Positions 1 through 64,000 of a stretch of 64,000 nucleotides of DNA are shown here, one piece after another. A model generated the notes under the pieces. The model had not been told where the DNA came from and ran no database searches. It saw only the letters and a list, made by a program, of their open reading frames with translations. Numbering within the stretch: the stretch's first letter is position 1; the number at the start of each line of letters is the position of its first letter. The stretch lies in contig JANQPL010000009.1 in assembly GCA_028289425.1 (NCBI GenBank), forward strand, positions 124,001 to 188,000. The letters are read 5' to 3'. The position numbers and the translations under genes are program-made. This DNA is from Alphaproteobacteria bacterium (GTDB taxonomy: Bacteria > Pseudomonadota > Alphaproteobacteria > JANQMY01).

Positions 1-144
1 GTGCAGGAACCGATTATCATCTGTACACACGCACAAACGCCGGAGGCGATCTTGGCGGAAAAGACCATCGCGCCCGGCGATCTCGACCGCTGCCGCGAAC
101 TCGGCGCGGCCATGGCGGCCGGACTTGCGATGGGTGTGTTTTAA
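1..144 (+). CDS. 3' end of an unidentified gene (partial)
   Basis: An open frame runs from the window edge to a TAA at 142-144 and encodes 47 residues ending AAMAAGLAMGVF. The GTG at position 1 is probably internal, because nothing upstream is visible. The tail is alanine-rich and ends with a stretch resembling a buried helix. The small membrane protein gene follows after 15 bases, so the two are probably co-transcribed. I do not recognise the family from this fragment. Confidence 0.5.
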   Translation: MQEPIIICTHAQTPEAILAEKTIAPGDLDRCRELGAAMAAGLAMGVF

Positions 145-159
145 ACGGAAGGAAGCGCC

Positions 160-369
160 ATGATACTTCAGATCGTCCGTTGGCTGTCCGCCTGGATCCC
201 GATCACGTTGGGCGCCGGTTGTATCGTGTTCGTGACGATCGTCTCGCACGCCGGCGCGTGGAAGGTGCCCGGCTGGCTGTTGCTGGTTTTGGTGCCCGTG
301 GGCCTTGTCACGTTGGGCATCGGCACACGGCGCTGGCGTGCCCTCTACGCACCGGAAGAAGAGCAATAG
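160..369 (+). CDS. Small two-span membrane protein, unknown function
   Basis: This 69-residue protein has two hydrophobic segments, about residues 11-30 and 37-56, followed by a basic stretch (TRRWR) and an acidic tail. That layout suggests an inner-membrane hairpin protein. The ATG is preceded by GGAAGG at a good distance, which supports the start. It lies 15 bases after the preceding truncated gene and is probably in its operon. The convergent PQQ dehydrogenase gene ends 46 bases downstream. No family is recognised. Confidence 0.6.
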   Translation: MILQIVRWLSAWIPITLGAGCIVFVTIVSHAGAWKVPGWLLLVLVPVGLVTLGIGTRRWRALYAPEEEQ

Positions 370-415
370 GCAATCGTGCGGCAAAAAGGGGCGCTGCCTC
401 CTTCTCGGCGTTCGA

Positions 416-2992
416 CTACTGCCCCGGGTCGGGTGACTCGGTTGGTGCAGGCGTGTCCGATGTGTCCGCAGCCGGCGCTTCGGGTTCCTCCGTGGACGCC
501 TCCGCGGCCGGTTCCGTTTGTCCCGTCGACTCGGCCGCAGGCTCCGTCTCCGAGGCTTCCTCCGACGGTACCGCCGGCGCCTCTTCCCCTGGCGCTTCGG
601 CTGCCTCCTCAGCCGGCGCTTCTGCCGGCGGTGCGGGCTCTGCCGATGCAGGCACATCAGGGGCCGGGGCCGTTGGCGCCTCCGGGGCCGCGGGCGCTTC
701 CGCCGGCTCCGCGGCGGGGGCTTCAGGGGCTACCGGCGCGGGCACCGGTGCTTCAATACCCTCTTGCTCCGCATACGCATCATTGGCGAGCTGCAGCACA
801 TAGGCCCTCACCTGAGCCACCTTGGTTTCGTCCAGCACATCGTCGAAGGGGGCCATGCCCGTATCGGCCAAAAGCCCCTCCAACAAAATCTCGTTATACG
901 CCTCAAAGATGCTGGGGTCGGAAGCGCGCAGATCGGGAATGGTGTTACCTGACAGGCCCAAAAAGCCGTGACACGTGGCACAATAACGGTGGTAGATGTC
1001 GCGGCCGGCCAATACGGTGGCTTCGTCGGCTTGCAAGGCAGGCGGTTGTTGCAGCGCCGCCCGTTCAATGGCGGATCCGGGCACTTCTTTTTCGCCGCCC
1101 AGCCTGAAGGCGATGATGCGGCCGTCATTGCCATAAGTGTTCACGGCCGCTTTTTCCTCATTGTAGACCGCCAGGGGAAAGGCGCCGCCGAAACCGATGG
1201 CAAGGGCGATATATTGTTCCCCATCCACCTTATAGGTGACCGGCGGCGCGATGACGCCGCCCTTCACGTTCACATCATAAAGTGTCTCGCCGGTATCGGC
1301 CGTATAGACCACGAAGCGTCCATCGCCCGTACCCTGCAGCACCAGATTGCCGGCTGTTGCAAGCACCCCGCCATTCCAACCGGTGGGGTGGCGCACTTCC
1401 CATGCCTTCTCTTGCTTGACCGGGTCCCACGCAAGCAGCGTGCCCACCACTTCCGGCAGGTCGGCCCCTTCCTTGATCATCTCCACCAGGGTGCCGGCCG
1501 CTTTGCCAAGGTCCATGCCTAAGTTCCATGCGCCGGGCACCAGATCGAAGTCTTCTGCTTCTGCGGGCACATGCAGGGTGGGCGTTTCAAGCGCCGGGAT
1601 GTAGACCAAGTTCGTCTGTGGGCTGAACGCCATGGGCTGCCAGTTATGGCCGCCTGTTGTGGGCGGATAGACCCACTGTTCCTTGTCACGATAGGACTGA
1701 GTGGTGTCTTCCACCGGGCGGCCCGTTTCCATGTCCACATGGGTCGCCCACGTGACTTTTACATAATTTTCGGCCGACAAAAGTTCGCCTGTTTCCCGGT
1801 CGAGCACATAAAAGAAACCGTTTTTGGGCGCTTGCATGATCACCTTGCGGACGGCGCCGTCGATTTCGAGCTCCGCCAGGATCAGGTGCTGGGTGGCCGT
1901 GTAGTCCCACGTGTCGCCCGGGGTGGTTTGGTAATACCAGACCATCTCGCCGGTTTCGGGCTTGAGCGCGATGATGGACGACAAATAGAGATTGTCGCCG
2001 CCGCCGGGGCTGCGCACCCAGCGCACCCAAGGCGAGCCGTTGCCGGTGCCGATGTACAGCAGGTCGAGGTCGGGATCGTACGCCATGGCGTCCCAAACCG
2101 TGCCACCGCCCCCCACTTCCCACCATTTCACGTCGGAGCCGGCGTCGTCCCACGTGTTCATGGCAGCATCGAGTTCGGGGTGTTCCACCGGCTCATCCGG
2201 ATTGCCGGGCACGGTGAAGAACCGCCAGAGCTGCTCGCCGGTTTCCGCGTCATAGGCCGTGATGTAGCCGCGTACGCCCAGTTCCGCGCCGCCATTGCCG
2301 ATGATCACTTTGCCCTTCACAACGCGCGGTGCGCCGGTGATGGTGTAGGGTTTTTCCCGGTCGATGGTGTTTTGTTCCCAAACCGGTTCGCCGGTGACCG
2401 CATCGAGGGCCACCAGCCGTCCGTCCAGCGTGCCCAGATAGAGCTTACCGTTCCAAATCGCCACGCCGCGATTGACCACGTCGCAGCAAGCCTTACGCGC
2501 CCAAGCACCCGGCACTTCCGGATCGTAGGTCCAGATCTCCTCGCCAGTCTTGGCATCGAGGGCGTAGACCTTGCTCCACGAGCCGGTGGCATACATGACA
2601 CCGTCGACGACAATGGGCGTGGTTTCGAGCCCGCGGATGGTGCCGGTGTCATAAGACCAGGCGAGCCCCAACTCACCCGCATTTTGGTCGTTAATGTCCG
2701 TCAGCGGAGAAAAGCGCTGTTCGTCATAGGTACGGCCATAGGAGAGCCAATTGCCCGGCTCTTGATCGGCGCCGATGATGCGGGCGCCATCAATTTTCGT
2801 GACGCGGGCAATCTTCTGCGCCAGCGTTTCGTCGGCCGGGGGCTTGTCGGTGGTCTGGCTGACGGCCGGGTCCGTCTGCGAGGCCGTTGGTGTCGATCCG
2901 TCCTGGTTCGACAATGTTCCCATGAGCGGGATCAAAAAAATGAGCGCTACAGCGCCCCCAATAGCCCATCCCAGTTGATTGTTGTCGGTCAT
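416..2992 (-). CDS. PQQ-dependent quinohaemoprotein alcohol dehydrogenase with C-terminal cytochrome c and Pro/Ala-rich tail
   Basis: Predicted periplasmic PQQ enzyme that oxidises an alcohol and passes electrons to its own c-type haem. An uncleaved-looking membrane anchor (about residues 9-27) is followed by eight-bladed propeller repeats with A-x-D-A-x-T-G-x motifs. Adjacent cysteines C169-C170 match the vicinal disulfide of this family, and GDNLYLSS contains the likely catalytic Asp (D333). The haem site is C671-A-T-C674-H675 with M713 (TGMAPF) as probable sixth ligand. The last ~115 residues are an unusual Pro/Ala/Glu-rich tail with no family counterpart that I know. The start at 2992 is chosen over 3061 because AAGGGG precedes it and the anchor begins there. 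The substrate cannot be told from sequence. A link to the dehalogenases 27 kb away is only a hypothesis. Confidence 0.9.
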   Translation of the reverse strand: MTDNNQLGWAIGGAVALIFLIPLMGTLSNQDGSTPTASQTDPAVSQTTDKPPADETLAQKIARVTKIDGARIIGADQEPGNWLSYGRTYDEQRFSPLTDINDQNAGELGLAWSYDTGTIRGLETTPIVVDGVMYATGSWSKVYALDAKTGEEIWTYDPEVPGAWARKACCDVVNRGVAIWNGKLYLGTLDGRLVALDAVTGEPVWEQNTIDREKPYTITGAPRVVKGKVIIGNGGAELGVRGYITAYDAETGEQLWRFFTVPGNPDEPVEHPELDAAMNTWDDAGSDVKWWEVGGGGTVWDAMAYDPDLDLLYIGTGNGSPWVRWVRSPGGGDNLYLSSIIALKPETGEMVWYYQTTPGDTWDYTATQHLILAELEIDGAVRKVIMQAPKNGFFYVLDRETGELLSAENYVKVTWATHVDMETGRPVEDTTQSYRDKEQWVYPPTTGGHNWQPMAFSPQTNLVYIPALETPTLHVPAEAEDFDLVPGAWNLGMDLGKAAGTLVEMIKEGADLPEVVGTLLAWDPVKQEKAWEVRHPTGWNGGVLATAGNLVLQGTGDGRFVVYTADTGETLYDVNVKGGVIAPPVTYKVDGEQYIALAIGFGGAFPLAVYNEEKAAVNTYGNDGRIIAFRLGGEKEVPGSAIERAALQQPPALQADEATVLAGRDIYHRYCATCHGFLGLSGNTIPDLRASDPSIFEAYNEILLEGLLADTGMAPFDDVLDETKVAQVRAYVLQLANDAYAEQEGIEAPVPAPVAPEAPAAEPAEAPAAPEAPTAPAPDVPASAEPAPPAEAPAEEAAEAPGEEAPAVPSEEASETEPAAESTGQTEPAAEASTEEPEAPAADTSDTPAPTESPDPGQ

Positions 2993-3099
2993 GAACGCCC
3001 CTTGCCTCGCCCGGTTTTTTTGGTTTCCGGCAAAGCTACAAGGGGCCGGGGGCCCACGCAAGATGCGACATTGTGGCCAGGGACGCGGTTATTGGCCCC

Positions 3100-3150
3100 C
3101 AACGCCCCCATAAGCGATGCCGGTGAGGTCGGCCATCTCGCGCTTCCACG
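3100..3150. repeat. 51-bp direct repeat, left copy (fragment of the gene end at 4003)
   Basis: Fifty-one bases here are identical to 4014-4064, which encodes the last codons of the Rieske/glutamate synthase-like protein (reading W-K-R-E-M-A-D-L-T-G-I on the minus strand). The two copies bracket the whole REP/RAYT module. This may be a long target duplication or the scar of a recombination. The left copy continues into a different C-terminus (GVGGQ then stop) from the intact gene (GVGRA). Confidence 0.9.
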
Positions 3151-3334
3151 CCGCCGGACGGGGTTTGTAACCCCGTCCGAAATATTCATAATCGGCTCTA
3201 AGCTTTTAGCTGCCGAGAAGTTCCATGCCTATTGCGCGCATCAGGTCTTTTGCAAAGGACGGGTTCTATTTCATCACACCGACTTTGTGGAACTGGTATT
3301 ATCTGTTTGACCGTCACAACCGCTGGGAAATTCC
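3149..3334 (+). repeat. Tandem duplication of 186 bp, copy 1 (REP hairpin plus 5' end of RAYT gene)
   Basis: Bases 3149-3334 are repeated at 3335-3520 with only a handful of substitutions. Each unit holds a REP-like hairpin, a short leader and the first 36 codons of the transposase gene. Only the second unit runs on into an intact gene. Confidence 0.9.
3155..3179 (+). repeat. REP-like palindrome 1
   Basis: A perfect hairpin with 11-base arms (CGGACGGGGTT and its complement) and a TGT loop. It lies 45 bases before the truncated transposase copy. The same hairpin recurs at 3341-3365, and in inverted orientation at 3935-3959. Confidence 0.9.
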
Positions 3335-3356
3335 CGCCGCCGGACGGGGTTTATAA
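3225..3356 (+). pseudogene. Truncated copy of the RAYT transposase 5' end
   Basis: An ATG at 3225 starts the same frame as the intact transposase. It matches its first 36 residues, through R-W-E-I, then runs into the second REP hairpin and stops at 3354-3356 after 43 residues. The HUH and tyrosine motifs are absent, so it cannot be an active enzyme. It arose by the 186-bp tandem duplication. Confidence 0.85.
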
Positions 3357-3520
3357 CCCCGTCCGAAATATTCATAATCGGCTTTAAGCTCTTAGCTGCC
3401 GAGAAGTTCCATGCCTATTGCGCGCATCAGGTCTTTTGCAAAGGACGGGTTCTATTTCATCACCCCGACTTTGTGGAACTGGTATTATTTGTTTGACCGT
3501 CACAACCGCTGGGAAATTCT
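3335..3520 (+). repeat. Tandem duplication of 186 bp, copy 2
   Basis: Second unit of the 186-bp tandem repeat, offset exactly 186 bases from the first. It contains the REP-like hairpin at 3341-3365, the leader with the probable ribosome-binding region and the true start of the RAYT gene at 3411. Confidence 0.9.
3341..3365 (+). repeat. REP-like palindrome 2
   Basis: Same 11-base arms as the palindrome at 3155-3179, with a TAT loop. It sits 45 bases upstream of the intact RAYT start codon, where REP elements recognised by RAYT proteins commonly lie. Confidence 0.9.
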
Positions 3521-3926
3521 GGCCAACAGCTTGCGTTACTGCCAACGGCATAAGTCACTCGAGATCTATGCCTATGTATTCATGCTCAATCATGTACATC
3601 TGATCATTCGGGCTGATGATGCAGAAGCCGTCATCCGGGACTTCAAGCGCCACACGTCCCGTGCGTTGAAGGAGAACATTCGATCCACAGAACCGAACAT
3701 CCTCAATCTGTTCACGCAAAAGGACGGTTTATGGCGATTATGGAAAGAAGACAATCAGCCGAAGCTCATTGAGTCTGAAACATTCTTCGTACAGAAGCTG
3801 AATTACATACACGACAACCCTGTGCGCAAAGGCTATGTCCTCAATCCTGCACATTGGAAATGGTCTTCTGCGAATCCGCACAGCCCGTTGCAGATTGCGG
3901 CGCTGCCAACAGTGGCAAGGGACTGA
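3411..3926 (+). CDS. REP-associated tyrosine transposase (RAYT, Y1/IS200-like family)
   Basis: A 171-residue single-domain Y1 nuclease. H61-V-H63 (MLNHVHLII) is the HUH metal site. Y132, in KLNYIHDNPVRKGYV, is the expected nicking tyrosine within the signature that marks the RAYT group. The protein ends with the HWKWSSA motif, also typical. RAYTs are domesticated relatives of IS200/IS605 transposases that process REP hairpins in single-stranded DNA. Here matching hairpins flank the gene, two upstream (3155, 3341) and one downstream in inverted orientation (3935). The gene is less GC-rich by eye than its neighbours. It appears intact, so this copy may be functional. Confidence 0.92.
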   Translation: MPIARIRSFAKDGFYFITPTLWNWYYLFDRHNRWEILANSLRYCQRHKSLEIYAYVFMLNHVHLIIRADDAEAVIRDFKRHTSRALKENIRSTEPNILNLFTQKDGLWRLWKEDNQPKLIESETFFVQKLNYIHDNPVRKGYVLNPAHWKWSSANPHSPLQIAALPTVARD

Positions 3927-3934
3927 TGAACATG

Positions 3935-3959
3935 CGGACGGGGTTACAAACCCCGTCCG
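3935..3959 (-). repeat. REP-like palindrome 3, inverted relative to copies 1 and 2
   Basis: The same 11-base arms with an ACA loop, i.e. the complement of the TGT loop in copy 1, so it faces the opposite way. It starts 9 bases after the RAYT stop codon. The pair of inverted REPs around the gene is the expected arrangement for a REP/RAYT unit. Confidence 0.9.
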
Positions 3960-4002
3960 GCACGGGTCTAGGTCTCGCTCTTCTTCCGAAACAGAAAACG
4001 CC

Positions 4003-5613
4003 CTACGCCCGACCAACGCCCCCATAAGCGATGCCGGTGAGGTCGGCCATCTCGCGCTTCCACGTTGTCAGATCGTCGACGGTGAATTGGGTGAGGTCCG
4101 TATGGCCGCAAGCGCGGGCCATGACGCACATGAGTTCGGTGGCGGCCTCGAAAAAATTGGCAAGCTGTTTGGCCGACTTCTCCACGATAAGGCGTGCCCG
4201 CAAATGATCCTTCTGCGTCGCGATCCCTACCGGGCAGTTATTGGTGTGGCACGCCCGCATGCCCAAACAGCCGATGGCCTGCATGGCTGAGTTGGAAACG
4301 GCGATCGCATCGGCGCCCAGCGCCAGCGCTTTGACGAAGTCGGCCGGTTTGCGCAATCCGCCAGTGATCACCAGGGTGACATCCGGCGCCACCCGGTCGA
4401 GATGTTGCCGGGCGCGGGCCAGCGCCGGAATGGTCGGCACCGAGATGTTGTCACGGAAGATCAGCGGCGCAGCACCTGTGCCGCCGCCCCGGCCATCGAG
4501 AATGATGTAGTCCACGCCCACTTCCAATGCCGCGTCGATGTCTTTTTCGATGTGCTGGGCAGAGAGTTTGTAGCCGATGGGAATGCCGCCGGTGGCATCG
4601 CGCACACCGTCAGCGAAGTCCTTGATTTGGGAGACTTCGGTCCAGTCGGGAAACCGTCCGGGCGACACTGCCGGTTCACCTTCCTTCAGCCCACGGACTT
4701 CCGCAATCTTGCCTTTCACTTTGATGCCGGGCAGATGACCGCCTGTGCCGGTCTTCGCACCCTGCCCGCCTTTGAAATGAAAGGCCTGAGCACGTTTCAC
4801 CCTTTCGATGTCGTAACCGAAGCGGCCGCTCGCCAGTTCGTAAAAATAGCGGGAGTTGGCTTGTTGCTCTTCGGGCAGCATGCCCCCTTCGCCGGAACAA
4901 ATGCCGGTGCCCGCCAGTTCCGCGCCTTTGGCCAAGGCCGTTTTGGCTTCCTCGGACAAGGCGCCGAAGCTCATATCCGACACGAATAGCGGAATGTCCA
5001 AGCTGAGCGGTTTTTGGGCGCGCGCGCCGATCACCACCTTGGTCGAAACGGGCGTGTCATCCAATTGGGGCGGCTTGTGCAATTGAGCGGTCAGGATTTG
5101 GATGTCATCCCAGCTCGGCAGGCTGTCGCGCGGCACGCCCATGGCCACGACTACCCCGTGATGGCCCGTTTTCGAAAGACCGTCCCGGGCATAGCCTTGA
5201 ATCAGCCCCACATAGGGTTCTTCGGCCACCGGGTGCGTGTCCGCATAGTCCCCCAAATACTCATCCCGCTGGAACGGCTGCGGGTTGTCGTCATGCCAGG
5301 CGGCAATTTCTTCTTCATCGACCATGACTTGGCCGCGCCGCACCCACGCCTTGAACTTGTGTAGCACTTCGGCGTTGTTGTATTCGCTGACGCCGGTGTC
5401 GATGCGGTAATCCCAATCATGCAAACCGCAAATCAGATTATCGCCGTCCACATAGCCGTCGGACAATAAGGCGCCCCGGTGCAGGCAGCGGCCATAAAGC
5501 ACCGAGACCTCTTTGCCGTATCTGATGATCACCAGATCTACATTTGCCACCAGTGCATGGGCGGGCACCCGGTCTTCAAGATCTCTAAACCGCGCCACGG
5601 AGACAAGTTTCAT
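4003..5613 (-). CDS. Rieske [2Fe-2S] domain fused to FMN glutamate synthase-like domain
   Basis: A 536-residue two-part protein. The N-terminal ~100 residues form a Rieske domain with C-L-H-R-G and C-G-L-H-D-W ligands. The rest is the FMN/Fe-S domain of the glutamate synthase large-subunit family, with GGQGAKTGTGGHLPG, LDGRGGGTGAAP and a C-x5-C-x4-C cluster motif in CLGMRACHTNNC. No glutaminase domain is present, so ammonia transfer from glutamine is not indicated. It is probably a cytoplasmic redox enzyme with an unknown substrate. The start at 5613 is preferred over 5646 because GAGGAG lies just upstream and the Rieske domain begins there. The last codons lie in the 51-bp repeat that flanks the RAYT module. 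Confidence 0.85.
   Translation of the reverse strand: MKLVSVARFRDLEDRVPAHALVANVDLVIIRYGKEVSVLYGRCLHRGALLSDGYVDGDNLICGLHDWDYRIDTGVSEYNNAEVLHKFKAWVRRGQVMVDEEEIAAWHDDNPQPFQRDEYLGDYADTHPVAEEPYVGLIQGYARDGLSKTGHHGVVVAMGVPRDSLPSWDDIQILTAQLHKPPQLDDTPVSTKVVIGARAQKPLSLDIPLFVSDMSFGALSEEAKTALAKGAELAGTGICSGEGGMLPEEQQANSRYFYELASGRFGYDIERVKRAQAFHFKGGQGAKTGTGGHLPGIKVKGKIAEVRGLKEGEPAVSPGRFPDWTEVSQIKDFADGVRDATGGIPIGYKLSAQHIEKDIDAALEVGVDYIILDGRGGGTGAAPLIFRDNISVPTIPALARARQHLDRVAPDVTLVITGGLRKPADFVKALALGADAIAVSNSAMQAIGCLGMRACHTNNCPVGIATQKDHLRARLIVEKSAKQLANFFEAATELMCVMARACGHTDLTQFTVDDLTTWKREMADLTGIAYGGVGRA
4014..4064. repeat. 51-bp direct repeat, right copy (within the gene end)
   Basis: Identical to 3100-3150. 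This copy is inside the 3' end of the Rieske/glutamate synthase-like gene. The 863 bases between the copies are the RAYT module plus a 54-base tail. Confidence 0.9.
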
Positions 5614-5661
5614 GCCACTCTCCTCAATTCCGGTTGAGTCCGTCATCGATTATCCAAAAAC

Positions 5662-6945
5662 TCAGCTTGCGTGTGTGAGAAACCCTTTAATCCGTGTCCT
5701 GATTTCACTGACCGGTTTGTTCTCGGGACAGGTCGGCGTCATCGATTTATCCACGTGCCCTTGATACCAAGAGGCACCGGGTGCGGCTGTCATGCCGTGG
5801 GCAAAGACACTGAACGCAACAGTGATGATCGTGATCAACAAGATTTCCTCGCGCGCGGCGACCCCTACTTCTTCGACAACCAATAGCGCAAAAAGTATCG
5901 ACGCAAGCCCCCGCGGTCCGAACCACCCTAAAAACAGATGGGTCGGCCAATGAAGCTTCAAGCCGATGAGCGACAAGGAAACTGGAACCATCCGCATCAA
6001 AGTCAACGCAAAAACGCCATAAGCAACCGCCTGCCAGGAAATCTCATGCGCTGCCAGCGGCACCAGCGCCGCCCCGAAAATCATGAAGATGATGAGGGTC
6101 AGCAACTGGCCTTCGGCTTCGGCAAACTCATAAAGAAAGTCGAGTTTGGATTTGGCCGTGTTGCCGAACACCAATCCGCCCACAAAGGCGGCGATGAACC
6201 CGTTGCCGCCCACCAACTCGGCCGCGCCAAACGCCAGCACCGCCAAGCCCAAAGCGGCAATGCCTTGGAACGTCTCACTCATCCATTTGCGTGCATCGCA
6301 CATATCGATGAGACGCGCTCCCGCAAAGCCAATCGCCGCCCCCACCAGCGGACCCAAGGTCACCTGCAGCACGCCGAAATAGAGCCAGGGCAACTGGTCG
6401 GCATTTTCCTGATGCATCAAGTTCGCAAAGCACAAGAACAACACAATGATCGGCAAGGCGATCCCGTCATTGAGCCCGCTTTCCACATTCAAGGCCTGGC
6501 GAATGCGCTGGGGCACTTTGGGGCTCGACACCACCGCCTGGCCCAAGGCGGCATCCGTGGGCGTGAGGATCGCCGCCAGCAGGGCGGCTTCCCAAATGGA
6601 GAAGCCCGGAAACAATCCCATGGCCGCCAGGGTGCCGAAGGCGATGGTGAGCGGCATGCCGATCAACAGCAACCGCACGGGCACATCATGGTCGGCCATC
6701 ATCTGGCGCAGTTTGATACGGGCGGCATCGGTGAACAGCACCAGCACCAGAGTAATTTCCGCCAATGTGTGGATCGTCTGGTGGCCGAAATTCAAATCGA
6801 CGATGGCAAGGCCGTCCTGGCCCAATATCAGACCCAAAAGCACAAAGACCATGGGCGGCGTCAGGATGAGGGTCTGGGCGCGTGCCGAGACGAGGCTGAA
6901 GCTCACCACCCCCAGGGCGATGGCGGCAAGCCCAAACGTCTCCAT
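5662..6945 (-). CDS. Cation:proton antiporter, CPA1/NhaP type
   Basis: A 427-residue polytopic inner-membrane protein with about 12 hydrophobic segments. ALNVESGLNDGIALP contains the Asn-Asp pair that binds cation and proton in CPA1 exchangers. It predicts Na+ or K+/H+ exchange for pH or salt balance. There is no large cytoplasmic regulatory domain, only a short tail after the last span (~residue 390). GGGGAG precedes the ATG at 6945. The Rieske fusion gene follows 48 bases downstream on the same strand and may be co-transcribed, without an obvious functional link. Confidence 0.88.
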   Translation of the reverse strand: METFGLAAIALGVVSFSLVSARAQTLILTPPMVFVLLGLILGQDGLAIVDLNFGHQTIHTLAEITLVLVLFTDAARIKLRQMMADHDVPVRLLLIGMPLTIAFGTLAAMGLFPGFSIWEAALLAAILTPTDAALGQAVVSSPKVPQRIRQALNVESGLNDGIALPIIVLFLCFANLMHQENADQLPWLYFGVLQVTLGPLVGAAIGFAGARLIDMCDARKWMSETFQGIAALGLAVLAFGAAELVGGNGFIAAFVGGLVFGNTAKSKLDFLYEFAEAEGQLLTLIIFMIFGAALVPLAAHEISWQAVAYGVFALTLMRMVPVSLSLIGLKLHWPTHLFLGWFGPRGLASILFALLVVEEVGVAAREEILLITIITVAFSVFAHGMTAAPGASWYQGHVDKSMTPTCPENKPVSEIRTRIKGFLTHAS

Positions 6946-7103
6946 AAAACTCCCCTTTTGCGGCTGTTTGGGCGCGGCGCCCTTGCTGATCGCTGCTGGA
7001 ACCCGCAGGAACTATTGCACCAATCCTCAGCGCCTTAAAGATTGACCCTGATCACCATTTCGCTAGACTGTCGTTCCTGTTTTGTTCTAGCGGAGAAACG
7101 GTC

Positions 7104-7535
7104 ATGGAGCAGCGCTTTACGATTGTGACATTGGGGGTCAATGATTTAGCGAAGGCGCGCGCCTTCTATGAGAAGGGCCTGGGCTGGAAACCCGCACAAT
7201 TCGGTGGCGAAGAGATTGTGTTTTTTCAAACCGGCGGCTGCATTCTGGGCCTGTTTCCACGTGATGAGCTTGCCAAGGACATGGGGTTGGGCACGACTCC
7301 ACCCGCGCAAACCGGCGGCATGGCCATCGCTTACAATGCGCGCTCCAAGGAAGAAGTGGACCAGGTGCTCAAACAGGCGGTTGCTGCCGGCGCCGCGCTG
7401 ATGAAATCGGCCGAAGAGGTGTTTTGGGGCGGTTATTCCGGCTATTTCGCGGATCCGGACGGCCATGCCTGGGAAGTGGCGTTCAACCCCCATTGGCCGG
7501 TGGCGGAAGACGGCTCGGTGACCATTCCCCAATAA
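7104..7535 (+). CDS. VOC (glyoxalase/bleomycin resistance) superfamily protein
   Basis: A 143-residue protein with the paired beta-alpha-beta-beta-beta modules of the vicinal oxygen chelate fold. VTLGVNDLAKARAFYEKGLGW opens the first module, and YFADPDGHAWEVAFNP closes the second with the conserved Glu metal ligand. Activity cannot be assigned further: glyoxalase, dioxygenase and resistance proteins share this fold. The start is supported by GGAGAA ahead of the ATG. It is transcribed alone, divergent from the antiporter. Confidence 0.85.
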   Translation: MEQRFTIVTLGVNDLAKARAFYEKGLGWKPAQFGGEEIVFFQTGGCILGLFPRDELAKDMGLGTTPPAQTGGMAIAYNARSKEEVDQVLKQAVAAGAALMKSAEEVFWGGYSGYFADPDGHAWEVAFNPHWPVAEDGSVTIPQ

Positions 7536-7571
7536 GCCAACAGGGGATTTCTTAACGCAGACCTTAGTTTG

Positions 7572-7587
7572 TTTACATCTCGTTAAC
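7572..7587 (+). promoter_or_regulatory. CtrA-like box upstream of the PAS kinase-like gene
   Basis: TTTA-N7-TTAAC matches the alphaproteobacterial CtrA consensus TTAA-N7-TTAAC with one mismatch. It lies 145 bases before the kinase-like gene. Such short motifs occur by chance, so this is a suggestion. Confidence 0.3.
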
Positions 7588-7605
7588 CGACTCGGCCAAA
7601 GGTGC

Positions 7606-7712
7606 GACTCGTCACCATCCCCAGCAATTTACTGGGGTTTGTGACAGTCGAACGAATCAGTGATTCGCTCAAATTGCGTAAATCGGCGCTAAAGCCGTTA
7701 ACGGTTTGGCGC
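7606..7712 (+). promoter_or_regulatory. Three stacked hairpins in the leader of the PAS kinase-like gene
   Basis: Three adjoining inverted repeats occupy most of this gap. The first (7606-7649) has GACT/AGTC, GTCAC/GTGAC and CCCCAG/CTGGGG stems around a CAATTTA loop. The second (7653-7667) is CGAATC-AGT-GATTCG. The third (7686-7712) pairs GCGCTAAA with TTTGGCGC and CCG with CGG around a TTAA tetraloop. No clear U-tract follows, so ordinary termination is not obvious. The array ends 19 bases before the start codon, which suggests a structured mRNA leader or small RNA. Confidence 0.5.
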
Positions 7713-7731
7713 AGTGAGTAAGTGAGTTGGT

Positions 7732-8838
7732 ATGAGCATCACACCATCGCCGGACGACAAGCCGGCCACAATTGAGAACAATCGCCAACATCGTCAGGAA
7801 ACGGGCGCCACACACCTCACTCTGGTGCAGGAAACCACCGATGCCCTGATGATTTTGGATAGGGACGGCATTGTCCGCTTCGCCGATCCCGGTGCCGAGA
7901 AACTCTTCGGCGGCGGACCTTCGCTTGTGGGTAAACCGGCGCCGCTTGCATTACAGCCGGGCACCCAGGTGCTGACTTTGGAGACAGAGGCCGAACAGCG
8001 CTTTGTGGAGGTGCGGCTTGCCGACAGCGATTGGCAGGGCATGCCGGCCTATGTGGCGTCTGCCTCGGACATCACGGCACGCCGCCAAATCGAAGACGCG
8101 ATCGACCGTGCCCGCACTGTGGTGCGCCAAACAGGACGCGACAATGAAGCATTCTTTTCCAACCTGTCCCATTCGCTGCGCACGCCGCTCAACGACATTA
8201 TCGGCTTTTCTGAACTGATTAAGGAAGAGCGCCTGGGTCCGCTAGAAAACGACAAGTACAAGACCTACGTGGCCGATATCCACGCAAGCAGCCTGGCGTT
8301 GTTGGATTTGATCGACGAGGCTCTCGGTCTGGCGAACGGCGACCGTTCACCGGCGCAAACGGATGCCGCCGCAAGCATGGAGGACGTGTTGCGCTTGGCC
8401 GACAATTGCCGGCGCGGCGGTGATGAGCCTGCCTTTGCGTTACACATGGCCGACGGGGTGCGGGGCGTAAAGATCGCTGGTGACCCCGACGGATTGCAGC
8501 ATGCATTCCGCCTGCTCTTCTCCGATGCGGCGCGTAACGGCATCGCGGCGTCACCCACAACCTTGTCGATAGACTGCAGCGACGGCATGCTGGTGCTTGA
8601 GTTCAACAATTGCTGGCACGGCCATTCCGATGCGGATCTTGCCAACATGCTGGACGGTAAGTCGGCGCTTGGGCCTGACCCCTTCGCGCTCAACCCAACC
8701 AAGCAACGTTTTCAGAAAACAGCCGCCGCCTTTGCGGCCATTAAACGCATGGTCGATCTGTATGGCGGTGCGTTTGCCATTTTGGGCAATGGCGATAATG
8801 GGGTACGGTTGCGCATCAAACTTAAGATCGCATCCTGA
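7732..8838 (+). CDS. PAS domain sensor kinase-like protein with degenerate ATPase half
   Basis: A 368-residue cytoplasmic protein. A PAS domain spans about residues 30-115, and the HisKA dimerisation helix carries the His box HSLRTPLNDIIGFSELI, close to the PleC/DivJ group of Alphaproteobacteria. The C-terminal half has the position of an HATPase domain, but the N-box Asn is replaced (LLFSDAARNG) and no DxGxG or GxGLGL box is visible. It may be a phosphatase, scaffold or pseudokinase rather than an active kinase. No membrane segments. The stop lies 5 bases before lutA, so it is probably the first gene of the lut operon and may sense redox or metabolic state. The ribosome site is weak. Confidence 0.75.
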   Translation: MSITPSPDDKPATIENNRQHRQETGATHLTLVQETTDALMILDRDGIVRFADPGAEKLFGGGPSLVGKPAPLALQPGTQVLTLETEAEQRFVEVRLADSDWQGMPAYVASASDITARRQIEDAIDRARTVVRQTGRDNEAFFSNLSHSLRTPLNDIIGFSELIKEERLGPLENDKYKTYVADIHASSLALLDLIDEALGLANGDRSPAQTDAAASMEDVLRLADNCRRGGDEPAFALHMADGVRGVKIAGDPDGLQHAFRLLFSDAARNGIAASPTTLSIDCSDGMLVLEFNNCWHGHSDADLANMLDGKSALGPDPFALNPTKQRFQKTAAAFAAIKRMVDLYGGAFAILGNGDNGVRLRIKLKIAS

Positions 8839-8843
8839 CCCTT

Positions 8844-9656
8844 ATGACATCGTCTGACGATTTGCCGCCTGGTGACGCGGCGCCCGCGGAGAAGCGCGCT
8901 AACGTTGCCCTGTTCGTGACCTGCCTGGTCGATTTGTTCCGCCCCTCCATTGGTTTTGCAACGGTCAAACTGCTGGAAGAGGCGGGGCTGCGGGTGAGCG
9001 TGCCCCAAGGCCAGACCTGTTGCGGACAGCCCGCTTACAATTCAGGCGACCGTAAGAACGCCATGGCCATCGCCAAACAAACCATCACGGCACTGGAGCC
9101 GTTTGATTATGTGGTGGCGCCGTCCGGATCCTGCGCGGCCATGATTTCCGCGCACTACCCCGACCTCATGCGTGCCGACATTCAATGGTCCAAGCGCGCC
9201 CGCGCCGTGGCCATGAAGACCTTTGAGATTACGCAGTTTTTGGTCGACGTGCTCAAGGTCGAGAAAGTGGACGCCCGGTTCGAAGAAGACGTGGTCTATC
9301 ACGACAGTTGTTCCGGGTTGCGGGAACTTAAGATCAAATCGCAGCCGCGCAAACTGCTTTCCTCCGTCGACGGATTACATTTCAAAGAGCTGATGGACGA
9401 AGAAGGGTGCTGTGGTTTCGGCGGCACGTTTTGCGTCAAATATTCCGATGTCTCCAACAAGATCGTCGACCGCAAAACGCAAGCCATCGAAGCCTCCGGC
9501 GCCGAAACGTTGATCGCGGGCGATCTGGGATGCCTGATGAACATGGCCGGTAAACTCAGCCGGGCCGGGTCTTCCGTCCGGGTACGTCACGTGGCCGAAG
9601 TGCTTGCCGGCATGACCGACGGTCCGGCCATTGGCGAACCGCAACCCGATGAGTAA
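8844..9656 (+). CDS. lutA: LutA-like cysteine-rich Fe-S oxidoreductase subunit
   Basis: A 270-residue member of the CCG-domain family (LutA/YkgE, GlcF-like). The two cysteine-rich repeats include GQTCCGQPAYNSGD and GCCGFGGTFCVKYS, which bind Fe-S clusters. In other bacteria LutABC is a three-subunit cytoplasmic complex oxidising L-lactate to pyruvate. The gene is followed by LutB (17-base gap) and LutC (overlap), so the whole complex is present. The N-terminus (about 20 residues) is slightly longer than usual, and a start further in is possible. Order and motifs make the assignment firm. Lactate as the substrate is inferred from the family. Confidence 0.9.
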   Translation: MTSSDDLPPGDAAPAEKRANVALFVTCLVDLFRPSIGFATVKLLEEAGLRVSVPQGQTCCGQPAYNSGDRKNAMAIAKQTITALEPFDYVVAPSGSCAAMISAHYPDLMRADIQWSKRARAVAMKTFEITQFLVDVLKVEKVDARFEEDVVYHDSCSGLRELKIKSQPRKLLSSVDGLHFKELMDEEGCCGFGGTFCVKYSDVSNKIVDRKTQAIEASGAETLIAGDLGCLMNMAGKLSRAGSSVRVRHVAEVLAGMTDGPAIGEPQPDE

Positions 9657-9673
9657 ACGGCCGGAAAACGATT

Positions 9674-11086
9674 ATGGACGCCACGGCTAAAAGCTTCAAA
9701 GACCAGGCCAAGGACGGTCTCGAGAACGCGACGCTTCAGGATGCGCTTGGCAAACTTGGCTTCGGGTTTCCGCTGCTGCGCCAGATGGCGGCGGACGGTT
9801 TGCCGGAATTCGACGCCCTGCGCGATCAAGGCCGGGACATCAAGAACCATGTGCTTGAGCACTTGGACTACTATCTGGAACGCTTCGAAGAACAGGTCAC
9901 AGGCCATGGCGGCCAGGTGCATTGGTGCCCGACCGACGGCGATGCCCGCGACGCGATCCTGAAAATCTGCCAAGAGGCCAGGGCTAAAACGGTCACCAAA
10001 GGCAAGTCAATGGTGACCGAAGAAATCGCCATCAACGCCCATCTGGAAGCGCACGGCATCAAGGCCATCGAGACCGATTTGGGCGAATACATCATTCAAC
10101 TGCGCAATGAACCGCCAAGCCATATTGTCGGTCCTGCCATCCATCTTAACAAAGAACAAATTGCCGGAACGTTCCGGTCCCATCACAAGGAGCTCGATCC
10201 GGACCGCTCGCTCGAAGAAGTGCCCGCCCTTGTGCGGGAGGCGCGAGAAGTGCTGCGCCAAAAATACATCGATGCGGATGTGGGGATTACCGGAGCCAAC
10301 TTCTTGGTCGCCGAAACTGGGTCCAGCATCATCGTCACCAATGAAGGCAATGGCGATCTGTCGCAAAGCTTGCCACGCATTCACATCGTCGTGGCCAGCA
10401 TCGAGAAAGTGGTGCCGACGCTGGAAGATGCGTGCACCTTCTTGCGCTTGCTGGCGCGGTCGGCCACCGGGCAGGAATTCAGTGCCTATACGACCTTCTC
10501 TACCGGTCCCAAACGGCCGGACGATCCCGACGGTCCCGAGCAGTATCATGTCATTCTCTTAGATAATGGGCGGTCGGATCTTCTGGGGACGGAATTTCAA
10601 GACGTCCTGCGGTGCATCCGGTGCGGCGCCTGCATGAACCATTGTCCGGTCTATACCAGTGTGGGCGGTCATGCCTATGGATCGGTCTATCCGGGGCCCA
10701 TCGGTTCCGTGCTCACACCGGCATTGGCGGGCATCGACCAAAGCCACCACCTGCCCAACGCGTCAACGTTCTGCGGCAAATGCGAAGAAGTGTGCCCTAT
10801 GCGCATTCCGCTGCCCAAAATGATGCGCTATTGGCGGGAGCGCGCTTTCGACCAAGGCCAAGACCCGGTAGCGGCCCGCTGGGCCTTGGCGTTTTGGGCG
10901 ACGGCCGCGCGCTGGCCCGCGCTTTATCATTTTGGTGCGAATGTTATGACCCGGCTTCTTCATTTTATGGGCAAGCGCGAAGGTCATTTGGTGCGGCTGC
11001 CCTTTGCGGGCGGCTGGACCCGGCACCGGGACTTCCCGACACCAGAACGGGCGACGTTCCAATCTCAATGGCGCAAGCGACTATGA
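9674..11086 (+). CDS. lutB: LutB-like iron-sulfur protein
   Basis: A 470-residue protein with an N-terminal LUD domain (about residues 60-290) followed by a ferredoxin-like 2[4Fe-4S] segment. The cluster ligands are C314-x2-C317-x2-C320-x3-C324-P and C367-x2-C370-x3-C374-P. The C-terminal ~90 residues match the LutB tail (PLPKMMRYWRERAF). It is the electron-transferring subunit of the predicted lactate oxidation complex. The stop overlaps the lutC start by ATGA, indicating translational coupling. Confidence 0.92.
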   Translation: MDATAKSFKDQAKDGLENATLQDALGKLGFGFPLLRQMAADGLPEFDALRDQGRDIKNHVLEHLDYYLERFEEQVTGHGGQVHWCPTDGDARDAILKICQEARAKTVTKGKSMVTEEIAINAHLEAHGIKAIETDLGEYIIQLRNEPPSHIVGPAIHLNKEQIAGTFRSHHKELDPDRSLEEVPALVREAREVLRQKYIDADVGITGANFLVAETGSSIIVTNEGNGDLSQSLPRIHIVVASIEKVVPTLEDACTFLRLLARSATGQEFSAYTTFSTGPKRPDDPDGPEQYHVILLDNGRSDLLGTEFQDVLRCIRCGACMNHCPVYTSVGGHAYGSVYPGPIGSVLTPALAGIDQSHHLPNASTFCGKCEEVCPMRIPLPKMMRYWRERAFDQGQDPVAARWALAFWATAARWPALYHFGANVMTRLLHFMGKREGHLVRLPFAGGWTRHRDFPTPERATFQSQWRKRL

Positions 11087-11751
11087 GCGATCCACGGGCG
11101 CAAATTCTCGGCAAGATCAGAGAAATCCGCGGGCGCGGCGCGCTTTCCGCCAGCAATCGCCACATGCTGGACACCCGCCTTGCGGATCACCCGCGCAATG
11201 TGGTCCCGGCCCGCGCCGATGGTCCGCAGGCGGAGCTTATCGTTCAGTTTATGGATTATCTGGGCAAGGCCGGCGCCACGGTCTTGCGCGTCCCGAAGCG
11301 GTCCGATGTGCCGGCCGCCGTGGCCGAATATCTGCGCGACAATAATTTGCCGGGCCGGGTGCGCACCACATCGGACCCGGAAATCGATTCCCTTCCATGG
11401 TCGGATCAGGAGATGCTGGAGCGGACCGAGGGCCGCGCCGAAAAATCAGACGATGTGAGCGTGACCAGCGCGGTTGCCGGCATCGCCGAAACTGGAACGC
11501 TACTGCTCACCTCGGGCAAGCACACCCCCACCTCGCTGAACTTTCTTCCCGAAACACATATTGTGGTCCTGTCTGCGCAAACCGTTGTGGGCTCTTATGA
11601 AGACGCCATCGACAAGGTGCGCAAGCAAGGCCAATTGCCGCGCACGCTGAACTTCATCACCGGTCCGTCGCGCACGGCGGATGTGGAACTCACCATGGAA
11701 ATGGGTGCCCACGGACCACGGCAGTTGCACGTGATTTTGGTGGATAACTAG
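11083..11751 (+). CDS. lutC: LutC-like LUD-domain protein
   Basis: A 222-residue LUD (YkgG) domain protein, third subunit of the predicted LutABC complex. The typical features are the SVTSAVAGIAETGTLLL segment and the GPSRTADVELTMEMGAHGP-type C-terminal motif. The start at 11083 overlaps the lutB stop (ATGA). An in-frame ATG at 11068 is possible but less likely. The gene ends 4 bases into the convergent TauE-like gene, so neither has room for its own terminator. Confidence 0.92.
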   Translation: MSDPRAQILGKIREIRGRGALSASNRHMLDTRLADHPRNVVPARADGPQAELIVQFMDYLGKAGATVLRVPKRSDVPAAVAEYLRDNNLPGRVRTTSDPEIDSLPWSDQEMLERTEGRAEKSDDVSVTSAVAGIAETGTLLLTSGKHTPTSLNFLPETHIVVLSAQTVVGSYEDAIDKVRKQGQLPRTLNFITGPSRTADVELTMEMGAHGPRQLHVILVDN

Positions 11752-12470
11752 AAGACCGCCCGCCCCATCAGTCCGGCGCCCATGACCCCCGATAGAACAT
11801 AGACGGCCCGTTCGAAACTGCCTCTCGACAAGTGACGCGCTGCGATACGGCCGAACCAGATTGCCAGCAACACTACGGGAATGGCCATCGCCACCAGCAC
11901 CACCACCTCCCACGTCCAAAGACCAAAGCCGGCATGGGTTGCGCAGATCAGCACGCTTGAAGGCAAAAAGAATCCTTGCAGTGTGCCGCGGAATTGATCG
12001 GGCGGCCAGTTCGCCAAGGACCCATAGATGACCACCGGCGGCGCATTGGTGTTATAGGCGGCGCCGAAACATCCGCCCGATACACCGGCCAGCGCGCGCC
12101 AGCCAATATGCTCACTGACAGAAAGAGGCACGTTGGCCAGCCGGAAAACGCTGAAGCAAAACAAGATCAGGCCAAGGCCCGCTTGCCCGATGGTGGGGTC
12201 CACCTCGCGCACCAGCAGGGCGCCCAAAGGCATGCCCAGGATTGAAAAGCCGATCAGCGTGGCGGCGGCCCGCAGATCAATGTGGCGCCACTCACCGGCA
12301 AGGGTCGCCAGAATGGTCAGCGTCATGACAATCGCCACCACAGGGGCGGCGACCGGTAGGCCCAACATGACGGTCAAAAACGGCATGGCGATAAGGGCAG
12401 TGCCAAAGCCGAGGCCTGCGTGAACCCCCACTGCAACAAACAGCACCAAAAGCACAAAAAAGGTTTCCAT
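11748..12470 (-). CDS. TauE/SafE family anion exporter
   Basis: A 240-residue inner-membrane protein with about seven hydrophobic segments and the repeated G-x-G-(x)-G-rich turn of the family (VGVHAGLGFGTALIAMPFLTV near the N-terminus, SGGCFGAAYNTNAPPVVIY in the middle). TauE/SafE proteins export sulfite, sulfoacetate or organic anions. The substrate here is unknown. It is convergent with and overlaps lutC by 4 bases, so the neighbour says little about its role. Confidence 0.8.
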   Translation of the reverse strand: METFFVLLVLFVAVGVHAGLGFGTALIAMPFLTVMLGLPVAAPVVAIVMTLTILATLAGEWRHIDLRAAATLIGFSILGMPLGALLVREVDPTIGQAGLGLILFCFSVFRLANVPLSVSEHIGWRALAGVSGGCFGAAYNTNAPPVVIYGSLANWPPDQFRGTLQGFFLPSSVLICATHAGFGLWTWEVVVLVAMAIPVVLLAIWFGRIAARHLSRGSFERAVYVLSGVMGAGLMGRAVF

Positions 12471-12659
12471 TTATGTCTTGTAAGCACTTCCGCTTATCAG
12501 CTCGTTAACGAATGGGTAACCACGAAAGCGCCCGAGGGACGCCGCGTTTTTGCCGAAAATAAACCCTATTACTTGATCATGTTGGGACCTGGCCACCCCT
12601 TCCCTAAATCTGATATTGGGGAGGGGGACGGCACAGCGACACCATTTCAAGGTGATACC

Positions 12660-13733
12660 ATGTGCAAGTTTCTTTTGGTCGGCGGCGGCAAGATTGGCGA
12701 AATGATCGCCGAAATGCTGAGCAATACAGGCGACTACGACATAACGGTTGCGGATCGCTGCCCCGATGCCCTGCAGAAATTTTCGGAACTGGATCGGGTG
12801 ACCTGCATTGGGCTCGACGTTACCGATGACTCCGCCCTTAAGCGGGCGATCGCCGGTCACGACGCGGTCTTAAGCGCCTTGCCCTATGACGTGACCAAGC
12901 ATTTGGCCCAGGCGGCCGCCGATTTGGGCGTGAACTATTTCGACCTTACGGAAGATGTGGCGGGCACCCGCTATGTTCGTCAGCTGGCGGAGAATGCGGA
13001 CAGCGCCATCATGCCCCAATGCGGCCTGGCACCGGGATTCATTTCGATCGTCGCCCATGATTTGGCGCACGAATTCGATGAGATTTACGATGTGCGCATG
13101 CGCGTGGGCGCATTGCCTCAATATCCGTCAAATGCGCTCAAATATAATCTCACTTGGAGCACCGAAGGCGTCATCAACGAATATTGCAATCCGTGCGAGG
13201 CAATCCGCGATGGCGAACAGCGGGAAATTATGCCGCTGGAGGGCAAAGAGAGCTTTGCCCTGGACGGTGTCGATTACGAAGCGTTCAACACCTCCGGCGG
13301 TCTGGGCACGCTGTGCGAAACCCTTGCCGGAAAGGTGCGGAATCTAGACTACAAGAGCGTGAGGTACCCCGGCCATTGCGACATTGCCAAATTGCTTGTG
13401 CGCGATCTGGGATTGAGCCGCCGGCAAGACCTGCTCAAACAAATTCTCGACGAAGCCCTACCCCACACTTTGCAAGACGTGGTGATCATTTTCGTTACTG
13501 TGAGCGGCATGAAGGGCGGCAAATTGTGCCAGGAGAGCTTTGCGAAAAAAATCTACGCCAAGGAGCTCTACGGCAAACAGCGCGGCGCCATCCAAATCAC
13601 CACCGCCGCCAGTGCCTGCGCCATCATCGATTTGATGCAGGACGGCAAACTCCCCAAGCAAGGCTTCATCAAGCAGGAACAAGTGCGTTTGAACGATTTC
13701 CTGTCAAATCGCTTCGGCCAGCATTATGCGTAA
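12660..13733 (+). CDS. Saccharopine dehydrogenase family oxidoreductase
   Basis: A 357-residue NAD(P)-binding protein. The Rossmann start is LLVGGGKIGEMIAEML, followed by an Asp-based second strand (VADRC), and the saccharopine-dehydrogenase-like C-terminal domain contains HDAVLSALPYDVTKHLAQ and PGFISIVAHDLAHEFD. Relatives include lysine-2-oxoglutarate reductase, lysine 6-dehydrogenase and carboxynorspermidine synthase. The exact reaction cannot be chosen from sequence. The start at 12660 has AAGGTG upstream and opens directly into the Rossmann strand. The extended upstream frame is not convincing. The 3' end overlaps the convergent membrane gene by 10 bases. Confidence 0.8.
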   Translation: MCKFLLVGGGKIGEMIAEMLSNTGDYDITVADRCPDALQKFSELDRVTCIGLDVTDDSALKRAIAGHDAVLSALPYDVTKHLAQAAADLGVNYFDLTEDVAGTRYVRQLAENADSAIMPQCGLAPGFISIVAHDLAHEFDEIYDVRMRVGALPQYPSNALKYNLTWSTEGVINEYCNPCEAIRDGEQREIMPLEGKESFALDGVDYEAFNTSGGLGTLCETLAGKVRNLDYKSVRYPGHCDIAKLLVRDLGLSRRQDLLKQILDEALPHTLQDVVIIFVTVSGMKGGKLCQESFAKKIYAKELYGKQRGAIQITTAASACAIIDLMQDGKLPKQGFIKQEQVRLNDFLSNRFGQHYA

Positions 13734-14107
13734 ACGATCTGATATATTCCGCATCCGAAGCTTATCAGTAGTACGAGAATGACCACCATTTGGCCCCACG
13801 CAATGGGCCATAACTGTGGATAGGCGATGAGCGCCCCCCAATAGGTCAGGTAGCACCCGAAGATTAGGCCCCACAACAGCAGCAAATGCCCTACGGGAAC
13901 AGGTGCCACTAAAAGGTGCCATAGCAAATATCCGGCGGTCGTCAGAAAGATGATCGAGATGTGGTACCAGCAGGCATGGTAACTGGCCGTGACGACGGGT
14001 GCTGCATTGCTCGCTTTGAGTTCTTTGACCGTGTGCGCTTGTCCCCATCCAATGTGACCGATTCCTAAGATCAGACATGTCGCGATCGTAATGATGAGCG
14101 GTGACAT
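13724..14107 (-). CDS. Four-span membrane protein, unknown function
   Basis: A 127-residue protein made of four hydrophobic helices (about residues 3-21, 34-55, 60-82 and 98-120). It has no enzyme motif that I recognise. The start at 14107 is chosen over 14161 because GGGAGGGC stands before it and the first helix begins at once. It is divergent from the TetR gene (97 bases between starts), so that regulator may control it. No family can be named. Confidence 0.65.
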   Translation of the reverse strand: MSPLIITIATCLILGIGHIGWGQAHTVKELKASNAAPVVTASYHACWYHISIIFLTTAGYLLWHLLVAPVPVGHLLLLWGLIFGCYLTYWGALIAYPQLWPIAWGQMVVILVLLISFGCGIYQIVYA

Positions 14108-14161
14108 GTGCCCTCCCGCAACTTTGCTCTCGACTTTCCGACAATCCTCGCAGAAGATCAT

Positions 14162-14180
14162 ACCTGAGGATTATTCAGGT
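14162..14180. promoter_or_regulatory. Candidate operator between the membrane gene and the TetR gene
   Basis: ACCTGA-N7-TCAGGT is a perfect 6-base inverted repeat, 24 bases upstream of the TetR start codon and within the divergent intergenic space. This is the expected place and size for autoregulation by a TetR dimer. No binding data can be read from sequence. Confidence 0.45.
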
Positions 14181-14204
14181 TTTAAACTCGGGTTTGTAGA
14201 ACGC

Positions 14205-14816
14205 ATGAAAGAAGCCTACAGGCCACGCAAATCCCCGGTTCAAGAGCGTAGCCGTGCCACCGTCAGCGCCATTTTGGAGGCTGCCGCTCAGGTTCTGAAA
14301 CGGCAGGGCTATGCAAAAACCACCACCAATGCCATCGCACAGCGGGCGGGCGTCAGCATCGGCTCGGTCTATGAGTATTTTCCGGACAAGAACGCCATTT
14401 TTGCTGCACTGAAGGAGAAGCTGCACCGCGATCAATTTGAGAAAGTTACTCAGCGCCTGACGATAGATTCTGCGGCGCCCCCCCAATCCGCCGTTCGACG
14501 GCTTCTCCAGGCACGCATCGAGGCCGCGCTGGAACAGCCGGACGTGGTGGCGATCCTAAACAAAGAAGTTCCGGCAAGTGTTTTTGCAAGCACACGGGAA
14601 GACGATTTCGTCACCTTCTCGGCTCTGATGGCAGCATTCGCCGAGCGCTACGAAAAACAAATCCGTATCAAGAACTTAGATACCGCTATTCCGCTGGGTA
14701 TTCAAATGGTAGATCTGACCATCAACCACATGGCGGCTCATCGAACCGCCGAACTGGAAGATCCAGCCTTTTTGGATGAACTTGCCGATATGATGTGCCG
14801 CTACATCCTCAAATGA
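14205..14816 (+). CDS. TetR/AcrR family transcriptional regulator
   Basis: A 203-residue one-component repressor. The N-terminal helix-turn-helix is clear (ILEAAAQVLKRQGYAKTTT, then IAQRAGVSIGSVYEYFPDK). The C-terminal ~140 residues form the variable ligand and dimer domain. The start at 14205 (M-K-E-A-Y) is preferred, because the upstream frame covers the operator-like palindrome and the divergent promoter region. It probably regulates itself and the divergent membrane protein. Confidence 0.85.
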   Translation: MKEAYRPRKSPVQERSRATVSAILEAAAQVLKRQGYAKTTTNAIAQRAGVSIGSVYEYFPDKNAIFAALKEKLHRDQFEKVTQRLTIDSAAPPQSAVRRLLQARIEAALEQPDVVAILNKEVPASVFASTREDDFVTFSALMAAFAERYEKQIRIKNLDTAIPLGIQMVDLTINHMAAHRTAELEDPAFLDELADMMCRYILK

Positions 14817-14844
14817 AACAGAAGATTTTATGCGCGCCGAACGT

Positions 14845-15303
14845 TTATGAAGCACCCGCCGTTTCCCATTCGGCGACATTCTTGTAGAGCCGCGCCAGCA
14901 GTGTACGGAGCTGTTTGGTTTCTTCCGGCGAAAAGCCTTCAAGCGGAATTACTTCGAATTTGCGCGCCTGGGGAATGATCTCTTCGATGAGCTTGATGCC
15001 CGTCTCGGTGAGTGTCACGGTCACCGCCCGTGCATCGCCCCCTTCACGGGTGCGTACAAGCAGCCCATCCTTCTCAAGCTTGGTGAGCACCCGCGAGACC
15101 GTCCATAATTCGATGCTGGTAAAGTCTGCAATCTCACCGATGCGCATGTGCCCCGTCTGATAAACCGATGCGAGCAAGCGCCAGGTTGTGATGTCGATGC
15201 CGTGTTTCTTCAGCAGGGCGCTGAACCGGGCCGCCACGGTGCTGCCCGCCCGGTTGAGCAGGAACGGCACAAACACCGTCAGATCAAACTTCGAACGCGT
15301 CAT
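14845..15303 (-). CDS. MarR family transcriptional regulator
   Basis: A 152-residue winged-helix protein. RIGEIADFTSIELWTVSRV is the recognition region, followed by LTKLEKDGLLVRTREGGDARAV-type wing sequence. GGGGAG upstream supports the start at 15303. It lies 52 bases downstream of the WS/DGAT acyltransferase gene on the same strand. It may therefore be co-transcribed with it and repress the operon from the palindrome at 17010-17021. Confidence 0.87.
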   Translation of the reverse strand: MTRSKFDLTVFVPFLLNRAGSTVAARFSALLKKHGIDITTWRLLASVYQTGHMRIGEIADFTSIELWTVSRVLTKLEKDGLLVRTREGGDARAVTVTLTETGIKLIEEIIPQARKFEVIPLEGFSPEETKQLRTLLARLYKNVAEWETAGAS

Positions 15304-15354
15304 CGGCAACTCTCCCCTACCGTCACTCATTTACGCGTGCGCTTCGATGTAATG

Positions 15355-16863
15355 TTATTCCGCCGCCGCTGCAACCACCCGATGGAACACGTCGGGGCTG
15401 GGCAGTTTGTCGGCATCCGGAACGTCGATGCGGATTTCGTCGTCCTCTTCCACGGCGTCCTCAAGATAGATGGCCTTCAACTCTTCAAAACTCGCGACCA
15501 AATCATCGCGCATCACCGGCAGACCGGGCAGCAGATCCGCGCAAGCGACTAGGCCGAAGTCGAGCTTGTCCAAATAACTCTGTACCGTGATGTTCAGCCC
15601 CTGCCCGTGGGCCACGGCCGAGACCGGATGATAGTGTTCCATCTTGGCGCCCTTGAGAAAAATCTCGTGGCGGGGGCCGGCCACATTGGAAATGATCAGA
15701 TTGGCGATGGGCCGGTGCATATTGGCAAGTTGCAAGGCGCCATAGGCCTGGGCCGCCCAGCGCATGGCAAGCGGCGCGCCGAACACATTGAAGTTCTGGA
15801 TCATCGCGTCCTTTGTGGCTTCCACATCGCCTTTCGCCTCAACGCTCGCCAAATGCACAAACTCAAGCCGCTCGGCAGGATCTTCGATGTGTGTGCCCAA
15901 AGGGCAGGTCATGCTGGTGACCAAGGTGCCCATTTCATCGGAGCCTTGGGCTTCGCCCCGGCGTAGCGACACCGGCACGGCCGCCGTCAAGCTTTCTTCG
16001 GGCAGATCCTCTAGCCGGTCCAGAAACCGCCGAAGCGCACCGCCGCACATGGCCATCACCACATCGTTCAGCGTCACGCCGGCCGCCTTTTTTATCGCCT
16101 TCACGTCTTCCAGCGGAACCGACGCCATGGCGAATCTCCGGTGCTTGCCGATCACCCGGTTGAAATGGGTGCGGGGCGCCGTTAGCGCAAACGGTGAAAC
16201 GCGCTCGCGGTCGAGTGCCACACCGGCCACATGGCGCACCGCACTGAACAGGCTGGGCAGTTTGCGCGCCAATTCGACCGGCTGATAGAGGAACCGTCCG
16301 TAGGCGTCGGCAATGAGCGTCAGGGCTGAGGGTTCGGGCAGCTTCGCCACCTGCTTCGGCGGCGCCACTTTCCGGGGACGCTTTGTCTTGTCGAACATCA
16401 CATCCAATTGGGCAACGCCGGATTCACCGTCGATGACCGAGTGGTGGATTTTGATCACAAGCCCCACCCGATTGCCTTCAAGGCCTTCGACCAAGGTGTA
16501 TTGCCAAAGCGGCCGGTCGAAATCGAGCGGGCGTTCCTGAATTCTGGCAACGGCGTGTTCGTATTGCGCCATGGTGCCCGGCTTGGGCAGCACATAGCGC
16601 TGGACGTGATAGTCCAAGTCGATCTCGTCCGCTTCCACCCAAACCGGATGATCGAGGTTGAGCGGCGTGCGCTTCGGCTTCACGCGGTACGTCTTCAGCA
16701 AATGGGCACGTGACTTCACATGCTCCTTCAAATCCCCATAGAACGTCTTCGCTTTGCCGCGCGGCAGTTTGAAAATCGGCGCACTCGCCACATGCATCGG
16801 CATGCTGGAGGTTTCAAAGTGAAGCCAGCTTGCGTCCAGTGCTTTGACCTTATCGACAGGCAT
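15355..16863 (-). CDS. Wax ester synthase/diacylglycerol acyltransferase (WS/DGAT)
   Basis: A 502-residue acyltransferase of normal family length. The catalytic motif HHxxxDG appears as KIHHSVIDGESG in the N-terminal half. The C-terminal half carries NLIISNVAGP and the typical GLNITVQSYLDKLDFGLVACADLLPG end. The enzyme esterifies a fatty alcohol or diacylglycerol with acyl-CoA to make storage lipid at the membrane. The substrate choice is not predictable. A MarR gene follows in the same direction. The promoter region upstream has a TTGACA box, an operator-like palindrome and a leader hairpin. Confidence 0.92.
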   Translation of the reverse strand: MPVDKVKALDASWLHFETSSMPMHVASAPIFKLPRGKAKTFYGDLKEHVKSRAHLLKTYRVKPKRTPLNLDHPVWVEADEIDLDYHVQRYVLPKPGTMAQYEHAVARIQERPLDFDRPLWQYTLVEGLEGNRVGLVIKIHHSVIDGESGVAQLDVMFDKTKRPRKVAPPKQVAKLPEPSALTLIADAYGRFLYQPVELARKLPSLFSAVRHVAGVALDRERVSPFALTAPRTHFNRVIGKHRRFAMASVPLEDVKAIKKAAGVTLNDVVMAMCGGALRRFLDRLEDLPEESLTAAVPVSLRRGEAQGSDEMGTLVTSMTCPLGTHIEDPAERLEFVHLASVEAKGDVEATKDAMIQNFNVFGAPLAMRWAAQAYGALQLANMHRPIANLIISNVAGPRHEIFLKGAKMEHYHPVSAVAHGQGLNITVQSYLDKLDFGLVACADLLPGLPVMRDDLVASFEELKAIYLEDAVEEDDEIRIDVPDADKLPSPDVFHRVVAAAAE

Positions 16864-16914
16864 TTGATGCTCCTACGGTTGAACTCGACAAACAGTACGG
16901 CAGCTCCAGGGCCC

Positions 16915-16942
16915 TCCCGGAGCCCCCATTGGGGGACCGGGA
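16915..16942 (-). promoter_or_regulatory. Leader hairpin before the WS/DGAT gene
   Basis: A stem of TCCCGG with CCGGGA encloses a second stem, CCCCC-ATT-GGGGG. It lies between the predicted promoter and the start codon of the acyltransferase gene, so it would be in the 5' untranslated RNA. It could also serve as a terminator for the upstream deiminase gene, but no U-tract follows on that strand. Confidence 0.4.
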
Positions 16943-16972
16943 AAGGCAGAAAAACCCGCTTTCCCCAACGTT

Positions 16973-17021
16973 TATTTAGTAGCATCTGCAAATATTGTCA
17001 ATGCAATTATTGCAATTGCAA
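16973..17021 (-). promoter_or_regulatory. Predicted promoter and MarR-type operator of the WS/DGAT operon
   Basis: On the minus strand TTGACA (16996-17001) is followed after 17 bases by TAAATA (16973-16978), a plausible sigma-70 promoter. Eight bases upstream of the -35 box is the perfect 12-base palindrome TTGCAATTGCAA (17010-17021). The region is strikingly AT-rich. The MarR gene in the same operon is the natural candidate to bind it. Confidence 0.45.
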
Positions 17022-17073
17022 CTAATTTAGGCAGGTGCTGCCTCTTTCATCACCGTGCAATTGGGATTGAGGC

Positions 17074-18186
17074 TCAAACGGCCGGTTGCTGCTGGGTTGC
17101 ACAATGAATGCCGCCCCCGGTCTCGCCAATCGGATCCACATTGAGGGCGACAAGCTTTCGATCTGGATAGAGCGCCGATAGTTTTACAGCCGCTTCTTCA
17201 TCGGTTTTGCGGTCGCCGAACTGAGGGGCGATGACCGCGCCGTTGCAGGCATAATAGTTCACATAGGATGCAACGAATTCTTGGGATATCACCCGGGTGT
17301 CCTGGGGCTCCGGAATGATCGTCATCTCGAACGCGCGTCCGTGCGCATCGGTAGCGGATTTCAGTATTTCGTATGTTTCGAATGCTGCGGCGGACCAGGG
17401 ATCTTCCGGCAACACAGTGCTTGGCAACTGGATGACGACCTTTCCGGGTCCGGCGAATCGCGCCAGCGCATCAATGTGAAAATCTGTGATGTCCGCGCCC
17501 TTTATCCCGGGGGCCCAGATTATTTTCTCGGCGCCCAATGCCTCCAACAACAGCGCCGAAACCTGATCGCGTGAGCCGTCGTTTCGATTTTCGTTCACCC
17601 AACTGCTCTCGTGAGCGATGAGGGTGCCATCCCCATCGGTTTCGACACCCCCCGCCTCACCCACCAGGCCGTTGTTGAGAAACGCCAACTCAAGGCGTTC
17701 GGCGACGCGCTCAGCAATGCGCGCGTCATTATCATGAACCTGCTTATCGCCCCAGCCGTTGAAATTGACGCTGCGGATGGCGAGGTCGCCTGACCCGTTT
17801 CGGACAAACAAGGGGCCTGAATCCCGGCACCAAAGATCATCCGTGGGAATGTTCCAAATGTCGATCGCTTGGCTCAATTTGCGGCGGGCGCTTTTCGCAT
17901 GTCGCTCATCCATGAGCATCACCACCGGTTCAAACTCCGATATGGTGTTGGCAATATCGGCAATAGCCTGCTGCAACATGTCCAGGAACACCGCATCGGG
18001 ATGAACCACCGGGTTCACGGGCCATTGCATAAATGTGCGTGCATGCGGCTCTGCCTCGTCCGGTAGCCAAAAAACATCTTCTGCCATGGTGGCCATATCC
18101 CCGCGTCCTAATACCGCGCCCGGGGCCGCCGCCACCGAAGCGGCCGCCAATCCGTGTTGCAGAAACCGCCGCCTTGAGATCGCCAT
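17074..18186 (-). CDS. Tat-exported agmatine deiminase / peptidylarginine deiminase-like enzyme
   Basis: A 370-residue guanidino-modifying enzyme of the PAD_porph/agmatine deiminase family. Conserved catalytic features are DLWCRDSGPLFV, the His-x-Asp in DFHIDALARF and the C-terminal nucleophile cysteine in GGGIHCATQQQP. The first ~30 residues form a twin-arginine signal (SRRRFLQHGLAAASVAAAPG), so folded export to the periplasm is predicted. This differs from cytoplasmic agmatine deiminases. The start at 18186 begins just before the twin arginines and has GGGGG upstream. It is divergent from a peptide ABC importer, which suggests extracellular guanidino compounds or peptides are processed and taken up. 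Substrate is not proven. Confidence 0.87.
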   Translation of the reverse strand: MAISRRRFLQHGLAAASVAAAPGAVLGRGDMATMAEDVFWLPDEAEPHARTFMQWPVNPVVHPDAVFLDMLQQAIADIANTISEFEPVVMLMDERHAKSARRKLSQAIDIWNIPTDDLWCRDSGPLFVRNGSGDLAIRSVNFNGWGDKQVHDNDARIAERVAERLELAFLNNGLVGEAGGVETDGDGTLIAHESSWVNENRNDGSRDQVSALLLEALGAEKIIWAPGIKGADITDFHIDALARFAGPGKVVIQLPSTVLPEDPWSAAAFETYEILKSATDAHGRAFEMTIIPEPQDTRVISQEFVASYVNYYACNGAVIAPQFGDRKTDEEAAVKLSALYPDRKLVALNVDPIGETGGGIHCATQQQPAV

Positions 18187-18324
18187 ACTGCCCCCATCAA
18201 AGAGTCGCCCACAGACCCGCTTTCCTTTAGGGGTCGAGAACGACGCCATACGTTTGACGAACGGCGCGCCCGACACCAATATGCCCGGCAAGAATCACCC
18301 GCGCATGTGCAAGGAAGGACAAGT

Positions 18325-19929
18325 ATGTCATTACCGTCGCGATGTTGGATAGCCGTCATTGGAATACTGTTGACGGTCTTTGTGGTCTCTTTGCCCGCTT
18401 CGGCCAAGACACCTAAGGACACGCTGGTGATGGCCTCCCAATTCGACGACATCGTGAGCCTCGATCCTGCAGAGGTGTTTGAATTCAGCGGCGCGGAGTA
18501 TACGGCCCAGGTTTACGACCGGCTGGTGGCGTTCGACCTGGACGACATCAGCATCATCCTGCCGTCGGTCGCCGAAAGCTGGACCGTGTCGGAGGACGGG
18601 AAGACGTTTACGTTCAAGATCCGGCAAGACATTACATTTCATTCGGGAAATCCGCTCACGGCGCGCGATGTCGCCTTTTCGTTGCAACGTGTGGTGAAGC
18701 TGGGCAAGACCCCAGCTTTCATTCTGACCCAATTCGGACTGACGCCCGAAAATGTGGAGGAATTGGTTCAAGCGGTTGACGACGAAATGCTCACCTTCAC
18801 AACGGACCAGGCCTATGCGCCTAGCTTCATTCTCTACTGCCTGACCGCCAATGTGGCGTCGGTGGTGGACTCGCAGCTTGTCCAAAGCAAGGCGGTGAAT
18901 GGCGATTACGGGCATGGCTGGCTGCGCACCAATTCGGCGGGCTCCGGCCCGTTCAAGCTCAATGCCTGGCGTCCCAATGACGCGCTGATTTATGACCGGT
19001 ATGACGGCTATTGGAAGGGCGAACCGGGCTTCACGCGTGTGTTCGTGCGCCACATTGCCGAGACGTCCACCCAGAAACTGCTTCTGGAAAAAGGCGACAT
19101 TGACGTGGCCCGGGATTTGACCGCGGATCAATTGGCCGCCCTGGCCGACCATAAAAAGATCGATCTCGTAAGCCGCCCCCGCGGCGAAATCATGTATCTC
19201 AGCCTTAACGTGGAACGGGAACCGTTTTCGTCCGTAGAGGGACGGCAAGCGCTTAAATATCTGGTGGATTATGAAGGCATTGCCTCCACCCTTCTCAACG
19301 GTCAGGTGCGCGTGCACCAGGCTTTCCTGCCGGTTGGATTTCTTGGCGCCTCCCAAGAAACACCGTTTGCGCTGAATGTCGACAAAGCGAAAGAGCTGTT
19401 GGCGGCGGCAGGCTTGGAAGAAGGCTACAAGACTACCTTGGATGTGCGCAATCTGCCCGAGCTATTGAAGATCGCGGAAGCGATCCAAGCGAGCTTTGCG
19501 CAAGTGGGCATCGAGGTGGAAATCCTGCCCGGTACCGGCAGGCAGGTGCTGACACGTTACCGGGCGCAAAAGCACGACATGCATTTGGGCCAATGGGGCC
19601 CCGATTACCAGGACCCGCACACAAACGCGCAAACCTTTGCGGCCAATCCCGATCCGTCAGAGGCGTCGACCTTGCGCACTCTGGCCTGGCGCAACAAATG
19701 GGACGCGGCCGAGCTAACGCCGCAGACCACCGCGGCCGTGTTGGAGCGCGATCCGGCGACCCGCGCCGGCATGTATATGGAAATCCAGCGCGCCCATCAG
19801 CAGAGCTCACCTTTCATTATCATGTTCCAGCGCGTTGCCGTCATTGCCCATCGAAAGAACGTCAGTGGGCTGATCTGGGGCCCCAGCTTCGACACCTATT
19901 TTTATTGGCAGGGGACGAAATCAAAGTAG
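18325..19929 (+). CDS. ABC transporter periplasmic substrate-binding protein (peptide/nickel family 5)
   Basis: A 534-residue SBP_bac_5 protein with a Sec signal peptide (about residues 1-27, ending LPASAKT). The family features are SWTVSEDGKTFTFKIRQDI and ARDVAFSLQRV near the N-terminus, then the two-lobed fold through the C-terminus. It delivers oligopeptides, or other ligands used by this family, to the membrane permeases encoded next. GGAAGGAC precedes the ATG at 18325, so the longer frame from 18307 is not used. It heads a five-gene operon with genes 6 bases apart or overlapping. Confidence 0.92.
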   Translation: MSLPSRCWIAVIGILLTVFVVSLPASAKTPKDTLVMASQFDDIVSLDPAEVFEFSGAEYTAQVYDRLVAFDLDDISIILPSVAESWTVSEDGKTFTFKIRQDITFHSGNPLTARDVAFSLQRVVKLGKTPAFILTQFGLTPENVEELVQAVDDEMLTFTTDQAYAPSFILYCLTANVASVVDSQLVQSKAVNGDYGHGWLRTNSAGSGPFKLNAWRPNDALIYDRYDGYWKGEPGFTRVFVRHIAETSTQKLLLEKGDIDVARDLTADQLAALADHKKIDLVSRPRGEIMYLSLNVEREPFSSVEGRQALKYLVDYEGIASTLLNGQVRVHQAFLPVGFLGASQETPFALNVDKAKELLAAAGLEEGYKTTLDVRNLPELLKIAEAIQASFAQVGIEVEILPGTGRQVLTRYRAQKHDMHLGQWGPDYQDPHTNAQTFAANPDPSEASTLRTLAWRNKWDAAELTPQTTAAVLERDPATRAGMYMEIQRAHQQSSPFIIMFQRVAVIAHRKNVSGLIWGPSFDTYFYWQGTKSK

Positions 19930-19935
19930 CCCTTT

Positions 19936-21006
19936 ATGGCGCAGGCGGAGTGGCACCAGAAAAGCGGCGATGACCCTGCGGCAGCGCGCGCACATCGATG
20001 GACCCTCAAAGCACTTTCCACCGCCGGCACCATCGCGCTCACATTCTTCGGATTGTTGCTGGTTACGTTTCTGATCGCGCGGGTGGTTCCCATCGATCCC
20101 GTGCTGGCAGTCGTGGGCGACCGCGCCACGGAAGAAGTTTACGAGCAAGCCCGGCAGGACATGGGCCTCGACCGGCCGGTGCCGGTGCAGTTCGCCATCT
20201 ATGTGAGGGATGTGCTGCAGGGCGACCTTGGCACGTCCACATTGACCGCGCGGCCGGTTGCCGAAGACATCGCCCGCGTCTTCCCGGCGACCCTTGAGCT
20301 TGCGACAATCGGTACACTGATCGGCGTCTTGCTCGGCGTTCCCTTAGGCGTTTGGGCCGCTGCCCGGCAAGGAAGCGCCGTCGATCAACTCATCCGCTTT
20401 GTGGGCCTTGTGGGCTATTCCGTGCCCATCTTTTGGTTGGGATTGGTGGGCCTGCTATTGTTCTATGTGCAGCTTGATTGGGTGAGCGGCCCCGGGCGGG
20501 TCGACATCTTCTATGACGGCGTGGTGCCCCCGGTAACCGGCGCGCTGTTGCTGGACAGTTTGATCGCCGGAAACACGGAGGTGTTTTGGAACGCGGTCTC
20601 ACACATTATTCTGCCGGCAACGCTGCTGGGCTATTTCAGTCTGGCCTATATCAGCCGCATGACCCGCAGCTTTATGCTGACCGAACTCAGCCGCGACTAC
20701 ATCACCACGGCGCGGGTCAAGGGGTTGTCTGAGCGCCAAGTGATTTGGGGACACGCCTTTGCCAACATCCGTGTGCCCCTCATCACCGTGATCGCCTTGT
20801 CCTATGCGGGATTGTTGGAGGGCTCCGTGCTTACGGAAACGGTGTTCGTGTGGCCGGGGCTCGGCAGCTACATCACCAACGCCTTATTTGCCGCCGACAT
20901 GAACGCTGTCCTCGGTGGCACATTGGTGGTGGGCATGGTCTTTGTGGGCCTCAACCTGCTCTCCGACGTGCTCTATCAGTATCTGGACCCAAGGGCGCGC
21001 CAATGA
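19936..21006 (+). CDS. ABC transporter permease, DppB type
   Basis: A 356-residue inner-membrane permease with about six membrane segments. The EAA loop that contacts the ATPases is visible (YITTARVKGLSERQVIWGHA, about residue 255). The hydrophilic N-terminal tail of ~25 residues is longer than in most DppB proteins. It overlaps the dppC-like gene by ATGA, so the two are coupled. Confidence 0.9.
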   Translation: MAQAEWHQKSGDDPAAARAHRWTLKALSTAGTIALTFFGLLLVTFLIARVVPIDPVLAVVGDRATEEVYEQARQDMGLDRPVPVQFAIYVRDVLQGDLGTSTLTARPVAEDIARVFPATLELATIGTLIGVLLGVPLGVWAAARQGSAVDQLIRFVGLVGYSVPIFWLGLVGLLLFYVQLDWVSGPGRVDIFYDGVVPPVTGALLLDSLIAGNTEVFWNAVSHIILPATLLGYFSLAYISRMTRSFMLTELSRDYITTARVKGLSERQVIWGHAFANIRVPLITVIALSYAGLLEGSVLTETVFVWPGLGSYITNALFAADMNAVLGGTLVVGMVFVGLNLLSDVLYQYLDPRARQ

Positions 21007-21917
21007 CGGAACCCACCGCCACCTTCCGGGAATGGCTAAGCGCGGCCGACCCTGCCTCGCGCGCCCAAGCGCAGGCGCAGGAAATCTACCGGGCTGCGCT
21101 GGCCCTTGCGGCCAATCCGTTGACATTGATCGGCGGACTTATTGTCTTGGCGCTTCTGCTGACCGCCCTGTTCGCGCCTGTGCTTACGATCTATGCCCCC
21201 AACGACCAGGATTTGGCGAACCGGCTGGCGCCGTCGTCTTCGCTCCACCTTCTGGGGACGGACGAATTGGGCCGCGATATCTTCTCCCGCATCGTTCATG
21301 GGGCGCGTTTGACGCTTTACATTGTGATCGTGGTTGCGCTGACCGCCGCCCCCGCAGGGCTCGCCATTGGCGCCACCGCCGGATATCTGGGCGGCGTCAC
21401 CGAAACGATCCTCATGCGGATTACCGATATTTTCCTGGCGTTTCCGAAACTGATCCTGGCACTCGCCTTTGTCGCCGCCCTGGGCGCGGGTCTCAACAGC
21501 GCCATTCTCGCCATTGCACTCACGGCCTGGCCCCCCATTGCCCGCATTGCCCGGGCGGAGGCGTTGGTCATCCGCCAAAGCGATTTCATAGCCGCCGTCC
21601 GTTTGATGGGCGCATCCGACGCCCGCATCATCTTCCGCCATGTGGTGCCGTTATGCGTGCCGTCCGTCATCGTGCGCATCACCCTTGATATGGCGGGGAT
21701 CATCTTGATCGCGGCGGGGCTTGGCTTCCTGGGACTAGGCGCGCAACCGCCCGCACCGGAATGGGGCGCCATGGTGTCCAAGGGCCGCGAGTTCCTTACC
21801 GACCAATGGTGGATCGCCACCTATCCCGGTATCGCCATCTTCATCGTCAGTATGGGATTTAATCTGCTGGGCGACGGCTTGCGTGACGTTCTGGACCCGC
21901 GGGAGGCCACCCGATGA
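21003..21917 (+). CDS. ABC transporter permease, DppC type
   Basis: A 304-residue permease with an N-terminal OppC-type segment, about six membrane spans and the EAA loop DFIAAVRLMGASDARIIFRH. The start at 21003 overlaps the preceding stop (ATGA). The frame stays open upstream to 20745, but that stretch lies inside the preceding gene. It pairs with the DppB-type protein to form the channel. Confidence 0.9.
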   Translation: MTEPTATFREWLSAADPASRAQAQAQEIYRAALALAANPLTLIGGLIVLALLLTALFAPVLTIYAPNDQDLANRLAPSSSLHLLGTDELGRDIFSRIVHGARLTLYIVIVVALTAAPAGLAIGATAGYLGGVTETILMRITDIFLAFPKLILALAFVAALGAGLNSAILAIALTAWPPIARIARAEALVIRQSDFIAAVRLMGASDARIIFRHVVPLCVPSVIVRITLDMAGIILIAAGLGFLGLGAQPPAPEWGAMVSKGREFLTDQWWIATYPGIAIFIVSMGFNLLGDGLRDVLDPREATR

Positions 21918-22741
21918 CGGGCTCCATCATAAAGGCGCAGGATCTGACCGTCACTTTTCCCAGCCCGCAAGGCCCGCAGTCGGTGGTGGACAAGGTGTCG
22001 TTCCAATTGGGGCCGGAGAAACTCGGTATTGTGGGAGAATCCGGATCGGGCAAATCCATGACCGCGCGGGCCGTGCTCGGCCTGGTGCCCACACCAGGTC
22101 GCGTGACGGCAACGACCCTCTCCTATCGCGACAATAACCTTCTGACGATGCCGGCCACACAGTTGCGCAAACTGCGCGGCGCCAAACTGTCCATGATCCT
22201 TCAGGATCCGAAGTTTTCCCTCAACCCGGTGATGCGCGTGGGCGATCAAATCGCCGAAAGTGTCCGCCTGCACCAAGACGCTGACCGCAGAACATCAAGG
22301 GAAAAAGCGCTGGAGATCCTAGCCCGCGTGCAAATTGCCAACCCCGACCGGGTTTACGGCCTCTACGCACACGAAATTTCGGGCGGTATGGGCCAGCGCA
22401 TCATGATTGCAATGATGATCGCGGCCAAGCCCGATGTGTTGATCGCCGACGAACCCACATCCGCCCTCGACGTGACCATCCGTGGTCAGATCCTTCAATT
22501 GCTCGACGACCTCATCGGCGAACAGGGCACGTCGCTCATCTTCATCAGCCATGATCTCAACCTGGTTGCCAAATATTGCGACCGCATTTTGGTGATGTAT
22601 CGGGGCAGCGTCGTGGAAACGCTCGACGCGCAGAACCTGCATGCCTCACAGCATCCCTACACCAAAGGTTTGCTGGATAGCCTGCCGCGGCTTGACGACA
22701 CGCGCACGCGACTACCTGTCCTCGATCGGAGCGTCCTGTGA
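21914..22741 (+). CDS. ABC transporter ATPase, DppD type
   Basis: A 275-residue nucleotide-binding subunit. It has Walker A GESGSGKSMTA, signature ISGGMGQRIMIAM and Walker B VLIADEPTSALD. The signature is slightly divergent (SGGMGQR instead of SGGMRQR or SGGQRQR). The C-terminal tail, with HPYTKGLLDSLP, is the oligopeptide-transporter ATPase extension. It overlaps its neighbours by 4 bases on both sides. Confidence 0.92.
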   Translation: MTGSIIKAQDLTVTFPSPQGPQSVVDKVSFQLGPEKLGIVGESGSGKSMTARAVLGLVPTPGRVTATTLSYRDNNLLTMPATQLRKLRGAKLSMILQDPKFSLNPVMRVGDQIAESVRLHQDADRRTSREKALEILARVQIANPDRVYGLYAHEISGGMGQRIMIAMMIAAKPDVLIADEPTSALDVTIRGQILQLLDDLIGEQGTSLIFISHDLNLVAKYCDRILVMYRGSVVETLDAQNLHASQHPYTKGLLDSLPRLDDTRTRLPVLDRSVL

Positions 22742-23439
22742 TCCGCGTCGATGATCTCACCGTTTCGTTCGGCCGTGGAGACGCGCGGTTCGTGGCCGTC
22801 AATCAAGCAAGCTTCGACGTTGCAGCCAACAGTGCTTTTGGGCTGGTGGGGGAATCGGGCTCGGGTAAATCCACTTTGCTGCGCGCACTGTGCGGTCTCG
22901 TGCCGGTCGAGAGCGGCACGTTTGACCTTGAGTCGGACAAAAAACCGCAAATGGTGTTTCAAGATCCTTTTGGGTCACTCCACCCGCGCCAGACGGTGGA
23001 CCAGGCATTGCGCGAACCCTTGCTCATTCATGGGGTCTCCGACCAGGAGCCCCGCATTCACCAAATCATGGAAAATGTTGGGTTGTCACCCACGTTACGT
23101 TTTCGCTATCCGCATCAGCTCTCCGGCGGCCAGCGGCAACGGGTGGCAATCGCGCGGGCGCTTGTTCTGGAACCGGACATCTTGCTGCTGGACGAGCCCA
23201 CTTCCGCGCTCGATGTGTCGGTGCAAGCGGAAATCCTCAACCTCTTCAAAGACCTGAAGGAACAGCGCAATCTCACTTACATCATGGTAAGCCACGACCT
23301 GGCCGTGGTGAGCTTCTTGTGTGATGCCATCGCCGTTATGAAGGACGGCCGCATTGTCGAGCAGCTTTCCCGCGACCGATTCGCCGCTCAAGACGCTATT
23401 GATCCGTATACGAACTCTCTCTTCCAAGCCTATCAGTAG
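22738..23439 (+). CDS. ABC transporter ATPase, DppF type
   Basis: A 233-residue ATPase starting at a GTG that overlaps the preceding TGA. It has Walker A GESGSGKSTLLRAL, signature LSGGQRQRVAIARAL and Walker B ILLLDEPTSALD. It is shorter than usual for DppF (about 320 residues) because the C-terminal oligopeptide extension is reduced. With the DppD-type subunit it completes a five-part importer. The stop codon lies in the loop of a perfect hairpin. Confidence 0.92.
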   Translation: MIRVDDLTVSFGRGDARFVAVNQASFDVAANSAFGLVGESGSGKSTLLRALCGLVPVESGTFDLESDKKPQMVFQDPFGSLHPRQTVDQALREPLLIHGVSDQEPRIHQIMENVGLSPTLRFRYPHQLSGGQRQRVAIARALVLEPDILLLDEPTSALDVSVQAEILNLFKDLKEQRNLTYIMVSHDLAVVSFLCDAIAVMKDGRIVEQLSRDRFAAQDAIDPYTNSLFQAYQ

Positions 23440-23447
23440 TGATAGGC
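23428..23447. terminator. Hairpin at the convergent ends of the ABC operon and the acyl-CoA dehydrogenase gene
   Basis: GCCTATCA-GTAG-TGATAGGC is a perfect 8-base stem with a 4-base loop. It covers the TAG stop of the last transporter gene and ends 13 bases before the convergent dehydrogenase gene end. No long T-run follows, so it may slow or end transcription in both directions rather than act as a classical intrinsic terminator. Confidence 0.45.
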
Positions 23448-23459
23448 ATCGCCTGCCCA

Positions 23460-24629
23460 CTAATAAGACTTCGGCATGCCGAGTACGTGCTCGCCGATGA
23501 AGGAGAGAATGAGGTTGGTTGAAATCGGCGCCACTTGATAGAGCCGGGTTTCGCGGAATTTGCGTTCCACGTCATACTCTTCGGCGAAGCCAAAGCCCCC
23601 ATGGGTTTGCAGGCACGCTTCAGCCGCCGCCCAGGAGGCCTCCGAGGCCAACAGCTTGGCCATATTGGCTTCCGCGCCGATGACCTTGCCTTCTTCGAAC
23701 AGGGCGGCCGCTTTGCGCACCATCAGATCGGCGGCTTCGGTCTGGGCGTAAGCCCGGGCGATGGGAAACTGGACCCCCTGGTTCTGACCGATGGGCCGGC
23801 CGAACACTTGCCGCTCATTGGCATAAGCCGTCGCCTTGTCGATGAACCAGCGGGCATCGCCAATGCATTCCGCGCCGATCAACACCCGTTCCGCATTCAT
23901 CCCGTCGAGGATGTACCTAAAGCCCTTGCCTTCTTCGCCAATCAAGTTTTCGGCAGGTACTTTCATATCTTCGAAAAACACTTGGGTCGTGGAATGATTG
24001 ATCATGGTGCGGATGGGCTGAATGGTGAGCCCATTGCCCAACGCTTCCTTCATGTCCACCACGAAAACGGAAATGCCTTCCGTACGCTTCTTCACTTCCT
24101 CCGCCTTTTGCGTGCGCGCCAGCAGCAGCATGAGATCCGAATGCTCGGCGCGAGAGGTCCAAATCTTTTGGCCATTGACCACGTAGTGATCGCCTTGGCG
24201 TTCGGCGCGGGTACGCAATGACAATGTGTCAGTCCCATTGGTGGGTTCCGACACACCAAAGGCCTGAAGGCGCAATTCACCGCTGGCAATTTTCGGGAGC
24301 CATTGTTCTTTTTGTTTGTCCGACCCGTGGCGCAGGATCGTCCCCATAATGTACATCTGCGCATGACATGCGGAGCCATTGCAGCCCGCGCGCTGAATTT
24401 CTTCGAGCACCGCCGCCGCTGCCGTCAACCCCAAGCCGCTGCCGCCATATTCTTCCGGGATCAGCGTTGCCAGAAACCCGGACTCGGTAAGCGCGTTCAC
24501 GAACTCCGTCGGGTAGGCCCGTGCCTCGTCCTTCTTGCGCCAGTATTCGCCCGGATATTTGGCGCAGAGGGCTTGCACAGCGGCGCGAATTTGTTTGATG
24601 TCCTCACTATCTTCGTAAATCTGAGACAT
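23460..24629 (-). CDS. Acyl-CoA dehydrogenase
   Basis: A 389-residue FAD enzyme that introduces a trans-2,3 double bond into an acyl-CoA. Motifs include ETNGTDTLSLRT-type flavin contacts (here SEPTNGTDTLSLRT), QKIWTSRAEHSDLMLL and LQTHGGFGFAEEY with the likely catalytic Glu. The usual C-terminal YGGTNEIQ segment is replaced by YQVAPISTNLILSF, which marks a divergent subgroup. GAAGGAG precedes the ATG at 24629. It is the last of three genes on this strand, after a MarR regulator and a QueG-like Fe-S protein. Confidence 0.9.
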   Translation of the reverse strand: MSQIYEDSEDIKQIRAAVQALCAKYPGEYWRKKDEARAYPTEFVNALTESGFLATLIPEEYGGSGLGLTAAAAVLEEIQRAGCNGSACHAQMYIMGTILRHGSDKQKEQWLPKIASGELRLQAFGVSEPTNGTDTLSLRTRAERQGDHYVVNGQKIWTSRAEHSDLMLLLARTQKAEEVKKRTEGISVFVVDMKEALGNGLTIQPIRTMINHSTTQVFFEDMKVPAENLIGEEGKGFRYILDGMNAERVLIGAECIGDARWFIDKATAYANERQVFGRPIGQNQGVQFPIARAYAQTEAADLMVRKAAALFEEGKVIGAEANMAKLLASEASWAAAEACLQTHGGFGFAEEYDVERKFRETRLYQVAPISTNLILSFIGEHVLGMPKSY

Positions 24630-24663
24630 GAAGGCTCCTTCGATCCCCTGATGTATTGGGGAT

Positions 24664-25131
24664 CTATGTAGCATTCAATTTGGTCTCAATCTCCCCCCAA
24701 TTTCGCACCAGCGACATCAAGTCCGTCTTGCCCAGCTTGGCATCGAGTTCCTTTTGGGCCTTGCGCCACAAGGGCATGGCCGCGTCGAGCCGTGCGCGAC
24801 CCGCCTTGGTCAGCTTGAGCACCTGGGCCCGACCGTCTTTTTCATCCGCCAGGCTTTCGATGAGATCCGCTTTGATCAGAGGGCGGATGTTCCGTCCGAG
24901 TGTGGAGCGGTCCATCACCAGCGCATCGGCTATGCGATTGAGATTGGCGGCGCCGGAAACAGCAACGGAATTGAGAATGGTGAATTGGGTAATGCGCAAA
25001 TCCACTTCCGACAAATGGTGGTCGTAAGCGCGTGTGATCGCCCGCGACAGTTTGCGTACGTTGAAACAGGCGCATTCCTCGCCCACACGCCAATGGACCC
25101 GATCCTGTTTCTTTGCGTTCCGTATTGTCAT
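24664..25131 (-). CDS. MarR family transcriptional regulator
   Basis: A 155-residue winged-helix repressor. DLRITQFTILNSVAVSGAAN and LVMDRSTLGRNIRPLIKADL form the DNA-binding region, with ADEKDGRAQVLKLTKAG as the wing. The start at 25131 overlaps the upstream gene's stop (ATGA), although the ribosome site is weak, as expected for coupled translation. It probably controls its own operon from the repeat-rich region at 26521-26560. An N-terminal Cys pair (EECACFN) is present and could be redox active. Confidence 0.87.
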   Translation of the reverse strand: MTIRNAKKQDRVHWRVGEECACFNVRKLSRAITRAYDHHLSEVDLRITQFTILNSVAVSGAANLNRIADALVMDRSTLGRNIRPLIKADLIESLADEKDGRAQVLKLTKAGRARLDAAMPLWRKAQKELDAKLGKTDLMSLVRNWGEIETKLNAT

Positions 25132-26495
25132 GCGGGTTCCAACTCTCCCTCCAATGATCCGTAAACGCCCCAACAATTGCGCAGCTTCTTCACCAGCGCC
25201 ACATCCCCCTCCACCGAGAACGTGCCGTCGGCCAGCGCTCCTTCCACATCGAAGCCATGTTCGAACAGTTTTGGGAATCGTTCGGAGTCCATAGTGATCT
25301 TAACATCGGGTGCTTTGGCTTCCTCAAATTCGATGGACAGCACACCCTTCCGAATATCGATCGCCGCGGTCATGCCACCCAAATCAGGGAAGGTCACTTG
25401 ATAAAGCGCCTCAAGCCCGCGGGCCTTCCCGCGCTGGAACGTCAAGGTCATGTTGAACATGAAGGAAAACGGATCGTCCGCATTGATCGTCCAGCGCACG
25501 CGCTTCGGTGTTTTTTCGGGGAAGCGTTTTGCGAGCCAATCTTCCGCATCGGACCGGGGCAGGACGTAAACGGTCTCTTTCTTGTGTTGCAGCGGTTCCA
25601 CATATTGTTTTCGGAATGCCACCTTGTCGTCGAGAAACGGCGCCAGCACATCCTCGCCTGCGGGACACACGGAAATGCAATAAGCGGCTTTGTAGTTGGC
25701 TTTGAAGCTCAGGCTTTGCCACATGGACACGGTCTCATTGATGGGCACGCGTTCGCGATAGTCCTCGCGGCTGTCACTATCGGCGATTTCCTCCACCCAA
25801 TCGGCAAAGCCACCCATAAACTCCCGGTAATTGTGGGCATAGCACGCCGAGAAATTGAAGCTGCCGTCCATGCCGATGGCTTCCACCGGGCACGCCGCCA
25901 CGCACAGCTTGCATTCGAGGCAGGGTGCGTAGTCGAGCGGCCGGCTTTCTTCATCCACATGCGCGTCGATGAGCACCGTGCCCAGCAAAATGAAGTTGCC
26001 GAACTTGGGATGGATTACATTGCGGTGTATGCCCATCTTGCCGAGCCCGGCCGCTTCGGCGATGGGCTTGTGCGCCACCGCCCAGATCACGCCCGGAAAA
26101 TTCTGCATCTCCTGAGGGAAGGCCGCCACCGCGTTGACCGCGCCGATACCTTCTTTGTCGAGGGCCCGCACAATGGCCCGCGCGGCCGCATTCACCTCGT
26201 CATAAGTCTCATGGAACTCCATATTGGCGATGGAGCGCACCGCGCTGCGCACCGGATTGCGGTTCATCTTGCACACCAAAGAGATCAGCGTTTTGGTGTG
26301 GGGATACGCTTCCAGGATTTTCGGCGCCTGACTGGCGACCTCTTCCCGGTCCAAGCTCACAAAACCCACATCATCCGCGCCATGGTCGAGGCAGAGCTGG
26401 CGCAGCCACGTGCCCGATAGTTTTGTGCGCGCAGCCGGGGCATCCCCTTGAGCGGCACGCACTTTCTTGACGGCGGGATGGTCTTCTAATCGCAT
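25128..26495 (-). CDS. QueG/reductive dehalogenase-like 4Fe-4S protein fused to an SCP2 sterol-carrier domain
   Basis: A 455-residue cytoplasmic protein. Residues ~1-330 resemble epoxyqueuosine reductase and reductive dehalogenases: a nitroreductase-like part (IAEAAGLGKMGIHRNVI), then the cluster motif PCLECKLCVAACPVEAIG and a second C-I-S-V-C-P motif for two 4Fe-4S clusters. Residues ~340-455 form an SCP2-like lipid-binding domain (MFNMTLTFQRGKARGLEALY to FSVEGDVALVKKL). No B12-binding evidence can be read. The operon with an acyl-CoA dehydrogenase suggests a bulky hydrophobic or CoA-bound substrate. The gene is not QueG itself: the C-terminus and the context differ. No Tat signal, so it is unlike respiratory dehalogenases. 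Confidence 0.78.
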   Translation of the reverse strand: MRLEDHPAVKKVRAAQGDAPAARTKLSGTWLRQLCLDHGADDVGFVSLDREEVASQAPKILEAYPHTKTLISLVCKMNRNPVRSAVRSIANMEFHETYDEVNAAARAIVRALDKEGIGAVNAVAAFPQEMQNFPGVIWAVAHKPIAEAAGLGKMGIHRNVIHPKFGNFILLGTVLIDAHVDEESRPLDYAPCLECKLCVAACPVEAIGMDGSFNFSACYAHNYREFMGGFADWVEEIADSDSREDYRERVPINETVSMWQSLSFKANYKAAYCISVCPAGEDVLAPFLDDKVAFRKQYVEPLQHKKETVYVLPRSDAEDWLAKRFPEKTPKRVRWTINADDPFSFMFNMTLTFQRGKARGLEALYQVTFPDLGGMTAAIDIRKGVLSIEFEEAKAPDVKITMDSERFPKLFEHGFDVEGALADGTFSVEGDVALVKKLRNCWGVYGSLEGELEPA

Positions 26496-26520
26496 GGCAC
26501 GAGCCTTTGATCTCGATTTA

Positions 26521-26560
26521 GGGGTATATGCCCATAATATATTAGTTGTATATGCCCCTA
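26521..26560. promoter_or_regulatory. Repeat-rich operator/promoter region before the QueG-like gene
   Basis: GTATATGCCC occurs twice as a direct repeat (26524-26533 and 26548-26557, 24 bases apart) in an AT-rich stretch between GGGG and CCCC. ATATATTAGTTGTATAT in the middle is an imperfect dyad. It lies 26 bases upstream of the QueG-like start and is a likely target for the MarR protein of that operon. Confidence 0.5.
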
Positions 26561-26611
26561 TAGAGCAAAAAAAGCAACCCCTAGCACGAAGAAGGGGGCA
26601 GTTAGGCGCCC

Positions 26612-27037
26612 CTACTTAAACGGATCGTCGAAGAATAATTCTTGCACTGCGATGTAGACCTCAGGCACGCCGCCAATCGGGTAGTACTCTTCAATCTCGA
26701 TGGCGCGCGTGTTGCCGTCGAATTCGAACTGGATTTCCACCCGCGGCATGTCGAGCCGTTCGGCGGCCGTAAGCTCGATGGCTTTAATCCGTTCACTGAT
26801 GAGTGTGCGGAGAAGCTCCATCTCTTCCGCCGTGGCGGTGCGTTTAACCACCCGGTTGGGCACGTTTTCCTGGCTTTCTTCGATGCGAATCTGATCGCCG
26901 CGCAGCTTGACCGATTTATTCTGAGTGTTTTGGCCCGTGTCGTCCGGCTGGAGATAGAGGGTCATCTCGAATTCGCTCTCGGCCGCCAAAGCCGGCCAGG
27001 CCAACAGCAGAGCGCACACCATCACGAAAAACCGCAT
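26612..27037 (-). CDS. Secreted protein of unknown function
   Basis: A 141-residue protein with a Sec signal peptide (RFFVMVCALLLAWPALA) and a mature part of about 120 mostly hydrophilic residues. No cysteines remain in the mature part, and no enzyme motif is recognised. It could be a periplasmic structural or binding protein. The ATG at 27037 has GAGGAGG upstream, so it is chosen over the in-frame TTG three bases earlier. It is transcribed alone, and the GNAT gene lies divergently 150 bases away. Confidence 0.7.
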   Translation of the reverse strand: MRFFVMVCALLLAWPALAAESEFEMTLYLQPDDTGQNTQNKSVKLRGDQIRIEESQENVPNRVVKRTATAEEMELLRTLISERIKAIELTAAERLDMPRVEIQFEFDGNTRAIEIEEYYPIGGVPEVYIAVQELFFDDPFK

Positions 27038-27186
27038 CAAAACCTCCTCAACGCGTCATCTCCAACGCCAAACCCTAGCACATCCGCCCACGCGGGGCTT
27101 ACGCATATCAGCGCAGATGTTAATAATCGCTTGTGTCATTGTCCGGCATTTACATCTCTGTGTGAGGAACCGAAAGGCTTGGCGCC

Positions 27187-27684
27187 ATGACGAAACCGAC
27201 GCCCTTGCTGTCCGTTGCGGGCCCGAACGACCTGGACCACGTGCTGCCGTTGGTCCAAGGGTTCCGCGATTCATTGGGCGCGGCCGATCCTCCGGACGAC
27301 GCGCTGCGTGTAAGCCTGGCCCAGGGGCTTGCCGACCCGTCCCTTGAGTTTGCGTTGGCGGCCTTGGACGGCGTGCCGGTGGGCTACACCCAAACGCTCT
27401 TCCGGTTTTCCGTTTGGGCGGGCGGCACGACCGCGTTTCTGGACGATTTGTTCGTCTCCGAAACCGCGCGGCGCCAGAAGTTAGGCCGCACCCTGTTGGA
27501 CCACGCCCTGGATCGGGCGCGCGCGCACGGCGCCAAATCCCTGTCGCTCACCACCAATGAAAAGAACGTGCCTGCGCAGACCCTTTACAAGAGCGCGGGT
27601 CTTGTGGAGGCGTCGGAACCGCGCTGGGGCGACGGGCGCGATGTGGCGTGGATTATCCAACTCGATCACACCAAAAGGGCGTGA
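27187..27684 (+). CDS. GNAT family N-acetyltransferase
   Basis: A 165-residue acetyl-CoA-dependent acyltransferase. The core A motif is AFLDDLFVSETARRQKLGRTLLDHAL, in which R-R-Q-K-L-G-R-T stands in place of the usual Q/R-x-x-G-x-G/A loop. It ends with the ETLYKSAG-like NVPAQTLYKSAGLVEA segment. The target (small molecule, peptide or protein) cannot be predicted. It converges on the small RHH-like gene with an 18-base gap. Confidence 0.85.
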   Translation: MTKPTPLLSVAGPNDLDHVLPLVQGFRDSLGAADPPDDALRVSLAQGLADPSLEFALAALDGVPVGYTQTLFRFSVWAGGTTAFLDDLFVSETARRQKLGRTLLDHALDRARAHGAKSLSLTTNEKNVPAQTLYKSAGLVEASEPRWGDGRDVAWIIQLDHTKRA

Positions 27685-27701
27685 ACCTTCTTGGTTGACG
27701 C

Positions 27702-27938
27702 TTACTTTGCAAGCCTTTCAAAGAGCGATCCAAAGCGGGCGAGACTTTCTTCGTGTGCAGCCATGACATGATGCCTGGGCCCGCCTTGCCGGCGATTTCT
27801 TAGTAATTGCTCAATCGCCTCTTCGACCACCGCCTGAAGCTGACACCCCTCCCGCTTGGCGAGCATACGCAAATCATTCAGCAACATATGGTCGACGTCC
27901 AATTCCAGCTTCGCTCTCTTGTGCGTTTTCTCTTTCAC
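27702..27938 (-). CDS. Small ribbon-helix-helix-like protein
   Basis: A 78-residue basic protein. AKLELDVDHMLLNDLRMLAKREGCQLQAVVEEAIEQLL has the pattern of a beta strand followed by two helices seen in ribbon-helix-helix DNA-binding proteins and antitoxins. It starts at a GTG that overlaps the stop of the upstream TPR protein gene by GTGA, so the two are coupled. No toxin is recognisable next to it, and it may be a repressor of this operon. Family assignment is tentative. Confidence 0.55.
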   Translation of the reverse strand: MKEKTHKRAKLELDVDHMLLNDLRMLAKREGCQLQAVVEEAIEQLLRNRRQGGPRHHVMAAHEESLARFGSLFERLAK

Positions 27939-29323
27939 ATCGACACCAGCCCCGCTTCTTTGAGCGGACCGAAAACGCTTTCCGGTACGATCGTGCGGAT
28001 GCCGGTTTCGTTCAGGTCGGGTTCCACCCGCCGGCCTTGAGCCATTAGGTCGCGGGCGCGCACCTCATCGCCCTCGCGCACCGCCACGCCAGCCAAAAAC
28101 GGATAGGACGCCGGAAATTTGGGGTCCGCGCGAATGGCATGCTCCAATCGCTCACGTACTTGCTCTGTGCGGCCCAGTGTTTCGAGCCCCATGGAAAGTC
28201 CATAGAGCCAAAAGGCGATGCCCGGCGCCTTGGGACTGATGCGGATGGCGGCTTCCATAAGCGGCACACCCTCTTCCGGCCGTCCCTGCAGGATGAGCGC
28301 AAAGCCGTAAGCTGCATGGGCTTGCGCATTGGACGGATCAATTTCGATGGCGCGCTGCAAATGCACCAGGCCCTCGTCCACGCGCCCCACATCGCACAAG
28401 GCACAACCGGAAAAACCTAGAACGTCCGTCGACTGATTATCAAGCGAAACGGCACGCTGGGCGAGCTCCACCACTTCCTTCGTAACGTGCCCATCTGCAT
28501 CCTCAAGAAAGCCGTATACGGTGGCAATCCCCTTCATCAACGCTAAATGGCTGATGGCGGGGGCAAAATCGGGATCAACCTTCAGCGCCTTTTCCAGCGC
28601 CTCGATGGTGTCGGCGAGACCCTTCTTGTTCCACCCGGTCCGATGAAGAACCGATTGCGCGCGCTTATATTCGTCAAGCGCGGTGGGGTTCACTTTAGAC
28701 CGGGCCCACAGCGTGCGCACTTCCGCTAAATTCAATTCGGAGCCCAGATGGGTGACGATCTCGGCGATCAAATCGTTTTGCAGCGACATCAACTCTGCCG
28801 CCGGGCGGTCGAAGTTATCCGCCCAAATGTGTCCGCCGGTGCGGGTATCGATCAATTGTGCCGTGATGCGCAGATGGTCATTGGCGCGGCGCACGCTGCC
28901 TTCCAGCGCATAGGCGACGCCCAACTCGTCGTGCAGTTCTTCCACCGGCACTGTTTTGTTGCGATAAGTTAGCGCCGTGGTGCGCGAGAGAACGAAGTAA
29001 TTGGGCATGCGTGCAAGCTGGGTAGTGAGATCTTCATGGATCGCGTCCGCCAAGACGCCATCGGCGGGGTCCGTCGAGATGGTCTGAAACGGCAGCACAA
29101 TCATCGATGTGCCGTCGGGTTTGGGGCGCGGCCGCTCCGACAGCTCCGTTGCCGGTGGGGATACCGCGGTAGAAGCATCAGCCTTGTTTGACGAAAACAG
29201 CCCGTTAATCAGCTTGCCCACGGGCGATAAGAACACGCCGGTGACCACCACCAAAGCCGCCAGCCCCGACAGCAACCCTTCGCGGCTTTCAATCCACACA
29301 AGAAATGACTCAATGAATTCCAT
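27935..29323 (-). CDS. Membrane-anchored FlgO/TolB-like domain and TPR protein
   Basis: A 462-residue protein. One membrane helix (about residues 15-37) is followed by a FlgO/TolB-like domain (SMIVLPFQTISTDPADGVLADAIHEDLTT, ending EGSVRRANDHLRITAQLID and GGHIWADNFDRP) and then about five TPR units. This is the common C-terminal half of alphaproteobacterial class III adenylate cyclases, but no cyclase domain is present, only a transmembrane helix. It may be a signalling scaffold. The start at 29323 is preferred because the membrane helix follows and TTGGGGAA precedes it. It is translationally coupled with the RHH-like gene. Confidence 0.72.
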   Translation of the reverse strand: MEFIESFLVWIESREGLLSGLAALVVVTGVFLSPVGKLINGLFSSNKADASTAVSPPATELSERPRPKPDGTSMIVLPFQTISTDPADGVLADAIHEDLTTQLARMPNYFVLSRTTALTYRNKTVPVEELHDELGVAYALEGSVRRANDHLRITAQLIDTRTGGHIWADNFDRPAAELMSLQNDLIAEIVTHLGSELNLAEVRTLWARSKVNPTALDEYKRAQSVLHRTGWNKKGLADTIEALEKALKVDPDFAPAISHLALMKGIATVYGFLEDADGHVTKEVVELAQRAVSLDNQSTDVLGFSGCALCDVGRVDEGLVHLQRAIEIDPSNAQAHAAYGFALILQGRPEEGVPLMEAAIRISPKAPGIAFWLYGLSMGLETLGRTEQVRERLEHAIRADPKFPASYPFLAGVAVREGDEVRARDLMAQGRRVEPDLNETGIRTIVPESVFGPLKEAGLVSM

Positions 29324-29393
29324 GGGTTCCCCAACTCGTCTGCGTACCATCATAGACGGGGTGAGAAGTTAGGGCGAGCCTTTGATGTTGCCC

Positions 29394-30074
29394 CTATTGT
29401 GCCCAGCCGCCGCTGAAGGGGAAGGCTTGACCCACGAAGAAATCGCTTTCATTGGACGCAAGGAACAACGCAAAGAGGGCATCTTCCCGAGGCTTCGCCA
29501 ACCGGCCCAACGGCACGGTCTTTTTCATGAACGCCTGAAACTTTTCCGTCTCCGTCACTTCCGGCGGATAGTAATCCGGGTTTTCCACGAAGTTCTGAGC
29601 GATCAAATTGATCTGCACATTGTGGGGGGCGGCTTCCAATCCGACGGCCCGCACATAGCCCACTTGCGCGGCCCGCGCCGCGCTATAGGCCCCCACCCCC
29701 TTGCTGCCCTTCACGCCCGTGGCACTGCCGAAGACGACAATCTTGCCCGATTTGCGCGCATACATTTGCGGCAACACGGCACGCACCATGCGGTGCATGG
29801 GGTGGACCATGCCGTCGAACGGTCCGGCCCAAAGCTCATCCGTGAGGTCTTGGGCGAGCTTACCGCCCACCGGGTCTGCCGCGAAATTGATGATCAGCAC
29901 ATCGATTTCGCCTGCCGCGTCGACAATGGCAGCGGCCTCTGCCTCATTCTGAGGGATGCCGTCATCGGCGATCACCTCTGCGCCGTGCTCGCGAAACACA
30001 TCGATGGTGACAGGTCCCATAAAGTCCTTAGACTGAGTAACCAACACCCGTCTGCCGGCCAGACGTTTTTCCAT
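29394..30074 (-). CDS. Halohydrin dehalogenase (SDR-derived)
   Basis: A 226-residue member of the short-chain dehydrogenase fold in which the cofactor site is remodelled for halide. The two family motifs are present exactly: T13-x4-F18-x-G20 in place of the glycine-rich NAD loop, and S117-x12-Y130-x3-R134, with Arg replacing the catalytic Lys of ordinary SDRs. The nucleotide-binding Gly motif is absent. The segment QNFVENPDYYP matches the halide-pocket loop of HheC-type enzymes. The predicted reaction is a vicinal haloalcohol to an epoxide plus halide, reversibly and without cofactor. The start at 30074 overlaps the upstream GNAT stop (ATGA). A haloalkane dehalogenase gene lies 1.2 kb further on. 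Activity is inferred from motifs. Confidence 0.85.
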   Translation of the reverse strand: MEKRLAGRRVLVTQSKDFMGPVTIDVFREHGAEVIADDGIPQNEAEAAAIVDAAGEIDVLIINFAADPVGGKLAQDLTDELWAGPFDGMVHPMHRMVRAVLPQMYARKSGKIVVFGSATGVKGSKGVGAYSAARAAQVGYVRAVGLEAAPHNVQINLIAQNFVENPDYYPPEVTETEKFQAFMKKTVPLGRLAKPREDALFALFLASNESDFFVGQAFPFSGGWAQ

Positions 30075-30547
30075 CAAATTGCCTCCATTGGTGAGTCGCC
30101 AGGCCAGCGATAATACACCACGGGATAGGTATAGCGCGGATGCACATCGTCGCGTTCATGGACAAATCCGTGACGCTTGTAAAAAGCGATTGCTTGCGCG
30201 TTCTTTCGTGCCGTGCGCAGCCCCATGCCCTGTGGCATCTCTTGTTTCGCCCGAGCAAGCAGCACACTGCCGATGCCCTGGCCGTGGTAGGGCGGATCCA
30301 CGAACAATTGATCCAAGTGAGCCTCAGCGGGAATAAGCGCCATCATAGCGCGCAAGACACCCGACTCCTCCGCCACGTAGAGTTTCCAACCGCCGGCAAT
30401 ATTCTCTGGAATATGCGCGCGTAGTTCCGGCACAGACTCACGGGGCGCTTCGGTCACCCCGATTGTGGCCCAACCATCGTGCCAGATGCGGGCGACGTCA
30501 TCGAAATCCACTTCGCGGGCCAATCGAACGATCAAATTGCGCGCCAT
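30074..30547 (-). CDS. GNAT family N-acetyltransferase
   Basis: A 157-residue acetyltransferase. The CoA-binding motif is LFVDPPYHGQGIGSVLLARAK and the end motif AIAFYKRHGFVHE is intact. It is translationally coupled with the halohydrin dehalogenase gene through an ATGA overlap, so the two products may act on the same compound or respond to the same stress. The start is uncertain: ATG at 30547 is used, while a GTG at 30565 is also possible. Confidence 0.85.
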   Translation of the reverse strand: MARNLIVRLAREVDFDDVARIWHDGWATIGVTEAPRESVPELRAHIPENIAGGWKLYVAEESGVLRAMMALIPAEAHLDQLFVDPPYHGQGIGSVLLARAKQEMPQGMGLRTARKNAQAIAFYKRHGFVHERDDVHPRYTYPVVYYRWPGDSPMEAI

Positions 30548-30616
30548 CTGTTGCCTACTGGCCACTTAATCCCAACTCATGGTAGCATGCGGTGGTGCGT
30601 TTGAGTGGGGGAATTC

Positions 30617-31222
30617 ATGACGCTTGAAAGAGCCCGACGTGCGGCGAGGACCGGGGGGTACGCGGCATTCGTTTACGCGGCGGCAACGCTGGGCATTGTG
30701 GCGTGGCAGGTGTTCGGCCACGGCGGTGAACTCACCAACAACTTCGCCGCCTGGGTGCAAGATCCAATTGTTCTGATCGACGTCGCCCTCGCCCTGTTGC
30801 TTGGCGTGTTCATGCTGCGTATGTCGCGCGTTGCAGCATTGATGATGTTACTCCTGTTTCCGCCAATCCAAGCATCCAACTTCGTTGCAACTGGGTCCGT
30901 GAGCAGCTTGATCGTGGCTATCGTGCTCTTCTTCTTTGCCGGTTATGCCGTACGCGGAACATTCGCCTACCATACGCGCCGCCGGGAAGAAGACCCCGAC
31001 TATAGCGCGCGCCGGCTGTGGCATTACGTGGTCGCTGTCCCCACATTTGCGGGGCTTGCCGGGCTTGTTTTTCTCGTGGCCACCACCCCGCCGCAACCGG
31101 GTGAGCAAGACCGCGTCTCCGCCGCCAAAAACAGGATCGGCCCGCCGGCGGTGAATGCGGAAGAAGAGATCAAATCCAGCGGCCGGTATTCCAACACCTT
31201 TGTGCAGGACGGCAGCCGTTAG
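30617..31222 (+). CDS. Four-span membrane protein (paralogue of the 32,335 gene)
   Basis: A 201-residue protein with four hydrophobic segments (about residues 14-32, 45-63, 66-105 and 136-157) and a charged loop, RREEDPDYSARRLWHY. That loop and the SRVAA motif are shared with the protein encoded at 32335-33234 (RRDDDPAYRGATLWQY), so the two are paralogues flanking the haloalkane dehalogenase gene. GGGGGAA precedes the ATG at 30617. Function unknown. It converges on the dehalogenase gene, ending 24 bases from it. Confidence 0.7.
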   Translation: MTLERARRAARTGGYAAFVYAAATLGIVAWQVFGHGGELTNNFAAWVQDPIVLIDVALALLLGVFMLRMSRVAALMMLLLFPPIQASNFVATGSVSSLIVAIVLFFFAGYAVRGTFAYHTRRREEDPDYSARRLWHYVVAVPTFAGLAGLVFLVATTPPQPGEQDRVSAAKNRIGPPAVNAEEEIKSSGRYSNTFVQDGSR

Positions 31223-31246
31223 GGCCAAACAGGGCTCACAAGAGAC

Positions 31247-32161
31247 TCACCCCGTCGATTGCATGAATTGCTGGATCAGAGCGACCAGCGTTTCCGGTGC
31301 GTCTTCCTGACAGAAGTGCCCCACCCCTTTCAGGCGCGTCACCGGTGCGCCGGGATAGATCGCCTGGAAATCGGCAATCGCCCGTTCGGGATCGATGGCG
31401 TGGTCTTCCATGCCATAAGCCAGCATGGCGGGCTTTGACTTCAGCGCCTCCAGATTGCCGTTCTGCAACCCGTCCAGCACGTAAGGTGCGATGCGGCCCA
31501 GATGCACATCCAGGGGAAACTCGATCGCCCCCTTGCACGACGCGCGATCCGGAAACGGCGCCGAGTACGCCCGGATCCAAGTGTCGTCCACGGCGGCCGA
31601 GTTCTCAAAACCGACAATCTTCATTACCGACAACACGGTCGACCCCAGCTCACCAACGATACCGTCCAGCGTGCCGGCTTCATGATGTCTGGCAATCCAG
31701 TCGAACCATTGGGTGCGTGCGTCGGACTGGGGCACACCGCCAATGCCGAACAGCGTGTTCATGAGGGCCACGCGCTTCACCCGCTCCGGATGGCGAATGG
31801 TGTAGGCGCCAGTAATCGGCCCGCCCCAATCCTGGCAAACGAAGGTAATGTCGGTAAGGTCCAGATCATCAATCAGCGCCGTCAGGTTTTCCACATGGGT
31901 TTTGAGGGTGTATTCCCGATCCTGGGGCGTTTCGCTTTTGCCGAACCCCATGTGGTCCGGCACGATCACCCGATAGGATTCGGAAAGCGGCGGAATGAAA
32001 TTGCGGTAGAGATAGCCCCAGGTGGGTTCCCCATGGAGGCAAATGACCACCTCGCCGTCGCGTGGCCCCTCATCCACATAATGCTGGCGGAACCCGGCAG
32101 CGGTCGAATAATGGGGCGCAAACGGCCAGGTGCCGTCAAAGGTTTCGTGTTCGGGGATCAT
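31247..32161 (-). CDS. Haloalkane dehalogenase, HLD-I type
   Basis: A 304-residue alpha/beta hydrolase close to DhlA-type enzymes. The nucleophile is D111 in VCQDWGG, and halide is held by W112 and probably W152 (TQWFDWIA). E45 in HGEPTWGYLYR, D253 (GMEDHAID) and H282 (GVGHFCQED) complete the set. The cap includes AYSAPFPD, another HLD-I feature. The predicted reaction hydrolyses a haloalkane to alcohol and halide. AGGAGG precedes the ATG at 32161, so the longer frame is discarded. No signal peptide. It lies 1.2 kb from a halohydrin dehalogenase and between two membrane paralogues. An epoxide-hydrolase function is possible, but the Trp pair favours dehalogenation. Confidence 0.87.
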   Translation of the reverse strand: MIPEHETFDGTWPFAPHYSTAAGFRQHYVDEGPRDGEVVICLHGEPTWGYLYRNFIPPLSESYRVIVPDHMGFGKSETPQDREYTLKTHVENLTALIDDLDLTDITFVCQDWGGPITGAYTIRHPERVKRVALMNTLFGIGGVPQSDARTQWFDWIARHHEAGTLDGIVGELGSTVLSVMKIVGFENSAAVDDTWIRAYSAPFPDRASCKGAIEFPLDVHLGRIAPYVLDGLQNGNLEALKSKPAMLAYGMEDHAIDPERAIADFQAIYPGAPVTRLKGVGHFCQEDAPETLVALIQQFMQSTG

Positions 32162-32334
32162 GGGGGCCTCCTGCGGGGTAAGTCTTATTCCAGAACGTAA
32201 AGGGTTTTGATCGCCGGTAAAACCGGTGGTGCTGCACCGCGCCGGGCGCAATTTCGCACCAATGCCGCCCCCCCATATGGCCAGAGCCCGATGCCGATGG
32301 TAGACTGGAGCCGAGCCATCAAACGGGGGGCGTG

Positions 32335-33234
32335 ATGGACATCGAAAGAGCACAACATTGGATCCTTGCCGGCGCCATTGCCGCATTCGGATCGGCGGCT
32401 GCCATTGTGGGGCTGGCGAGCTGGATCAACACGGCGGGCACACCGATGTGGCTGTCGGCGGGTCTTGCAGCGGAAGCCTCCAATCCGGTTATCTACGTGT
32501 TGGCAGCCATGCTGGTTGCCCTTGGCGGATTGATTTTGCGGGCATCGCGGGTGGCGGCGTTTCTTGGCGCCGCTGTTATGGTGGCGGCTTTTGTGGTGTT
32601 GGGGGCACGTCAAGAGTGGTCCGCTGCAATCGTCGCCCTGCTGCTTCTCTTTTTTATGGTCCGGGCGCTCAAGGCCGCCATGGCGCATCATCGCGGCCGC
32701 CGCGACGACGATCCAGCTTACCGCGGCGCAACCCTTTGGCAATACGCCCTGGGCGCGCCCGTTTGCGCAACGCTGATTGCGTTTTTAGCGGTCGGCACGC
32801 TCACGGAAATCGGCCTGTTGCCGCCATCTCACGCGGTCACCGATGAAGATCTGTCCACCGTTCACCGGGCCTACTTGGTGAACAAGGGGTTTTTGAAGAA
32901 GGACGAAACGGTTGTTCTTTTCTACTCCAAATCAAATTGGTCGATCGCGGCGGACGGCAACCTGCTCACCGACAAGCGTGTCATCTCTTGGTATACGGAC
33001 GACATGGGTGAAACCACGGTTCAAGAAATCCCCCTGGACGACATCGATACGGTTCATGTGAACACTCATGGGGGAATGCGGGACACAAGCGTGGTGCAGG
33101 TGGTGAAGTATGACGGCACCGGCGCGCACCTCTTCATGACGTCCGGTCCGGACGGCGATGAGAAATTCGTCAACTACATTCGCGACAACCAAGAAACGCT
33201 GTGGCCCTTAATGGACAGGGGCACGCACCGTTAA
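32335..33234 (+). CDS. Membrane protein with C-terminal PH-like domain (paralogue of the 30,617 gene)
   Basis: A 299-residue protein. The N-terminal ~160 residues hold four membrane segments and a loop, HRGRRDDDPAYRGATLWQY, shared with the 201-residue protein at 30617. The extra C-terminal ~130 residues contain NLLTDKRVISWYTDD and IPLDDIDTVHV, in the pattern of bacterial PH-like domains that sense or dock on membrane surfaces. GGGGGG precedes the ATG at 32335. It is divergent from the dehalogenase gene (173 bases between starts), so the two may share regulation. Function unknown. Confidence 0.7.
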   Translation: MDIERAQHWILAGAIAAFGSAAAIVGLASWINTAGTPMWLSAGLAAEASNPVIYVLAAMLVALGGLILRASRVAAFLGAAVMVAAFVVLGARQEWSAAIVALLLLFFMVRALKAAMAHHRGRRDDDPAYRGATLWQYALGAPVCATLIAFLAVGTLTEIGLLPPSHAVTDEDLSTVHRAYLVNKGFLKKDETVVLFYSKSNWSIAADGNLLTDKRVISWYTDDMGETTVQEIPLDDIDTVHVNTHGGMRDTSVVQVVKYDGTGAHLFMTSGPDGDEKFVNYIRDNQETLWPLMDRGTHR

Positions 33235-34064
33235 TCAGACCGCCTGCGCAGATCCCGAAACCCCTCCGGCCCGCGGGAAAGGACGATATCTGCACGCGGC
33301 GGCAGCGTTGCCCACATATGGCGCGTCAACCGCTCATAATGGGCAACGAAACGCCCAACCTCCGCCCGAGTCATTGCTGCGGCGGACGGATCGGCCGCCG
33401 CAAGCTCCCGTTCCTGGCGCAGCCGCTGCTCTATGACAAACTCAAGATCCGGCACTTGGATCATGACGAGCCGGTCGATGAACCGCCATAGCTCCCGATA
33501 CTCCGTACCCAAATTATCGTTCGCCCAGCGCCGCCAAATACCGGCGGGATCCTCGCGGGCCTCAAGCCCGTTGACCGGCGTACCTAGCGCGCCCGCCTCT
33601 TGCGGCTGCGCCCCGATGCACCACCCTTCAAACAGGATGAGGTCGGGGCGGCCCGTGAAGACAGGCCATTCCGACGGTGGCCGCCTGTCGTCGGAGAGCT
33701 TGTCGAACCGCGGAAGCGGCGTTTCCGTCTCGGCGCCGGCGTTTTTCAATGCCTTTATCGTTTTGATTCCCAATCCAACGTCATGGGTCCCCGGCACGCC
33801 GCGGGTGACAAATAAGGGATGGACATCTTGGCCCAGCCGCGTCCGTTCCGCTTTTGTCAGATAGATGTCGTCAATCGACAAGACCGCCGCGTGAAGACCG
33901 TGGCAATCGCTTAAAACGGCCGCAAGCCGTGCCGCTAAGGTAGACTTGCCCGACCCCTGCGCCCCATTAACGCCGACGACGCACACATCGGCCGCCTGCG
34001 ACGACCATTGGGCGAGATCCTGCGCGAGCGTCGAGACGATCTCTTCGCTCCCCGCGTCCAACAT
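33231..34064 (-). CDS. P-loop kinase, D-glycerate 3-kinase / phosphoribulokinase-like
   Basis: A 277-residue kinase. The P-loop GAQGSGKST (residues 34-42) is followed by AVLSIDDIYLTKAERTRLGQ and FEGWCIGAQP, which recall D-glycerate 3-kinase and its uridine kinase relatives. It probably phosphorylates glycerate to 3-phosphoglycerate in the cytoplasm. The exact substrate is unproven. Its end overlaps the convergent membrane gene by 4 bases. It is followed in the direction of transcription by no other gene on this strand. Confidence 0.72.
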   Translation of the reverse strand: MLDAGSEEIVSTLAQDLAQWSSQAADVCVVGVNGAQGSGKSTLAARLAAVLSDCHGLHAAVLSIDDIYLTKAERTRLGQDVHPLFVTRGVPGTHDVGLGIKTIKALKNAGAETETPLPRFDKLSDDRRPPSEWPVFTGRPDLILFEGWCIGAQPQEAGALGTPVNGLEAREDPAGIWRRWANDNLGTEYRELWRFIDRLVMIQVPDLEFVIEQRLRQERELAAADPSAAAMTRAEVGRFVAHYERLTRHMWATLPPRADIVLSRGPEGFRDLRRRSD

Positions 34065-34073
34065 TTGAGCACC

Positions 34074-34571
34074 CTAGCTGCCGTCTTGTTCAGTGGTCAT
34101 GATTTCCCACTGGGTGTCGGCCTCCTCCGCATTGGTTTCGCGGTCGTCGGCCCACAGCTCCGCCACGCGCGGGTTGAAATACAAATAAAGCTGCTCGTCG
34201 TGGATTTCCCAAGCAGTCACGTCCGGCTTCATTTGCTGGCCTTTGGAAACGCCCAACGCGCAGAAACCGCCATATCGCGGCATGTACTTTTCTGGCATTT
34301 CCGCAAACAGATCCGCATGGGCCTGGCTTACGAAGTACCAGACCGTCCCATGGGATTCGACCGTATACTGATCACTTCCCGGCACCGCGTCGTCCATGGT
34401 GAAATAGGCGACCGGATCGTAGCCGCCTAGGGCCACCCCGTTCTCGACAAAAATACCGTCTTGAGAGCTTGCAAATGCCGAACCGGCGCCGAGCACCGCG
34501 AGCGCAAATGTCACAGCGCCGGAAAAATTGCGTAGTTTTGTGAAGAAAATGGCCGCCAATGATCGTGCCAT
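34074..34571 (-). CDS. Secreted YHS-domain protein
   Basis: A 165-residue protein with a signal peptide or membrane anchor (about residues 1-34, ending GAGSAFASS) and a YHS-like domain: GGYDPVAYFTMDDAVPGSDQYTV, then GTVWYFVSQAHADLFAEMPEKYMPRYGGFCALGVSKGQ. YHS domains in this class are found with copper or metal-related proteins and often bind metal. The neighbour relation gives no more. A palindromic stretch, ATGAGGGGACCCTCAT, covers its start codon. The start at 34571 has GAGGGG upstream. Confidence 0.75.
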   Translation of the reverse strand: MARSLAAIFFTKLRNFSGAVTFALAVLGAGSAFASSQDGIFVENGVALGGYDPVAYFTMDDAVPGSDQYTVESHGTVWYFVSQAHADLFAEMPEKYMPRYGGFCALGVSKGQQMKPDVTAWEIHDEQLYLYFNPRVAELWADDRETNAEEADTQWEIMTTEQDGS

Positions 34572-34720
34572 GAGGGTCCCCTCATCTTGCGAAGTCAATC
34601 ATCGACCGCGGACTATAGACGAAGAGAGGCCCGAGTTCAGCTCAAATCTGCGTCACCGTTTTGCCGTTCACCCGGGGACCGATATGCTCGTCCGATCAAA
34701 AATCGCGGCAGGGGAAAGCA

Positions 34721-35137
34721 ATGGTCACGGAAGCGGAAGTCACCTATCAAATCACCATCATGATGGACATGTTTTTTACCGGCATCTCCATCATTTTCAC
34801 GGTCATATCGGCCTATCTGGTAGGGTTGTACTGGTTCATTCGCCACACGCGATGGCATCTGAAGACGGTGGCGTTCGGCTTTCTCTCCTTCACCCTGGCA
34901 TTGATCGTGGTGAACGGCATCGGCGCCTTTCGCCACATGTTGTCGCTCAACCGCGCCTTGGCGGACATTCAAGAGCGCGAGGGCAGTTTGAGCATCATCG
35001 GCACCATGGCCATCGAGCCCGTGGCCGGTGACATTTTCGATGCCACGGCGACCGGCATGGCTATTTTGGCGTTCTTGATCTACTTGGGATTGTTCTATCT
35101 AACGTTTGTGCACCGCTGGCACGATCAACAGGCTTGA
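34721..35137 (+). CDS. Three-span membrane protein, unknown function
   Basis: A 138-residue protein with hydrophobic segments at about residues 8-33, 43-64 and 99-124. The loop between the second and third spans contains an acidic run (IQEREGSLS). The start at 34721 has GGGGAAA upstream, and the upstream frame is not needed. It is transcribed alone and converges on the NTF2-like gene (7-base gap). No family is recognised. Confidence 0.65.
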   Translation: MVTEAEVTYQITIMMDMFFTGISIIFTVISAYLVGLYWFIRHTRWHLKTVAFGFLSFTLALIVVNGIGAFRHMLSLNRALADIQEREGSLSIIGTMAIEPVAGDIFDATATGMAILAFLIYLGLFYLTFVHRWHDQQA

Positions 35138-35144
35138 CCGTACC

Positions 35145-35537
35145 TCATGCAAAGGCTTCCGCAGCAACCGCCGTGTTCATGAAGTCGCGGAAGCGCCGCC
35201 ATTTGTGATCGCGTACCGTGATGACATGCACGAAGTCCGATTTGAAGGACCGCCCGGTCGAGCGGGCCGTGAGATGCAGGTGCCCCGTCACTGTGACCAT
35301 GTTGCCGTCATTGAGGAACTGTTCTGGCTCAAACTGATGAATGTCTACGGACGACAAAACCGTCTCAAAGAACCGCCGCGCCTCGTCCATCCCTTTATAA
35401 TCGCCGGCGTAGGGAATGATTTTGGGACCATAGAAGTTGATTACGATTTGCGGATCCAGCCATTCGAGAATGCCCGGCACGTCCTGTGCGCCAAATCTTT
35501 CGAAGACTGTCTGGGTTACGTCGATAGGCGTCGCCAT
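35145..35537 (-). CDS. NTF2-like / SnoaL-like protein
   Basis: A 130-residue cone-shaped fold protein. FERFGAQDVPGILEWLDPQIVINFYG is the usual opening helix and strand, with the twisted sheet following (GNMVTVTGHLHLTARSTGR). Members are isomerases, hydrolases or binding proteins. It lies 43 bases downstream of the P450 gene on the same strand and may shape or bind the P450 product. No active-site Asp/His pair can be assigned with certainty. Confidence 0.75.
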   Translation of the reverse strand: MATPIDVTQTVFERFGAQDVPGILEWLDPQIVINFYGPKIIPYAGDYKGMDEARRFFETVLSSVDIHQFEPEQFLNDGNMVTVTGHLHLTARSTGRSFKSDFVHVITVRDHKWRRFRDFMNTAVAAEAFA

Positions 35538-35580
35538 AGTATCTCCCTGTCACGCTGTGGTGAATGAGCGGGCCCATTCG

Positions 35581-36828
35581 CTAAGCAGCCAGCTCTACCG
35601 GACACGCGTCCAAACCATAGTTCAGCAAACCGCCCGTCTGCCGAACCATCGGAGAACGGCCCGGCACAATTTCGGCGTAGCGGTCCAGCAGGCCGTTGAT
35701 CGTTTTGTCCGCTTCCAGGCGGGCAATCCCCGCCCCCATGCAATGGTGGATGCCGTGGCCGAACGTGAAATGCTTGTTGATATTGGGCCGGCTAAGAACG
35801 AAGGCATCCGGGTTTTCAAACACATCGGGATCACGGTTTGCCGCGGCAAAAAAGACGGCCACCCAATCCCCCTCCTTCACATCGGCGCCGCCCAATTGAA
35901 TGTCTTGCGTGGCAATGCGAAACAAACGCTGGGGCGGACCGTCGCGCCGCAAGCTCTCTTCAATGAAAGGGCGCACCAGCGATCGGTCTTTTTTCAGCAT
36001 GGTGAAGAATTGCGGCTCGTTCGCTAGTGTGCACACCAAATTGCCAAGAAGATAAGTGGTCGTTTCAGCACCCGCCACCACCAAGGTGATGCAAAAGCGG
36101 ATCACTTCTTCTTTTGTCAGTTTGGCGCCTTCATGTTCGGCTTGAATGAACGCGGTCATGAGGTCATCGGGTGGTGTGAGGCCCCGGTCTATATCCCGAT
36201 AACGTTCTTCCACGGCCGCCGCGTAATAGGCCGCAATCTCTTGATTGCATTGAATGCGCTCTTCGGCCGTAAAATCGGAAGTGACCATGAATGCATTCGA
36301 CCAACGGCGCAGCAGCACATGATCTTCCTGTGGCGTGCCGATCAAATAGGTCATTACCCGCGCGGGCAATTCGGGGGCAAACTTGCTCATGAAATCCACG
36401 CTGCCATCGGACAAGCTGCCGAGCATGCTTCCGACAGTTGACGCCACCCAGGGCGCCACGTCGTGCTCCACCCGTTTGGGGGTGAACGCTTGCTGAGCAA
36501 TGCCGCGCAATTCCGTGTGCCGCGGCCGGTCGTGATTGACCAGCATCAGAGTCGGCGCCTCCGATGCCTCCTGCATGGGATCGCGCGACGAAAAGGTGCG
36601 GTGATCGCGGGCAATTCCCGCCACATCGTCATATTTCAAAAACACCCAGGCCGGATGGGGCGCATCCTGCCCTGGCACAGTCCCCGGCGGATAATCTCGC
36701 AGGCCGAATTGAGGCCCCCGCCCCCGGAGCGCTGCGTAATAGGGATAAGGATTGGCGATGACTTCGGGACGGGTGAGGTCCGCCACCGACAGAGATGCAT
36801 CCTCAGGTGTGATGTATTGGCGGTTCAT
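35581..36828 (-). CDS. Cytochrome P450
   Basis: A 415-residue soluble P450. The haem-binding loop FTFGHGIHHCMGAG has its ligand at C363. The I-helix is VAGAETTTYLLGN, and the ExxR motif is ESLR in IEESLRRDGPPQ. No N-terminal anchor, as in most bacterial P450s. It probably hydroxylates a hydrophobic substrate. No ferredoxin or reductase gene lies next to it. An NTF2-like gene follows in the same direction, and a regulator gene lies divergently across a dyad at 36858-36874. Confidence 0.92.
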   Translation of the reverse strand: MNRQYITPEDASLSVADLTRPEVIANPYPYYAALRGRGPQFGLRDYPPGTVPGQDAPHPAWVFLKYDDVAGIARDHRTFSSRDPMQEASEAPTLMLVNHDRPRHTELRGIAQQAFTPKRVEHDVAPWVASTVGSMLGSLSDGSVDFMSKFAPELPARVMTYLIGTPQEDHVLLRRWSNAFMVTSDFTAEERIQCNQEIAAYYAAAVEERYRDIDRGLTPPDDLMTAFIQAEHEGAKLTKEEVIRFCITLVVAGAETTTYLLGNLVCTLANEPQFFTMLKKDRSLVRPFIEESLRRDGPPQRLFRIATQDIQLGGADVKEGDWVAVFFAAANRDPDVFENPDAFVLSRPNINKHFTFGHGIHHCMGAGIARLEADKTINGLLDRYAEIVPGRSPMVRQTGGLLNYGLDACPVELAA

Positions 36829-36857
36829 GGTCGGATCTTTTTATTTCATATGGATAT

Positions 36858-36874
36858 TATGTCTATCCGACATA
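36858..36874. promoter_or_regulatory. Candidate operator between P450 and regulator genes
   Basis: TATGTC-N5-GACATA is a perfect 6-base inverted repeat, 30 bases upstream of the P450 start and in the divergent spacer with the MarR-like gene. AT-rich promoter sequence surrounds it. A MarR-type dimer would fit. Confidence 0.45.
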
Positions 36875-36990
36875 TTTCATGTCAAGAAACTTTGGCGAAT
36901 TGAGATGAATCGGCGTATGACGAGGCCACGTTGTGCAAGCCGCGCGCGGGGTCGTTCCAATACGACCGTACCGACGGAGATGATGTCCAG

Positions 36991-37524
36991 GTGACCAAAC
37001 CGACCCTTCCCAAGATTCCGGCAACCAGAGCCGCGTCCGAATTCCTCGAACTGTTCTTTCCGATCCACTACACGGTGGGCATGACAGTGGAAGAGACGTT
37101 GTGCAACAAAGTGCTCAGCCGGCACCAAGCGATCATTTTGTGGATTATCCGCTCCCAAGGCGGCGACCAAAAACGCATGAACCGCAAAATCATCGAGCAG
37201 GACATGGCAGATTGGTACGACATCACAAGCAGTGCCATTTCCAAAGCAATTCGGTCGCTGGCAAAGCCGCCCTTAAAGCTTGTCACCATCATGGAAGATC
37301 CTGAGTCAGGGCGTGAAAAGGTCGTTGCGCTGACGCCTAAAGGCGAACGCTTTGTGGATCAGATGTATGCAAATGGCCGAGATCTGATCAAACTGGCGAC
37401 CGACCAGATGACACCCGAAGAGGTGGACATGGGCATTTACATGTTTAAACGCATCGCTGAGATCTTTGCGTCAACGCCTGCCCTCTCTCCCCGCGGTCGC
37501 AAGGAATTGCGCGCCGCCGAATAA
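36991..37524 (+). CDS. MarR-like winged-helix regulator
   Basis: A 177-residue protein. LSRHQAIILWIIRSQGG, DMADWYDITSSAISKAIRSLAKPPLKLVT and EKVVALTPKGERFVDQM give the helices and wing of a MarR-like DNA-binding domain. The helix-turn-helix is plain though the family match is looser than for the other MarR genes. A GTG at 36991 is taken as the start. No ATG exists upstream in frame, and the ribosome site is weak. It is divergent from the P450 and convergent with the acyl-CoA ligase, and may regulate both. Confidence 0.7.
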   Translation: MTKPTLPKIPATRAASEFLELFFPIHYTVGMTVEETLCNKVLSRHQAIILWIIRSQGGDQKRMNRKIIEQDMADWYDITSSAISKAIRSLAKPPLKLVTIMEDPESGREKVVALTPKGERFVDQMYANGRDLIKLATDQMTPEEVDMGIYMFKRIAEIFASTPALSPRGRKELRAAE

Positions 37525-37537
37525 AGCTGAGCTGTCC

Positions 37538-39094
37538 CTAAGAGATGTTGCGGTCGGTCCCGTCCCAATAAGGCTTGCGCAATTCCGACTTCAAGATTTT
37601 CCCCGCGCCGCTTTGGGGCAGCGGCTCCGTCCAAAAGTCGATACTGCGGGGAATTTTGTAACCGCCCAGTAGCGTGCGGCAGTGAGCCGTCAGATCATCT
37701 ACCGTTGCCGCCTGCCCTGCTTTCAGGCGCACAATGGCATGCACGCTTTCCCCCCATTTGTCGCTGGGGATTCCGATGACGGCGCATTCAAGAACCGCGG
37801 GATGCTTCATGAGTACATCTTCCACTTCCGCCGAGAACACATTCTCTCCACCGGAGATGATCATGTCCTTCACCCGGTCCACCAGGAAGACAAATCCGTC
37901 TTCATCCATATAGCCGGCATCGCCCGTATGCATGTATCCGCCGCGCAAGGCTTCCGCCGAAAGGTCAGGCTTGTTCCAATAGCCCTTCATGACATTCGGT
38001 CCACGGACGATGATCTCACCGATCTCTCCCGTCGGCACATCTTTGTCGTTTTCGTCGACGATGCGCACATCGCAAAAGAATAATGGTCTGCCTGCGGACT
38101 TTACTTTGGAAAACAGCGGATGTTCGGGCCGGTGGCATTCGGGCGACAGGCTTGTGGCCACCGGCGACAATTCCGTCATGCCATAGGATTGGACGATTTT
38201 TGCCTGCGGCACGAGCTCGATGATTTTTCGAATAAGCGCTTCCGCCATGGGCGACGCGCCGTAGGACAAGAGCTCCAGACTCGACAGATCGTAGTCGTGA
38301 AAGTCCGGATGATTGACCAGCATGTTCAGCATGGTGGGCGCCAGCACCATGTGGGTCACTTTGTGCTCTTGAATGGTGCGCATGACGGTCACCGGATCGA
38401 AGCCCGGCACCACCACATGACGCCCTGTCGCAACCGTTGTGGTGTAGATGCGCGCACCCGCCGCCATGTGAAACAAGGGCCCCGTGTGGATGTGAACCGT
38501 ATCCGAATGAAAATACAGATTGGACATCCCGGCCAGCGAATTGAAGAACAGATTATCGTGGGTGAGCATCACCCCCTTCGACCGGCCGGTGGTGCCGCCC
38601 GTGTAGAAAATGGCCGCCACGTCATCCCCGCCACGTCCCGCATCGGGGGCCGGATCGGTCGATTGGATCAGCCCTTCATAAGAAAGAAACCCTTGCCTGT
38701 CTTCCGGCTCCGCAAGAATCACATGCTTGACCGACGGCGCCTCCTTGAGCAAAGCCGGAACCGTCTCTGCTTGGGCCTCGTCGACGATCAACACCCCCGG
38801 CGTGCTGTCATTGAGCGCATAAGCCATTTCCGGCACCGACCATCTTGTGTTGATCGGCACCATGATCCCGCCGCCCCAGGCGGGCGCGAAAAACTGCTCC
38901 ACATAGCGGCCGCTATTGGCCGCAAGCACGGCGACCCGGTCGCCCGCGCCCATGCCGAGCTGTTGAAGCGCCCCCGCCATGCGGGCCACCCGGTCCGCCA
39001 GTTCCGACCAGGTGCAGCTTTCATCTTCAAATTGGAGGGCGTGTTTTGATCCTTCGAGCAGTGCGGCACGTCGAAGCGCTTGAGTTAATTCCAT
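37538..39094 (-). CDS. Fatty-acid/aryl-CoA ligase (AMP-binding)
   Basis: A 518-residue adenylate-forming enzyme. The phosphate-binding motif is YTGGTTGRSKGVMLTH, the adenine motif is SYGMTELSP, and the later core motifs are MHTGDAGYMDEDGF and VDRVKDMIISGGENVFSAEVED. It ends with the catalytic Lys region SGAGKILKSELRKPYW. It activates a carboxylic acid as acyl-AMP and then acyl-CoA. Acid length or type is not predicted. It converges with the MarR-like gene (13-base gap), and the region of P450, NTF2-like protein and ligase suggests hydrophobic substrate catabolism. Confidence 0.92.
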   Translation of the reverse strand: MELTQALRRAALLEGSKHALQFEDESCTWSELADRVARMAGALQQLGMGAGDRVAVLAANSGRYVEQFFAPAWGGGIMVPINTRWSVPEMAYALNDSTPGVLIVDEAQAETVPALLKEAPSVKHVILAEPEDRQGFLSYEGLIQSTDPAPDAGRGGDDVAAIFYTGGTTGRSKGVMLTHDNLFFNSLAGMSNLYFHSDTVHIHTGPLFHMAAGARIYTTTVATGRHVVVPGFDPVTVMRTIQEHKVTHMVLAPTMLNMLVNHPDFHDYDLSSLELLSYGASPMAEALIRKIIELVPQAKIVQSYGMTELSPVATSLSPECHRPEHPLFSKVKSAGRPLFFCDVRIVDENDKDVPTGEIGEIIVRGPNVMKGYWNKPDLSAEALRGGYMHTGDAGYMDEDGFVFLVDRVKDMIISGGENVFSAEVEDVLMKHPAVLECAVIGIPSDKWGESVHAIVRLKAGQAATVDDLTAHCRTLLGGYKIPRSIDFWTEPLPQSGAGKILKSELRKPYWDGTDRNIS

Positions 39095-39235
39095 TCACAT
39101 TCCATGCATAAGGGTGAGCTGCGAGACCCTACTGAAAGGCGCCGGTTTGGCAAGAGCGGCCCCTTGGCAAGGGCTAAGCGGGCAGATTAGGCTTCAATTC
39201 TATCAATCACTTAAAGAGAGCGGAGTTCCCTGTCC

Positions 39236-41668
39236 ATGGCCCCTATTTCCCCTTTAACGCCGGACAAACTGTATACGCGCTGCGATCCAGACGCCTTTAC
39301 CTTCGAGACCACCAAAGATCTGAAGGGCAGCGCCGCGATCTTGGGGCAGGAACGCGCCAGCGAGGCCATGGTCTTCGGGCTCGAAATGTCGCTGGACGGC
39401 TACAATTTGTTCGTCATGGGCCCGCCGGGCACGGGCCGCCACCGCTTCGTGCGGCGCTTCCTGGAAGACAAAGCCAAAGACCGCCCGCCCGCATCCGACT
39501 GGTGTTACGTCAACAATTTCGACGATCCACTCAAGCCGCGCGCCTTGAAACTGCTGCCGGGCATGGGCTGCCGCTTCCGTTCGGACATGGAGCGCCTGGT
39601 CACCGATGCGCGGGCCGCGATTCCCGCCGCCTTCGAAAGCGATGACTATCGAATCCGCCGGCAAACCATCGAGGAAAAGTTTAAGGAAGAACAAGGCGCC
39701 ATGCTGGAGACCCTGCAAAAGGAAGCGGAGTCCCGGGGCATGAGCCTCATCCAAACACCCACCGGCATCGCCTTTGCGCCGGTGCGCGAGGGCCAGGTCA
39801 TCAGCCCGGAAGAATTTCAAAAACTGCCCGAAGACGAAAAGAAACAAGTGCAAGAACATGTAGAGGCGCTGACCAATCAATTGCAGGCCGCCATGCGTTC
39901 CGCACCGAAACGGGTGCGCGAATTGCGCGCCCGGGTGCGCGAGCTTGATCAAGACATTACAGAATTTGCCGTGGGCAGTCTGATCGAAGACTTGATAGAG
40001 GCCTACCAAGAGCACACCCCGGTGGTGGACCATCTGGGCAAGCTGCGCGCGGACATTATCGAGAATGTGGATTTGTTCATCCCCGCGCCTCAGATGCCCG
40101 ACGAAGCCCAAGAACAGACCGCAATGGCTGCGGTCTTCCGCAAACCGGAAGAGGCCGCAGCCCTGCGCCGCTACGGGGTGAACGTTATTGTCGATAATGG
40201 CGGCACCAGCGGTGCGCCCATCGTGTTTCACGACAACCCCACCTATCCATTCCTTGTGGGGCGTACGGAACATCAGGCGCAAATGGGCGCCTTGGTCACC
40301 GATTTCAGCCTCATCAAAGGCGGTGCATTACACGATGCCAATGGCGGCTATTTGGTGTTGGATGCACGCAAAGTTCTCACCCAACCCTTTGCGTGGGAAG
40401 GCCTCAAGCAAGCTCTGCGGGCGGATGAAATCCGGATCGAAACGCCGGGACAGTCGCAAGGGTTTCTGGGCACGATCTCCTTGGAGCCGGAGCCGATCCC
40501 CCTGGACGTGAAGGTCGTTCTGGTGGGCGACGCCATGCTGCACTATCTGCTGCAGACACAGGATCCGGATTTTCCGGACCTGTTCAAAGTGGCCGCTGAG
40601 TTCGACGACCGGTTGCACCGGACGCCGGAGGCACACCAGCGGTTTGCCGAACTTCTCGCCGCCATGGCGGACAATGAAAAGCTGATGCCGCTCCACCGGT
40701 CTGCCGTGGCGCGGCTGACCGATGAAAGCGCGCGGCACTCGGGTGATTCCGAGCGGTTGTCCACACGCATTGCACCGCTTGCCGACATTGTGCGCGAGGC
40801 GAACTATTGGGCATCGCAGAACGGTCACGACACGGTCAACGCCGACGATATTCAAAAAGCGATCGATGCCCGTAAACGGCGCGTCAGCCGCTACAGCGAA
40901 CGCATTCAAGAAGAAATCCTGCGCGATACCATCCTGATCGACACCACCGGCAGCAAAGTCGGTCAGATCAACGGATTGGCCGTCAGCCAAATCGGCGAAA
41001 CCTCCTTCGGTAAACCGAGCCGCATCACCGCCCGGTTGCGCATCGGTGCCGGCAAGGTGCTCGACGTGGAACGCGAAGTGGAATTGGGCGGGCCGCTTCA
41101 TTCAAAGGGCGTGATGATCCTGACCAGCTATATCGCATCTCACTACTTGTCCGACGAGCCGCTTTCCCTGTCGGCCAGCATCGTGTTCGAACAGTCCTAT
41201 GGTGGCGTCGACGGCGACAGTGCCTCATCGACGGAGCTTTATGCCCTCTTGTCTGCCCTGTCGGGGCTCCCCATCTCCCAAGGGTTGGCCGTGACCGGAT
41301 CCGTCAATCAATACGGACAGGTACAGGCCATTGGCGGCGCCAACGAGAAGATCGAAGGCTTTTTCGATATTTGCAAAGCGCGCGGTTTGACCGGCGGCCA
41401 AGGTGTTTTGGTGCCCGTCTCGAATGTAAAACATCTCATGCTGAGGGACGATGTGATCGAAGCGGTCAAGCAAAACCAGTTCGCCGTTTATTCGGTAGAG
41501 ACCATCGACCAAGGCATTGAACTTTTGACAGGCGTCGAGGCCGGTGCAAGGCAAGAAGACGGGACATTTCCCGACGGCACCGTCAATGCCCGGGTCCAGG
41601 CGCGCTTACGAGACCTTGCCGAAAAACGCCGCGCCTTTGGCGCCTCAAGCGAAGGACCTGCTACATGA
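39236..41668 (+). CDS. Lon-like ATP-dependent protease (AAA+ plus Lon proteolytic domain)
   Basis: An 810-residue protein. The Walker A motif GPPGTGRHR is near residue 63, and an acidic/basic coiled-coil insert occupies about residues 140-245. The C-terminal Lon-type proteolytic domain has the Ser-Lys dyad S662 (DGDSASS) and K705 (GGANEKIEG), 43 residues apart as in E. coli Lon. The Lon substrate-binding N-domain is missing, so this is the YcbZ-like family rather than canonical Lon. It is probably a cytoplasmic quality-control protease. The next gene overlaps by ATGA and may encode a partner. Confidence 0.87.
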   Translation: MAPISPLTPDKLYTRCDPDAFTFETTKDLKGSAAILGQERASEAMVFGLEMSLDGYNLFVMGPPGTGRHRFVRRFLEDKAKDRPPASDWCYVNNFDDPLKPRALKLLPGMGCRFRSDMERLVTDARAAIPAAFESDDYRIRRQTIEEKFKEEQGAMLETLQKEAESRGMSLIQTPTGIAFAPVREGQVISPEEFQKLPEDEKKQVQEHVEALTNQLQAAMRSAPKRVRELRARVRELDQDITEFAVGSLIEDLIEAYQEHTPVVDHLGKLRADIIENVDLFIPAPQMPDEAQEQTAMAAVFRKPEEAAALRRYGVNVIVDNGGTSGAPIVFHDNPTYPFLVGRTEHQAQMGALVTDFSLIKGGALHDANGGYLVLDARKVLTQPFAWEGLKQALRADEIRIETPGQSQGFLGTISLEPEPIPLDVKVVLVGDAMLHYLLQTQDPDFPDLFKVAAEFDDRLHRTPEAHQRFAELLAAMADNEKLMPLHRSAVARLTDESARHSGDSERLSTRIAPLADIVREANYWASQNGHDTVNADDIQKAIDARKRRVSRYSERIQEEILRDTILIDTTGSKVGQINGLAVSQIGETSFGKPSRITARLRIGAGKVLDVEREVELGGPLHSKGVMILTSYIASHYLSDEPLSLSASIVFEQSYGGVDGDSASSTELYALLSALSGLPISQGLAVTGSVNQYGQVQAIGGANEKIEGFFDICKARGLTGGQGVLVPVSNVKHLMLRDDVIEAVKQNQFAVYSVETIDQGIELLTGVEAGARQEDGTFPDGTVNARVQARLRDLAEKRRAFGASSEGPAT

Positions 41669-42522
41669 GCAGCACGCCAGCAACAACGACAACCGTCGCT
41701 CGCCGCCGGATCGCGCTGGCCGTGGGCACGGAAGGCATGGGCAATCTCCTGCCCATGGTACTGAAAGCCCTGGCCGCTGAAGAACCCGCCGAAATCACCG
41801 GCACGTTTGTGGAAGATCAAAATCTGCTCAACCTTGCGGCCCTGCCCGTCTTTAAGGAAGTGTGCCGGGTAAGCCGCGCATCGAAAGCCGAACAATCACA
41901 AGATTTGGTGCGCCAATTGCGCTTGCGTGCTGAAGCCGTGCGCGCGGCATTGTTGCAGGCGGCGGAAGGGGCCGGCGCACCCTGGTCCTTCCACGTGGCG
42001 CGTAGTTCCATCTGTGCCGAGGCCCGCAAATCGGCGGAACAAGCGGAAATCGTGGTCATCGCAGCCGCGCGCCGGACTATCGCGACACAAGCGGATATTC
42101 GTTTGTATGCAGAGGAATGGGTCAGCGTGCCCCTGCGCAACCGGCGCAAAGTCACGCAAGACGCTCACAGGCCCATCGCGCTTTATGTTCAAGGCATGGA
42201 AATTTCGCGGCGTGCTTTGGCAACAGCCGTTTCAATCGCATACCGGTTTCGCCGCCCCCTGATCGTCTTCACGGAGCACCCGACGGTCGATTTAAATGCG
42301 GCGATCGTCAATCTCGCCGCGCAACCGGTTCAGATCCGGCTCGTCGGCATTGAGCGCGGCACGCCCGAACGTTTGGCCACAGCGGTGCGCGACGCACAAG
42401 CAGCCCTGCTGGTGGCGCCCGCGACAGAAAATTTTTTGGAGGCCGAAGCCATTCGTCACTTCCATGAGGAGTCTCACGCACCCACTTTGTTGGTTCAAGA
42501 CAAGCGCAGCGCCTCACCGTAA
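41665..42522 (+). CDS. Protein translationally coupled to the Lon-like protease, unknown function
   Basis: A 285-residue, predominantly helical cytoplasmic protein. The first half is Ala/Glu-rich with regular helices (QDLVRQLRLRAEAVRAALLQ). The second half has alternating strands and helices (RPIALYVQGM, RPLIVFTEHP, AALLVAPAT), reminiscent of the nucleotide-binding fold of universal stress proteins, but no clear G-x2-G-x9-G motif is seen. The start overlaps the protease stop by ATGA, pointing to a functional link such as an adaptor. I do not recognise the family. Confidence 0.65.
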   Translation: MSSTPATTTTVARRRIALAVGTEGMGNLLPMVLKALAAEEPAEITGTFVEDQNLLNLAALPVFKEVCRVSRASKAEQSQDLVRQLRLRAEAVRAALLQAAEGAGAPWSFHVARSSICAEARKSAEQAEIVVIAAARRTIATQADIRLYAEEWVSVPLRNRRKVTQDAHRPIALYVQGMEISRRALATAVSIAYRFRRPLIVFTEHPTVDLNAAIVNLAAQPVQIRLVGIERGTPERLATAVRDAQAALLVAPATENFLEAEAIRHFHEESHAPTLLVQDKRSASP

Positions 42523-42563
42523 CTGGGCCGCACCCTGTCCACCATTCATCCGCACGCGTTGAT

Positions 42564-42583
42564 CAAGTTTTAAGAAAAACTTG
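42564..42583 (+). terminator. Hairpin after the Lon-like operon
   Basis: CAAGTTTT-AAGA-AAAACTTG is a perfect 8-base stem, 42 bases after the stop codon. No T-run follows directly, so efficiency as an intrinsic terminator is doubtful. Confidence 0.35.
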
Positions 42584-42624
42584 TGGGTCAAATAGGTGGG
42601 GAATCGGGTTCCAAGTGCGCCTTG

Positions 42625-42640
42625 TTACCGTCCGCTTAAC
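42625..42640 (+). promoter_or_regulatory. CtrA-like box upstream of the bactofilin gene
   Basis: TTAC-N7-TTAAC matches the CtrA consensus with one mismatch. It lies 109 bases before the bactofilin start. In Alphaproteobacteria CtrA controls cell-cycle and envelope genes, so the location is suggestive. Confidence 0.35.
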
Positions 42641-42748
42641 TTCTTCCACCTACAACTGTTGGCCGTAAGAGCTGCGCGTCGGCAGCAGCACGTCTTCGAC
42701 CTGCCGGCGTCGCCAGTGATGGGCGCCCAATAGTGCGATAGGTGAGTT

Positions 42749-43261
42749 ATGTTTGCGAAAAATCGGCCTGAGGACGAAGCAAAGTCCACCAAAGCGACCA
42801 CTCCACCAAATGGTCAAAAAGCAGAACCGCCTGCGCCAAAGGCAAAGGGCGGGACGCCGGCTTTATTGTCAAAGGATGTGATCATCGACGGCGATATGAC
42901 CACGACCGGTGATATTCAGATCGATGGCCGCATGAAAGGCAATTTGGACGCCGGTTCCGTGACTGTGGGCCGGGAAGCCGTTCTGGAGGGCGATGTGCGC
43001 GCCGAGGCGATCATCATTCACGGTCGGCTCATCGGCGACATCAAGGCGCGCGACGTGCGCATCCGCCATACCGCCCATGTGGAAGGCAACATCACCCAAG
43101 AAGCTCTGGTGATCGAGCCCGGCGCCTTCTTCGATGGGGCCTGCAAACAGTCGTCCGATCCGTTGGACGAATATGTACCTAACGCAAAGCCGGTGGAAAC
43201 GCCTGCGGTGGCCGGGCCCATGCCCGCCATAGCCGGCGGCGAAGCGGCTTTCGCGAAGTAA
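42749..43261 (+). CDS. Bactofilin
   Basis: A 170-residue cytoskeletal polymer protein. The central right-handed beta helix (about residues 45-130) has regular hydrophobic strands such as GDMTTTGDIQIDGRMKGNLDAGS, VTVGREAVLEGDV and AHVEGNITQEALVIEPGAFF. The N-terminal ~40 residues are Lys/Pro-rich, and the C-terminus is disordered. Bactofilins form filaments at the inner membrane that position cell-wall enzymes or stalks. The gene is probably a single transcription unit, ending at the hairpin terminator 43300-43336. The start codon follows a weak ribosome site. Confidence 0.88.
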   Translation: MFAKNRPEDEAKSTKATTPPNGQKAEPPAPKAKGGTPALLSKDVIIDGDMTTTGDIQIDGRMKGNLDAGSVTVGREAVLEGDVRAEAIIIHGRLIGDIKARDVRIRHTAHVEGNITQEALVIEPGAFFDGACKQSSDPLDEYVPNAKPVETPAVAGPMPAIAGGEAAFAK

Positions 43262-43299
43262 GCCAACTTTTTCTCAAGTAGGCCCAATTCTCCCCTCTG

Positions 43300-43336
43300 G
43301 AGCCGTTTTGCTTTTCTTCGAGACGCAATACGGCTC
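43300..43336 (+). terminator. Intrinsic terminator of the bactofilin gene
   Basis: A 12-base stem (GAGCCGTTTTGC with GCAATACGGCTC, one mismatch) closes a 13-base loop and is followed by TAGTTTCTTTGTTTT, a usable T-rich tail. It is placed 39 bases after the stop codon. Confidence 0.7.
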
Positions 43337-43354
43337 TAGTTTCTTTGTTTTGCA

Positions 43355-43413
43355 CGTTTCCGAACGGTGAGCGTTCGGCGCCTTTGGCGCCTCGCCCGAT
43401 TCACGTGGAAACG
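43355..43413 (+). repeat. Nested hairpins downstream of the bactofilin terminator
   Basis: CCGAACG-GTGAG-CGTTCGG (43360-43378) and GGCGCC-TTT-GGCGCC (43377-43391) are adjacent perfect hairpins, and CGTTTCC/GGAAACG (43355-43361 and 43407-43413) brackets them. The structure sits between the terminator and the dyad at 43444. It may be a structured RNA or a dispersed chromosomal repeat. No second copy is visible in this window. Confidence 0.5.
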
Positions 43414-43443
43414 CTATGGCGCATGCCGCCACCTTTCGTGATA

Positions 43444-43463
43444 TGGTTAATCAAGATTAACCA
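43444..43463. promoter_or_regulatory. Perfect operator-like dyad upstream of the Sel1-like gene
   Basis: TGGTTAATC-AA-GATTAACCA has 9-base arms and a 2-base centre. It is 27 bases upstream of the start codon at 43491. The perfection and position suggest a repressor site. Spacing between the TTAA halves is 6 bases, one short of the CtrA consensus. Confidence 0.55.
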
Positions 43464-43490
43464 GGTGAAAGGCGGAATCAGGGGGGTATC

Positions 43491-44399
43491 ATGGAGTTCT
43501 GCAGGCTGCGCAAGGGGGCGCCGGCATGGCTTGCTGTGATGGTCGGTCTGTTGGTGTTGTTCGCAGGGGCGGCACCGGCCGAGGCCGATTACGCTGCCGG
43601 AAAAACTCAATTTGATGATGGATTTCTCACCGAAGCCGAGCGTAAATGGCGGGTCTGCGCGTGGCGCGAAGACGAAATCTTCTGCCAGGTCGAGCTTGGA
43701 CACCAATATGAAAGCGGCGAGAATTTTGAAAAGGACAATGTGGAAGCCTATGTGTGGTACTACCTTGCCCTCATCAATCCTTCCCGGCACGGCATTTCTC
43801 TACTGACCGCATATGAGGCGTTCGAACACAAGGCCACCGGTCGCGAAAGCCTCCTGAAACTTCAAAAGATCATCACCCGCGAGGAATGGAACGAGGTGGA
43901 GGACCGCCTCAACTACATCCTCAGTACACGTGGCGCCATCGGTATGGTGCGGCTTGGCGAAATCTACGACGAGCAGCGCGGCACCGATGACGAGATTGCC
44001 GGCACTGTTCGCAGCGACCTCAAAAAAGATAGCTTCACCGCATCGAGCCGAGTGGTTTATGCCATTCGAAGAGAGTTTCGATCGGGCGGCGCCTGGTTCG
44101 GCATCTTCCGCGGCCAGATCGGCGGGGGCGGCGGATCGGCGTCCGGCGATGGCTCGTCCGACCGGGCAGGCTTCATCCGCCGGAACAATTTGCAGGCAAT
44201 GAAGTATTACCTTTTGGCGGCACGCTTCAAAAACCCCGCAGGCATCTTGCTTGAGAAAAACATGCGCGCGCAATTAGGAAGCGACGTTCTCGACCGGGCC
44301 GAAGAACTGGCGGAGGAATGGACCCTGCCGGATCGTTATCCGGGCCCGCAATATGATGCCTCCGATCGGATCATCCGCGCCTGGTACGACCGGAACTAA
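43491..44399 (+). CDS. Exported Sel1-like repeat protein
   Basis: A 302-residue protein with a signal peptide (about residues 1-32, ending APAEAD) and Sel1/TPR-type helical repeats. AEYKW-type Sel1 signatures appear as EAERKWRVCAWREDEIFCQVELGHQYESGENFEKDNVEAYVWYY-like segments and again near residue 225 (NNLQAMKYYLLAARFKNPAG). Sel1 proteins scaffold complexes, and this one acts in the periplasm or at the membrane. A perfect dyad precedes the gene. Its partners are not apparent from neighbours. Confidence 0.7.
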   Translation: MEFCRLRKGAPAWLAVMVGLLVLFAGAAPAEADYAAGKTQFDDGFLTEAERKWRVCAWREDEIFCQVELGHQYESGENFEKDNVEAYVWYYLALINPSRHGISLLTAYEAFEHKATGRESLLKLQKIITREEWNEVEDRLNYILSTRGAIGMVRLGEIYDEQRGTDDEIAGTVRSDLKKDSFTASSRVVYAIRREFRSGGAWFGIFRGQIGGGGGSASGDGSSDRAGFIRRNNLQAMKYYLLAARFKNPAGILLEKNMRAQLGSDVLDRAEELAEEWTLPDRYPGPQYDASDRIIRAWYDRN

Positions 44400-44524
44400 G
44401 CGCCCGGAGGCCATCCAAGAACCGGTTCCCCCTACGTCACTCGCCGCGTAACGGCGGCTGTGGGCGCTTGCATCCCGGCCAGACTCCTCCCATTGTTGCG
44501 GCAAAACTAAATCAGGAGGGGACA

Positions 44525-45475
44525 ATGAAAAAGACAATGGCGCTCGCGGCAATGGCGGCTGGCCTGCTGATGGCAACGCCTGGACAGACCCATGAGCACG
44601 TCTTGACGATCGACCAATTGCTTGAGGTCTTCGGCTGGGATTTCGAGACGGCCGAAATCAAAACCGAAAAAGTGACCGACCAGCTCTACGTGCTGTTCGG
44701 CCTTGGCGGCAACATTGCGGTGTCGGTGGGCGACCATGGCGTGCTGATCGTCGATGATCAGTTTCCGCAGCTCATGCCGAAGATCAAAGAGGCCATTAAA
44801 GCGATTGGCGGCGACAAAGTTGACTTTGCGATCAACACCCATTGGCATTTCGATCATGCTGACGGCAACATGGCGCTCGGCCAGGAAGGTACGTGGATCG
44901 TCTCTCACGCGGCGTCCCGCGAAATGATGCTGACGGACAATCTGATTAATATGGGCGGCTTGGTATTTGAGCAAAAGGCCTATCCCGATCATGCACGCTC
45001 AGTGATTACCTACGATACGACGATGCAATTTCATTTCAATGGCGAGCAAATAGATCTGCTGCATGCGGGCCCTGCCCACACCACGGGCGATACGGCGATT
45101 ATCTTCCGTGGGCAGAACGCCGTCCATATGGGTGACGTCTATAACAATGCGGGCTACCCGTTCATCGACGCGGACAACGGCGGCAGCATCGACGGCATGA
45201 TCGCGTTCTGCCAGGCCGTCCACGATACGATCGACGACGAAACCGTCGTTATTCCCGGTCATGGTCCCCTGGCCGATCGGGCAAAGCTCAAGCGCTACAT
45301 TGAAATCCTGACCATTGTGCGCGACCGCATGGCGGCCATGATCGCGCAAGGCAAAGACCTGGAGGCCATCACCGCGGCAAAATTGACGGCGGAATATGAT
45401 TTCGAGATGAAAGCAAATCCGCAAAACATCGGCAGTTTCATCGACCGGACCTATGCCAGCCTGACAAAAAAATAG
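44525..45475 (+). CDS. Secreted metallo-beta-lactamase fold hydrolase
   Basis: A 316-residue protein with a signal peptide (about residues 1-20). The zinc motif is H106-W-H108-F-D110-H111 in INTHWHFDHADGN. Additional His ligands lie in HAGPAHTTGDTAI and VIPGHGPLAD. Members hydrolyse thioesters, lactones or lactams. This subgroup includes SoxH-like and other periplasmic metallohydrolases with no fixed substrate. GGAGG precedes the ATG at 44525. An acyl-CoA dehydrogenase gene follows 94 bases later. True beta-lactamase activity is not implied. Confidence 0.85.
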   Translation: MKKTMALAAMAAGLLMATPGQTHEHVLTIDQLLEVFGWDFETAEIKTEKVTDQLYVLFGLGGNIAVSVGDHGVLIVDDQFPQLMPKIKEAIKAIGGDKVDFAINTHWHFDHADGNMALGQEGTWIVSHAASREMMLTDNLINMGGLVFEQKAYPDHARSVITYDTTMQFHFNGEQIDLLHAGPAHTTGDTAIIFRGQNAVHMGDVYNNAGYPFIDADNGGSIDGMIAFCQAVHDTIDDETVVIPGHGPLADRAKLKRYIEILTIVRDRMAAMIAQGKDLEAITAAKLTAEYDFEMKANPQNIGSFIDRTYASLTKK

Positions 45476-45569
45476 AGCAGAGATTGCACCGTCGTGTTCG
45501 CCGCGCCTGGCTCCGGCCGGTGCGGCGTGGTAAATCTCGACCAATCGATACTTGAACTGAGAAACCCCC

Positions 45570-46769
45570 ATGAATCTCGACCAATCTCCCGAGCTTGATG
45601 CCTTCCGTCTAAAGGTCCGCGCTTTCTTCGAAGACGAATTCCCGAAGGACATCATCGACAAGAACAAGCGGGGCGCGTCTCTCACCACAGCAGACATCAA
45701 AAAGTCGGAGCAGGCCTTGGCGTCGAAGGGATGGCTGGTGCCCGCCTGGCCAAAGGAATATGGCGGCACCGGCTGGACCATCGAAGAACAATATGTGTTC
45801 GACGAAGAGTTGGAGCGTGCAGGCGTGCCCACGGTCACCCCCATGGGCGCGATCTATGTGGGCCCCGTCATCTACTCCTTCGGCACCGACGCACAGAAAG
45901 ACCGCTGGCTGCCGGGTATTCGAGAGGGAAAGGTGTCTTGGGGGCAAGGCTATTCGGAACCGGAATCCGGTTCGGACCTTGCGTCTCTTCAATTCGAGGC
46001 AAAACGGGACGGCGACGGCTATGTGCTGAACGGCACAAAAATCTGGACCAGCGCCGCCCAGCATGCGGATTGGATGTTCTTGCTTACCCGCACGGACAAT
46101 TCGGGCAAGAAGCAGGAAGGCATCACATTCATCTGTGTAGATATTAAAACGCCGGGTGTGGTGGTGCACCCGATCATCACCATCGACGGTAAGTATGTTC
46201 TAAGCCGCGTGGAATTCACCGACGTGCGCGTGCCGCTGGACAACCGCATTGGTGAAGAGGGAAAAGGTTGGACCTATTCCCAATACCTGTTGGGGCACGA
46301 GCGCACCTCTTATGCGCGGATCGGCAGCAAGCGGAAGTCGCTGCGCAATCTGAAAGAAATCGGTGCGGCAACGTCACTTGGCGGCAATCAAACCTTGCTG
46401 GAAGACGATGCGTTTCGCGCCAAACTCGCGAGCGCCGAGCTCAATGTGGACCGGCTTGAGATGACCGTGTTTCGCATACTGTCCGTGATCGCTGCGGGCG
46501 GCACGCCGGGCAACGAAGCCTCGATCCTGAAAATCATGGCAACGGAAACGGCGCAGCAAATCACCGAGTTGTATCTGGAAGCGGCCGCCAATAATGGCCT
46601 GCGCCTGTTCGAGGATTCCGTCACCCCCGACTGGGCGCAAGATTACGCCATACCCGACTACGCGGCACCGTCCGTCTCCGGCTATTTCGGCACCCGCGCC
46701 CAATCCATCTATGGCGGCACCAACGAAATTCAAAAGAACATCATCGCCAAGCGTGTGCTCGGGCTGTAA
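45570..46769 (+). CDS. Acyl-CoA dehydrogenase
   Basis: A 399-residue FAD-dependent dehydrogenase. SQGYSEPESGSDLASL-type flavin binding is seen as GQGYSEPESGSDLASLQF. The canonical C-terminal signature YGGTNEIQKNIIAKRVLG is intact, and LNGTKIWTSAAQHADWMFLL precedes it. It belongs to a different subgroup from the gene at 23460. It probably oxidises a branched or aryl acyl-CoA. A short repeat, AATCTCGACCAATC, occurs 36 bases before the start and again at its fifth base, possibly a local duplication. Confidence 0.92.
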   Translation: MNLDQSPELDAFRLKVRAFFEDEFPKDIIDKNKRGASLTTADIKKSEQALASKGWLVPAWPKEYGGTGWTIEEQYVFDEELERAGVPTVTPMGAIYVGPVIYSFGTDAQKDRWLPGIREGKVSWGQGYSEPESGSDLASLQFEAKRDGDGYVLNGTKIWTSAAQHADWMFLLTRTDNSGKKQEGITFICVDIKTPGVVVHPIITIDGKYVLSRVEFTDVRVPLDNRIGEEGKGWTYSQYLLGHERTSYARIGSKRKSLRNLKEIGAATSLGGNQTLLEDDAFRAKLASAELNVDRLEMTVFRILSVIAAGGTPGNEASILKIMATETAQQITELYLEAAANNGLRLFEDSVTPDWAQDYAIPDYAAPSVSGYFGTRAQSIYGGTNEIQKNIIAKRVLGL

Positions 46770-46787
46770 TCGGCCAGAGCCGTAACC

Positions 46788-47642
46788 CTAATTTAACACC
46801 ACGGTCTTGGTGCCATTCAGCAATACCCGGTGTTCCGCGTGCCAGCGCACGGCGCGGGACAGCACCTGGGCTTCCACTTCATGCCCCAGACGCATCATTT
46901 CCTTTGGGGTGGTGGCATGGGTAATCCGCCGCACATCCTGTTCAATGATGGGCCCTTCGTCGAGCGCGGGCGTCACGTAATGGGCCGTTGCGCCGATAAT
47001 CTTGACGCCCCGCTCATAAGCCTGGTGATAGGGCCGCGCCCCTTTAAAGCTGGGTAGAAACGAGTGATGGATGTTGATGCAGCGCCCCTCCAGAAAGCCG
47101 CACATATCGTCGGTTAAGATCTGCATGTAGCGCGCCAGCACCACCAGTTCCGCTTGCGTTTCCGTGATAAGGGCACGGAGCTTTTGTTCTTGCTGCTGTT
47201 TTGTGTCTTTTGAGACCGGCAAATGGTGAAACGGCAGCCCGCGCCATTCGGCGATCGGCGCCAGATCCTCATGGTTGGAGACAATGCCGGCCACGTCAAT
47301 CGGCAACGTGCCATTTTCCCATTTGAACAGAAGATCGTTCAGGCAATGGGCGCTTTTGGAAACGGCAATCAGCACACGCATCTTTTTCGAAAGATTGTGC
47401 ACCGTCCAATCGGTGTCGAGCCTGCGGGCGACAGGTTCAAATCCGCCGCGGATTTCGTCACCCGTCGCGGTGGGGCTTTCCAGATGCATGCGAATAAAGA
47501 ATGTCTTGGTTTCGGGGTCGCCAAACACCGTCGAATCCCGAATATCGCAGCCGAGGGCAGCGAAAAACCGGGTTACTTCGGCCAGAATTCCCGGCCGGTC
47601 TGGACATTTCAGCAAAAGGATGAATTCCGGCGCTTGCGCCAT
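46788..47642 (-). CDS. purU: Formyltetrahydrofolate deformylase
   Basis: A 284-residue enzyme that hydrolyses 10-formyl-THF to formate and THF, supplying formate for purines or balancing one-carbon pools. The N-terminal ACT domain (PDRPGILAEVTRFFA) is followed by the formyltransferase fold with NIHHSFLPSFKGARPY, GATAHYVTPALDEGPII and the catalytic Asn-His-Asp positions. Length is normal for PurU. AGAGGT precedes the ATG at 47642. It converges with the acyl-CoA dehydrogenase gene. Confidence 0.92.
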   Translation of the reverse strand: MAQAPEFILLLKCPDRPGILAEVTRFFAALGCDIRDSTVFGDPETKTFFIRMHLESPTATGDEIRGGFEPVARRLDTDWTVHNLSKKMRVLIAVSKSAHCLNDLLFKWENGTLPIDVAGIVSNHEDLAPIAEWRGLPFHHLPVSKDTKQQQEQKLRALITETQAELVVLARYMQILTDDMCGFLEGRCINIHHSFLPSFKGARPYHQAYERGVKIIGATAHYVTPALDEGPIIEQDVRRITHATTPKEMMRLGHEVEAQVLSRAVRWHAEHRVLLNGTKTVVLN

Positions 47643-47805
47643 CTAAACCTCTATCATTCGAGTGTCGCCACTGGGCGGCGGCAACGCACACCATATCCCA
47701 AAAACAGTTAATTTCCGTAAAGACTTAGGCGCCCATTAACCAAGAAAAAATGTTCCTTGTGCACTGTCTTTCCCGAGCAATCCTGCGACTTACTTCGGAC
47801 GTGCA

Positions 47806-50337
47806 ATGCACAACAAAACAGCGCAAGCGGAAGGCGCACCCAGCCTTGCCGAAGCCGGCACGATGGATGATGCCGTGCGCCGTAAGCGCGAACTGCTCCT
47901 GTCCGAGAACCAAGTCACCGCCAGTGTGGTTGCCATTGTCAACAGCTCCATTCTGGCCGCGCTGCTTTATGCCCATGCCGACACCACCCTGCTGCTGAGC
48001 TGGTACGCCGCCATCGTGCTGCATGCTGCGTCACGCGGCATCTGGGAATCATGGCTCCTGCGAAATCCGGAACGGCGGAGGCGTCGTCCCCCCGCCCTAA
48101 GCGCAGCGTTCTCCGCCATCGGCGGATTTTTGTGGGGCGCCTCGATCTACACGCTACCGGCCAGTGCAGATCCCATGACCCTGAACTTGATCTGCTTCAT
48201 GATCGCCGGCATGACGGCGGGCGCTTGCGTCGCCTTTGCCACACATATTTCGACCGTTATCGCGTTTAATATCCCGGCTCTGTCGCTGCCGCTGCTTTAC
48301 CTGGCCATGCAGGGCGGCGCCATGCAATATGCCATGTGCGGGCTGCTTTTCATTTATTTCTTTGCGACACTGTTGATCGTTAGAAGATCTCATCAACAGG
48401 TCACTTCGGCGCTTGAAAACGAATATCGGGCAAATCAAAAAAGTTTGGAACTGGAAGAGCAGACGCGGGTGCTCGACAATGAAATGCTGGCGCGCAACCG
48501 GTCAGAGTCGCGCTTCGTCGCCATGCTCGCCCAAGCCCGCTCGTTCAATGCCACGCTGGAACGAATTTTCGACGCCTATATAAAACACGACGGGACGAGC
48601 GAAGCGCTGATCAGAATGGCGACGGAAGAATTGAGCCGTGCGTTGGCGATTGAGCGTGTGGGATTCTGGATGTTCACACCGGAACGCGACGCCATCGTCT
48701 GCCAAGACCTTTACGAAGCATCGAAAGGAACCCACGGCCGGGGCGACCGAATCGTAGCCGCAGAGTTTCCGGTTTACTTCAGTGCCATCAATTCAAGCAT
48801 GGCCATCGTCGCAAGCGATGCCCCCAACGACCCCCGCACGTCGGCATTCACGGAAAGCTATCTTGAACCCCAGAACATCCGGTCCCTGCTCGACGTGCCG
48901 CTGAACGGCGCACACGGGGTGCGTGGCGTGATTTGCTGCGAAAGCGTCGATTTCAAAAGGGATTGGACGGCGGAAGAAATATCTTTCGCAGCATCGGTCG
49001 CCCAATTCGTCAGCCTTAGTTTGCTGGCGGAAGATTCCCGACACTTGGCCGAAGCGTTGCGCGCGGCCATGATCGAAGCGCAAAACGCCAGCGCCACAAA
49101 GTCGGCCTTCCTCGCCAATATGAGCCACGAGATCAGGACACCCATGAATGGGGTCATGGGTATGCTGAACTTGTTGAGCGCCACGCCGCTCACGGATGGG
49201 CAGCGCGACCAGTTGGAAACAGCGCGGATTTCGGCAGAGGCCTTGCTTGCCATCCTCGACGATGTGCTCGACATCTCTAAACTCGAAGCGGGGCAGGTCA
49301 TTCTCGAAAGTGCCCCTTACGATGCCGAAAAACTGGTTCGCGACACAGTCTCTCTGCTGACGCCCAAGGCCGACGGCAAAGACTTGGATCTGCGCATGTC
49401 AATTGTCGGCCCCATACCGGCGCAAGTCAAAGGCGATGCCTTGCGCATCAAACAGGTCCTGACCAACCTGCTGGCCAACGCGGTCAAGTTCACGCAAAAA
49501 GGCAGCATCACCGTCAGCGTTTGCTGCGACACGACGACCGATGAGCAACGCCTGCGATTCGAAGTGATCGACACAGGCATCGGCATTCCCGCCGAAAAAC
49601 AAGCAGCCTTGTTCGAACGGTTTGTCCAGGCCGATTCCTCAACCACCCGGCAGTATGGCGGAACCGGTTTGGGCCTGGCGATCAGCAAACAACTCGTGAC
49701 CCTTATGGGGGGCAAAATCGGCGTCGAAAGTGCGCCCGGCCAAGGCAGTACTTTCTGGTTCGTGGTACCGGCCGCGCGGATTGACGAGCAAGAGGCAACG
49801 CAAACGAACGCCCTTTCCACCACGGAACCTGTCGCGGCCTTGAGCAACCCGCGACATGTGCTGGTGGCTGAGGATAATGCGATCAACCGGAAAGTCGTTC
49901 GTGCCTTCCTGGAGGTTGCCGGTCACACGTTCCAAATGGTGAATAACGGGGCGGAAGCGCTGGCCGCCGTTCAGAAGGATCGGTTCGATGTCATCCTGAT
50001 GGACATTCAAATGCCGATCATGGACGGCCTCACGGCAACGCGCGCGATCCGAGAACTCGACGGGCCCCAGCGGGACGTGCCCATCATCGCGCTCACCGCC
50101 AATGCTATGTCCGGCGACCGGGAGCGGTATCTGCATGAGGGCATGACGGACTATGTCAGCAAGCCGATCGACCCGGCTGAGCTCATGTCAAAAATCACGC
50201 GCGTGCTCCCAAGCCAAGAGACAAACCGGGCGCAGGAGGCACGACCGGAACCGGGTCCGCCCGCCCTTCCGTCGCCCCAAGACACCTCCGCCCTGGACGA
50301 CATCATCGCCGAAATCGACCGGGCCGCCCGCCAGTAA
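47806..50337 (+). CDS. Hybrid sensor histidine kinase with GAF and receiver domains
   Basis: An 843-residue membrane kinase. About six membrane spans lie in residues 35-185, then a coiled coil and a GAF domain (about 245-400). HisKA follows with the phospho-acceptor His near residue 441 (NMSHEIRTPMN), then HATPase (NLLANAVKFT near 555, GGTGLGLAISKQL near 618) and a receiver domain with the acceptor Asp near 733 (ILMDIQMP). No HPt domain is present, so a phosphorelay partner is needed elsewhere. No cognate regulator gene lies adjacent. The start is the first ATG; a weaker candidate is at 47863. Confidence 0.92.
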   Translation: MHNKTAQAEGAPSLAEAGTMDDAVRRKRELLLSENQVTASVVAIVNSSILAALLYAHADTTLLLSWYAAIVLHAASRGIWESWLLRNPERRRRRPPALSAAFSAIGGFLWGASIYTLPASADPMTLNLICFMIAGMTAGACVAFATHISTVIAFNIPALSLPLLYLAMQGGAMQYAMCGLLFIYFFATLLIVRRSHQQVTSALENEYRANQKSLELEEQTRVLDNEMLARNRSESRFVAMLAQARSFNATLERIFDAYIKHDGTSEALIRMATEELSRALAIERVGFWMFTPERDAIVCQDLYEASKGTHGRGDRIVAAEFPVYFSAINSSMAIVASDAPNDPRTSAFTESYLEPQNIRSLLDVPLNGAHGVRGVICCESVDFKRDWTAEEISFAASVAQFVSLSLLAEDSRHLAEALRAAMIEAQNASATKSAFLANMSHEIRTPMNGVMGMLNLLSATPLTDGQRDQLETARISAEALLAILDDVLDISKLEAGQVILESAPYDAEKLVRDTVSLLTPKADGKDLDLRMSIVGPIPAQVKGDALRIKQVLTNLLANAVKFTQKGSITVSVCCDTTTDEQRLRFEVIDTGIGIPAEKQAALFERFVQADSSTTRQYGGTGLGLAISKQLVTLMGGKIGVESAPGQGSTFWFVVPAARIDEQEATQTNALSTTEPVAALSNPRHVLVAEDNAINRKVVRAFLEVAGHTFQMVNNGAEALAAVQKDRFDVILMDIQMPIMDGLTATRAIRELDGPQRDVPIIALTANAMSGDRERYLHEGMTDYVSKPIDPAELMSKITRVLPSQETNRAQEARPEPGPPALPSPQDTSALDDIIAEIDRAARQ

Positions 50338-50427
50338 TCGCTCCCGCTTTTGTGTTCGTATTGGCGCTTCAAGCCGTTATAGTGCGCGCCAAATTGGGGG
50401 TTCGTTTGTGTTTACCGCCGGGGCAAC

Positions 50428-51576
50428 GTGGATAAGAACAGCCGAATACTGATTAGCGGTGCAGGGATTGCCGGATTGGCCGCGGCGCTCAGGCTTGCTC
50501 ATCACGGATTTAAGCCGGTGGTGATCGAAAAGGCCGATAGGCCACGGGTGGGTGGGTTCGTCGTCGCATTGACCCACCAAGCCTATTTTTTTGCCGAAGA
50601 GATGGGACTGCTGCCCCTGCTCGCCCCCTACGATTTGCGGATGGCTTCGTCGAGCTATCACGACCGGCATGGCAGCACACTACTCACGCTCGACAACAGC
50701 GTGATGTTTACGGGTCTTGGTATTGTGCAAATCTCGCGCGACGATCTGGCGCTGGCGCTATTTGCCGAAGCACAAAAAGTGGCTGAGATCAGAACGGACG
50801 ACTCAATCGCATCGATCACGCACCAAGATGGCCATGCCCAGGTGACCTTCGCATCCGGAACCGAAGAAAGCTTCGACGTGGTCATCGGCGCCGACGGCCT
50901 TCATTCCGGCGTGCGGCAACATGTGTTTCCCGACACGGAATACCGCCATCACTATCTCGACCTTTACGTGGCCGCTTACAAGCTGCCCAATGTGCTGGGC
51001 ATCAATGCCAAATTTGAAACCCACATGGAACGCAACCGATACATGGCCGTGCACAGCACCATCGGCGACGAGATTGGCGCGGTGTTCGTGTGGGACGGTC
51101 CCGGCGCACGCGAAGTGCCGGACGGGCCGGCGCGAAGAGATTTTCTGTTAGGCGCTTATCGCGACACGGCGCCGACCATCGCTAAAGTGCTGGAACATTG
51201 TCCGCAAGGGGAAGGGTTTTACATGGATGCCCTTGCCCAGATCGACATGCCCACTTGGCACAAGGAAAATTGCGTGCTGGTCGGCGACGCGGCCTGGTGC
51301 CTGACACTGTTTTCCGGACGTGGCGCGGCGGCAGCGTTTGCCGGCGCGTGTCGGCTGGCCGATGCACTGGCGGAATTCGACCGGGAGGGCGCCTTTCGGG
51401 CCTATGAACAGGAAACCCGGCCGATCATCGAAGACATCATGCCGGCAACGCGCAACGCGGTGCGCTGGTACGTGCCCCGGTCCATCACCAACCACGTGCT
51501 GCGCGACGGATTGATGCGGCTGGTGCCCAACATTGCGTTCCGCCAGTATTTCAAGATGAAATACTCCAAGGTCTGA
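50428..51576 (+). CDS. FAD-dependent monooxygenase/oxidoreductase (PHBH fold)
   Basis: A 382-residue flavoprotein with the class A hydroxylase motifs: ISGAGIAGLAAALRLAHHG for ADP binding, VVIGADGLHSGVRQ and VLVGDAAWCLTLFSGRGAAAA. The start is a GTG with GGGGCAA just upstream. The C-terminus is rich in aromatic and basic residues and could dock on a membrane. It begins a three-gene unit with a polysaccharide deacetylase (2-base gap) and a methyltransferase. Role in envelope lipid or polyketide oxidation is inferred from context. Confidence 0.85.
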   Translation: MDKNSRILISGAGIAGLAAALRLAHHGFKPVVIEKADRPRVGGFVVALTHQAYFFAEEMGLLPLLAPYDLRMASSSYHDRHGSTLLTLDNSVMFTGLGIVQISRDDLALALFAEAQKVAEIRTDDSIASITHQDGHAQVTFASGTEESFDVVIGADGLHSGVRQHVFPDTEYRHHYLDLYVAAYKLPNVLGINAKFETHMERNRYMAVHSTIGDEIGAVFVWDGPGAREVPDGPARRDFLLGAYRDTAPTIAKVLEHCPQGEGFYMDALAQIDMPTWHKENCVLVGDAAWCLTLFSGRGAAAAFAGACRLADALAEFDREGAFRAYEQETRPIIEDIMPATRNAVRWYVPRSITNHVLRDGLMRLVPNIAFRQYFKMKYSKV

Positions 51577-51578
51577 CG

Positions 51579-52445
51579 ATGGCGGCCGAAATCACCCTCA
51601 CATTGGATTTGGAGGACCATCGTCCCACGCCGGATCTGCCCAAAAGATATCCTGAAATGACGCGCCGGCTGATCGACTTTTTCGACGAACGGCAGATTTC
51701 AATTACCGTCTTCGTCGTGGGAACGATTGCCCAGGATGATCCGTCGTTGGTGAAGGAGATATCCACGCGCGGTCATGAAGTTGCACTGCATTCGTTCGAC
51801 CACACGCCGATCACAGATCAGACGGCGGATGAATTCCGCAGTCACACGGAACGTGGCAAGAAGATCTTGGAGGACCTGACGGGCGTTGTTGTGGCCGGAT
51901 ACCGGGCACCGCTTTTCTCGCTAACGGCGGAATCCATTTGGGCGATCGACATTTTGCGCGACCTTGGTTTCGAATACTCGTCAAGCACACTGCCGGCGCC
52001 AAACCCAATTTTCGGATTTCCAAATTTGCCCCAGCAGCCCTTCCGATGGTGGAACGGCTTGTTGGAGTTGCCGGCACCGATTGGTCATTTCGGTCTTTTG
52101 AAAGCGCCTTACCTGGGGGGTGTCTATTTTCGATATCTGCCCAACTGGGCCATCAAAAACAAGATGGCGAATGCACCGGAGGGCGCATGCCTGTGGAGCT
52201 ATTGTCACCCCTACGACATCGATTTTGAAGAAAAGAACCGCTTCATCAAGGACGCGCCCCTATGGGTGAGCCTGCTTCTTCGCTTCAAAAGAAAAAACAC
52301 GCTGCGGAAACTCGAACGGCTGCTCGCCGCGAAAGGTGTAGATTCGACACCGCCCTTCCGCGATCTGGTCCAGTCCGGAAAATTCGACCGGGTGCCGGCC
52401 CTGTCGTCCGCCGATGTCGGGGCCGTCACCACCGTCGCCGCATGA
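51579..52445 (+). CDS. Polysaccharide deacetylase family protein
   Basis: A 288-residue NodB-fold protein. Motifs are TLDLEDH (D10, D13), H71-S-F-D-H75 and AGYRAPLFSLT. The metal-binding His pair and the catalytic Asp are in place, so it is probably an active zinc-dependent deacetylase acting on an N-acetyl sugar. The closest pattern is the XrtA-associated deacetylases, which act on cell-envelope glycans. No exosortase is in the window. The downstream methyltransferase overlaps by ATGA. Confidence 0.85.
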   Translation: MAAEITLTLDLEDHRPTPDLPKRYPEMTRRLIDFFDERQISITVFVVGTIAQDDPSLVKEISTRGHEVALHSFDHTPITDQTADEFRSHTERGKKILEDLTGVVVAGYRAPLFSLTAESIWAIDILRDLGFEYSSSTLPAPNPIFGFPNLPQQPFRWWNGLLELPAPIGHFGLLKAPYLGGVYFRYLPNWAIKNKMANAPEGACLWSYCHPYDIDFEEKNRFIKDAPLWVSLLLRFKRKNTLRKLERLLAAKGVDSTPPFRDLVQSGKFDRVPALSSADVGAVTTVAA

Positions 52446-53320
52446 GCAACCGCCCCTGCCCTGCCTGCCAGGCGAACGACTGGCACCGGAAGACCGAGTG
52501 GCTGGTGGAATGTCCAAATTGCCATCTGGGAGTATCGGCGCTGCAAGATCCGCTACACAACGGCAACGACCTTGCTGGCTGGGATGCGCAAGCGGAACGC
52601 GCCATGGAACCACTGCGCCATGCATCCGCTCAGAAAGCGCTTAAAGCCATCGGCGAACACCACCCGCTCCCCGGCGCACGTCTTCTGGATGTGGGCTGCG
52701 CGGCCGGCTGGTTTGTAGACGCCGCGCGCCAGGCAGGTTGCGACGCCGAGGGCATCGAACCCGATGGCGAAATAGCTCAGAAGGCCAAACAGGCAGGCTT
52801 GCCGGTCACCCCCGGTTTTTATCCGGACGATGTGGGCGGTGAGAGAACCTTCGACATCATCTGTTTCAACGACGTGTTCGAACACTTGACCGACCCGGCG
52901 GCGGTTCTGCGCGCCATCGACCAGCACCTGGCGCCGCACGGTTTGTTGGTCTTGGCGCTGCCGAATAGTTCCGGTCCGCTCTACCGCATTGCCCGGATGT
53001 TGTTGCGCGTGGGCGTGAACGGCCCCTTCGACCGGCTTTGGCAAAAGGGGTTCGAAAGCCCCCATCTGTATTATTTCAACGCGGCAAACCTCGACCGGTT
53101 ATTGGCACGGCATGATTTTGCCCCGGCCGCGGGGTACCGGCTGCCGACCTATACGATGGGCGGCCTGTGGCCGCGCTTGCGCGAGAACGATACCGCCAAT
53201 CCAGCAACTGCCGCAGCTCTTTATGTGCTGCTGGCCGCCGCGTCGCCCGTCATTAATGGGCTGTTGCCACCAGACTCTCTTCTGCGATTGTATCGAAAAC
53301 ATCAAACGATAACCGGATAG
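52442..53320 (+). CDS. SAM-dependent methyltransferase with N-terminal zinc ribbon
   Basis: A 292-residue protein. C6-x2-C9 and C24-x2-C27 form a zinc ribbon, followed by the class I methyltransferase core with the SAM loop LLDVGCAAGWFVDAAR and acidic FDIICFNDVFEHL. This layout is common among methyltransferases of surface glycan clusters, where sugars are methylated. The start at 52442 overlaps the preceding stop (ATGA). The last 19 bases overlap the convergent FemAB-like gene. Confidence 0.85.
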   Translation: MSNRPCPACQANDWHRKTEWLVECPNCHLGVSALQDPLHNGNDLAGWDAQAERAMEPLRHASAQKALKAIGEHHPLPGARLLDVGCAAGWFVDAARQAGCDAEGIEPDGEIAQKAKQAGLPVTPGFYPDDVGGERTFDIICFNDVFEHLTDPAAVLRAIDQHLAPHGLLVLALPNSSGPLYRIARMLLRVGVNGPFDRLWQKGFESPHLYYFNAANLDRLLARHDFAPAAGYRLPTYTMGGLWPRLRENDTANPATAAALYVLLAAASPVINGLLPPDSLLRLYRKHQTITG

Positions 53321-54309
53321 AGATAGGGCCCGACCAGATTGGCAACCGGCAAAGGCATGCGTTTCCATACCCGGCTGATAAATTCATTACGCGGATTATT
53401 AGCCGTAAGATCCGGTGGCGTTTGGGCTGTGATAAGCCGGTAGGTGTAGACCAACGGCTCGGGCTCGAAACCGAAGTTCTTTTTGAAGGCATACGCGCCG
53501 CTGCCGGCCATGCTGCGGCCGAAATCGAACACCGTAGCGCCTCGCTCGGCAGCCCGGCGCATCACAGCCCAATACATAAATGGATAGGCGCTGTATCGGC
53601 GGGCTTCCGGCAAGCCGCCCCCATAATAGGGCAGCACCTGATCTCGATAATAAAAGCTCAGCACACTGGCGAGGGCATGTCCGTTTTTGGACACTGTCGT
53701 GATTTCGCAATCTTCGCCAAACACATCGCACAAGGCCGCCAGGTACTTTTTGGGAAAAACGGGGGTGCCCAAATTCCGCACGCTGGTGGCGTAGATCCGA
53801 TAGAATCGGTCCAGACCCTGATCGTGAGTAACCTCCAGCTCCGCTTTCATGCCTTTTCGCACTTCCGCGCGCTGTTTACGGGGAATGGCCTTCAGGATTT
53901 CCTCGTCATCGGCGGCAAGGGGTCGTTTGAACGAGAAATACGCATCACTTGCAATGCCAGATGCATCGTCGTTTTCCTTGCGCAACTCCATATAGCCGAC
54001 ATTGAGATCCTTTGCGGTGTCCGCCGCCGCGGACAGAAGCTCACCCCCCTCCCCAATCGGGCCACCGTGGACACACAGCGGCGTCGAAATCAGGCATGCG
54101 CCGAACAAAGGCTTCTTCACATGGGCAAGTGGCAATACACCGGCCGGGGCGCCGGCTTGTTCCGTGTACATATAGTGCGTCTTAAAGCCGAAGGCCGCCT
54201 CCATCACTTTCTTCCAGCCGGACAAATGAAAGAAGGTGCCTTGCGGCGACGATTGCACGAAATCGTCCCACGCAGCCATCTTGTCGTCGGTGAGGGACCG
54301 AACGCTCAC
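53302..54309 (-). CDS. FemAB-like GNAT-fold protein
   Basis: A 335-residue protein with two GNAT-like lobes: WDDFVQSSPQGTFFHLSGWKKVMEAAFGFKTHYMYTEQ in the first and FDFGRSMAGSGAYAFKKNFGFEPEPLVYTY in the second. This matches FemAB-related proteins of the XrtA/PEP-CTERM exopolysaccharide type, not Gram-positive FemABX. Aminoacyl or acyl transfer to a cell-surface molecule is likely. A GTG start at 54309 overlaps the upstream gene's TGA. It is the last gene of a five-gene minus-strand operon. Confidence 0.75.
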   Translation of the reverse strand: MSVRSLTDDKMAAWDDFVQSSPQGTFFHLSGWKKVMEAAFGFKTHYMYTEQAGAPAGVLPLAHVKKPLFGACLISTPLCVHGGPIGEGGELLSAAADTAKDLNVGYMELRKENDDASGIASDAYFSFKRPLAADDEEILKAIPRKQRAEVRKGMKAELEVTHDQGLDRFYRIYATSVRNLGTPVFPKKYLAALCDVFGEDCEITTVSKNGHALASVLSFYYRDQVLPYYGGGLPEARRYSAYPFMYWAVMRRAAERGATVFDFGRSMAGSGAYAFKKNFGFEPEPLVYTYRLITAQTPPDLTANNPRNEFISRVWKRMPLPVANLVGPYLYPVIV

Positions 54310-55004
54310 GATTTCACCGCCACGATCATCAACGATGCCCCGAACAATTGGGCAAGGCCGCTTTCAGGATCGATAGTGTCTGGCCCCATTGCGGGCAGGG
54401 TGACCGCTTTATGGCTGACGCTGAAACCGCATTGTTCGACCAAGCGCCCCATGTCCGTCATGGAATGGGTGTACTGAGGAAAGATGGGCTGGCCCCTCAG
54501 ACGGTCCAGAGCCGAAAACAGGGCATGCGCCGTCACATGCAGGCGGGATTCCGCATGGCGCCACAACAGAACAAGCTTGCCCCCCGGCTTAAGGACACGG
54601 GCGCATTCACCCACAAACGTCGCCGTGTCCTGCTCGTTCTGCTGATTAAGAAACTGGCAGTTAACGATCGTGCCCACCGCCCCATCAGGCAACGGCATGG
54701 CAAATGCGTTCCCTCTGATGATCGCCATGCCGTTTTGGCTGGCCGCGAAACAAGCGTCTAAATTGAAATCGATACCGAGCGGCTTGCGACCTTCATTAGG
54801 GAGACCGCGCAACATCAGTCCCGAACCGCAGGCCACATCAAGGATGGGCCGGGGCGCCCCGGCAAGGGCCTTCCAAACGATGCGCTGTTCGCGGCGAAAG
54901 AAACTTTGCAAACGGTATCCATTGGCCTGGGCGCGTGCCACGCCATACCGACCGCGCATGGCGCCATAGCGTTCGTTATCCTCCAGGTTTGCTTGCCGGT
55001 TCAT
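54306..55004 (-). CDS. SAM-dependent methyltransferase
   Basis: A 232-residue class I methyltransferase. ILDVACGSGLMLRGLPNEGRKPLGIDFN is the SAM site, followed by the acidic GNAFAMPLPDGAVGTIVN and the ARVLKPGGKLVLLWR strand. The start at 55004 overlaps the upstream stop (ATGA). It differs from the zinc-ribbon methyltransferase in the facing operon, so the cluster encodes two methylation steps. Confidence 0.85.
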   Translation of the reverse strand: MNRQANLEDNERYGAMRGRYGVARAQANGYRLQSFFRREQRIVWKALAGAPRPILDVACGSGLMLRGLPNEGRKPLGIDFNLDACFAASQNGMAIIRGNAFAMPLPDGAVGTIVNCQFLNQQNEQDTATFVGECARVLKPGGKLVLLWRHAESRLHVTAHALFSALDRLRGQPIFPQYTHSMTDMGRLVEQCGFSVSHKAVTLPAMGPDTIDPESGLAQLFGASLMIVAVKS

Positions 55005-55993
55005 GCCAAGCCCGCCTTGCGCAATCGCAAGCAACTCATGACGACGGCCCAAAATAAAAACGGAAACAAAATGATCACGATCCGAAGCATGATGCTGGCG
55101 CTTGCCGCGTCGGACGCGGTCAATCCATTGACCACCAGAAGCAGCGTTAGCCCGGCCTCGCCCACACCGATACCGCCAATCGTCTGTAGCGGGATCACTG
55201 CGAGAAAATTGTAGGCCGCCGACACGGACATGGCTTGAAAAAATGAAATCGGCAGGTGCAGTGCCATCAACAACAAGACCAAGGCCGACAGGTTAGAAAC
55301 CCACTTCAAGAAGGTGAGCCCCAACCCACCCAAAACGACGGATTGTCGGGCACCGGCCTGCCGGCTCCACAACCGTGCCTGCAGCAGCAAATGAGCGCCC
55401 TGGCGGGTCAGCCCACCATGGTGAAGACCGGCACGGCGCATGAGCAAGAAAGCGCCCGTGAGCAGATTCCCCAAATAATAAAGAACCGCAACAGCGATCC
55501 CGATCACAGCTAGGGCAGCGATGGCAAGCCAAGCCTGACTGAGCGGCCCTGCAAGACCCAAAAGCGCGATAAAGAACAACACGCTTAAGACCATCACATC
55601 GTAGAGACGTTGGGCAATAATGCTGATCGCCGCGGCGCCGCGTTTCATCTCAAGGAATCTCTCGAATACAAAAATCGCCGCCACCTCACCCAGCCTTGCC
55701 GGCAACATGACCAATAATATGACATACCAGGCATTTGCCTGAAGGCTGCCGGCGAAGCGCCCCAATTGGCCCGTGAACAGGGCGATGCGAGCTGCCGCGA
55801 AAACCCCCTCGAAAAACAAAAGAACGAGAGCGATGCCCAGCAGACCCCAATCGATTCTACTGGCCATGGCCCGCGCCGCACGCCAATCGATCTGAGCCAC
55901 CACCAGGCCCAGCAGCAACAGGCTCACCGCCGCCGCCGTGATCCAAACCGTCCGGTTGTTGGAACCGTCAGGCAGAAACGTTGAAAGCTTCAC
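55001..55993 (-). CDS. LPG-synthase transmembrane-type integral membrane protein
   Basis: A 330-residue protein with about eight membrane spans. Its pattern is that of the flippase-like N-terminal half of lysyl-phosphatidylglycerol synthases (UPF0104), including VFERFLEMKRGAAAISIIAQR and IPLQTIGGIGVGEAGLTLLL. Such proteins often move polyprenyl-linked or phospholipid cargo. No aminoacyltransferase domain follows. It overlaps the membrane glycosyltransferase gene by 26 bases and the methyltransferase gene by 4. The role as a lipid carrier flippase is inferred. Confidence 0.78.
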   Translation of the reverse strand: MKLSTFLPDGSNNRTVWITAAAVSLLLLGLVVAQIDWRAARAMASRIDWGLLGIALVLLFFEGVFAAARIALFTGQLGRFAGSLQANAWYVILLVMLPARLGEVAAIFVFERFLEMKRGAAAISIIAQRLYDVMVLSVLFFIALLGLAGPLSQAWLAIAALAVIGIAVAVLYYLGNLLTGAFLLMRRAGLHHGGLTRQGAHLLLQARLWSRQAGARQSVVLGGLGLTFLKWVSNLSALVLLLMALHLPISFFQAMSVSAAYNFLAVIPLQTIGGIGVGEAGLTLLLVVNGLTASDAASASIMLRIVIILFPFLFWAVVMSCLRLRKAGLA

Positions 55994-57425
55994 GGTACTT
56001 TTTCGCCGGGAAATCGTTTCTGGTCATCAAATCGAACGACACACGGCCGATGTAGTAAGCCATGGCGGTGGCGCACAAGGCCATGATGGGCAAATTGTAT
56101 CTAGGTATGCTGACGGACAGACCGGCATGAAACGCGATCATGTAAAGCACCGGCGCGCTCACCAAAAGAAGCATGTAGGATCTTTGTCGGATCGTTGCGA
56201 TCAGCAAGGCAACGAAAGCGATGGCGCCCACTAGTCCCCAATACTTGGCCACGAACGAACCGCGCCAGGCAAGCGCCGCGCTCACCGCCAGATTTTTGGG
56301 AGCATTGCCGATCATTTCTGTTCGTATCCAATAGGGGATGAGATTTTCCTTCCCGCCTGCTTTTTCCGCTTCCTTCAAAAACTCTTGCCGGTCATTTGCA
56401 ACCCGATAGTAACTCTCTCCTTCCCACCCCAACTTGTCGTAGTAGCGCGCCGGGAACAGTTGGGCCGACAGCGAATCGCCAAAGTCCGGCAAATAATAGA
56501 CGAACGCCGTCGCCACTTCCGGCCAGCCCATACGATTGTAGGTAAACCGTTGCATGAGCACGATTTCCGCATAATCGCCGCCGGACAAAGCCCACGTGTC
56601 AAGTTGAGCCTTGTTGCGGAGCGACCAGGGCGCCGTGACTGCCGCAAATGAGACAACCAGCAGCGTAAGACTTACGGCGGCAATACGGTTCCTGGCGATC
56701 GCCAAATAGACAAGAAAGAAAAGCACAAATCCGTAGAACAGGTAGAGATAAGTGGGCCGGGTCAAGGTAAGCACGCCCAGCAGCACGCCGATGGCGCCAA
56801 TCCAAACCAAATGACGTGTCGAATACGCGCGGGCGATACACAACATCATCCCGATGAAAAGCGGCAGTACAAAAATCTCGGTCATGAACAGAACCTGAAA
56901 TTCCGCCAAAATTCCGGCACTCCAAGCGAGGAACGCCGCGATCCAGGCAACCGCAGGCCGCTTGGTCAGTTTGAGGGTCAAAAGAAACACCAGCAGCAAG
57001 GTGACAATCGCCAAAATCCCCTGCACCACTAAAAAGAAGGCCACATTCACATCGCAAATGTCGTTGGCCAATTGTTTGGTCACCGGATCGCGTTCGTTCC
57101 AACAATAAATCGAGTCTTTAAGGCCTGGGTCGAGCCACATAAGGCCGGCGACATAGGCCGGATAGAGGGGCGCATTGGCGTTCGACGGTGCCGGCGCCTT
57201 CGAATGATCACCGATCGTCAATCCAAACACGCCGAATTCATGAAGGGATACGGCGTAATCTATATAACGCGATGCATCCGTGTGCGGACGTTCGAAAGGC
57301 TTGCCGCTGAGCAAATGAGCGCCGAGAAGAAGCACCGCGAAAACCGCAAAAAACACAACGGTTTCACGCCAAGCCGGCCGCTCGCGCGGCGTGAGCGCGT
57401 ACGCTTCAAAAGCGGCACGCGACAT
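55968..57425 (-). CDS. Polytopic membrane glycosyltransferase (GT39/PMT-like)
   Basis: A 485-residue protein with 10 or more membrane spans and an acidic first loop (RPHTDASRYIDYAV) where GT-C enzymes place a catalytic Asp. Long periplasmic loop sequences (DPGLKDSIYCWNERDPVTKQ) lie between the first two spans. It probably transfers a sugar from a polyprenyl phosphate carrier to an acceptor in the periplasm, the carrier being made by the GT2 enzyme encoded upstream. It overlaps that gene by one base (ATG within TGATG), so it is the second gene of the operon. Confidence 0.75.
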   Translation of the reverse strand: MSRAAFEAYALTPRERPAWRETVVFFAVFAVLLLGAHLLSGKPFERPHTDASRYIDYAVSLHEFGVFGLTIGDHSKAPAPSNANAPLYPAYVAGLMWLDPGLKDSIYCWNERDPVTKQLANDICDVNVAFFLVVQGILAIVTLLLVFLLTLKLTKRPAVAWIAAFLAWSAGILAEFQVLFMTEIFVLPLFIGMMLCIARAYSTRHLVWIGAIGVLLGVLTLTRPTYLYLFYGFVLFFLVYLAIARNRIAAVSLTLLVVSFAAVTAPWSLRNKAQLDTWALSGGDYAEIVLMQRFTYNRMGWPEVATAFVYYLPDFGDSLSAQLFPARYYDKLGWEGESYYRVANDRQEFLKEAEKAGGKENLIPYWIRTEMIGNAPKNLAVSAALAWRGSFVAKYWGLVGAIAFVALLIATIRQRSYMLLLVSAPVLYMIAFHAGLSVSIPRYNLPIMALCATAMAYYIGRVSFDLMTRNDFPAKKYREAFNVSA

Positions 57426-58423
57426 CACGACGGATGGTCCTCGTCCCTTCGGAAGAATCTATGCACCGGTGTCGTGGGCTGATTGTAGATGTCGAAATTG
57501 AACGCCGACAGGATCAGTTGCAGACCGACAATCATGGGCAAGGCCGCCAGCATGACGGTACCGGCCGTCGCCGCCTCACCCGCCGCGATCGATGCGCGCC
57601 ATTGGTAAGCGCCAAACAGAATCGAAAAAAACAGAAGCGGTGGCCCAATCAGAAACTCAAGCGATGCCAAATGAAAATCGCGCAAATAGTAGTTGTAGAA
57701 AATGCGTTTGAGAAAGTTGCGCACCAAAAATACCGAAAATTGGGGCAACGCTTTCCAGATTTTCAGATGGCTCTCTTCTTCTCCGTACACGGCCTTTTGC
57801 GGTACGTCCATCGCCACCGCGCGTATGGTGTTCAGCCTGAACAACATGTCGGATTCAAAAAAGAACCCTTTGGCAATCTTGTCCAACGGCAGCAGTTTCA
57901 ACGCACCGGCGTGAATTGCCGTAAAGCCGTTCGTCGGATCGAACAAGTGCCAATAGCCGGTGGAGAATTTGGTCAGAATGGACAAAACCGCGTTGCCGCA
58001 GAGGCGCACGAACGGCATGCCTTCGAGCCATTCAGGATGATAAAAGCGGTTCCCCTTGGTGTAGTCCGCCAAGCCCGCGGCAATCGGGTCCACAAAACGG
58101 GGAATGAGTGCCGGATCCATCTGGCCGTCGGCGTCCACTTTGACGATGATGTCCACATCGTCGGCGAGCGCCGCCCGATACCCGGTCATCACCGCGCCGC
58201 CCACCCCTTGATTGGACGGGTTGTACAAGACCGCCACGCGCTGATCGCGCACATTTTGTTCGATAAACAGACCCGTCTTGTCGGGACAGCCGTCGTCGAC
58301 GCAGAAAATGCGGTCGACGGTTGCCGGCATGGCGGCCAGCACGCCCAAAATGGTTTGGCGCGCTTTATAGCAGGGGATGACAACGGCGATGATCGCCGCC
58401 GCCCGTGCTTCGTCTCGTGCCAC
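57425..58423 (-). CDS. Glycosyltransferase family 2 with two C-terminal membrane spans
   Basis: A 332-residue enzyme. The GT-A fold starts with VVIPCYKARQTI, then CVDDGCPDKTG and the VKVDADGQMDP metal motif. The Arg/Asp-rich middle (FFFESDMLFRLNT) fits dolichyl-phosphate-mannose or polyprenyl-phosphate sugar synthases. Two C-terminal hydrophobic segments anchor it to the membrane. A GTG at 58423 is used as start. The frame is open further upstream to 58654, but the family fold begins at once after the GTG. It heads the five-gene minus-strand operon. Confidence 0.87.
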   Translation of the reverse strand: MARDEARAAAIIAVVIPCYKARQTILGVLAAMPATVDRIFCVDDGCPDKTGLFIEQNVRDQRVAVLYNPSNQGVGGAVMTGYRAALADDVDIIVKVDADGQMDPALIPRFVDPIAAGLADYTKGNRFYHPEWLEGMPFVRLCGNAVLSILTKFSTGYWHLFDPTNGFTAIHAGALKLLPLDKIAKGFFFESDMLFRLNTIRAVAMDVPQKAVYGEEESHLKIWKALPQFSVFLVRNFLKRIFYNYYLRDFHLASLEFLIGPPLLFFSILFGAYQWRASIAAGEAATAGTVMLAALPMIVGLQLILSAFNFDIYNQPTTPVHRFFRRDEDHPS

Positions 58424-58511
58424 CCGTCTCTCAACCCCTAATTGCCGTACCGCCGGTTTCTTAATAGCGGAGGCCCGGCCGCATAGCAATTCAGTGGGGC
58501 AACACGGTATG

Positions 58512-59117
58512 TCACGCGGCGGCCATTCCAGGGCGGGAATTGCGCCAAATCCGGTAGGCTTCAAGGCCGGCCAGCGGCAGGAAATGCACGAGGGCCGGAC
58601 CCAGCTCGTTATGGATGAAGATCCAATGCAGCAACGTTGCGACCGCCGCCACATAGACCCAACGCTGAAGCCACTTCCAATTGGGACCCATCGTCCGTAC
58701 CGAGAAATCGTTGGACGTCAGAAACAGAGGCACAAAAATCACGAAGGCGACCCATCCGGTCCAGATACCGATCTTGACCGCATCCGTCAGCACGGCGGAT
58801 AAGGTTCCAAGATCGATCACATAATAAAGAGTGTGCAGAGCGGCATAACCGAATGCGGCAACGCCCAAATAACGCCGCCGCGCCGTGAGCCAGGCAAGCC
58901 AGCGCGTTCTTGGAAACAGCATCCGCAATGGTGTGAGCATCAAGGCGATGATCATGAAGCGGGCCGAAAACTCCCCGGTTGGGTGGAGCAATGCCTCCAG
59001 ATCATTTCCCTGCAACGCTTCCGCAATGAATGCGAATGACGGCAAGGCAAGCAATAGCCAAAACGTGTAAGGGTGGTTCCAAATACGTGCCGCCATGAGT
59101 GCGTCCCCATTTGCCAT
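58512..59117 (-). CDS. MsrQ-like haem-binding membrane protein (ferric reductase fold)
   Basis: A 201-residue, six-span protein. Paired His residues (GYAALHTLYY and ATLLHWIFIHNELG) are positioned to bind haem b. MsrQ/YedZ proteins pass electrons from the respiratory chain to the periplasmic methionine sulfoxide reductase MsrP. No msrP gene is in view, so another partner is possible. The start at 59117 has AAGGAA upstream and opens into the first helix. The upstream open frame is not convincing. Confidence 0.8.
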   Translation of the reverse strand: MANGDALMAARIWNHPYTFWLLLALPSFAFIAEALQGNDLEALLHPTGEFSARFMIIALMLTPLRMLFPRTRWLAWLTARRRYLGVAAFGYAALHTLYYVIDLGTLSAVLTDAVKIGIWTGWVAFVIFVPLFLTSNDFSVRTMGPNWKWLQRWVYVAAVATLLHWIFIHNELGPALVHFLPLAGLEAYRIWRNSRPGMAAA

Positions 59118-59269
59118 TGGCGTTTCCTTAGGTCGTAAAACAAGACGATCAGGCGGCAAAGAAAAACTGTGTAACGGCCGGTAACGGGAAACATCCCTGC
59201 AAATTTGGGCGCGGTACCAAAGCTGCACACTTTTCCCGCCACTCGTTAGGGCGGCGCGCAACCACACGC

Positions 59270-59282
59270 GTAAATAGTTTAC
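59270..59282. promoter_or_regulatory. Small dyad in the divergent spacer
   Basis: GTAAA-TAG-TTTAC is a short palindrome, 66 bases before the protease start and within the divergent spacer with the MsrQ-like gene. It may be an operator, but short AT-rich dyads are frequent. Confidence 0.25.
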
Positions 59283-59347
59283 ACGTCGCGCTTTTTTTGT
59301 AGCATGATGGGCTGAATTCGGTGCACGAACGCGTGGGGGGTAGGCGT

Positions 59348-61021
59348 ATGCGGGCCGTTGCGATCGTCATTTCCATCATTGCCTTGATGCTGGCTACGCT
59401 GAGCATCGTTCTTCAAAGCAACACGTCCCGGCAGCTGCAGCAAGTGGCGTCGGACCAGCGCGACTTAGAAGAGCAGATGGAGACACAGTCCACGCGACTT
59501 GCGGAAGTGGAATCCGACGTCAAACAAAACACCGAAGCCACGCGCGCCACACAAAACGAAGTCGCAAGTCTGGGGTCAAGCTTGCAAGACCTGCGGGATT
59601 CGGTCCTCGAAGAAACCTTGAACGCCGAAGCCGCCGAATTGGCGCGCAAAGCGACTTATTTGGTGATCGCAACGGACGGGAAAGGGGAAACGCCCGTCGG
59701 CACCGCCTGGGTGGTCCGCGATTCCGTTTTAGCAACAAATGCCCATGTGGCGCGGGTCAGCCAATTGCTCGACCCGGCGAAGAACCAAAGGCTCATTCTC
59801 AAAAACAGAACGTCCTTCCATGACGTTCTTGAGATTCGGATGCATCGGGGCCACAAGGTTTTTGCCGACACGGTAGACGACTACAAGCCGTTGCTCCGGG
59901 GGGCAGCAGGCTGGCAATCCGTGCGGATCTTCGGTGGCTATGACGTGGCACTCATGTATGTGACCAATGCCGAGCAGCTTCCGCCCCCATTGCCGGTGGC
60001 GTCCCCGGAGACTCTGGCCAGCCTTAGTCAGTTGCAACCACTTTTTATGGTCGGATTTCCGTTGGCCGGCACACAATCGGCAACCATCGAAAGCCTGTCT
60101 CTAAACCCGCGCGCCTCGCGCGGCACCGTGTTGGCGACCGCCCCTTACATTCCCAAACACCCTGATGAAACCGACTCCGATGAACTTAAGAAGACGGAGT
60201 ACTTTGTACTGCATGATTTGTTTGCCGCCCCAGGAAACAGCGGCAGCCCGATGCTCAACGCAAAAGGCGAAGTTGTTGCCATTCTTTCCCACGGGTTTGG
60301 CGGCTCGGGAACTGGGGAAAAAGGTGCTCAGCGGGCAGACATTCTTTTGGAACTTCTGGATCAGCAAGACATAACGCGTGTCCGCGAGTTTCATAGTCCA
60401 CGTTGGCGCCGTCGCCTGTCTCAGTTCGAACAGGCCGACCGGGTGGTCAGAAGAGAGCTCGAAGCGTATGTCAGAAGCCAAGTAAACGGCGTTCAAATTG
60501 TTTCGCACACGTTGAACCACGGATCGTTTGACGAGCGTGTCCGGGAATTCACTTTTCAACAAGCCAAAGCAGATGTGGACGGCAACACAAGCGTGACCAC
60601 AACGACCGTCGGTGTGCCCGGCTACCATTACCCGGCACGCTTGTCGCTTCCGGCGGCACAAGATCATCTGCTCTACACATTCGATTATCGCAATGATGGG
60701 GCGCCGTGTTACGTGGATGCTTTGCGGCAGTTTCAAGGCGGTTGGCGCAAGACGGCCCGTCAAATCTCACGCGAAGTGCTGCAAATCCAAGGGCTCTATG
60801 TGTTCTTCACATTTATTCAAGGCGACTCGTTCGGCCCAAGCACCGAGCAAATCGTTTTCTGGCAAGACCCGCGCTGTTCGCAAAGCCATAATTTCACTTA
60901 CGGTGTGATTTCTTACAACGAGCCGATTGTCCAATCGCCGGAGCAGGAAGTCAGCCGCTTGGACGATTTGCAACGCTGGATCACGGGCTGGGTGGATTAC
61001 ATCGAAGCCTTGGCCGAATAA
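59348..61021 (+). CDS. Membrane-anchored trypsin-like serine protease with coiled coil
   Basis: A 557-residue protein. A membrane anchor (residues 1-24) is followed by a coiled coil (about 30-100, heptad-like LAEVESDVKQNTEATRATQ) and a trypsin-fold domain. The catalytic triad is H132 (TNAHVA), D199 (YDVALMYV) and S298 (GNSGSP). The C-terminal ~180 residues are of no recognised family and contain alternating strands. The protease faces the periplasm. GGGGGG precedes the ATG at 59348. Degradation or signalling roles cannot be chosen. It converges on the malic enzyme gene. Confidence 0.8.
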   Translation: MRAVAIVISIIALMLATLSIVLQSNTSRQLQQVASDQRDLEEQMETQSTRLAEVESDVKQNTEATRATQNEVASLGSSLQDLRDSVLEETLNAEAAELARKATYLVIATDGKGETPVGTAWVVRDSVLATNAHVARVSQLLDPAKNQRLILKNRTSFHDVLEIRMHRGHKVFADTVDDYKPLLRGAAGWQSVRIFGGYDVALMYVTNAEQLPPPLPVASPETLASLSQLQPLFMVGFPLAGTQSATIESLSLNPRASRGTVLATAPYIPKHPDETDSDELKKTEYFVLHDLFAAPGNSGSPMLNAKGEVVAILSHGFGGSGTGEKGAQRADILLELLDQQDITRVREFHSPRWRRRLSQFEQADRVVRRELEAYVRSQVNGVQIVSHTLNHGSFDERVREFTFQQAKADVDGNTSVTTTTVGVPGYHYPARLSLPAAQDHLLYTFDYRNDGAPCYVDALRQFQGGWRKTARQISREVLQIQGLYVFFTFIQGDSFGPSTEQIVFWQDPRCSQSHNFTYGVISYNEPIVQSPEQEVSRLDDLQRWITGWVDYIEALAE

Positions 61022-61051
61022 AGCCGAGCAGCCCGTTAGAACCGCCGGGCT

Positions 61052-62347
61052 TCAGCGCACGGCAGCCGCAACCGCCGGCGGTACATGCTCGAAAAGCCGG
61101 CGATCGAAGGGCTTGGGCAGAAGCGACTCCGGCCCGAATGTCAGATCTTCATCCGGATACAGAGCTTCTACCTCTTCCGTTGGCGGCAGCCGCGCAATAT
61201 CGGCGATAGCATCGGCAGCCGCCACAAGCATTTCGCTCGTCACATGCTTGGCGCCCGCATCGAGCGCGCCGCGAAACAGATACGGAAAACACAGCACATT
61301 ATTGACTTGGTTGGGAAAGTCGGACCGGCCGGTACCGATAATCACGTCGGGCACCGCACCGCGCGCATGGTCGGGCCACACTTCCGGATCGGGATTGGCC
61401 AGCGCAAGGACGATTGGTGTGCGCGCCATCTGCTTGATCCAAGCGGGATGCAAAACACCGGCGCTCGAAAGTCCCAGAAAGACGTCCGCCCCTTTCAACG
61501 CCTGTTCCATGGTGCGCACGCGGGATTTGGTTGCGACCGCTTCCTTTTGCGGTGTCATGCCCCGCTTGCGGCCCTTGTAGATCACACCGGCACTGTCGAA
61601 AACGATCACGTTTTGCCGGGGCAATCCCGAAATGAAAAGCAGCTCCAGTGTTGCCAGCGCCGCCGCACCGGCGCCGGAACAGACCAGCTTGATGTCCTTC
61701 ATCTTCCGGCCGGATACGATCAGTGCGTTCTCCAACGCGGCCACCACACAGACCGCGGTGCCATGCTGATCGTCGTGAAACACGGGCACATTCATTTCAC
61801 GGCGGCAAATTTCTTCGACGACAAAACAATCGGGCGCCTTAATGTCTTCCAGATTGATGCCGCCAAATGACGGTTCCAAAGCGATGATGATTTCCGCCAG
61901 CTTGTGAGGGTCAGGCTCGCTGATACCGATATCGACCGCATGGACGCCGGCGAACCGGTGAAACAAGGCCGCCTTCCCCTCCATCACCGGCTTGGCGGCC
62001 AACGGGCCGATATTGCCAAGCCCCAAGACGGCCGTTCCATTGGTAACCACCGCCACAAGATTGTTGCGATTGGTATAACTTCCCGCCGCGTCGGGATCCG
62101 CCGCAATGGCCCGGCACGGCGCCGCCACGCCTGGGGAATAGGCCAAAGACAGGTCCAATTGGGTTTCCAGTTCTTTGGTGGGCTGGGTCGACATTTTGCC
62201 GGCCGGTGCGCGCCGGTGATAGGCCAGCGCCATGTCGTCGAGAGAGGCGGATCTGTCCTCCGGCGCGCCTTTCAAAAACGCGGGATAAGGCGTGGGCGTG
62301 CGCCGGCGCCAAGACGACAGAAATCTGAACAAAGTTGATGCCCCCAA
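61052..62347 (-). CDS. NADP-dependent malic enzyme, short form without phosphotransacetylase-like domain
   Basis: A 431-residue protein covering only the malic enzyme part of the MaeB family. [48 protein letters not shown] and [13 protein letters not shown] are present, and the protein ends ([13 protein letters not shown]) where MaeB normally continues into a phosphotransacetylase-like regulatory domain of some 300 residues. The predicted reaction is malate plus NADP to pyruvate, CO2 and NADPH. The start is uncertain: a TTG at 62347 is the longest, while MALAYHRR at 62233 is the homologous position. Confidence 0.85.
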
Positions 62348-62664
62348 TTCCCCGAAAGGCTGTGGTTGGTTGTCACCGGGAAGGACAGCCCCCGCTGTAT
62401 GGAAACTATGTTAAGGGGCGTATCGGGCATTGCAAGTCACGATGAAGGGCAGGTGGCACCGCCGCTCAGGTTCGAACGGGAACCAAGTCGAACAATCAAA
62501 TCTACAACATCGACCGACCTCGTTTGAGGTCCATTCCTGGTTGATTCACGCCGGAGGCATACCCCCCAGGTATAACCCAAAGTTGAACCAGGTCTTAAAA
62601 TCCGACTAATATGTAAGGCATTTTGTGCGTAGGGTGAGAAATCAGAACTGGGGGTCGCGGGGCC
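62348..62664. other. Divergent intergenic region with inverted repeats
   Basis: This 317-base spacer lies between the malic enzyme gene and the TIR-NACHT gene. It contains no open reading frame with a ribosome site. CCTGGTT (62536-62542) and AACCAGG (62586-62592) form an inverted pair, and ATACC-N5-GGTAT (62559-62573) lies between them, so a nested hairpin or operator is possible. No tRNA or promoter box stands out. The left part has nothing I can identify. Confidence 0.5.
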
Positions 62665-64000
62665 TTGAGTGTTCGAGACCGGTACGACGGCTTTATAAGC
62701 ATTCGGCAGGGGGCCGAACCCGTCTGCTATGAGTTAAAGACTTTGCTGGCGCAGCGGGATCTTTCTACCGCCTGGCAGGAGAACATAAATGAGTTCAGTT
62801 CGCGCTCGCACATGGATGGTGTCCAGCAGATCATTCGCAACACCCATTTTTCGATTGTATTGATTACGCCAAATCTTTTCGATCCCCCATCTAACCAAAG
62901 CCAGTGCCATCAGAAAGATGAACTGATTGCTATCAGTGAACGATTGTCTCGCGTTACCCATGAATCCGACGAAGCCGGTCGACTGAAATACAGTGTCTTC
63001 CTCGCCTTGTTACAGGATGAGCAGGGCTTTCCCCGTCACAGCGACTTGGTCACCAGCATCCAAGACGATAAGAAGATCAACTGGATAAGGGACGCTACGA
63101 ATTGGTGTGCCATTCCCAATTTTGAAGACGTTTCCGATCGTGAACGAAATGAGGCGATCGAGAAGCTCGTCGGCGATGTCTATCTTTGGGCAACCCGGCA
63201 AAGCGATATCGATTTTGGTTCTCGCGGAACGCGCTCAACTACAAACGGAACGTTGTCGTCCGCCAATGACGCAGACGCCGATAGCCAGCCAGAAATGCCG
63301 AATGGAACCGGGTCGCCGTCTGACGAACCGGACGAGCTTAGCGCGTTGGGCCAGCTGCAAAAATCCGAACGCGCTTATTTGGAGCGGGGGGCGCGGCTTT
63401 GGCATCGGGGACGCATCGACCGTGTCGAAGACGTTGCATTGGATGAAAGCCCTCTCGGTGCTGATGAATCTCCGTTTTCGTTCGACCCACAACGATTTAT
63501 CGAGCTGTTTGCACAGTCCGACCATTCGGCTGCCCCGACTCTCGCGACAAATGCAATGCCGGTTTCTGAGTTTTTCCTCCACGCGTGGGACCGACCGCTT
63601 ATCCTCCAGGGTGACGCCGGTGTCGGCAAGTCGACGACCGCCGCGGCGGTTGCTCTTGCGATGGCATCCACATGGGATGACGCATTCGCCGGATTTAGCG
63701 GCCGGCTTGCAAACGGCGCTTGGCTCAAAAATGCGGTCCCTCGGATTAATAGAGGTTCGCAGTGGTTTCCAGTCCTCACCCGTTGCAGTTGGGCGTCCAA
63801 ATTCTTTGTCGACGGCAGTCCCGATGTGGATCGTCTGCTTGATATTGTTACGATGGTCATCTTGGGAACGGACGAGATTCCCTCGCCGGATGCGCGTGAG
63901 GATTTGCGTGAACGCATGTCCAACCAACCGTACGCGCTTTTGTTCGATGGGTTGGACGAAGTTGAAGATTCTCGGCAAGGCATGGCGCTTGTCAATTCGG
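62665..64000 (+). CDS. TIR-NACHT STAND protein, 5' part (truncated by the window end)
   Basis: At least 445 residues, open to the window edge. The N-terminal TIR domain starts at YDGFISIRQG (residues 7-16) and continues with SIVLITPNLFDPPSNQSQC and DELIAI, which contains a candidate catalytic Glu of NADase TIRs. A disordered acidic linker (about 190-240) precedes a NACHT NTPase: Walker A GDAGVGKST (316-324) and Walker B LLFDGLDE (425-432). The start is a TTG at 62665, because an in-frame TGA at 62635 leaves no ATG upstream. Bacterial TIR-NACHT proteins of this kind act in antiphage abortive defence by depleting NAD after sensing. The sensor C-terminus lies outside the window. It is more AT-rich by eye than its neighbours, consistent with transfer. 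Confidence 0.82.
   Translation, partial: MSVRDRYDGFISIRQGAEPVCYELKTLLAQRDLSTAWQENINEFSSRSHMDGVQQIIRNTHFSIVLITPNLFDPPSNQSQCHQKDELIAISERLSRVTHESDEAGRLKYSVFLALLQDEQGFPRHSDLVTSIQDDKKINWIRDATNWCAIPNFEDVSDRERNEAIEKLVGDVYLWATRQSDIDFGSRGTRSTTNGTLSSANDADADSQPEMPNGTGSPSDEPDELSALGQLQKSERAYLERGARLWHRGRIDRVEDVALDESPLGADESPFSFDPQRFIELFAQSDHSAAPTLATNAMPVSEFFLHAWDRPLILQGDAGVGKSTTAAAVALAMASTWDDAFAGFSGRLANGAWLKNAVPRINRGSQWFPVLTRCSWASKFFVDGSPDVDRLLDIVTMVILGTDEIPSPDAREDLRERMSNQPYALLFDGLDEVEDSRQGMALVNS

What the first reader, a model, noticed from the sequence alone, without database searches (positions are those of the whole stretch)
50428..58423. Eight-gene convergent envelope-modification cluster
A three-gene plus-strand unit (flavoprotein, deacetylase, zinc-ribbon methyltransferase) meets a five-gene minus-strand unit (GT2, membrane GT, flippase-like, methyltransferase, FemAB-like). 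All genes overlap or nearly so. Together they can make a polyprenyl-linked sugar, transfer it in the periplasm and decorate it. No exosortase or polymerase is present, so this is not a standard exopolysaccharide locus.
Basis: inference. Interest (0 to 1): 0.6.

Follow-up and report, generated by a model that had tools for sequence, protein, structure and literature searches.

The report
Conserved convergent sugar-lipid tailoring gene cluster
A compact block of seven core genes, plus one add-on gene, recurs as a unit in distantly related alphaproteobacteria, including Micavibrio, and most likely builds an unusual modified amino sugar on a membrane lipid carrier and attaches it to something on the outside of the cell membrane.

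Summary
The eight genes and their overlaps are real. Seven of the eight genes recur in the same convergent order in seven other genomes (six Micavibrionales, one of another order; p8 unlinked in four of them), in an eighth split at a contig break, and reshuffled in a Hyphomicrobiales MAG. Flanks differ between lineages. The zinc-ribbon methyltransferase (p3) is an add-on found only in the window and the reshuffled locus. Where GT2 (p8) is not linked, an orthologue lies elsewhere in the genome.

No exosortase is detected in the window's genome or in seven of eight relatives tested. Yet the FemAB protein passes NCBI's XrtA-associated FemAB model, and the deacetylase/FemAB pair also sits inside true exosortase-A loci. 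In trees the cluster's copies form their own clades (the reshuffled locus's FemAB excepted).

Best mechanism: a Gtr/Arn-like periplasmic glycosylation system with a modified donor. GT2 makes a polyprenyl-phosphate amino sugar, the deacetylase frees its amine, the FemX-fold protein acylates it (probably aminoacyl from tRNA), the PF03706 protein flips it, and the GT-C enzyme transfers it. Roles of the flavoprotein and methyltransferases, and the acceptor, are unknown. All chemistry is inferred.

The parts
50428..51576 (+). p1, FAD-dependent monooxygenase (PHBH/tetracycline-destructase-like fold family); GTG start; core gene
   Evidence: PF01494 E=1.1e-12; best PDB relatives Tet(50)-type enzymes E=5e-64 by profile; GxGxxG, DG and GD motifs conserved across 10 orthologues; same N-terminus MxKxSxILISGAG in relatives
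51579..52445 (+). p2, polysaccharide deacetylase with DUF3473, presumed cytoplasmic; core gene
   Evidence: PF01522 E=1.1e-18, PF11959 E=2.7e-20; TIGR03006 176 bits, below its 276 cut-off; metal/catalytic motifs D10-x-E-D13, H71SxDH75, R109-A-P, H210-P invariant in 9 orthologues
52442..53320 (+). p3, class I SAM methyltransferase with N-terminal CPxC...CPxC (zinc-ribbon-like); add-on gene inserted between the two convergent units
   Evidence: PF13489 E=1e-24; ATGA overlap with p2; absent from the other convergent loci, present in the rearranged locus L061 (38%) and, with p6-p8 relatives, in L041 (42%)
53302..54309 (-). p4, FemX-fold tandem-GNAT acyl/aminoacyl transferase (TIGR03019 family); core gene
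   Evidence: TIGR03019 394 bits vs cut-off 260; AF2 pLDDT 87.8; Foldseek best hits Sbb17/Sba18 aminoacyl-tRNA-dependent synthases E=7e-18 and FemX E=1.5e-17; K276 aligns with FemX catalytic K305 and is invariant
54306..55004 (-). p5, class I SAM methyltransferase; core gene (ATG at 55004; the ORF's upstream TTG at 55052 is not the likely start)
   Evidence: PF08241 E=9.4e-14; conserved N-terminal stretch RYxxLRxRHGxxxPQANGYRL in relatives
55001..55993 (-). p6, PF03706/UPF0104 integral membrane protein, presumed flippase; core gene
   Evidence: PF03706 E=4.5e-27; about 8 TM segments by hydropathy
55968..57428 (-). p7, GT-C fold membrane glycosyltransferase; core gene
   Evidence: PF13231 weak, below cut-off; AF2 pLDDT 82.8; Foldseek hits at E<=0.001 are all GT-C enzymes, PglB/AglB/ArnT; invariant D51 and C109/C125 in the first extramembrane loop
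57425..58423 (-). p8, GT2 polyprenyl-phosphate sugar synthase-like, two C-terminal TM segments; core gene, unlinked in some genomes
   Evidence: PF00535 E=3e-18; profile hits dolichol-phosphate mannose synthase E=7e-21, ArnC, sll0501; DxDGQ invariant; two C-terminal TM segments

Best explanation
The cluster is a self-contained envelope glycosylation system of the 'lipid-linked donor, flippase, GT-C' kind, extended by donor-tailoring enzymes. p8 charges a polyprenyl phosphate with an N-acetylated sugar. p2 removes the acetyl group on the cytoplasmic side. p4, a FemX-fold transferase, puts a new acyl group, most likely an aminoacyl group from aminoacyl-tRNA, on the freed amine. p1 (oxygenation) and p5 (methylation; p3 is a second, optional methyltransferase) make further changes. 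p6 flips the lipid-linked sugar and p7 transfers it on the periplasmic side to an acceptor (lipid A/LPS core, another glycan, or protein). Shown here: gene content, co-conservation, absence of exosortase, fold assignments, retained catalytic residues. Inferred: every substrate, the order of steps, the aminoacyl donor, the acceptor.
For: Co-conservation of the two units with different flanks, and in a rearranged order in L061; correlated divergence of all core genes, pairwise Pearson r 0.83-0.98; p8 kept in trans where unlinked. p8 profile matches DPM synthase, ArnC and sll0501, and p8 homologues elsewhere neighbour small 4-TM EmrE-like proteins. p7 fold is GT-C. p2 active-site motifs invariant. 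p4 fold matches FemX and the streptothrisamine aminoacyl-tRNA-dependent synthases, with the catalytic Lys kept; [quoted passage not shown] Deacetylase + FemX-like GNAT is a known functional pair, HfsH/HfsK of the Caulobacter holdfast (PMC5362036), and is adjacent in exosortase-A loci. PF03706 proteins work with a glycosyltransferase and deacetylase in GpgSDF (PMC12713373) and HexSDF (PMC10128005), and neighbour a PMT/STT3-like enzyme and an AglD-like GT in archaea (PMC5898192).
Against: No biochemistry. The sugar on p8 is not predictable. FemX-fold proteins also resemble CoA-dependent GNATs, so the donor could be acyl-CoA. p4 in L061 is not orthologous (28%, long branch), so the acyl step may vary. 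p7's Foldseek TM-scores are modest (0.36-0.48), which gives the fold class but not the acceptor. Flavoprotein and methyltransferase roles are unassigned. Flippase activity of PF03706 proteins outside MprF is itself largely inferred in the literature cited.
Confidence: 0.55

Rival explanations
1. Membrane glycolipid tailoring like HexSDF/GpgSDF: p8 glycosylates a phospholipid or diacylglycerol, p2 deacetylates, p6 flips; the product is a cationic, possibly aminoacylated glycolipid that stays in the membrane.
For: Same trio of glycosyltransferase, deacetylase and PF03706 flippase as GpgSDF and HexSDF (PMC12713373, PMC10128005); p4 also matches the MprF aminoacyltransferase domain at lower rank.
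Against: p8 is a GT2 of the DPM/ArnC type, while GpgS is reported as GT4-like; a GT-C enzyme (p7) is always present and such enzymes use polyprenyl-linked donors.
Confidence: 0.17
2. Modification module for a capsule, adhesin or exopolysaccharide made by genes elsewhere, comparable to holdfast HfsH/HfsK or to exosortase-A exopolysaccharide tailoring.
For: p2/p4 families are the ones used in exosortase-A loci and resemble HfsH/HfsK.
Against: No polymerase, export or chain-length genes in the cluster; no exosortase in the genome; p2 and p4 trees separate from exosortase-locus copies. It remains possible that p7 decorates such a polymer in the periplasm.
Confidence: 0.15
3. A small-molecule or glycolipid natural-product cluster (FAD monooxygenase, methyltransferases, aminoacyl-tRNA-dependent transferase, glycosyltransferase), the membrane proteins serving export.
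For: Tailoring-enzyme content; p4's nearest folds are antibiotic-pathway enzymes; p1's nearest solved relatives are tetracycline destructases; patchy distribution.
Against: No scaffold-forming enzyme; DPM-type GT2 plus GT-C is an envelope-glycosylation signature; kept in about 2-Mb genomes.
Confidence: 0.08
4. Two unrelated operons that happen to face each other (chance neighbours).
For: Convergent genes need not share function.
Against: Same convergent order in eight genomes, the window included, with different flanks; the set stays together when rearranged (L061); the divergent p1-like hits (27-30% identity) examined in other genomes have none of p2-p8 nearby (L081, L082, L084).
Confidence: 0.03

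Closest known systems
Gtr-type three-component periplasmic glycosylation (GtrA/GtrB/Gtr GT-C; extended in PMC11127046)
   Same: polyprenyl-phosphate sugar synthase of the DPM type (p8), a membrane protein proposed as flippase (p6), and a GT-C fold transferase (p7)
   Different: flippase is PF03706/UPF0104 rather than GtrA/SMR or MATE; four linked donor-tailoring genes (p1, p2, p4, p5) are added
Arn / FlmF2-NaxD lipid A amino-sugar pathways (ArnC-ArnD-ArnT; undecaprenyl-phosphate galactosamine in Francisella)
   Same: undecaprenyl-phosphate sugar synthase, deformylase/deacetylase on the lipid-linked sugar, ArnT-like GT-C; p2 weakly matches the ArnD model (E=7.8e-4)
   Different: no nucleotide-sugar genes, no clear sequence orthology to ArnT; extra FemX-fold, flavin and methyl steps; acceptor unknown. 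The Arn/NaxD scheme is from general knowledge plus reference titles seen.
Exosortase-A (XrtA/PEP-CTERM) exopolysaccharide locus tailoring pair TIGR03006 + TIGR03019
   Same: adjacent deacetylase and FemAB-like genes of the same families
   Different: no exosortase, chain-length or export genes; separate clades; deacetylase below the family cut-off; convergent rather than tandem orientation
Caulobacter holdfast HfsH/HfsK
   Same: polysaccharide deacetylase plus FemX-like tandem GNAT thought to acylate the exposed amine (PMC5362036)
   Different: holdfast polymer synthesis and export genes are not part of this cluster; HfsK's c-di-GMP-responsive C terminus was not compared
HexSDF / GpgSDF amino-glycolipid operons
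   Same: glycosyltransferase, deacetylase, PF03706 flippase
   Different: different glycosyltransferase family; here a GT-C acceptor enzyme and a FemX-fold enzyme are always present

Membership tests
XrtA/PEP-CTERM exopolysaccharide locus | exosortase (PF09721) in the genome | tested here: not met
   no match in G000 at E<=10; absent in 7 of 8 cluster-bearing relatives tested, present but on another contig in G488; positive controls G040 and G015 ring at their XrtA loci
XrtA/PEP-CTERM exopolysaccharide locus | FemAB protein over TIGR03019 cut-off | tested here: met
   393.6 vs 260.35 bits; also in L058 and L040
XrtA/PEP-CTERM exopolysaccharide locus | deacetylase over TIGR03006 cut-off | tested here: not met
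   175.8 vs 276.2 bits in the window; 210 and 179 in relatives
XrtA/PEP-CTERM exopolysaccharide locus | chain-length determinant, export protein and autokinase genes alongside | tested here: not met
   none among ORFs around the cluster; present in true loci
Three-component periplasmic glycosylation system (Gtr-like) | polyprenyl-phosphate sugar synthase (GT2, DPM type) | tested here: met
   profile match to DPMS, ArnC and sll0501; activity not tested
Three-component periplasmic glycosylation system (Gtr-like) | flippase for the lipid-linked sugar (GtrA/SMR or MATE in known cases) | tested here: inconclusive
   p6 is PF03706, a different presumed flippase family; transport not testable here
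Three-component periplasmic glycosylation system (Gtr-like) | GT-C fold transferase | tested here: met
   Foldseek hits at E<=0.001 are all GT-C (PglB, AglB, ArnT)
Three-component periplasmic glycosylation system (Gtr-like) | periplasmic transfer of the sugar to a glycan acceptor | not testable with these tools
   needs mutant glycan/lipid analysis
FemABX aminoacyl-tRNA-dependent transferases | tandem GNAT fold with catalytic Lys equivalent to FemX K305 | tested here: met
   K276 invariant
FemABX aminoacyl-tRNA-dependent transferases | use of aminoacyl-tRNA | not testable with these tools
   in vitro assay needed
Tetracycline destructases (p1) | score over NCBIfam tet_destruct cut-off | tested here: not met
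   167 vs 550 bits
HexSDF/GpgSDF | glycosyltransferase of the HexS (MGDG-synthase-like) or GpgS (GT4) type | tested here: not met
   p8 is GT2; family of GpgS/HexS taken from PMC12713373 and PMC10128005

The most novel reading that the evidence does not exclude
A dedicated system that aminoacylates a polyprenyl-phosphate-linked amino sugar with aminoacyl-tRNA, oxidises and methylates it, and then installs this ready-made aminoacyl-sugar on the outer face of the membrane: a tRNA-dependent surface glycosylation spread across unrelated alphaproteobacteria, including Micavibrio relatives.
Probability: 0.3. Interest if true: 0.7.

Novelty: new variant of a known kind. Interest (0 to 1): 0.47.

Why it matters
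It gives a testable function for the deacetylase/FemAB pair that NCBI labels 'exosortase-associated', by showing the same families working outside any exosortase locus. It points to a surface glycan or lipid with an acylated, probably aminoacylated amino sugar that I did not find described, in little-studied alphaproteobacteria including Micavibrionales. If true it would link tRNA-dependent aminoacyl transfer to periplasmic glycosylation.

Tried and rejected
Chance adjacency: rejected by synteny. Exosortase locus: rejected by a genome-wide exosortase search. Tetracycline destructase for p1: rejected, far below the model cut-off. Hybrid histidine kinase 47806-50337 and MsrQ-like gene 58515-59117 as cluster members: rejected, not next to the cluster in relatives. 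Recent horizontal acquisition by composition: cluster G+C 57.5% vs flanks 58.3%, no signal. Plasmid carriage: no p1 relative at E<=1e-40 among 72,556 plasmids. Viral carriage: one distant relative only (28%). p1 orthologues beyond Alphaproteobacteria: none in 219 phylum genomes at E<=1e-90 apart from the window's own. Promoter and terminator scans gave no more than shuffled sequence. Paper search for the FemAB/XrtA/PEP-CTERM combination gave no paper holding all three terms.
Full report
WHAT IS THERE. The eight ORFs are at the stated place. Pfam and NCBIfam give p1 FAD monooxygenase, p2 polysaccharide deacetylase with DUF3473, p3 SAM methyltransferase with an N-terminal CPxC...CPxC motif, p4 FemAB/Acetyltransf_6, p5 SAM methyltransferase, p6 PF03706 membrane protein, p7 weak PMT_2, p8 GT2. 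Reading the sequence, genes within each unit overlap by 4-26 nt or are 2 nt apart, and p3 and p4 overlap by 19 nt at their 3' ends. The real start of p5 is most likely ATG 55004, judged from the N-termini of relatives.

CO-CONSERVATION. A p7 search of 386 Alphaproteobacteria genomes gave three strong relatives besides the window itself (G304, G357, G096). Two of them carry p8-p7-p6-p5-p4 convergent with p2-p1 in the same order; in the third (G357) the cluster is split by contig ends between p2 and p4. A scan of public genome contigs with a p1 alignment found four loci, among them Micavibrio sp. DHS20C02 (the same record as G304) and a Hyphomicrobiales MAG, OFTM169. In the OFTM169 MAG (L061) relatives of all eight genes lie together in a different order: p3+, p6+, p8-, p1+, p2+, p4+, p5-, p7-. 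In the order of G304, 6 of 142 genomes (three genera) have p1, and all six have the convergent p1-p2 >< p4-p5-p6-p7 set. In 385 class genomes the p1 profile at E<=1e-50 gave four true orthologues (E<=1e-170: G000, G304, G096, G357), and then only much weaker hits; of these the three examined (27-30% identity) have no other cluster gene nearby (L081, L082, L084). Full-length p1 orthologues were thus found only with the rest of the set. The only other genome held of the window's genus, G001, lacks p1, p7 and p8 and has only a weak FemAB hit.

Flanking genes differ between lineages (recognised by eye): TypA-like and a DEAD-box helicase on the p1 side in L038, a RecQ-like helicase in L059, other genes in L077 and L079, so the conserved unit ends at p1 and at p7/p8. 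Deacetylase and FemAB 3' ends overlap by 11 nt in all six Micavibrionales loci and by 8 nt in L040. Pairwise protein distances of the core genes correlate at r = 0.83-0.98, as expected for a set inherited together; this does not separate vertical descent from joint transfer. The methyltransferase p3 is an add-on: absent from the other convergent loci, present in L061 and in L041 next to relatives of p6, p7 and p8. In G478, G490, G491 and G492 p8 is not next to p7, but a p8 orthologue (E about 1e-146) lies elsewhere in each genome.

RELATION TO EXOSORTASE LOCI. p4 scores 394 bits on TIGR03019 (cut-off 260), p2 176 bits on TIGR03006 (cut-off 276). The window's genome has no PF09721 match, nor have seven of eight cluster-bearing relatives; G488 has one on another contig; G040 and G015 serve as positive controls. 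In trees, cluster p2 sequences form one clade against exosortase-locus p2 (100/100) and nine cluster p4 sequences form a clade (98/98); the L061 p4 is divergent and not orthologous. The cluster therefore shares two tailoring families with exosortase loci but is a separate system.

PROTEIN-LEVEL EVIDENCE. p2: D-x-E-D, HSxDH, RAP and HP motifs invariant in nine orthologues, so it should be active; it has no TM segment by hydropathy. p4: confident model (pLDDT 87.8); best PDB folds are Sbb17/Sba18, aminoacyl-tRNA-dependent synthases solved with streptothrisamine, then FemX, then FemA and MprF; K276 aligns with FemX K305, the residue described as catalytic in PMC12945691. [quoted passage not shown] p7: model pLDDT 82.8; significant folds are PglB, AglB and ArnT; an invariant Asp and two invariant Cys lie in the first extramembrane loop, compatible with a periplasmic active-site loop. 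p8: profile hits to DPM synthase, ArnC and sll0501, invariant DxDGQ, two C-terminal TM segments; homologues elsewhere in Pseudomonadota sit beside small 4-TM EmrE-like proteins (by reading). p1: nearest solved relatives are Tet(50)-type enzymes but it is far below the destructase cut-off.

HOW IT PROBABLY WORKS. Known three-component systems use a polyprenyl-phosphate sugar synthase, a flippase and a GT-C enzyme (PMC11127046). p8, p6 and p7 fit those roles, with a PF03706 protein as flippase. The same family is linked to a PMT/STT3-like enzyme and an AglD-like GT in archaea (PMC5898192) and to a deacetylase plus glycosyltransferase in GpgSDF and HexSDF. Deacetylation followed by acylation of the freed amine is the scheme proposed for HfsH and HfsK in the Caulobacter holdfast (PMC5362036). 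Combining these, the donor sugar would be N-acetylated by origin, deacetylated by p2, re-acylated by p4 (aminoacyl-tRNA more likely than acyl-CoA given fold and Lys), oxygenated by p1 and methylated by p5, then flipped and transferred. All substrate statements are inference.

VERDICT. I rate it a new variant of a known kind. No characterised system with this gene set was found in the literature searched, but that search was limited (seven searches of open-licence papers).

Noticed in passing
58515-59117 (-): MsrQ/ferric-reductase-like membrane protein just upstream of p8 on the same strand; matches the MsrQ model below its cut-off (69 vs 130 bits); no MsrP-like ORF was recognised beside it. 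Not part of the cluster in relatives.
   Followed up: partly
47806-50337 (+): Hybrid histidine kinase ending 90 nt upstream of p1 on the same strand; could read through into p1 in this genome, but is not next to p1 in relatives.
   Followed up: partly
L061:5058-5576 (+): ORF that looks like an IS6-type transposase directly beside p3 in the rearranged eight-gene locus of the Hyphomicrobiales MAG, a hint at how the set was reshuffled (recognised by eye only).
   Followed up: no
L140:4613-7002: Chelatococcus daeguensis plasmid: XrtA-type deacetylase and FemAB genes head-to-head in an O-antigen-ligase polysaccharide locus, with no exosortase annotated in the 13 kb shown; another exosortase-free context for the pair.
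   Followed up: no
L113, L114, L118, L119 and other p8 homologue loci: p8-type GT2 is widespread in Pseudomonadota (18 genera of 224 sampled) in varied contexts, often beside small 4-TM EmrE-like proteins; its sugar is apparently uncharacterised.
   Followed up: partly
59321-61021 (+): Protein with an N-terminal membrane anchor and a serine-protease-like (GNSGSP) region, next to the MsrQ-like gene.
   Followed up: no
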